From IMG/VR virus record IMGVR_UViG_3300020053_000862, positions 1-22,219 of that record: DNA of 22,219 nucleotides, one strand, 5' to 3'. The stretch is from a virus. Positions 1 through 22,219 of the stretch are shown one piece after another (positions within the stretch are counted from its first letter, which is position 1; every line of letters begins with the position of its first letter). A program made the position numbers and the translations under genes. The notes beneath the pieces were generated by a model. It made no database searches. It was not told where the DNA came from and worked only from the letters and a program-made list of their open reading frames with translations.

Positions 1-1
1 T

Positions 2-943
2 GCTTGTAAAACAGCATGGGACAAAGCAGTGGATGAATGTTTGCCCAATACCGAATACAAAGATTTACTACAAATAGTTGACGGAGATAAAGAACAAGCA
101 GAATGGATGGCAGATGATGTCAGAATCAATCTATTAAGTGCTACAGGTTCAACTGAGATGGGCAAAGCATTAGCACCGCGAGTGTCAGCAAGAATGGGCA
201 GAGCATTGTATGAGTTAGGTGGCAACAATGGAATGATTGTGTCCAAACACGCCAACATAGATTTGGCTGTGAGAGGTATTGTGTTTGGTGCAGTTGGTAC
301 AGCAGGACAAAGATGTACCACATTGAGAAGATTAATTGTGCATGAATCTGTGTATGATGAATTGATGTCTAAATTGAAACCAGCATATGAAAGTTTACCT
401 GTGGGAGATAATTTCAAACCAGAAACATTGGTTGGACCTCTAATCAATTCTGTTGCAGTGGACAAAATGCAGAGTGCTCTCAGCACCGCTAGAACAAAAG
501 GATACACAGTGCATGGTGGCACAGTGATTGACGAAGCACAGTGTTTGGTTACTCCAGCCATTGTGGAAGCCACAGAACAGTGTGATCTAGTGAAGACAGA
601 AACATTTGCACCTATTTTGTATGTGTTAAAATATTCAGAATTAGCAGAGGCTATAAATATTCATAACGCAGTTCCGCAGGGATTGAGTTCTTGTATATTC
701 ACAGACAACATACAAGAAGCAGAAACTTTCACATCAGCAGTAGGTTCTGATTGTGGTATAGTGAATGTGAACATTGGACCAAGTGGTGCGGAAATTGGCG
801 GAGCCTTTGGTGGTGAAAAAGACACTGGTGGTGGACGTGAGTCTGGTTCTGATGCATGGAAACAGTATATGCGTAGAAGCACAGTCACAATCAACTACGG
901 TAAGTCTTTACCATTGGCCCAAGGTATTAAGTTTGGAGATTAA
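2..943 (+). CDS. ALDH7-family (antiquitin-type) aldehyde dehydrogenase, 5'-truncated by window edge
   Basis: The frame is open from base 2, so the gene starts left of the window; about 313 C-terminal residues of a usual ~500 are present. It should oxidise an aldehyde with NAD(P)+; ALDH7 members act on alpha-aminoadipic semialdehyde in lysine breakdown or on betaine aldehyde. Visible signatures are the ELGGNN block, the catalytic cysteine in GTAGQRCTT, ETFAPILY, SDCGIVNVN and GGGRESGSDAWKQYMRRST, all very close to animal and bacterial ALDH7. The family call is therefore firm; the substrate is inference. The stop is followed after 3 bases by the next start, so the two are probably co-transcribed. 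Codon use and A+T content look like the phage genes around it. A dehydrogenase of this type would be an auxiliary metabolic gene, probably of host origin. Confidence 0.93.
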   Translation, partial: ACKTAWDKAVDECLPNTEYKDLLQIVDGDKEQAEWMADDVRINLLSATGSTEMGKALAPRVSARMGRALYELGGNNGMIVSKHANIDLAVRGIVFGAVGTAGQRCTTLRRLIVHESVYDELMSKLKPAYESLPVGDNFKPETLVGPLINSVAVDKMQSALSTARTKGYTVHGGTVIDEAQCLVTPAIVEATEQCDLVKTETFAPILYVLKYSELAEAINIHNAVPQGLSSCIFTDNIQEAETFTSAVGSDCGIVNVNIGPSGAEIGGAFGGEKDTGGGRESGSDAWKQYMRRSTVTINYGKSLPLAQGIKFGD

Positions 944-946
944 TAT

Positions 947-1540
947 ATGCCTAAAGGTTTTTACATAGACCCCGAAATCAAATTCGATGTTGAGCAATTA
1001 CAATCAGCATTGGCAGAAGTTGATTCAAGAGTAGCACGACAATCACCGCTGGGTGAAAGAGACATCAATGCTATTTGCTTAAATCAGATTCCTGGAGATC
1101 CCAATTCAATCACAGGCGGCAATGTGCGTGGACTGTTTTGGACTCGTCCGGATCACACAGGTGTAGAAGTTCAACGTGAACAACCAATCGATGAAGCAAA
1201 ATATTCTGAATTTGTTAAACTGTTTGAAGATACCTATTTCAAAGAAGTGTATGATACACTTACCAAAAAATACCAACTTGGTAGAGTTAGGTTACTTTGG
1301 AAATTGCCAAGAACCACTTTGAGCTGGCATAGAGATCCAGAACCAAGATTACACATACCCATCATTACCAATCCAGGTGCTCATATGATTATTGAATCAG
1401 TAAATCATCATATGCCAGCAGACGGTGGAGTATGGATTACCAATAATACACGTTATCACAATGCCTTCAACGGTGGAGAAGAAGACAGAGTTCACTTGGT
1501 GGCTACGGTTTTGAATTGTGATATGAGTATTTTTGAATAA
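947..1540 (+). CDS. Aspartyl/asparaginyl beta-hydroxylase-like 2OG-Fe(II) oxygenase
   Basis: The 197-residue protein has the double-stranded beta-helix signature of 2-oxoglutarate/Fe(II) oxygenases. WHRD (residues 127-130) gives the HxD iron ligands H128 and D130. R134 and H136 follow in RLHIPI. The distal histidine is H171 in YHNAF, and R181 in RVHLV would bind the 2OG carboxylate. This order matches the Asp/Asn beta-hydroxylase-like family, which hydroxylates protein or small-molecule side chains; the substrate here is unknown. The ATG lies 3 bases after the ALDH stop without a clear Shine-Dalgarno, so translation may be coupled. It is one of three 2OG oxygenases in the window, the other two being of the TIGR02466 type. 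Confidence 0.8.
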   Translation: MPKGFYIDPEIKFDVEQLQSALAEVDSRVARQSPLGERDINAICLNQIPGDPNSITGGNVRGLFWTRPDHTGVEVQREQPIDEAKYSEFVKLFEDTYFKEVYDTLTKKYQLGRVRLLWKLPRTTLSWHRDPEPRLHIPIITNPGAHMIIESVNHHMPADGGVWITNNTRYHNAFNGGEEDRVHLVATVLNCDMSIFE

Positions 1541-1558
1541 TTTGGTAAACCTACCTTA

Positions 1559-1587
1559 TTGACTATTTCCTGTAAAGAATGTATATT
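1559..1587 (+). promoter_or_regulatory. Sigma70-like promoter for the winged-helix-like gene
   Basis: TTGACT (1559-1564), a 17-base spacer and TATATT (1582-1587). A start point near 1594 would exclude the ATGs at 1579 and 1588 as starts of the next gene. Confidence 0.75.
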
Positions 1588-1677
1588 ATGTTTAATATGT
1601 TAAAAACAATAAAAAATATGTTTTCATCTGTATCGAACATTGAGCAGACGAAGACAGCAGAACAAGGAGTTAGCGTA

Positions 1678-1941
1678 ATGGCTAAAAGAAAAACTATGAC
1701 TATACAAAAAAGAGTAGAGACTGCTCTATTAAACGGCGAAGCATTAACATCAAGTGCTATTAAAAATAGATTTGGTGCTGGTAATCCAGGTGCTGTAATT
1801 CAAGCATTAAGATTCAAAGGTTTACCTGTGTTCTTAAACACTAACAAAAGAACTGGTGTTAAAGTATACAGAACAGGTAAAGCACCTAGAGCGGTTGTAG
1901 GTTTAGGATACAAAGCATTAGCAAAAGGTATCTCTCTATAA
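1678..1941 (+). CDS. Small basic winged-helix-like DNA-binding protein
   Basis: 87 residues from ATG 1678, chosen because AAGGAG (1664-1669) lies 8 bases upstream. The frame is open further up, and ATG 1597 lies only 9 bases beyond the -10 box, so a leaderless 114-residue form is possible. The protein is rich in Lys and Arg. A helix-turn-helix-like stretch (TIQKRVETALLNG, then SSAIKNRFGAGNPGAVIQALR) is followed by a strand-turn-strand, GLPVFLNTN...GVKVYRTG, that looks like a wing. This suggests nucleic-acid binding, perhaps a transcription factor; I do not know the specific family. It has its own strong promoter and a terminator immediately downstream, so it is a monocistronic, probably highly expressed unit. 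Confidence 0.75.
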   Translation: MAKRKTMTIQKRVETALLNGEALTSSAIKNRFGAGNPGAVIQALRFKGLPVFLNTNKRTGVKVYRTGKAPRAVVGLGYKALAKGISL

Positions 1942-1960
1942 TTTATAGTTAGTAAACTTC

Positions 1961-1991
1961 AAAAAAAGGCGGCTTCATGGTCGCCTTTTTT
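1961..1991 (+). terminator. Rho-independent terminator after the winged-helix-like gene
   Basis: An A-tract and GGCG pair with CGCC and a T-tract around a 10-base loop: AAAAAAGGCG, loop, CGCCTTTTT. The loop and stem closely match the terminator at 2324-2353. The A-tract could also serve the opposite strand. Confidence 0.85.
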
Positions 1992-2109
1992 ATGACTAAA
2001 TAGATATGAGACAAGAGTAATAAGACAAGACGCAGTAGAATTAACAAACCTCCCGCCCTAATTTTAGATACAAACTTCCTCAAATATAAACACTAAAGAA
2101 AGAACAAAT

Positions 2110-2310
2110 ATGAGTAATCAAGGAACAGTAAAATGGTTCAATGCCTCTAAAGGTTTTGGATTCATCACTTGTGAAAACAAAGATGTTTTCGTACATATTT
2201 CAGCAGTAGAAGCCGCAGGCTTACATTCGTTGAATGAAGGTGATGCTGTGACGTTCGAAACACAGGACGGACCAAAAGGTCCAAGTGCTGTGAATCTATC
2301 GATCAAATAG
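2110..2310 (+). CDS. csp: Cold-shock-domain protein (CspA family)
   Basis: This 66-residue protein is a single cold-shock domain of full length (CspA is about 70). It begins [15 protein letters not shown], contains the RNP1 motif KGFGFI (residues 14-19) and RNP2 VFVHI (26-30), and ends [10 protein letters not shown]. Such proteins bind single-stranded RNA or DNA and melt secondary structure. The role in the phage (translation or transcription antitermination late in infection) is inference. The 5' leader from the upstream terminator to the ATG is over 100 bases, as is common for csp genes. No convincing sigma70 promoter is visible; a weak late-like octamer ACTAAATA lies at 1995-2002. The AAGAAAG before the start is only a weak Shine-Dalgarno. 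Confidence 0.96.
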
Positions 2311-2323
2311 CATTCAAGTAACC

Positions 2324-2353
2324 AAAAAAAGGCGGCTTAGGTCGCCTTTTTTT
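2324..2353 (+). terminator. Rho-independent terminator after csp
   Basis: AAAAAAAGGCG and CGCCTTTTTTT pair around a short loop. It is near-identical to 1961-1991 apart from a shorter loop. Confidence 0.87.
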
Positions 2354-2369
2354 ATGGCTATCTAATCTG

Positions 2370-2398
2370 TTGACTTTCCAGCCAACATAGTATTAAAT
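2370..2398 (+). promoter_or_regulatory. Possible promoter for the RNA/tRNA region
   Basis: TTGACT (2370-2375), a 17-base spacer and TTAAAT (2393-2398). The -35 matches 5 of 6 and the -10 only 4 of 6 bases. It lies directly after a terminator and before about 260 bases without an ORF, which supports a separate RNA transcript ending in the tRNA. Confidence 0.45.
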
Positions 2399-2399
2399 A

Positions 2400-2588
2400 G
2401 TGTTACGACGGCTACAAAGCCAATGCTAGAACTTACGAAGACTAGCGGTGAACTTGAATGCCATCTTGGTGAACAGTATTTGTGTACAACACGACTGGTG
2501 ACAAGAGAGGTTGAAGAGGTGACGTTTCAGTTTCTACTAATCTAGTATTGACCAGCAACGGCAGACATAGACGCTCGGTTTATGACTC
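2400..2588 (+). ncRNA. Candidate structured non-coding RNA upstream of tRNA-Arg
   Basis: No ORF of note runs through this stretch. Several short helices can be drawn: GTGTT (2400-2404) with AACAC (2488-2492); GGCT/AGCC (2410-2413/2418-2421, loop ACAA); GCTAG/CTAGC (2425-2429/2442-2446); CTGGT/ACCAG (2495-2499/2551-2555). The word GGTGAAC occurs twice (2447-2453 and 2468-2474). The first helix would enclose the second and third as a multibranch. A possible promoter lies just upstream. It could instead be only the leader of the tRNA transcript. I match it to no known RNA family. Confidence 0.3.
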
Positions 2589-2662
2589 TGCCGGTTCGGC
2601 TAATGGTAGGCCGTCTCTTTCCGAAAGAGAATACGTTGGTTCGATTCCAACACCGGCAACCA
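2589..2662 (+). tRNA. tRNA-Arg (anticodon CCG), CCA encoded
   Basis: A full cloverleaf can be drawn. The acceptor stem is 7 perfect pairs (2589-2595 with 2652-2658). The D-arm is 2598-2612, with GG in the loop. The anticodon stem is TCTCT/AGAGA (2614-2618/2626-2630) with loop TTCCGAA, giving anticodon CCG at 2621-2623. The variable loop has 4 bases. The T-arm is GTTGG-TTCGATT-CCAAC (2635-2651), followed by discriminator A and an encoded CCA (2660-2662). The first pair is T-A, unusual outside tRNA-Gln. CCG reads CGG, a codon rarely seen in these AGA-rich genes. The identity rests on the anticodon only. Confidence 0.9.
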
Positions 2663-2673
2663 AAAAAACGGTT

Positions 2674-2697
2674 GTGTGTTTGTGTTGACAAACACAC
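2674..2697. repeat. Perfect 10-bp inverted repeat over a -35 box (candidate operator)
   Basis: GTGTGTTTGT (2674-2683) and its exact reverse complement ACAAACACAC (2688-2697) are separated by GTTG. The TTGACA -35 element (2685-2690) sits across the loop and right arm. A repressor bound here would occlude RNA polymerase. No T-tract of normal quality follows, so a simple terminator for the tRNA transcript is less likely but not excluded. Confidence 0.7.
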
Positions 2698-2713
2698 CGT
2701 TTGGCTGTATAAT
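2685..2713 (+). promoter_or_regulatory. Consensus sigma70 promoter, leaderless arrangement
   Basis: TTGACA (2685-2690), a 17-base spacer and TATAAT (2708-2713): both boxes are perfect. The ATG of the next gene starts 7 bases after the -10 box, so the predicted transcript begins at or next to the start codon. Confidence 0.88.
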
Positions 2714-2720
2714 ATTAAGT

Positions 2721-2981
2721 ATGAGCGAATTTAAACAAGGTATATTCAATTTATTAAAACGCCTAATAGGTGGTAACAGTTTCACACTGGCGGCAATATA
2801 CACCATAGGACACATTATCATTGCCATGATCTGTAACAATCTGATCACAGGTGCTAGATTTGATTTAGCGGCGGCAGATGCCATCATAGAACCCTTGATC
2901 AACGGTGTTTGGTTCTATCTGCTACACAAATTATATAGAAAATACACAGGCGATCCCAACGCCAAAGCATTCAAAGACTAA
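2721..2981 (+). CDS. DUF2061-like small membrane protein
   Basis: 86 residues from ATG 2721. An in-frame GTG at 2676 lies inside the inverted repeat upstream of the predicted transcript start and is rejected. The layout is a basic amphipathic N-terminus (FNLLKRLIGG), a first hydrophobic segment (FTLAAIYTIGHIIIAMICN, about residues 22-40), a polar turn, then a second segment around IIEPLINGVWFYLLHKLYRK. The order of a hydrophobic helix, short loop and ...YLLHKLYRK end resembles DUF2061 membrane proteins, whose function is unknown. The product is predicted to sit in the host inner membrane. It is driven by the strongest-looking promoter in the window, under a likely operator. The stop region shares a 16-base word with the end of the HNH gene. 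Confidence 0.72.
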   Translation: MSEFKQGIFNLLKRLIGGNSFTLAAIYTIGHIIIAMICNNLITGARFDLAAADAIIEPLINGVWFYLLHKLYRKYTGDPNAKAFKD

Positions 2982-3012
2982 AAATCCGCACAATCATTGA
3001 CATTTTAGACAG

Positions 3013-3041
3013 TTGACTTTTTTGCATTAAGAAGTTATAAT
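3013..3041 (+). promoter_or_regulatory. Sigma70-like promoter for the ParB-like/HNH operon
   Basis: TTGACT (3013-3018), a 17-base spacer and a perfect TATAAT (3036-3041). The start point would be near 3048, giving a leader of about 60 bases. Confidence 0.88.
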
Positions 3042-3050
3042 TTTAATTAA

Positions 3051-3098
3051 GGCAAGTGAAGCCATAACTTATGGACAAGTGAAGTCCGCAAAAAGGAG
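3051..3098 (+). promoter_or_regulatory. Leader with two tandem hairpins sharing loop AAGTGAA, then Shine-Dalgarno
   Basis: GGC-AAGTGAA-GCC (3051-3063) and GGAC-AAGTGAA-GTCC (3073-3087) are two small hairpins with an identical 7-base loop. AAGGAG (3093-3098) follows, 8 bases before ATG 3107. Different stems with the same loop point to a protein-binding signal in the mRNA, possibly a translational repressor site. The stems are short, so this is a proposal. Confidence 0.5.
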
Positions 3099-3106
3099 AA
3101 TGTCGT

Positions 3107-4261
3107 ATGATGACAACAAAAAGTCATGCTCAGACAATAAACGAGCAATACAATAAAACTGAATCCAATTTTATCAGTCTAAATGACAGATTAAAAGAAG
3201 CATTGGATCTATCACCTATGTACAACAACACACTCACAGCAGTGGTTGATGAATTCAAAAGAAGAAATACTCAATGGAAAAAATTTTCCGATCTTCATCT
3301 TTGCGAAGCAGTTCAAGTAGCAATGAAAGATATATGGATAGATACCACAATGCAGAGAAATGTGAACATGGAACACATCACAGATATTTTACAATACTTC
3401 AGCGAAACAATGGTAATGCCCATACAGGTGTACAAAGATGAAGATAGATACATTGCCTGGGACGGACAACACACTGCCATAGTATTATACATTTTGCTGA
3501 CTAGAGTGTTTGGTGAAAGACTGGCAGACGCTATTGTGCCTGTAGTGGTATATTCAACCAAACAGAAAACAGAGATACGTAGAAACTTTATCTTGTTGAA
3601 TGGTAATGCCAAGAAACCTTTGGAGTTTATAGACATATACAAACAGCAGGTGTATGGTGTTAAGGTAGATGGATCCAATGATCCTGAATGGACAGCAACC
3701 GCACAGAAGAATGATTACTTCGCAGAAGCAGGATTATTTGTAACCAACAATAAATTTGGTGATGAAGATCAACCTGGTGCTTTCACACTGTTGGCAGATA
3801 CATTGATGAGTAAATCATTGAAGACAAGAAAAGATCCTGAAGTGGCAAAAATGTTTGCTCAATACTGGACCTATCTCAATCAAAAACGTCCTGTGGATCC
3901 CAAGGAGGCTAGGCAATTGTTTGAATATTTTAATCTATGCCATGAACAAGACATCAAAGTGGATGAGCAATATCTTCTGGATTTTGTGGCATTCACCAAA
4001 GAATACTTTGAAGCAGACTTCAGTCCCAATGGACCTTTTTGGCAAAAAGTCAGTCAAGCATACACCAACTGGTATGTGAAAAAGAATGAAGGCACAGATG
4101 ATTTGGACAAAGATGGTAACATCATTGTGAGAGGGTTCACAACAGAGATGAGATGTGGACTGCCGTTCATAATTGCTCAAATCAAAAAGAGCACCAAACT
4201 GAAAGCACCCAAGTACACACCCAACAATGGTTTCGCAGTTAGTAAGGATATGTTATGGTAA
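3107..4261 (+). CDS. ParB/DGQHR-like domain protein
   Basis: The 384-residue protein carries a ParB/sulfiredoxin-like N-terminal signature. A segment around residues 78-109 (IDTTMQRNVN...MPIQVYKDEDR) is followed by WDGQHTAIVLY (118-128), equivalent to the DGQHR motif of DndB-like and phage ParB-like proteins; the usual Arg is Thr here. The C-terminal 200 residues are helical and charged, without a motif I recognise. Such domains bind DNA or act as NTP-dependent nucleases; activity here is unproven. The start is fixed by AAGGAG 8 bases upstream; a second ATG follows immediately at 3110. The last 7 bases overlap the HNH gene, so the two are translationally coupled and may form one functional pair. 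Confidence 0.72.
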   Translation: MMTTKSHAQTINEQYNKTESNFISLNDRLKEALDLSPMYNNTLTAVVDEFKRRNTQWKKFSDLHLCEAVQVAMKDIWIDTTMQRNVNMEHITDILQYFSETMVMPIQVYKDEDRYIAWDGQHTAIVLYILLTRVFGERLADAIVPVVVYSTKQKTEIRRNFILLNGNAKKPLEFIDIYKQQVYGVKVDGSNDPEWTATAQKNDYFAEAGLFVTNNKFGDEDQPGAFTLLADTLMSKSLKTRKDPEVAKMFAQYWTYLNQKRPVDPKEARQLFEYFNLCHEQDIKVDEQYLLDFVAFTKEYFEADFSPNGPFWQKVSQAYTNWYVKKNEGTDDLDKDGNIIVRGFTTEMRCGLPFIIAQIKKSTKLKAPKYTPNNGFAVSKDMLW

Positions 4262-4719
4262 AATTGAGAGATCCAAACAAAGACGAACGTAAAAGTATCG
4301 CAGTGCTGAAAGAACAGCATCGCAAGAACAAAACCTGTGCGTTGGTGGATTGTGATGAACCCATATCGGTTTTCGAAGGACCTGGTTCAGATTCATTGTG
4401 TAGAGCACATCAATTGGAGTGTGTGGAATATGGTGGTATGGGTAAAGCAGAAAGACCACACACATTCTACAGAGGCTGGGAGTGTGCCAATTGCGGATAT
4501 GATCCTAGAACAGATGATTTAAGATTTGGACACATAGAAGATGAGTATCACAAACTGAGAGCCATGCGTGGTGTGATGCACGGTGATCATATTCACCTAA
4601 AAAGCAGAGGTGGAGATGATTCCAAAACCAACATTCAAACCCTGTGTGTGCTGTGTCATATGGCAAAAACCTATGGCGAAAAGGACTATTTGGGCAAAAA
4701 AAAGTTATCCACAGACTAA
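4255..4719 (+). CDS. HNH endonuclease with zinc-binding cysteines
   Basis: The 154-residue protein ends in an HNH (beta-beta-alpha-metal) nuclease domain: CANC (77-80), GDHIHLKSRGG with D111-H112, N126 and CVLCH (131-135). The two CxxC pairs probably hold a structural zinc. Extra cysteines at 28, 33 and 49 suggest a second, N-terminal zinc site. It would cut DNA, as a free-standing homing endonuclease or as the effector of a system with the upstream ParB-like protein. Its ATG lies inside the end of that gene. The sequence around the stop shares a 16-base word with the end of the DUF2061-like gene. A weak CCC/GGG hairpin with a T-rich tail (4719-4746) may attenuate transcription. Confidence 0.85.
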   Translation: MVKLRDPNKDERKSIAVLKEQHRKNKTCALVDCDEPISVFEGPGSDSLCRAHQLECVEYGGMGKAERPHTFYRGWECANCGYDPRTDDLRFGHIEDEYHKLRAMRGVMHGDHIHLKSRGGDDSKTNIQTLCVLCHMAKTYGEKDYLGKKKLSTD

Positions 4720-4759
4720 AAACCCGCATAGAATGGGATTTCTTTTAGGTAACTTTTGG

Positions 4760-4789
4760 TTGACTTTTTGGTACTTCAGACTGTATAAT
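4760..4789 (+). promoter_or_regulatory. Sigma70-like promoter
   Basis: TTGACT (4760-4765), an 18-base spacer and a perfect TATAAT (4784-4789). The short leader that follows has AAGGCAAC and AGAGGCACAAA just before ATG 4824, nearly the same as the leader of the AAA+ gene. Confidence 0.83.
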
Positions 4790-4823
4790 AAAACTATAAC
4801 AAGGCAACAAAAAGAGGCACAAA

Positions 4824-5228
4824 ATGGCATACGTAATATACAGAACAGACACAACAGAAATAGTAAGTGAAAAGCAATATGCTTACTCAGGACAAATCCA
4901 CAGAGAACTAGGACACGCAAAAGCATCTTTAACTAGAATTAAGAAAAAGTTTGCAGAAGGTTTTGCTAAAAGAGAACCATATTCAACTTTTAGATTTGAA
5001 GGTTTAGGTTTACACGAAAATGGTAAAACTGGCAGACAAGCAGAAGGTGAATTAACAGGCGAAATGGTTGAGATGAAAATCGTTGATTTAGAAACTTACA
5101 GAAAATCAATTGAAGCAACTGAAATTGTTTACAGCATATTTGACAAGGATCAAAAGAAACCTATCAAGCAGTCAGTGAACACTCCACACTTTTTATCACC
5201 AAGTTCAGAAACATATTGGAGTATGTAA
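4824..5228 (+). CDS. Conserved-looking hypothetical protein (134 aa)
   Basis: I do not recognise this protein. It starts MAYVIYRTDTTEIVSEKQY, which predicts a beta-strand pair, then a basic helix (RELGHAKASLTRIKKKFAEGF) and mixed alpha/beta. There is no membrane segment, no cysteine and no obvious catalytic motif. The ATG has AGAGG 8 bases upstream and sits behind a near-consensus promoter. Its stop overlaps the next start in TAATG, so the two genes are coupled. Expression is predicted to be early, with the nucleic-acid genes nearby. Confidence 0.75.
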   Translation: MAYVIYRTDTTEIVSEKQYAYSGQIHRELGHAKASLTRIKKKFAEGFAKREPYSTFRFEGLGLHENGKTGRQAEGELTGEMVEMKIVDLETYRKSIEATEIVYSIFDKDQKKPIKQSVNTPHFLSPSSETYWSM

Positions 5229-5698
5229 TGGATATAGAGAGTGCAGAAAAATGGTTAGACACATTAATGAATCAATTTAACAAAAACACAAATCAAAAGG
5301 AAGGAAACACTATGTTAAAAGAAGATGTAAAACAAGTAATAAAATTTGTAAACGCAAAAGTAGAACCCATGCAGATGTGGGGTGTAGCCAGAGAGGCGGC
5401 TGTTGATGCTGTTGATACCTACATGGAAGGCAAAGAAGAACCGATGTATTGTGGATTCGCCAACATCACAATCAGACCAGCTCAAGGTAAATTTGTAGGT
5501 TGGTTAAAGAAACAAGGCATTGGTGACAACGGTTACAGAGGTGGTTGGAGAGTATCTTATTATGATATTATGCCACAAACACACAAATACAGACACACAC
5601 AATCAATGACTATTAAAGAAATTGCTTGTGATGCCTTTGCTAAGGTATTAGAAAACCAATATGGTTTAACTGTGTACAGTGAAAGCAGAGCAGATTAA
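5228..5698 (+). CDS. Hypothetical protein with two possible starts (156 or 128 aa)
   Basis: The frame starts at ATG 5228 in a TAATG overlap with the previous gene, giving 156 residues. A second in-frame ATG at 5312 has a strong AAGGAAGGA 6 bases upstream and would give 128 residues beginning MLKEDVKQVIKFV. Either one is used or both forms are made. The core is soluble and mixed alpha/beta, with a Trp/Gly-rich centre (FVGWLKKQGIGDNGYRGGW) and a C-terminal helix. I see no catalytic motif and assign no function. It sits between early promoters with the AAA+ ATPase downstream. Confidence 0.72.
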   Translation: MDIESAEKWLDTLMNQFNKNTNQKEGNTMLKEDVKQVIKFVNAKVEPMQMWGVAREAAVDAVDTYMEGKEEPMYCGFANITIRPAQGKFVGWLKKQGIGDNGYRGGWRVSYYDIMPQTHKYRHTQSMTIKEIACDAFAKVLENQYGLTVYSESRAD

Positions 5699-5701
5699 GG
5701 C

Positions 5702-5730
5702 TTGACTTTTTGGTTTATTGAAACTATAAT
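5702..5730 (+). promoter_or_regulatory. Sigma70-like promoter for the AAA+ ATPase
   Basis: TTGACT (5702-5707), a 17-base spacer and a perfect TATAAT (5725-5730). The leader repeats AAGGCAA twice (starting near 5740 and 5755) and ends in AAAGGGCACAAATG. Confidence 0.88.
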
Positions 5731-5773
5731 ATTAACATAAGGCAAACAAATTAAGGCAACATAAAGGGCACAA

Positions 5774-6778
5774 ATGAAAAACACAATATACGTTCTAGAA
5801 GGTTCTTACAGAAACAAAACAATAGAGAACCAAACTTTCCAACTTGTAAAAGGTTACCAACCTTACCCACACAAAGAAGGTGGTTTTATCACAGTTAAAA
5901 TTAATGACTTGGATGAATATCCTGGTGCAACTAAAAAACAAATTAGAATTAATTTGACAGCAGAAAACAAATTGAGAGACACTGCACCTGCACAACCTAA
6001 AGAAGAGAGTGATGCAGAAACTGTGGAAAGAATGAGAAAGAGATTCACAATCTTAGACAGCATGACTAAGGCTTGTAAAAAGGGTGATGTGAGAGCAATG
6101 ATTGTATCAGGCCCTCCAGGTGTTGGTAAATCGCACGGTGTTGAGACTGTGTTGGACAGATACGGTGTTGTATCCACATTGGGTAATACCAAACCTAAAT
6201 ACGAAATTGTAAAAGGTGCTATGAGCCCTATTGGTTTATACTGTAAACTGTACAACTATTCAGATGCTGACAATGTGTTGGTATTTGATGACTGTGATAG
6301 CATATTACTAGATGATTTAAGTTTAAACATATTAAAGGCGGCATTGGACTCTAAAAAAGTTAGAAGAATTTGTTGGAACACTGATTCGCATATGTTGAGA
6401 AGAGAGGGTGTGCCAGACAGTTTTGAATTTGCTGGATCTGTTATTTTTATCACTAACATTAAATTTGACAATGTTAAAAGTAAAAAATTAAGAGATCATT
6501 TAGAAGCACTGGAATCTAGATGTCATTATATTGATTTAACAATTGACACAATTAGAGAAAAAATACTTAGAATTAAACAGATTGTGACAGATGGTATGTT
6601 AAAATCTTATGCACTGCCTACAGAAACTGAACAATCTATTGTGGCATTTGTGGATGAATACAAAAGACAATTGAGAGAAATCAGTCTTAGAACTGTGCTT
6701 AAAATTGCTGATTTGGCAAAAGCATTTCCTGACAATTGGCAAGAAATGGCGAAAAATACTGTGCTGAAGCCAATGTAA
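5774..6778 (+). CDS. AAA+ family ATPase
   Basis: The 334-residue protein has an N-terminal beta-rich region of about 75 residues, a charged linker, and an AAA+ core. Walker A is GPPGVGKS (113-120), Walker B is VLVFDDCDS (168-176) and the sensor-1-like strand is VIFITN (223-228). A C-terminal helical lid follows (about 255-334). It should couple ATP hydrolysis to remodelling of DNA or protein; the target is unknown. The compact size and FDDCDS Walker B are not those of the T4 clamp-loader subunits (gp44/62) or the gp41 helicase, so I do not call it one of those. It has its own strong promoter, with a leader shared with 4824. The next promoter begins 6 bases after its stop. Confidence 0.87.
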   Translation: MKNTIYVLEGSYRNKTIENQTFQLVKGYQPYPHKEGGFITVKINDLDEYPGATKKQIRINLTAENKLRDTAPAQPKEESDAETVERMRKRFTILDSMTKACKKGDVRAMIVSGPPGVGKSHGVETVLDRYGVVSTLGNTKPKYEIVKGAMSPIGLYCKLYNYSDADNVLVFDDCDSILLDDLSLNILKAALDSKKVRRICWNTDSHMLRREGVPDSFEFAGSVIFITNIKFDNVKSKKLRDHLEALESRCHYIDLTIDTIREKILRIKQIVTDGMLKSYALPTETEQSIVAFVDEYKRQLREISLRTVLKIADLAKAFPDNWQEMAKNTVLKPM

Positions 6779-6783
6779 TGATA

Positions 6784-6812
6784 TTGACTTTGGTACCAAA
6801 AGGAGTTATAAT
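6784..6812 (+). promoter_or_regulatory. Sigma70-like promoter for the membrane peptide/ligase operon
   Basis: TTGACT (6784-6789), a 17-base spacer and a perfect TATAAT (6807-6812). ATG 6819 begins 6 bases after the -10 box, so the transcript is predicted to be leaderless. Confidence 0.85.
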
Positions 6813-6818
6813 ATAGAT

Positions 6819-6947
6819 ATGAAAAAACGTAGAAACAAATTGGAAAGAAAACTAGACGAGTTCAATCACACAATGGAACTGATTAGAACCATTGTGCCTA
6901 TCCTTGTGCTAGGCTTACAAATATATATTTTATTGAAATTGATATGA
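6819..6947 (+). CDS. 42-residue basic single-pass membrane peptide
   Basis: The ORF starts at ATG 6819, six bases after a consensus -10 box, and ends in TGA 6945-6947, which overlaps the ligase ATG (6944) in ATGA. The N-terminal half is strongly basic (MKKRRNKLERKL) and then helical. Residues 23-42 form one hydrophobic segment (RTIVPILVLGLQIYILLKLI), giving a cytoplasmic N-terminus by the positive-inside rule. I know of no named family. It is the first gene of the ligase transcript, and its translation is probably what delivers ribosomes to the ligase start, which lacks a Shine-Dalgarno. It may be a small membrane effector or partly a leader peptide. Confidence 0.65.
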   Translation: MKKRRNKLERKLDEFNHTMELIRTIVPILVLGLQIYILLKLI

Positions 6948-8278
6948 GAACACAACCGCAAGACATAATTGCTAAACTAGAAGCAGACAATAGTAGACTA
7001 GCAAAAGAAAAAATTTTATTGGATGCAATGAATGAAGGACTGGATGAATTCTTCGAAGGTGTTGCTATGTGTTTGGACAAGTTGTACACATTTGGAGTCA
7101 AGCAAGTACCTACAAAAGATGATGTGATTTCAGCACAAGGTTGCAAATGGGAAATATTTAAGGAACTGGCTGAAAAATTAAATGCTAGAGAATTGACAGG
7201 ACACGCCGCAAGAGATGCCATCAATCTTGTGATGAGCTCTGCCACAGCAGAACAATGGAATGGATTCTACAGAAGAATACTGATTAAAGACTTACGATGC
7301 GGAGTTTCAGAAAAAACTGTAAACTCAGTTGCTAAGAAGAACAAGTTTGACAAGTACATGGTGCCCGTGTTTACTTGTCAACTTGCTCATGATAGTGCCA
7401 ATCACGAAAAGAAACTGACAGGTGAAAAAATGCTGGAAGTTAAATTGGATGGTGTTAGAGTTATAACCATAGTGTATCCCGATGGCAAAGTGGATATGTT
7501 CAGTCGTAACGGAAAAGAATTTACAAATTTTGGACACATAGCAGATGAGATTTCGGCTGTGGTTAAAAACAGTCCTCCACCATACCCTGTGGTGTTGGAT
7601 GGTGAAGTGATGAGTGAGAACTTTCAGGACCTGATGAAACAGGTACACAGAAAAGAAGGTGGCAATGCCAAAGATGCTGTGCTTCATTTGTTTGATTTCT
7701 TACCATTAGCAGACTTTAAAAAAGGAGTTTGGGACAAGAGTCAAACACAGAGAACTGCTATGTTAAAAGCATGGTATGAACAGCACAGAACCAATTTAAA
7801 CGCCGTTACAGTGCTGGACCATGAAATTGTGAACTTAGACACACCTGAAGGTCAAAAGACGTACACAGAGGTGAATAAGAGGGCAGTAGAGGGTGGTTAT
7901 GAAGGTATTATGATCAAAGATATCAATGCTCCATATGAATGCAAAAGAAGTCATGCTTGGTTAAAATTAAAGCCGTTTATTGAAGTCAGTTTAACTGTGA
8001 AAGCCACAGAAGAAGGCACAGGCAGAAATGTAGGCAAACTGGGTGCTTTGATTTGCGAAGGTGTAGATGATGGCAAGAAGATTATTACCAATGTGGGATC
8101 TGGATTGAGTGATGCCAACAGAGATCAGTTTTGGAAACACAAGGATCAATTAATAGGACAGATTGTGGAAGTGAGAGCAGATGCTGTCACAAAGAACCAG
8201 GACAGTCAAGATGAGTACTCATTGAGATTTCCAAGATTTATGAGATTTAGAGGATTTGAAATTGGCGAAAAAATTTAA
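6944..8278 (+). CDS. lig: ATP-dependent DNA ligase (T4 gp30-like)
   Basis: The 444-residue protein seals nicks in duplex DNA through an enzyme-AMP intermediate. Motif I is EVKLDGVR, with the adenylated lysine at K167, close to the K159 position in T4 ligase. Further motifs are SRNGKEF (motif Ia/III region), LDGEV, GYEGIMIKD (motif IV) and WLKLKP (motif V). The N-terminal ~130 residues form the helical DNA-binding domain; the C-terminus, from about residue 345, is the OB-fold. It is slightly shorter than T4 ligase (487). The start overlaps the membrane peptide stop (ATGA). The product should act in replication and recombination, joining Okazaki fragments. Confidence 0.96.
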   Translation: MRTQPQDIIAKLEADNSRLAKEKILLDAMNEGLDEFFEGVAMCLDKLYTFGVKQVPTKDDVISAQGCKWEIFKELAEKLNARELTGHAARDAINLVMSSATAEQWNGFYRRILIKDLRCGVSEKTVNSVAKKNKFDKYMVPVFTCQLAHDSANHEKKLTGEKMLEVKLDGVRVITIVYPDGKVDMFSRNGKEFTNFGHIADEISAVVKNSPPPYPVVLDGEVMSENFQDLMKQVHRKEGGNAKDAVLHLFDFLPLADFKKGVWDKSQTQRTAMLKAWYEQHRTNLNAVTVLDHEIVNLDTPEGQKTYTEVNKRAVEGGYEGIMIKDINAPYECKRSHAWLKLKPFIEVSLTVKATEEGTGRNVGKLGALICEGVDDGKKIITNVGSGLSDANRDQFWKHKDQLIGQIVEVRADAVTKNQDSQDEYSLRFPRFMRFRGFEIGEKI

Positions 8279-8285
8279 AAAGCAT

Positions 8286-8459
8286 ATGATCACAGGATAC
8301 GAAAATATTAAATTAACGCAGTGGGATGGTCCACCATACAGTTATTCTGTTAAAGTGAATGGCAAACTGAAAAGAATGCAGGGATTTGATGAAGACCATA
8401 TACGTGCTCAATTGTATCCACGCAAACCTAAAATGATCAGGAAGGTGAAAGATGACTAA
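8286..8459 (+). CDS. Small hypothetical protein (57 aa; 65 aa if TTG 8262 is used)
   Basis: ATG 8286 gives MITGYENIKLTQWDG..., 57 residues, 8 bases after the ligase stop. TTG 8262, with AGAGGA (8249-8254) 7 bases upstream, would add MAKKFKKH and overlap the ligase end; I cannot decide between them. The protein is basic and strand-rich (PYSYSVKVNGKLKRMQGFD), with no motif I recognise. The last 8 bases overlap the next ORF, so it is embedded in the ligase operon. Confidence 0.62.
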   Translation: MITGYENIKLTQWDGPPYSYSVKVNGKLKRMQGFDEDHIRAQLYPRKPKMIRKVKDD

Positions 8460-9027
8460 ACCAACAAGTCAAGAAAAGCAAAATCTAGTAGATAACATCA
8501 AGCACGGATTCAGACCAGAAGATGTGTTGATAAAAATTACTCCCCTTCACAAAAAAAGCATCACACAAATGATACAGTTGTACAATGTGCCATTGGGAGA
8601 ACCAGGACACAGATTTGTTGAGGTCAACGAAACCTATCGTTGGGGATATGGCTACAAGGAAGGTGATGATATGAACTGGCCCTATCAGTTCAAAACCAAC
8701 CAACACTACTGTGACAGCACAATAGGACATGGTGCTGAACTGGATGACTTGATCGGTGTATGGTTTGATTACGATGGCGATTGGACTGATGCTCAAAAAG
8801 AAGAATTCGAAGACAAGTGGTACAATGGAGACCCAGACGACGATGACGGAAGATCAGGCATGGGTTGGGTTTATGATTGGCAGGATGAATGGCAGATTGA
8901 AGATGAACAGTTGATCATTGATGGTCCATTCAAATATGATATCATAGACAAAACTCAATACAATAAAATTTACATAGAAAACTGGCAACCACCAAAGACA
9001 GAAGATGATAAAGAAAGTATCAAGTAA
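8452..9027 (+). CDS. Acidic hypothetical protein (191 aa)
   Basis: This protein is unrecognised. It is strongly acidic and aromatic, with many Asp/Trp/Tyr and a run of Asp around residues 127-131 (GDPDDDDG). A basic start (about residues 1-40) is followed by the acidic C-terminal two thirds. Such composition is seen in DNA-mimic and host-inhibitor proteins, but no family is claimed. The ATG has AGGAAGGTG just upstream and overlaps the previous gene. The 3' end overlaps the next ORF by 23 bases. Confidence 0.72.
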   Translation: MTKPTSQEKQNLVDNIKHGFRPEDVLIKITPLHKKSITQMIQLYNVPLGEPGHRFVEVNETYRWGYGYKEGDDMNWPYQFKTNQHYCDSTIGHGAELDDLIGVWFDYDGDWTDAQKEEFEDKWYNGDPDDDDGRSGMGWVYDWQDEWQIEDEQLIIDGPFKYDIIDKTQYNKIYIENWQPPKTEDDKESIK

Positions 9028-9697
9028 AAAGAAAAAAGAATTAGTCAAAGCCATTAAAAACCCAAATAGGTATTTTAGATTGGACTTTGGTAGATATGGT
9101 GGCGAAGTTGCCATGGGGGAAATCACAGAAGCACAATTCAATTATTGGGAAGGCAAAGATGAAGAACTTGCAGAACACATTGCTGGTGCGGATTGGGGCG
9201 ATGATAGAGAAGACGATGGTACTCCACCAGAAGCAAAATTTACAAAACCCTTCTATGAATACGAAGACATCTGTCACACATCAGGACCTGAATTTTCAGA
9301 TGGACAATATATGACCATTACAGAAACAGACAAAGACGGTCATTCTATGCAGGACGAAGAAGGCAATTTTATAGAAGATCGTCAGATAGATATGAAAGAT
9401 TTCAAAAAACTAGGAATCAAAGTTAAATGCACAGCAGAACATAACTCAGGGTCGAAAAGTTGTAAGGACAAATATTATTTGTTTGGACAATATTTCAACA
9501 AAGGTGGTTGGTACACAGGCTCTATACAAACAGATCATAGAGGACTTGATTTAAAAAAAATAGCAATCAATTATGAAAATTGTGACGGATTTCAAGTGTT
9601 CAGTGAAATTGTTTACAATAATGAACATTATCATTTGGAAGAAGATTCAACAGGTAAAAGTTCAACATTCTATGTGATGGAAGGTGATGATGTCTAA
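9005..9697 (+). CDS. Acidic hypothetical protein (230 aa)
   Basis: The basic N-terminus (MIKKVSSKKKKELVKAIKN) is followed by RYFRLDFGRYGGEVAMGEI, a strand pair, and then a long acidic region (ADWGDDREDDG, later FYEYEDI and DEEGNF). A C-terminal beta-rich part contains KVKCTAEHNSGSKSCKDKYYLFG. I recognise no catalytic motif. Its charge layout (basic head, acidic body) matches the preceding gene, so the two may be functionally linked or distantly related. The stop overlaps the oxygenase start as TAATG. Confidence 0.72.
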   Translation: MIKKVSSKKKKELVKAIKNPNRYFRLDFGRYGGEVAMGEITEAQFNYWEGKDEELAEHIAGADWGDDREDDGTPPEAKFTKPFYEYEDICHTSGPEFSDGQYMTITETDKDGHSMQDEEGNFIEDRQIDMKDFKKLGIKVKCTAEHNSGSKSCKDKYYLFGQYFNKGGWYTGSIQTDHRGLDLKKIAINYENCDGFQVFSEIVYNNEHYHLEEDSTGKSSTFYVMEGDDV

Positions 9698-10284
9698 TGA
9701 TTAGACACGAAATATTTCCTGTGCCTATTTGGCAGTTTGAAAACAAAGATTCAAACACTGTAAAGCAAACACTGGTTCCACTATTCAAAGACATTGAAAA
9801 GAAAAATCCCAATCCCAATGTGAAATATACGGTGGATGGGTACACAAGTTTCGGACCCATCACAAATATTTTAGAGTTTGATGAGTGTAAAGATTTAAAA
9901 AACTTTATAATGGGTAATGTGGTAGAAGCAGTCAAGGACTTGGGGTTGGAAGGTTATTGTAATCTGACTGGTAGTTGGTTCAATATTAATAGAAAATACA
10001 GCAGTCATGGTGAACACAATCATATTCCAGATACAATCAGCGGGATATACTATGTACAAGCAGAAGAAGATGATGCTAGAATATCATTTCATGATCAAAA
10101 TAAAAACAGTAATTGGCCTTGGAAGATTGGTGTAATAGAAACATCTTACACAAAAAACATAATCAGTTTCAAACCACAAACAGGTAGATTATATCTTTTT
10201 CCTAGTTACATAACACACTCTGTCGAGCAACAACTTAAAGATAAAGAAAGGATAAGCATCAGTTTTAATGCTTATGTACAGTAA
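9697..10284 (+). CDS. TIGR02466-like 2OG-Fe(II) oxygenase (copy 1)
   Basis: The 195-residue protein starts with IFPVPIWQFEN, typical of the TIGR02466/phage 2OG oxygenases. Probable iron ligands lie in HGEHNH (H104, H107, H109) followed by SGIYYV, and at H174 in FPSYITHSV; R185 (KERISISFN) would hold 2-oxoglutarate. These enzymes are common in marine phages; their substrate is not known. A paralogue with the same layout lies at 14869. The start overlaps the previous stop. The next gene's ATG follows the stop directly, so this is within one operon. Confidence 0.84.
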   Translation: MIRHEIFPVPIWQFENKDSNTVKQTLVPLFKDIEKKNPNPNVKYTVDGYTSFGPITNILEFDECKDLKNFIMGNVVEAVKDLGLEGYCNLTGSWFNINRKYSSHGEHNHIPDTISGIYYVQAEEDDARISFHDQNKNSNWPWKIGVIETSYTKNIISFKPQTGRLYLFPSYITHSVEQQLKDKERISISFNAYVQ

Positions 10285-10515
10285 ATGAAATCATACACAG
10301 TAGACATCAAAGTGGGTGACAAAGTGGAAGTAGGACGTTTTAGAAATGTACAAGCCACAGTCAAATCCATTGAAACAGATGAACACGGACAACCTGTTAT
10401 TGTTACTTCCAAAGGCAAAAAGAAACTGTTTAGCCTTAGAGTTATGAAGTTAACTCCTGGAGCAAAAACCCCAAAACAGATCCTTTTAGAAAGAAATCGA
10501 AAGAAAAAGTCTTGA
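10285..10515 (+). CDS. Small basic SH3/KOW-like hypothetical protein (76 aa)
   Basis: The ATG follows the oxygenase stop with no gap. The sequence KVGDKVEVGRFRNVQATVKSIETD...VIVTSKGKKKLFSLRVMKL suggests a small beta-barrel of the SH3/KOW type with a very basic C-terminal tail (LLERNRKKKS). Nucleic-acid or ribosome binding is a reasonable guess but only that. It ends the early operon: a new possible promoter begins inside its last codons. Confidence 0.7.
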   Translation: MKSYTVDIKVGDKVEVGRFRNVQATVKSIETDEHGQPVIVTSKGKKKLFSLRVMKLTPGAKTPKQILLERNRKKKS

Positions 10516-10540
10516 TTTTTACTTCAAGAGACTATATATC
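10512..10540 (+). promoter_or_regulatory. Weak sigma70-like promoter
   Basis: TTGATT (10512-10517), a 17-base spacer and TATATC (10535-10540), with the ATG 9 bases downstream. Both boxes are imperfect; TATAGT (10544-10549) is an alternative -10 but lies too close to the ATG. Confidence 0.45.
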
Positions 10541-10549
10541 AGTTATAGT

Positions 10550-11395
10550 ATGGAAGAAACTCAAGAAATAAAAAGACCCACAATACAAGAACGAATCAAA
10601 AAAAGAGTCCACGAGATATTGGAACCTATTGAAGATTGGTTGGATAGATATCTAACACACCCAGACAAATTCAATCCAGACAAATTCAAATTGATAGACA
10701 TATTTAAAAAACAACAAGTAGGTGGTGTTCATGCTAGAAAAATAATGGAAATGTATGAACCACAATATCAAGAGTACAAAGAACTATTGACACTGCGTTC
10801 TAAAAATTTAAAGTTTAAAGAAATCACAGATGAAGAAGATCACGACTCTGATGACAGACAACTGTTGGAATCCTATGAAGATGTGGATGATGAAACAATT
10901 CAAAAAGGAATAAGAGCATATGATAATATCTTTGAAGCCTGTGACAGAATGATCGATATTGCCAATGCCAATCGTAAACCTCGTAAAAAGAAAGAGAAAT
11001 CTCCAGAAAAATTAGTAGCAAAACTACAATACAAAAAACAAGATGAAAAATTGCAGGTGCAATCAATAGATCCAACAGAAATTATCTATGCTGAAGCACT
11101 GTGGGTGTACAATACTAAAACAAGAAAGTTGGGTCATTACAAAGCAAAAACATTGGATCCGAGAGGAATGAATAGACCAGGCACAGGGCTAATGGTAAAA
11201 GGCACATCAATCAAAGGATTTGATGAAGAAAACAGCATTCAAAAAACACTCAGAAAACCTGAGGAGCAGTTGAAAGAATTCGCAAATTCAGGCCCTAAAA
11301 AGGTGCTGGAATTCTATGATGCTATTAAAACCATGGGTGTAAAACTCAATGGTAGAGTCAATGAGGAAGTCATTTTGTTAAGAGCAGTTAGATAA
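10550..11395 (+). CDS. Charged, partly coiled hypothetical protein (281 aa)
   Basis: This protein is not recognised. The N-terminal third is helical and charged (RPTIQERIKKRVHEILEPIEDWLDRYL), with a repeated DKFNPDKF. A helical linker rich in Lys/Arg follows (about 145-155, NRKPRKKKEKSP). The C-terminal half is more ordered: IIYAEALWVYNTKTRKLGHYKA, then MNRPGTGLMVKGTSIKGFDEENSIQKTLRKPEEQL. It may be structural or regulatory; its place just before the tail-fibre gene favours virion assembly. A late-like octamer overlaps its stop. Confidence 0.72.
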   Translation: MEETQEIKRPTIQERIKKRVHEILEPIEDWLDRYLTHPDKFNPDKFKLIDIFKKQQVGGVHARKIMEMYEPQYQEYKELLTLRSKNLKFKEITDEEDHDSDDRQLLESYEDVDDETIQKGIRAYDNIFEACDRMIDIANANRKPRKKKEKSPEKLVAKLQYKKQDEKLQVQSIDPTEIIYAEALWVYNTKTRKLGHYKAKTLDPRGMNRPGTGLMVKGTSIKGFDEENSIQKTLRKPEEQLKEFANSGPKKVLEFYDAIKTMGVKLNGRVNEEVILLRAVR

Positions 11396-11398
11396 ATA
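11391..11398 (+). promoter_or_regulatory. T4-late-like promoter octamer GATAAATA
   Basis: It matches T4 late TATAAATA at 7 of 8 positions. The tail-fibre ATG begins 7 bases after it, close to where the transcript would start. The same octamer precedes the SOD-like gene. Confidence 0.55.
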
Positions 11399-11405
11399 AC
11401 TGTAT

Positions 11406-12287
11406 ATGAGCATTAGAGACGACATTATTTCAATCAAAAACGGGTTAGTGACATTGGGTGACGCAATCGAAAACCTAAGTGTACACGCATCTGCTGATGA
11501 TCAAGTTGTAAATTCTAGTAAATCTATCAATTTTGATGGATCAGAGAAAAACACAATTTACGGAAAAGGACTACAATGGAGTGGATTCGGCAATACAAAA
11601 ATGCTGAACTTCCAAAAAGATCCTGACAGATTGTGGAGTTCAAACACAATAGATCTTCACAGAGATGCTCATTATTCTATAGACAACACACTGGTTCTTT
11701 CAACTGAAGAATTAGGTCCTACAGTTAAGAAATCAAATCTTAGATCAGTTGGCATATTAAACGGATTAGCAGTAAACGGCGATATGAACATTGATCAATT
11801 TGTTTTCTGGAACTCAGGTATGAGTAGATTGGGAGTTGGTATAGAACAATCAAACGGACAGTTATCCGTGGCATCAAACTATGTTGAATTTATTGTTCAA
11901 CCCAATGATGTAGATGCCGAAGTAGGAACTTATACTACACACGACTTAAGAATTCAAACAGACAGCACAGACAGAATAGTTGTTAAAGCCAATGGCGATG
12001 TGACTATCGGAACACAAGGTGGCAATGACAAGAAAGTCAAAATACATGGCAAACTTGGTATTGGTATCAATAACATCAGAGATGATGCTAGTTTTGAAGT
12101 TGCTGGTCCTGTGAGAATGGATGGTAAACGATTCAGTGTTGCGGACGATGTTCCAACAATGGGTGTTCACGCAAAAGGCGATATTGTGTGGAATTCTAAT
12201 CCTGTCCCAGGCAGTGTCGTTGGATGGATCTGTGTTTTAACAGGTACACCAGGCGAATGGAAAAGTTTCGGAAATATTTCTCAGTAA
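11406..12287 (+). CDS. Tail-fibre-like structural protein
   Basis: The 293-residue protein is rich in Asn, Ser, Gly and Val in short strand-turn repeats, without cysteine clusters or enzymatic motifs. An N-terminal helix (DDIISIKNGLVTLGDAIENL) could trimerise. The middle has NGLAVNGDMNID and LGVGIEQSNG. Then come NGDVTIG and KLGIGINNIRDDASFEVAG, a pattern common in phage fibre shafts. The end, KGDIVWNSNPVPGSVVGWI...GTPGEWKSFG, resembles the C-terminal modules of marine phage fibres. It should be a trimeric virion fibre or its tip. A late-like octamer lies just upstream. The last 31 bases overlap the next gene. Confidence 0.78.
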   Translation: MSIRDDIISIKNGLVTLGDAIENLSVHASADDQVVNSSKSINFDGSEKNTIYGKGLQWSGFGNTKMLNFQKDPDRLWSSNTIDLHRDAHYSIDNTLVLSTEELGPTVKKSNLRSVGILNGLAVNGDMNIDQFVFWNSGMSRLGVGIEQSNGQLSVASNYVEFIVQPNDVDAEVGTYTTHDLRIQTDSTDRIVVKANGDVTIGTQGGNDKKVKIHGKLGIGINNIRDDASFEVAGPVRMDGKRFSVADDVPTMGVHAKGDIVWNSNPVPGSVVGWICVLTGTPGEWKSFGNISQ

Positions 12288-12580
12288 AAAAATCAGTAGG
12301 TGTTTGGGTGTGGCTTGGAAGACTTGCTCCACTAACAGCACTAATCATACTATGTGTAGTTTTGGTTTTTGACCTAAACACTTGGTTGCATCTTGTTTTA
12401 ATGACCATTGGAATTTCTTTTGCCATCACAGCATTCACTTGGTGGTGGTGGGTAATTTATGCTGTTAAAGATATATTCAGATTATTAAATGATGCCAACA
12501 AAAGATTTGCTGATGTGTTGAACGAATTAAAATCTATCAAAAAAGAATATATCAGCAGAAAAGATATCAAAAGACGTTAA
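12257..12580 (+). CDS. Small two-helix membrane protein, holin-like in shape
   Basis: 107 residues from ATG 12257. An in-frame ATG at 12224 is deeper in the fibre gene and less likely. A basic N-terminus (MEKFRKYFSVKKS) leads into a first transmembrane helix (about 15-40, LAPLTALIILCVVLVF). The second is about 46-70 (LHLVLMTIGISFAITAFTWWWWVIYAV). A charged helical tail follows (KDIFRLLNDANKRFADVLNELKSIKKEY) that could form a coiled coil. The size and topology fit a holin or an envelope-associated factor, but there is no lysozyme gene next to it and I do not assert a role. Its 3' end overlaps the minus-strand gene by 4 bases. Confidence 0.72.
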   Translation: MEKFRKYFSVKKSVGVWVWLGRLAPLTALIILCVVLVFDLNTWLHLVLMTIGISFAITAFTWWWWVIYAVKDIFRLLNDANKRFADVLNELKSIKKEYISRKDIKRR

Positions 12581-13008
12581 TAATCAAACAATTTCTTTTT
12601 GTACTCAGCATCCATATAATCATAATAACTGCTCTTTTCAAGCACTCTTCTAGCAGTATCCAATTTTTTTCTTTTTTGAACCAGCATTAAATTGTGTTTG
12701 CCGTTGCCTGTGGCTACATTTTTTATTCTTGTGTTAGCATCTTTATGATCAGGCAAAAAAACATATGTATGATGTTTCTGTTTTAATTGCTGGGCATACT
12801 GTTCCATTTTCTTTTTGGACATTTGTCGAGGTAAAACAAAGATCGTAACATCTTGAGTACATAATTTTACATCAACATCCTGATCGCAAATCACTTCCCA
12901 ACTGCCTTTTTCAGCATATGGACAGATGCTGAGTCCGTTCAATTGCTTTCTGGGTTTGACAATTTCAGCCAACCACTCAGCCACATCTGTGTAAATAGAA
13001 TTGTTCAT
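12577..13008 (-). CDS. Hypothetical protein (143 aa), remote DUF1415-like N-terminus
   Basis: This is one of two minus-strand genes. The ORF is long, its start at 13008 is preceded on the minus strand by an A/T-rich late-like octamer, and its end meets the plus gene tail to tail. The N-terminus has a helix (YTDVAEWLAEIVKP) and GLSICPYAEKG, which recalls the CPFA motif of DUF1415. Strands (VTIFVLP, TYVFLPDH) and NGKHNLMLVQKRKKL with ARRVLEKSSYYDYMDAEY follow. The resemblance is short, and I assign no function. Cys30 in CPY would be the residue to watch. Confidence 0.68.
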   Translation of the reverse strand: MNNSIYTDVAEWLAEIVKPRKQLNGLSICPYAEKGSWEVICDQDVDVKLCTQDVTIFVLPRQMSKKKMEQYAQQLKQKHHTYVFLPDHKDANTRIKNVATGNGKHNLMLVQKRKKLDTARRVLEKSSYYDYMDAEYKKKLFDY

Positions 13009-13024
13009 TATATGGTTATTTAAT
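12990..13024. promoter_or_regulatory. Divergent late-like promoter region
   Basis: On the plus strand, TGTAAATA (12990-12997) matches TATAAATA at 7 of 8 and lies 27 bases before ATG 13025. On the minus strand, ATTAAATA (complement of 13017-13024) matches 6 of 8 and lies 8 bases before the ATG at 13008. The two start codons face away from each other over only 16 bases. Confidence 0.4.
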
Positions 13025-13618
13025 ATGTTAGTGATTGGAAACGGCGAGAGCCGATTAGGAATAGATATTCAAAGTTTAAAACTGCCCACGGTGGGCTGTA
13101 ATGCTATCTTCAGGGACATAAGAGTGGATCATTTAGTGTGTTGTGATAGACGCATGGTGCGTGAAGCACTCAACCATCCCAATGCGGATGAAAGTTGTCT
13201 ATACACAAGACAGGAATGGTATGAAGAATTCGGAGTATTTCCTGTGCCAGATGTGCCTTACAAAGGAGATTCAAGACAGGATGATCCTTGGCACTGGGGT
13301 ACAGGACAATATGCTCTATTGGTTGCTCTACATTATGCAGTGACTGAATACATTCATATTATAGGATTTGATCTGTTTGGTGTGGAAGGTTATGTGAATA
13401 ATGTTTATAAGGATACCAAATCCTATTCCGATTCAGCCAAACAGCCAGTGGATCCATCATACTGGATCTACCAAAATAAAAAGATATTTGAACACTATTC
13501 AAAACAAAACTTCAACTACTATGTGGAAGAAAATTTCCAAACACCGGAAAGTTGGAAAAATATACCAAATTTAAAAATAATACCATTGACAGATTTACAA
13601 AAAAGTATTATAATTTAA
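13025..13618 (+). CDS. Rossmann-like protein of DUF115/sialyltransferase-like type
   Basis: 197 residues from ATG 13025. The frame is open upstream to TTG 13001, but that would run into the divergent gene. The N-terminus MLVIGNGESRLGIDIQSL, then TVGCNAIFRD and DHLVCCDRRMV, matches the NGxS...GCN...D pattern of MptE/DUF115-like and GT42-like proteins that bind a nucleotide or CMP-sugar. EYIHIIGFDLFG is the expected later strand. Its neighbours include a GT-A glycosyltransferase, so glycan modification of host surface or virion is a plausible role. The end of the gene holds a perfect sigma70 promoter. Confidence 0.7.
   Translation: MLVIGNGESRLGIDIQSLKLPTVGCNAIFRDIRVDHLVCCDRRMVREALNHPNADESCLYTRQEWYEEFGVFPVPDVPYKGDSRQDDPWHWGTGQYALLVALHYAVTEYIHIIGFDLFGVEGYVNNVYKDTKSYSDSAKQPVDPSYWIYQNKKIFEHYSKQNFNYYVEENFQTPESWKNIPNLKIIPLTDLQKSIII
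13586..13614 (+). promoter_or_regulatory. Perfect sigma70 promoter (distal) for queD
   Basis: TTGACA (13586-13591), a 17-base spacer and TATAAT (13609-13614), lying inside the last codons of the preceding gene. A second promoter follows 35 bases downstream in the same register. Confidence 0.85.
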
Positions 13619-13620
13619 AC

Positions 13621-13649
13621 TTGACAAGCACAAATTATTTTTGTATAGT
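13621..13649 (+). promoter_or_regulatory. Sigma70-like promoter (proximal) for queD
   Basis: TTGACA (13621-13626), a 17-base spacer and TATAGT (13644-13649). The start point is near 13656, at the edge of the leader hairpin and next to uORF ATG 13657. Confidence 0.8.
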
Positions 13650-13656
13650 TAAACAT

Positions 13657-13712
13657 ATGAGGTCTCAACGTCAACCCTCTTTAAACATTCTGCCGTTGGA
13701 AAAGGAAAACAT
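13657..13712 (+). promoter_or_regulatory. queD leader: 19-codon uORF and possible pseudoknot (preQ1-I-like?)
   Basis: ATG 13657 opens a 19-codon frame ending in TGA 13714-13716, which overlaps the queD ATG in ATGA. The same RNA can pair GAGG (13659-13662) with CCTC (13676-13679), and the loop CAACG (13666-13670) with CGTTG (13694-13698): an H-type pseudoknot. Its 3' strand ends at the Shine-Dalgarno region (AAAGGA 13701-13706). The GAGG-loop-AACCCTC start resembles preQ1-I riboswitches, which control queuosine genes. However, the 14-base joining segment is longer and less A-rich than usual. Confidence 0.4.
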
Positions 13713-14159
13713 ATGAAACATTATAGTACAAAACACTACGGACACAACATTGGATTATCGGCAGTGTTCCGTCAACCAAATGCAGATCATTCACACTGCC
13801 ATCTGCTACATGGTTATTCATTAGCATTTACATTCACGTTTGGTTGTGATGAACTGGACAACAAGAACTGGGTGGTCGACTTTGGAGGACTAAAACCTTT
13901 GAAGGCTTGGTTGGAAGATCAGTTCGATCATAAACTTTGTTTGGATTTAGATGATCCACACATTGATAAATTTAGAGAACTACAAGAACTGGATCTAGCA
14001 GAAATTAGATTTTTCAAAGGAGTAGGTGCAGAAAAATTTGCAGAACACGCCTTTAACTTTGCTGACAAATACATTAGAGAGAAAACAAATAATCGTTGTT
14101 ATGTGGTTAGAGTGGAGTGTGCTGAGCATGGAGCCAATTCTGCTATATACGAAGCATAA
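13713..14159 (+). CDS. queD: QueD/6-pyruvoyltetrahydropterin synthase-like, divergent zinc site
   Basis: This 148-residue protein is in the QueD/PTPS T-fold family, which makes 6-carboxytetrahydropterin from dihydroneopterin triphosphate for 7-deazaguanines. It shows HSHCHLLHGYS (26-36) with the catalytic cysteine position C29, VVDFGGLK (54-61), FDHKLCLD (71-78), GAEKFAEHAF (105-114) and ECAEHGANSAIY (135-146). The usual first zinc histidine is replaced (SAVFRQP), and HGH is HGY. Extra histidines H26, H28 and H30 may take over. Only this gene of the queuosine pathway is visible, so it may supplement the host or serve DNA or tRNA modification. It is driven by tandem promoters and a structured leader. 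The stop overlaps the next gene in TAATG. Confidence 0.88.
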   Translation: MKHYSTKHYGHNIGLSAVFRQPNADHSHCHLLHGYSLAFTFTFGCDELDNKNWVVDFGGLKPLKAWLEDQFDHKLCLDLDDPHIDKFRELQELDLAEIRFFKGVGAEKFAEHAFNFADKYIREKTNNRCYVVRVECAEHGANSAIYEA

Positions 14160-14872
14160 TGATCAACTACATTGTCTGTCTTAAATGGGGAAACAAGTAT
14201 GGTCCAGAGTATGTGAATACACTGGAACAAATGGTGCGTAGATATTGTACACTGCCATTTGAATTTGTTTGCTTCACAGAAAATCCCACAGGACTCAATC
14301 ATACAGTTAAAGTGATGCCACTGCCAACATCTTATGGAGTTAATGGTTGGTGGCACAAACCTTTACTGTTTAATCCCAGTCTTCCTCTACAAGATCCACA
14401 GGGCACAATTTTGTACATAGATTTAGATGTTATTATTTTTAGAAGTATAGATAATCTATTCACATACAAACCAGGTGAGTTTTGTGTGATTAGAGATTTT
14501 AATAGATGTAACAATCCTGCCTGGAATAAATTTAACAGCAGTGTGGTACGATGGAACATTGGACAGCATCCACAAATTTATCGAGATTTTATAAAAGACC
14601 CATCTAGTCCTGTGCGTAGATTTCATGGAGATCAGGATTGGTTATTTGCTCAAGTGAAAAGAGATTTTAGTTTTTGGCCCGACGAATGGATACAGAGTTA
14701 CAAATGGGAAATGCGAGGAAAGCCTCCCATGGTGCGTAATAAAGACGGCATTAAAGATTTTGTCTCTCCAGGCGTGCCTAAAATACATCCTGAAACATCT
14801 ATTGCTGTGTTTCACGGTGACCCTCAACCTAAACATTGCCAGGATCCCTGGTGTAAGGAGAATTGGAAATGA
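14159..14872 (+). CDS. GT-A-fold glycosyltransferase (GT8-like)
   Basis: The 237-residue protein begins with strand INYIVCLKWGNKYG and helix VNTLEQMVRRY, then the nucleotide-sugar region. The metal-binding DxD is DLD (88-90) in ILYIDLDVIIF. FNSSVVRW (125-132), HGDQDWLF (156-163) and the terminal FHGDPQPKH (218-226) are typical acceptor and metal positions of GT8/GT32-like enzymes. It should transfer a sugar to a glycan, protein or DNA base; the acceptor is unknown. No signal peptide is seen, so it is cytoplasmic. It is coupled to queD (TAATG) and to the next oxygenase (ATGA). Confidence 0.85.
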   Translation: MINYIVCLKWGNKYGPEYVNTLEQMVRRYCTLPFEFVCFTENPTGLNHTVKVMPLPTSYGVNGWWHKPLLFNPSLPLQDPQGTILYIDLDVIIFRSIDNLFTYKPGEFCVIRDFNRCNNPAWNKFNSSVVRWNIGQHPQIYRDFIKDPSSPVRRFHGDQDWLFAQVKRDFSFWPDEWIQSYKWEMRGKPPMVRNKDGIKDFVSPGVPKIHPETSIAVFHGDPQPKHCQDPWCKENWK

Positions 14873-15444
14873 ACTACAACATAGCAAATATGTTCGCAAC
14901 ACCTGTGCTACGATTCGATTTTAAAGAGCACAAAGATAATAAAAAATTATTGGAATTGATAGAAGTATGGAAAACCAAACCGCACGGGCTAGTGAGTGGT
15001 GCTGAAAGCAGTTATTTGAAAGGTGATCATCACATATTAGATCACGAAGATGTAAAAGATTTAAAAGCAGACTTCCAAAAAGCCGTTGATGTGTATTGTG
15101 ATAAAGTTGGATTACCAAACAATATAAAAATATCAATGAGTTGGTTTAACAAGTTAGGAAAAGGTCAAAGTGTTCAAATGCACAGACACGAAGTAAGTAT
15201 TGTGAGTGCGGCATATTATCCAAAAGTGGATCAAGGCAGTGTGGGATTAAATTTTATTTCTCCTTTACAACCTTATAGAATGCACGAACTTTTTTCTAAA
15301 AACACAGAATACAACAATAAAAGTGTGGAAGTACCTTGCGAACAAGGAATATTGTATCTTTTCCCTTCATGGTTAGAACATTTTTCTAATCCTAATCAAA
15401 CTGATGAAAGAATAACTATCAGTTTTAACACAATGTACGTTTGA
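14869..15444 (+). CDS. TIGR02466-like 2OG-Fe(II) oxygenase (copy 2)
   Basis: 191 residues from ATG 14869, chosen because AAGGAG (14855-14860) lies 8 bases upstream. The in-frame TTG at 14863 is too close to it. The layout matches the protein at 9697: NMFATPVLRF at the start; HRH (105-107) for the first iron ligands; GILYLFPSWLEHFS with H171; and DERITISFN with R181. The two share the FPS...H and RI(T/S)ISFN ends but differ elsewhere, so they are old paralogues. The substrate is unknown; its place after a glycosyltransferase would allow a glycan or nucleotide substrate, but that is speculative. The start overlaps the previous stop (ATGA). Confidence 0.84.
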   Translation: MNYNIANMFATPVLRFDFKEHKDNKKLLELIEVWKTKPHGLVSGAESSYLKGDHHILDHEDVKDLKADFQKAVDVYCDKVGLPNNIKISMSWFNKLGKGQSVQMHRHEVSIVSAAYYPKVDQGSVGLNFISPLQPYRMHELFSKNTEYNNKSVEVPCEQGILYLFPSWLEHFSNPNQTDERITISFNTMYV

Positions 15445-15469
15445 CATATACCAAAATATATGCTATAAT
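15441..15469 (+). promoter_or_regulatory. Perfect sigma70 promoter for uvdE, leaderless arrangement
   Basis: TTGACA (15441-15446), a 17-base spacer and TATAAT (15464-15469). ATG 15475 begins 5 bases later, at the expected start point. CATATA (15445-15450) and TATATG (15457-15462) form an inverted repeat in the spacer, a possible operator. Confidence 0.9.
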
Positions 15470-15474
15470 AAAGC

Positions 15475-16521
15475 ATGATTAGACGTATTGGATTCTGCTG
15501 TCAATGGTTCCACCATGATAGATCTCTTAAGAAAAAACAACTAGAAGAAATAGAAAGACCAATGAACACACGTTCAACCACAGTGCGTTGGTTAAATGAA
15601 CACAAAGCAGATGCTGAAGAAAAATTGGCATTTGTGTTCAAACACAACATTGACGGTATTAAAAATTTAATTTTAAAAGTTTCAACACTGCCAGAGAGTA
15701 GACGTATGTGCAGAATTTCATCTCCCATACTGCCTGTGGCAACAGAAAATACCTGGAGATATTATTGGGACAAACCAGATGTTATACAATATTGTGAAAA
15801 ACATTTTGCTGAAGCAGGTGACTTGGCAAGAAAACACAACGTGAAGATCAGTTTTCATCCAGGACAATTCACAGTGTTAGCCAGCGACAATGAAGACATT
15901 GTGGAAAGAAGCATAGACGAATTTGAATATCATGTGCGTATGGCACGTTGGATGGGCTTTGGTAAGTCTTTCCAAGATGGCTGTAAAATTAACGTACACA
16001 TATCCGGCAGACAAGGACCTGAAGGTATCATTAAAGCAATACCAAGAATGTCTCCAGAAGCACGTAACCTACTCACAATAGAAAACGATGAAATGGGTTG
16101 GGGTTTAGAATCCAGTTTAGAATTAGAAAAACACTGTGCATTAGTTTTAGATATACATCACCATTGGGTGAGAACAGGTGAATACATTCAAGCCACAGAC
16201 GATAGAGTGAAAAGAGTTGTGGACTCATGGCGTGGTGTCAGACCAACCATGCACTATTCTTACAGCAGAGATGAATGGTTAGCACCTGCATATCCTAATG
16301 CAGAAGATATGCACAAAGAAATTCATGATATGCAGACACTGTTGGACAAAGGTTGTAAAAAACAAAAATTACGAGCTCACAGCGAACTGTTGCCCAATCG
16401 TGCTGTGAATGAATGGGCACTGTCATTTTTACCTCAATTGGACATACAAGTAGAAGCCAAAGCGAAGAATCTTGCCGCAGAGCAACTGCACAATCAGGCT
16501 GTGGAACTTGGTTTAGTGTAG
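15475..16521 (+). CDS. uvdE: UV damage endonuclease (UvdE/UvsE)
   Basis: The 348-residue protein is a TIM-barrel endonuclease that nicks DNA 5' of UV photoproducts, starting alternative excision repair. The family metal site is visible in order: FHPGQF (127-132), NVHISG (H175), ENDE (203-206), DIHHH (226-230), MHYS (H260) and HSELLP near 307. The N-terminus (MIRRIGFCCQWF) also fits UvdE. The C-terminal ~30 residues (AKAKNLAAEQLHNQ) are an extra helix. For a phage of sunlit water this protects the genome. It has its own perfect promoter with no leader, so expression is probably early and independent of upstream genes. Its stop is followed directly by a late-like octamer for the next gene. Confidence 0.95.
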   Translation: MIRRIGFCCQWFHHDRSLKKKQLEEIERPMNTRSTTVRWLNEHKADAEEKLAFVFKHNIDGIKNLILKVSTLPESRRMCRISSPILPVATENTWRYYWDKPDVIQYCEKHFAEAGDLARKHNVKISFHPGQFTVLASDNEDIVERSIDEFEYHVRMARWMGFGKSFQDGCKINVHISGRQGPEGIIKAIPRMSPEARNLLTIENDEMGWGLESSLELEKHCALVLDIHHHWVRTGEYIQATDDRVKRVVDSWRGVRPTMHYSYSRDEWLAPAYPNAEDMHKEIHDMQTLLDKGCKKQKLRAHSELLPNRAVNEWALSFLPQLDIQVEAKAKNLAAEQLHNQAVELGLV

Positions 16522-16522
16522 C

Positions 16523-16530
16523 GATAAATA
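16523..16530 (+). promoter_or_regulatory. T4-late-like promoter octamer GATAAATA
   Basis: It lies 5 bases before ATG 16536, placing the predicted start point at the ATG. It is identical to the octamer before the tail-fibre gene at 11406. Confidence 0.55.
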
Positions 16531-16535
16531 TCTAC

Positions 16536-17090
16536 ATGAAACTAGAACAGATTACAGAATCAAAAAAGAATAGAGAATCCAAATTAGAAGCAGTGAAACT
16601 GCCTTACAAAATGTCAGAACTTTCACCAGTGCTGTCTGAAGAAAATATAGATTATCATTACAATGTGCTGACCAAAGCATATGTGAGAAGATACAACGAT
16701 GGTGAAGGTGATCCAGATTTTAACTATGGTGGAGCAAAACTTCACAATATGTTTTGGAGTCAACTACAAGCACCTCGTCCAGGCAACAAACCCACAGGTG
16801 ATATAAAAAATTTAATAGAAGCAACTCACAAGTCATTTGAAGACTTCAAAAAAGAATTGATAAGAACTGCCATGACCATACAAGGTTCTGGTTGGGTGTA
16901 CATTGCCAAAAACGGTTCTATCAAAACCACACCAAATCAATCATACAAAACCGACATATTGATGCCAATTGATATGTGGGAACATTCATTTTCGGATTAT
17001 GTTCCTGCCAAGGATGCCAAGAAGAAATATCTTGAAGGCATTATGAGAATAATTAATTGGGAGTCAATCAATTTAAGATTGCAATCTTAA
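16536..17090 (+). CDS. Mn/Fe superoxide dismutase-like protein
   Basis: 184 residues from ATG 16536; the open frame extends upstream into uvdE, but a late-like promoter at 16523 fixes the start. The protein aligns along the whole Fe/Mn-SOD fold: KLPYKMSELSPVLSEENIDYHY, LHNMFWSQLQAP, PTGDIKNLIEATHKSFEDFK, IQGSGWVYI, PIDMWEHSF and YLEGIMRIINWESI. All four metal ligands are present (H41, H70, D146, H150), as are E149 and the gateway Tyr (Y49). G66 with Q135 (PNQ) matches the Mn-type arrangement rather than the Fe-type. The second-shell His of E. coli SOD is Leu45, and the Tyr after WEH is Ser153, so activity could be altered. A 20-residue charged N-terminal extension is unusual. It may be a true SOD or a structural protein that keeps the fold. 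Confidence 0.88.
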   Translation: MKLEQITESKKNRESKLEAVKLPYKMSELSPVLSEENIDYHYNVLTKAYVRRYNDGEGDPDFNYGGAKLHNMFWSQLQAPRPGNKPTGDIKNLIEATHKSFEDFKKELIRTAMTIQGSGWVYIAKNGSIKTTPNQSYKTDILMPIDMWEHSFSDYVPAKDAKKKYLEGIMRIINWESINLRLQS

Positions 17091-17105
17091 AAGAAGGAGA
17101 CCAAT

Positions 17106-17279
17106 ATGATAAATCAAATCCAAAAATGGATCAATGCTAGAATCAAAGAAAGAACAACCTTAGACGGTGCTCTTTTAATTGCGGCTGGCGTTTCATTTTT
17201 AATTTTCAAACCAATCGCGGCAATTGTGGCCTACGCGGCAATTGTATACGGTGCTTGGACAATTTGGAAGTCAGAGTAA
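17106..17279 (+). CDS. 57-residue membrane protein
   Basis: The start is fixed by AAGGAG just upstream of ATG 17106. The N-terminal 20 residues are polar and amphipathic (MINQIQKWINARIKERTTLD). Residues 21-53 are hydrophobic and Ala/Ile/Val-rich (GALLIAAGVSFLIF, a Lys-Pro break, IAAIVAYAAIVYGAWTIW), giving two short membrane helices or a hairpin. I recognise no family with a known function. It sits 15 bases after the SOD-like stop and is probably in the same late transcript. Its stop abuts the convergent minus-strand gene exactly. Confidence 0.72.
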   Translation: MINQIQKWINARIKERTTLDGALLIAAGVSFLIFKPIAAIVAYAAIVYGAWTIWKSE

Positions 17280-17567
17280 TTACAATTTACTGATAGGAAT
17301 GTCACTGGATGCGTTCATACCCAATACCTGTCTTTGTTTAACGCCTTGTTGTTGAGCAAAACGTTTTGGGTCGCATTCAGTACAAACGTGTTTGTAAAAG
17401 TTGGTGAGACGCTTTTTTTCAATTTTTCCTTTTGCTCTTAAAAATTCAGAAGCACACACATCACACTTGAACGCATAATAGGTTTTAGTGCGTTTGCATT
17501 GGTGTTTTATACCCAACTTACTGACACGTTCAGATTCAGTCTTAACCTTTTTTTCTCCTAAATACAT
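17280..17567 (-). CDS. Small zinc-ribbon protein
   Basis: This 95-residue basic protein has two CxxC pairs, CDVC (35-38) and CTEC (62-65), separated by a Lys/Arg-rich loop. They form a probable single zinc ribbon that binds nucleic acid or protein. A fifth cysteine at 24 lies before the ribbon. The C-terminus (RFAQQQGVKQRQVLGMN) is helical. The ATG at 17567 lies only 5 bases after a late-like TGTAAATA on the minus strand, so the transcript may be leaderless. It is convergent with the 57-residue gene (no gap) and divergent from the Fe-S carrier gene. I assign no specific role. Confidence 0.75.
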   Translation of the reverse strand: MYLGEKKVKTESERVSKLGIKHQCKRTKTYYAFKCDVCASEFLRAKGKIEKKRLTNFYKHVCTECDPKRFAQQQGVKQRQVLGMNASSDIPISKL

Positions 17568-17572
17568 ACATT

Positions 17573-17607
17573 TATTTACATTAGCATTTGTAAAAATTCC
17601 ATAAATA
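17573..17607. promoter_or_regulatory. Divergent late-like promoters between zinc-ribbon and Fe-S carrier genes
   Basis: On the minus strand, TGTAAATA (complement of 17573-17580) lies 5 bases from ATG 17567. On the plus strand, CATAAATA (17600-17607) lies 22 bases before ATG 17630, leaving room for the Shine-Dalgarno-like GAGGA. Both match TATAAATA at 7 of 8. Confidence 0.5.
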
Positions 17608-17629
17608 CAACAGACGAGGACACTATTTT

Positions 17630-17980
17630 ATGCCCATTTTGACACTTACTGCTTCAGCACAAAATAAAGTTAAAGATTTGTGTAGTAGCAACAGCAAATA
17701 TGCTGTAAGATTGGGTATTAGAGGAGGTGGCTGTGCTGGTTTCTCCTATGATTGGGGATTTGCTGACGAGAATGAAATTGAGTCAGGAGATGAAATTATA
17801 GAAGTAGAAGGCGGCAAACTAGTGATAGACAGTCACAGTGTGATGTACTTGTTTGGAACTGAAATCGATTATGTGAATGAAGTATTTGGTTCACAATTTG
17901 AGATACACAATCCCAACACCAAAAGTGCTTGTGGTTGTGGCGAAAGCATTCAGTTTGATATGGATAGGATAAATGGCTAA
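17630..17980 (+). CDS. A-type iron-sulfur carrier (IscA/HesB/ErpA-like)
   Basis: The 116-residue protein has the three conserved cysteines of A-type carriers: C35 in RGGGCAGFSYDWGF, and C101 and C103 in SACGCGESI. The usual ILTLTASAQNKVKDL start and DSHSVMYLFGTEIDYV middle are also present, and the length is that of the family (about 107-120). Such proteins receive and pass on [2Fe-2S] or [4Fe-4S] clusters. In marine T4-like phages they occur near tail genes, which suggests cluster loading of a virion or replication protein; that partner is not shown here. The late-like octamer and the 8-base overlap with the fibre gene tie it to the structural transcript. Confidence 0.93.
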   Translation: MPILTLTASAQNKVKDLCSSNSKYAVRLGIRGGGCAGFSYDWGFADENEIESGDEIIEVEGGKLVIDSHSVMYLFGTEIDYVNEVFGSQFEIHNPNTKSACGCGESIQFDMDRING

Positions 17981-20900
17981 ACAGTTTATTAATATTGGTA
18001 TTGAAGGTAACGATGGTACAGGTGATAGTATCAGAGATGCGTTTAATAAAACCAATGAAAACTTCACAGAATTATATGCTGTCTTTGGACAAGGCGGTCA
18101 AATAGGTTTCACATCATTATCGGACACACCTAATCAATTAGGTGCAAATAAAATTCCAGTTTCTAATTCTGCCGGCACTGCCCTTGAAATGAAAGGCATT
18201 GCAGGAGCAGGACTGTCTGTAGATTACACAGATGCCAACAACATTATTTTAACTGTAGACTCTATCAGTGTTGACTCCGATATATCACCAGATTTAGGTG
18301 GACCATTGAATGCAAATAATTTTGCTATTGGTAATGTTGGATTAACTCAAACTGCTGTAAACGATTTTAATTCTACTCATGGAACAAATATTACACTAGA
18401 TGATTTAGTAATCAACAAAGGTTATGCTGATAGAAGATATTTAAGAAGTTCAGGTGTGGGTGGTGTAGCAGGAGAAGTAAGAATTAGACCAGAACCTATC
18501 AATGCATCAGAATACACAAAAACTATCACAGCATATGTGAGTGGAAATTTAAACATTCCTGCACATGGTTTTACAACAACTTCTAATGGTTTACCTTTTG
18601 TTTATAATTCTACTGGAACAGATGCTTCAAATGTTGTAAGTGGAACAAATTACTATATTAGATATGTAGATGCTAACACTATATCTTTACATTCATCATC
18701 TGCAGAAGCAACCAACGACAACGATGCAACAAGAATAAAAATTATAGTATCAGGTGGAACAGGCGCTCAAACAATTACTGATGGAGCATATGACTCTACT
18801 CTGTCTGGAAATTATCTATCTACAGAAGCAATTCAAAGAACATCAGCAGTAAGACGCCAAGGTGATTCTATGACCGGGCCTCTTTACTTGAGCGATCACC
18901 CAGGAGATTTAGCAGGTACAGGTACTCCAAACGGTCCAACAGATTTACAAGCGGCTTCAAAATATTATGTGGATACAACTTCTTATGCATCAACAACTAA
19001 TCTATTTGTAAGTCAAGATGGTGATGATACAATGCAAGGTGTACCTGCTGACAAGTATGGAAGATCATTGGCATATGCTTACAAAACAATTTCTGCCGCG
19101 GCAAGAAGAGCTGAACAAATTATAGCAACAGCACCATTTGGTGTTGGACCTTACACTCAAATTATAACCTACAATGGTGGTAATTTTAATTCAACTGTAC
19201 AATCTGCACAAATAACTTCATCAACAGGACAAACTCAATTGAAGTTTTTAATGGATGCCAACAGACAATTCATTATCAAAGAAACTGTTGCATATGTTAA
19301 CGCAACATATCCAAATTTTTCTTACAACATAGCAACGTGTGAAAGAGATTTAGGACTGATACAAGATGCTGTTGTGCTTGATGTTTTAGGAGGCTTAACA
19401 GCCAACAGTCAATCTATACAGGCGGCAAAGAGATATTATTCTTCAAACAGCGGACTAAAAGCAATCAAACAACAATTAACTGAAACGTTGGGTGCTATTC
19501 AGTTTGCACAAAGTTTAATTGTTAATAACATTTTAACAAACACAGCACCAGGCACATTGTATCAACAAGCAGTGTCACAAACTATCGATATCACTAAAAT
19601 TGTTCCACAATCAGGCAAAGACTCTGCCAATGCAAAATTTGAATTGATTAAAGGAATAATTCAAAATTATGATTACGTCACAACATTGGTTGATGGTAGC
19701 ACATACACAATTACAATTTCAAATGGCAACACAGGATTCGTAGATCAAAACCAACCTAACAACAAAGATCTAGTTCCAGGCAAATTAATCAGAGGTAAAA
19801 CTTCTGGAGCAGTGGGTGAAATTGTTTCTGTCACAGCAGGCGCAAGTGTAGACACAGTTCAAATGTTCTTAAAAGAACCTAGAGAATTCACTGTTGGTGA
19901 AGAAATGGAATTTGGTAACAAAGTAAAAGATGCTCAAATCACAATCAGAGTTGAATCAGGCATATACGAAGAACACTTACCGATCAAGTTACCTGCCAAC
20001 ACATCTATTAAAGGAGATGAATTTAGAAGAACAATTATCAGACCACTTGATGCTGTTTCACAATCACCTTGGGCAAACATTTATTTCTACAGAGATACAA
20101 CATTTGATGGACTAGTGCTTGGCACACAGGCATTTGCATATCATTACGCTGAAGATCCATCCAAGCCTATTAATACATCAGTACCTCAAGGAGATCCTGC
20201 TTACAATCCTGCTATCAACAACAAGGAGATGGATGTATTCTTGATGAACGATGCGTCAGTGGTAAGAAACATCACATTCCAAGCACATGGTGGATTTGCT
20301 GAAGTATTGGATCCTGATGGACAAGTTTTAACCAAATCACCATATACTCAAACGGCTTCTTCATTCTCTCAGAGTGTTAACGCAAAATCATTCAGAGGTG
20401 GAATGTATGTGGATGGTTATGCTGGTAATGTTGAAATGCGAGTTGTAGGATTAAATTCTGCTTTCAGTCTCGAAGTTGCTTCACTGCCAGGAACAGGTTT
20501 ATTTTTACGCAAACCTCAAATGCCTGCACCATTTTACATTGATGGAGCAAGATATCAAGTTGCCGCAATCACTAATTATGATCAATCGGCAGGTACTGCA
20601 ACATTATTATTAGCATCTAATTCAAACAGTGGTAACGGTTGGGATGGCACATATCCAACACCTTACAATATTATTGTACAAACAGCAGGTAATAGATCTT
20701 TACTTGCAAATGACTTTGTACAGATAAACGATTTAGCATATGGACTTGTGGCAACGAATGGTGGTTTATCTGAACAAGTTTCTACTTTCACTTATTACTG
20801 TCACATAGCGATGTACGCCAATGCAGGAGGTCAGATTCGTGCATTGAACTGTTCATCTGCACACGGTGACTTTGGTTTAGTTGCTGAAGGTTCTAATCCA

Positions 20901-22219
20901 AATGAAAAAATCGATGCTATCACATTGAGTGATAATATGACACAATCCGGTATAGTGTTCAACGATGGCTCAGTTAATTTTGCTCAACCGGCATTGGGCA
21001 CAGCAGTATATCTTTATGATTTAGAATACATACCTTATAACAATTCAGAAATAGAGATTGATCACGGTGGTGCAATTGGTGTTGTGAGATACGAAGTAAC
21101 CAATGTTGAAACTACTGTGGCGCCTAGTCAACCTGCCACCAGAGATGGTACAGTTTATAAAATTAACCTTGGAACTGCTGGATCAGACAACACATCTACC
21201 ACTGGATTGAAAGATGCTTTAGTAGATGGACAAATTGTCACAATCAGAGCATCTAGATCATTCAAATTTGAAGATTTAGAAGATGTTTCACCAACCAGAC
21301 CATCCACAGCGATTGTGTTTGATGAATACACTGATGCTGTTTACAGAAGTATTTCATTCCAAACAAATGATCCAGTAGGAACACCACTTGCTAATGATGA
21401 ATCAATCATTGGAATGGATTCTCCTTTTGACACTGTCAAAATGAACGTGAACATGACTGAAGTGGTCAACAACACCTACGCAGGTGCTGGTACCACAATG
21501 GGTAACACACCAGGCGATGTGGTGATTGCTATTGATCAATTAACTCAACAATCAGACATCAACAGATTAAATGCTGGAGATATGATATTTGGTTGGGACG
21601 GAAAAGTTCACAGAATTACTTCATACACAGATAGAAGCACGTATGCCACAATCACAATTCAAGATGTGAATGATGTTAATGCTACTCCTATTGGAGCAGG
21701 ATTACAAAGTTCAATGTACAGATTGAATCAGTCCATAAGCCTAAGAGCAAACCTTGCCTCAGGTGAAACAGGAACTTTAACAGTATCAATTTCAACTTGT
21801 AGAGCCACAGGTCACGATTTCTTAGACATAGGTACAGGTGGATTTAACACTACTAACTATCCAAATGTGATTTACGGAGATCCTCAAGCGCCAGTTCAAG
21901 CACAGGAAGTGGATGAACGAGGCAAAGGACGTGTGTTCTATGTGAGCACTGACCAAGACGGTTTCTTCCGTGTGGGTAAATTCTTCACAGTTGACCAAGG
22001 TACAGGTTCAGTTACATTCTCGGCTTCAATTGCATTGAGCAACTTGGATGGTATTGGATTTAAACGTGGTGTTGTGGTTGCAGAATTTTCAAGTGACACA
22101 GCAATGACTGACAACTCTTCTGACACTGTGCCTACAGAATCAGCAGTGCGTGGATATGTCAACAGAAGATTACATTGGGATCACAACAATCAATTGGTTA
22201 CAAATCCAATTGGTGCAGG
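17973..22219 (+). CDS. Giant tail-fibre/structural protein, 3'-truncated by window edge
   Basis: The frame is open from ATG 17973 (AGGAT just upstream; overlaps the Fe-S carrier stop) to the last base, giving over 1,415 residues. The N-terminus IEGNDGTGDSIRDAFNKTNENFTELY is a motif of marine phage fibre/baseplate proteins that attaches them to the virion. Fibre modules follow: INKGYADRRYLRSSG, DSMTGPLYL...AASKYYVD, then NLFVSQDGDDTMQG, a beta-helix-type start. CERDLGLIQDAVVLDVLGG...AAKRYY near residue 450 recurs in marine myovirus structural proteins. Later stretches (SGIYEEHLPIKLPANTSIKGDE) resemble pectate-lyase-like solenoid turns. The protein is rich in Thr, Asn, Ser and Gly with few cysteines. 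TESAVRGYVNRRLHWD near the edge starts another module. It probably contacts the host surface. Confidence 0.9.
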   Translation, partial: MAKQFINIGIEGNDGTGDSIRDAFNKTNENFTELYAVFGQGGQIGFTSLSDTPNQLGANKIPVSNSAGTALEMKGIAGAGLSVDYTDANNIILTVDSISVDSDISPDLGGPLNANNFAIGNVGLTQTAVNDFNSTHGTNITLDDLVINKGYADRRYLRSSGVGGVAGEVRIRPEPINASEYTKTITAYVSGNLNIPAHGFTTTSNGLPFVYNSTGTDASNVVSGTNYYIRYVDANTISLHSSSAEATNDNDATRIKIIVSGGTGAQTITDGAYDSTLSGNYLSTEAIQRTSAVRRQGDSMTGPLYLSDHPGDLAGTGTPNGPTDLQAASKYYVDTTSYASTTNLFVSQDGDDTMQGVPADKYGRSLAYAYKTISAAARRAEQIIATAPFGVGPYTQIITYNGGNFNSTVQSAQITSSTGQTQLKFLMDANRQFIIKETVAYVNATYPNFSYNIATCERDLGLIQDAVVLDVLGGLTANSQSIQAAKRYYSSNSGLKAIKQQLTETLGAIQFAQSLIVNNILTNTAPGTLYQQAVSQTIDITKIVPQSGKDSANAKFELIKGIIQNYDYVTTLVDGSTYTITISNGNTGFVDQNQPNNKDLVPGKLIRGKTSGAVGEIVSVTAGASVDTVQMFLKEPREFTVGEEMEFGNKVKDAQITIRVESGIYEEHLPIKLPANTSIKGDEFRRTIIRPLDAVSQSPWANIYFYRDTTFDGLVLGTQAFAYHYAEDPSKPINTSVPQGDPAYNPAINNKEMDVFLMNDASVVRNITFQAHGGFAEVLDPDGQVLTKSPYTQTASSFSQSVNAKSFRGGMYVDGYAGNVEMRVVGLNSAFSLEVASLPGTGLFLRKPQMPAPFYIDGARYQVAAITNYDQSAGTATLLLASNSNSGNGWDGTYPTPYNIIVQTAGNRSLLANDFVQINDLAYGLVATNGGLSEQVSTFTYYCHIAMYANAGGQIRALNCSSAHGDFGLVAEGSNPNEKIDAITLSDNMTQSGIVFNDGSVNFAQPALGTAVYLYDLEYIPYNNSEIEIDHGGAIGVVRYEVTNVETTVAPSQPATRDGTVYKINLGTAGSDNTSTTGLKDALVDGQIVTIRASRSFKFEDLEDVSPTRPSTAIVFDEYTDAVYRSISFQTNDPVGTPLANDESIIGMDSPFDTVKMNVNMTEVVNNTYAGAGTTMGNTPGDVVIAIDQLTQQSDINRLNAGDMIFGWDGKVHRITSYTDRSTYATITIQDVNDVNATPIGAGLQSSMYRLNQSISLRANLASGETGTLTVSISTCRATGHDFLDIGTGGFNTTNYPNVIYGDPQAPVQAQEVDERGKGRVFYVSTDQDGFFRVGKFFTVDQGTGSVTFSASIALSNLDGIGFKRGVVVAEFSSDTAMTDNSSDTVPTESAVRGYVNRRLHWDHNNQLVTNPIGA

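Follow-up and report, generated by a model that had tools for sequence, protein, structure and literature searches.

A phage-clade superoxide dismutase with a predicted cleavable capsid tag in a large aquatic bacterial virus

Introduction

Phage-encoded superoxide dismutases (SODs) are commonly interpreted as a metabolic aid to the infected cell. A gene of this type occupies positions 16536..17090 on the plus strand of a 22,219-nucleotide stretch of DNA (hereafter the window) from a large aquatic bacterial virus, and it raises the question whether its 184-residue product works in the host cell or travels in the virion. An earlier sequence-only reading had the coordinates, strand and translation of the ORF right, as checked on the sequence, and offered both destinations: a protein that shields the host late in infection, or a virion component in which the SOD fold was retained. 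The evidence assembled here favours the virion side, by way of a putative capsid-targeting tag that the reading had not seen.

Results

Genomic Context

Head genes are absent from the 22-kb window, which is a fragment, and no near DNA match to it was found in the phage collection searched. Immediately upstream of the SOD gene lies a gene for a UV-damage endonuclease of the UvdE type (15475..16521, plus strand; PF03851, E = 2.9e-36; phrog_8420). Immediately downstream, a small ORF (17106..17279, plus strand) encodes an untyped, hydrophobic protein of 57 aa with no Pfam match; it is preceded by an AAGGAG ribosome site, which the SOD gene lacks. Further downstream, an Fe-S cluster biosynthesis protein of the HesB/IscA type is encoded (17630..17980, plus strand; PF01521, E = 1.4e-19). 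The gene had been placed next to fibre genes, which does not hold for these immediate neighbours: a tail-fibre-like ORF (11406-12287) lies further away, as does a very long ORF of structural appearance (from 17973). A putative 2OG-Fe(II) oxygenase gene (PF13759) occurs twice in the window (9697-10284 and 14863-15444), which also contains QueD-like and Fe-S biogenesis genes.

Fold and Active Site

Both SOD domains are recognized by Pfam: Sod_Fe_C (PF02777) with E = 1.8e-18 and 66.9 bits (cut-off 20.9), and Sod_Fe_N (PF00081) with E = 1.2e-8 and 35.8 bits (cut-off 27). A phmmer search matched 155 PDB sequences, the best being E. coli FeSOD (E = 4e-20). PHROGs holds no family for the protein, and the NCBIfam equivalog cut-offs for E. 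coli-type SodA/SodB are missed (74.9 bits versus 348 and 41.3 versus 363). The AlphaFold model, with 32 relatives as input, reaches a pLDDT of 92.1 and a pTM of 0.88, comprises the alpha-hairpin and the alpha/beta C-terminal fold, and matches solved SODs with Z ~22 and an rmsd of 1.6-1.8 Å over 163-167 residues (Foldseek, VIA-align). At the fold level, this superposition over ~165 residues does not contradict the sequence-only reading, against which a structure keeping the four ligands apart would have counted; identity to E. coli SodB is 34% over 165 structurally aligned residues. At residues 1-5 the pLDDT falls below 50, which would suit a removable leader.

Active-site positions were counted in 37 non-redundant phage sequences and compared with 64 cellular ones; all codons given here lie on the plus strand. 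The metal ligands His41 (human His26; 16656..16658), His70 (human His74; 16743..16745), Asp146 (human Asp159; 16971..16973) and His150, the last encoded together with the dimer-bridge Glu149 at 16980..16985, are present in 37/37 phage sequences, as are Glu149 itself, the gateway Tyr49 (human Tyr34; 16680..16682) and Trp148. H41, H70, D146, H150, E149 and Y49 are also invariant in a separate alignment of 32 relatives. The phage protein shares with the SodFM family (E. coli SodB and SodA, human MnSOD) the fold, the four metal ligands, the gateway Tyr34, the Glu162 bridge and the Gly/Gln Mn-type pair. The ligands, the bridging Glu and the gateway Tyr had been identified correctly; the description as full-length, by contrast, overlooked a deletion in the alpha-hairpin. 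Its shortened tip (16683..16742) separates Tyr34 from the second ligand His by 20 intervening residues. This spacing is 19-20 residues in all 37 phage sequences, whereas the 64 cellular sequences have 26-53, mostly ~40.

The Mn-type pair Gly66/Gln135 is present as described. Gln135 (16938..16940), the C-terminal water-coordinating residue, is Gln in 35/37 and His in 2/37 phage sequences. The two second-shell changes noted at Leu45 and Ser153 are real as well and turn out to be the rule across the family. Leu45 (16668..16670), which replaces the gateway His30, is Leu in 37/37, and Ser153 (16992..16994), which replaces Tyr166 of human MnSOD, is Met, Ser, Thr or Val in 37/37 and Tyr in 0/37, so that the canonical His30-Tyr166 pair is absent throughout. 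Two residues before Asp146, at the XD-2 position, stands Pro144 (Pro in 35/37). Together with the short hairpin, these replacements set the phage SOD apart from the SodFM enzymes, as do its basic pI, its separate clade and the proposed N-terminal propeptide.

His30 and Tyr166 of human MnSOD work in concert, and the double mutant H30N/Y166F loses little beyond the single mutants (PMC9208312). The joint loss of both residues is therefore coherent. The double mutant retains a k1 of ~0.1 versus 1.5, whereas H30V is nearly dead (k1 ~0.005 versus 1.5, ~300-fold slower; PMC9208312), so the Leu at position 30 makes the catalytic rate uncertain. As to the metal, a C-terminal water-binding Gln mostly pairs with Mn preference (21/27 natural enzymes; PMC10172142), but that work does not discuss Pro at XD-2, and the metal therefore cannot be called. 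Given the short hairpin and the joint loss of His30 and Tyr166, SOD activity of the phage enzyme is likely but not assured. To say that the protein merely kept the fold would nonetheless be too weak, as the conservation of the metal ligands and the gateway Tyr points to retained chemistry.

A Phage-Only Clade

In the tree, 37/37 phage SODs fall on one side of a branch with support 99/91 and a long stem. The SODs of jumbo phage PA5oct and Vibrio phage 2.275.O lie inside this group, their own placement being unsure (long branches), and both have the short hairpin, Leu30 and a non-Tyr residue at position 166. By major capsid protein, the nearest cultured relatives are the PA5oct-like phages (70%) and Vibrio phage 2.275.O (68%), and both encode an SOD of this clade. 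Known counterparts are the SODs of the jumbo phages PA5oct/MIJ3 and of Vibrio phage 2.275.O, of which the PA5oct and 2.275.O proteins are only ~36% identical, and an uncultured Caudovirales "superoxide dismutase" (BFVD A0A6J5L7W0) with 46% identity. The PA5oct and 2.275.O entries are labelled hypothetical or SOD in the records, and capsid targeting is unmentioned. Two overlapping scans returned 71 and 80 viral contigs, and a single cellular scan gave no close relative, the best full-length match having 33% identity. Both the fold and the phage-only clade are firm.

Many SODs of Patescibacteria (L199, L201-L268) also lack His30 and Tyr166, and loss of the pair was consequently not taken as family-defining; the spacing between the first ligand His and Tyr34 looks one residue shorter in them. 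An origin from Patescibacteria, suggested by this common loss, finds no support, given their normal-length hairpins and their position outside the phage group in the tree. This cellular sample is biased by the DMWEHSF search pattern with which it was drawn. Several short or odd SOD-bearing records among the phage collection matches (H13-H27) look like bacterial contamination.

Late-Promoter-like Element

An octamer resembling T4-type late promoters, GATAAATA (16523..16530, plus strand), ends 5 nt (TCTAC) before the ATG. Within the window itself, ATAAATA is no commoner than chance (four found versus 6.5 expected). Across seven related contigs (G001, G002, G003, G004, G005, G013 and G014), starts are preceded by xATAAATA/xCTAAATA about ten-fold more often than expected, the gap peaking sharply at exactly 5 nt, and an element of the GATAAATA type precedes the SOD gene in most relatives. 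The observation of this element abutting the ATG is thereby extended to a real feature of the related contigs, and the suggestion of late expression gains support from it. A second class of elements lies ~17-30 nt upstream of starts, while the 5-nt class covers portal, prohead-core and tail-like genes, tagged proteins and the SOD. The T4 late-promoter element sits near -13 to -6. With this geometry and a gap of 5 nt, the first transcribed base would be the A of the ATG and the message would be leaderless; the gap before the SOD gene contains no ribosome site.

A Proposed N-Terminal Tag

The N-terminal extension had been described as charged. It is, but it is not merely so: its form is that of a protease-cleaved capsid tag. 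The proposed capsid-targeting propeptide MKLEQITE (16536..16559, plus strand) has a predicted prohead-protease cut after Glu8, before Ser9 (MKLEQITE|SKK). In T4, gp21 cuts head proteins after L/I-x-E, propeptides measure 10-19 residues, and the first ten residues of IPIII suffice to target foreign proteins into the head (PMC9026906). The propeptide counts eight residues in the window SOD and 8-15 in most relatives. The extension differs in sequence among 62 distinct relatives yet retains the glutamate site, [LI]xE being present in 56/62 versus 30.4 expected from shuffled extensions, a figure that is descriptive as the rows are related. The motif is common by chance, with half of the shuffled extensions containing one. 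Three main forms of the tag occur: MK(L/Y)xQITE|S/A, (D)IRKYIxLFE|AK and LKKLAGIxE.

T4 IPI, IPII, IPIII and Alt share several features with the SOD: a short N-terminal propeptide ending in L/I-x-E, a basic mature protein, membership of a variable gene set and a late-type promoter. The layout is alike, with no residue-by-residue alignment between the tags (IPII/IPIII: MKTYQEFIAE|A). The cargo differs: that of T4 includes no antioxidant enzyme and consists of an anti-restriction protein, an ADP-ribosyltransferase and proteins whose role is unsettled. The predicted mature window SOD of 176 residues has a calculated pI of 9.1 (family-core median 8.9), and tagged proteins in general are more basic than the rest, as are the T4 internal proteins. 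The homologue of Vibrio phage 2.275.O (L115 3968-4537) has no N-terminal tag. Its C-terminus, VNIRHLINFISK, is similar to the tag forms and might act from that end.

Tags in Other Proteins of These Phages

Each SOD tag form recurs in other proteins of the same phages, namely in prohead core genes and in a cluster of small, basic proteins that surrounds the SOD gene. A T4-type (gp21) prohead protease is encoded in the long related contigs G001, G013 and G014; head genes were sought in G002-G005, which are fragments, and none were found. In G001, the small protein encoded between the portal and protease genes (the gp67/68 slot) begins MRYKELKEA and gp21 begins MVQLITEAL. The slot proteins of G014 and PA5oct begin MKLFEFFEAA and MKINDIITEG, and their gp22 C-termini contain LKRLAGL and LRRLAGI, respectively. 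These scaffold C-termini, along with IKRLAGL, resemble the LKKLAGI form of the SOD tags. The G001 scaffold (113674-114765) ends in KRLAGL, and LKxLAGI opens other proteins (e.g., G002 38989-39198) as well as the SODs of L057, L062 and L068; the motif may bind the prohead core. Furthermore, small tagged proteins (SEVASAGATSAGN, TEDATAGSTASGN) repeat AEAASAGATGAGN, the segment behind the predicted cut of the major capsid protein. In several of them this segment, ASAGATxAGN, stands directly after the predicted cut. It is found at G001 114769-115947, G002 35165-35395, G005 22350-22601 and in PA5oct EST35_0203, and is perhaps a contact to the capsid lattice. EST35_0203, a structural protein detected by MS, combines an LRLAGV tag with a version of the capsid segment.

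With a first, strict tag pattern, [LI][LIVFTAGHM]E[ASTKN]K, no excess appeared genome-wide. A broader pattern gave one, occurring at 3.6-7.3 times the chance rate in five contigs and more weakly in G013 and G014 (1.6 and 2.3 times). Tagged genes made up 20/64 of the genes near the SOD versus 18/694 elsewhere in four contigs, a statistic that is partly circular because the pattern was written after the SOD neighbours had been seen; the head-gene, capsid-segment and PA5oct matches depend less on it. Clusters of tagged small genes lie at G001 228833-237371, G002 33940-40665, G003 113249-120561, G004 62282-68796 and G005 20800-33160. Their products are often basic, mostly belong to no known family and are candidate internal head proteins. 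In the window and in its close relative G002, the SOD gene lies outside the tagged cluster. In the locus L047 (3300-4337), the SOD is fused between two modules of a tagged basic protein known from G002 35947-36261 (flanks matching at 66% over 35 residues and 59% over 98 columns, E = 2.8e-35).

The PA5oct SOD homologue, EST35_0261, is tagged as well and begins MNDSIKKYISIAE|AASS, of the IKKYISIAE|AA form. It is marked ESI-MS/MS. Ribonucleotide reductase, DNA ligase and FtsH belong to the same set, and detection therefore does not prove a virion location. Tagged proteins are weakly over-represented in this set (8/20 versus 83/436 untagged, p = 0.029).

Discussion

What, then, is the SOD for? In our view it is probably a late-made, head-packaged and phage-adapted SOD with a cleaved capsid tag, which we regard as the best explanation of the locus. 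The protein would be made late in infection as cargo of the virus head, MKLEQITE would act as a capsid-targeting propeptide that brings it into the prohead core, and a T4 gp21-type prohead protease would cut after Glu8, leaving the basic 176-residue enzyme shut in with the DNA. Superoxide could then be removed near the phage genome, either in the virion or on entry into the next host together with the DNA. The capsid route is well supported by sequence patterns but unproven, and we infer packaging, cleavage, ejection, enzyme activity and its target. The fuller scheme strikes us as an even call: an active SOD is packed in the capsid, loses its tag at head maturation and is injected with the genome, providing an antioxidant before any phage gene is expressed, as one cargo of a modular tagging system that serves many proteins in this jumbo-phage group.

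The most serious competitor is an ordinary late cytoplasmic SOD, an auxiliary metabolic gene whose product protects the infected cell and the new phage DNA and whose extension is a dispensable leader. The intact metal site, the surrounding metabolic genes (UvdE, QueD-like, 2OG oxygenases, Fe-S biogenesis), the location outside the tagged cluster in the window and G002, and the untagged 2.275.O homologue would all agree with it. Against a dispensable leader speak an L/I-x-E site that is kept across deep divergence while the rest of the extension changes, extension forms common to prohead-core proteins, and a relative that has, in place of the extension, a fused tagged basic protein; we consider this account rather unlikely, albeit worth serious attention. 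A head protein that retains the SOD fold and metal site and no useful dismutase activity, being a basic, DNA-associated protein with a metal for stability or another reaction, appears improbable. Loss of His30 and Tyr166, the shortened hairpin, Pro at the metal-tuning XD-2 position, the basic pI and the ~300-fold slower k1 of human H30V speak in its favour. Yet the four ligands and the equivalents of Tyr34, Gln143, Trp161 and Glu162 are kept in nearly all members, human H30N/Y166F retains part of its k1, and sampled Patescibacteria SODs lack the same pair. A host gene acquired recently, or a mis-sorted contig of bacterial DNA, would be in line with the "phage" SOD records that look contaminated; it is ruled out, to our minds with hardly any residual probability, by the cellular scan (in that one scan, no relative exceeded 33% identity across most of the protein) and the single phage group in the tree, to which the 71 and 80 viral contigs of the overlapping scans can be added.

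Phage SODs have already been annotated, and it is their capsid routing that appears to be new. The literature searched, which did not include the PA5oct omics paper, contained no report of a virion SOD or of an SOD in PA5oct-like phages. If head packaging of the SOD is true, oxidative stress would be relevant to the particle or to the very start of infection, and the short list of phage enzymes known to be injected would gain an antioxidant one. The same tags on dozens of uncharacterised proteins in these genomes would, moreover, amount to a sequence rule that predicts head cargo, open to a direct check by virion proteomics of the cultured relatives PA5oct, Paride and Vibrio phage 2.275.O.
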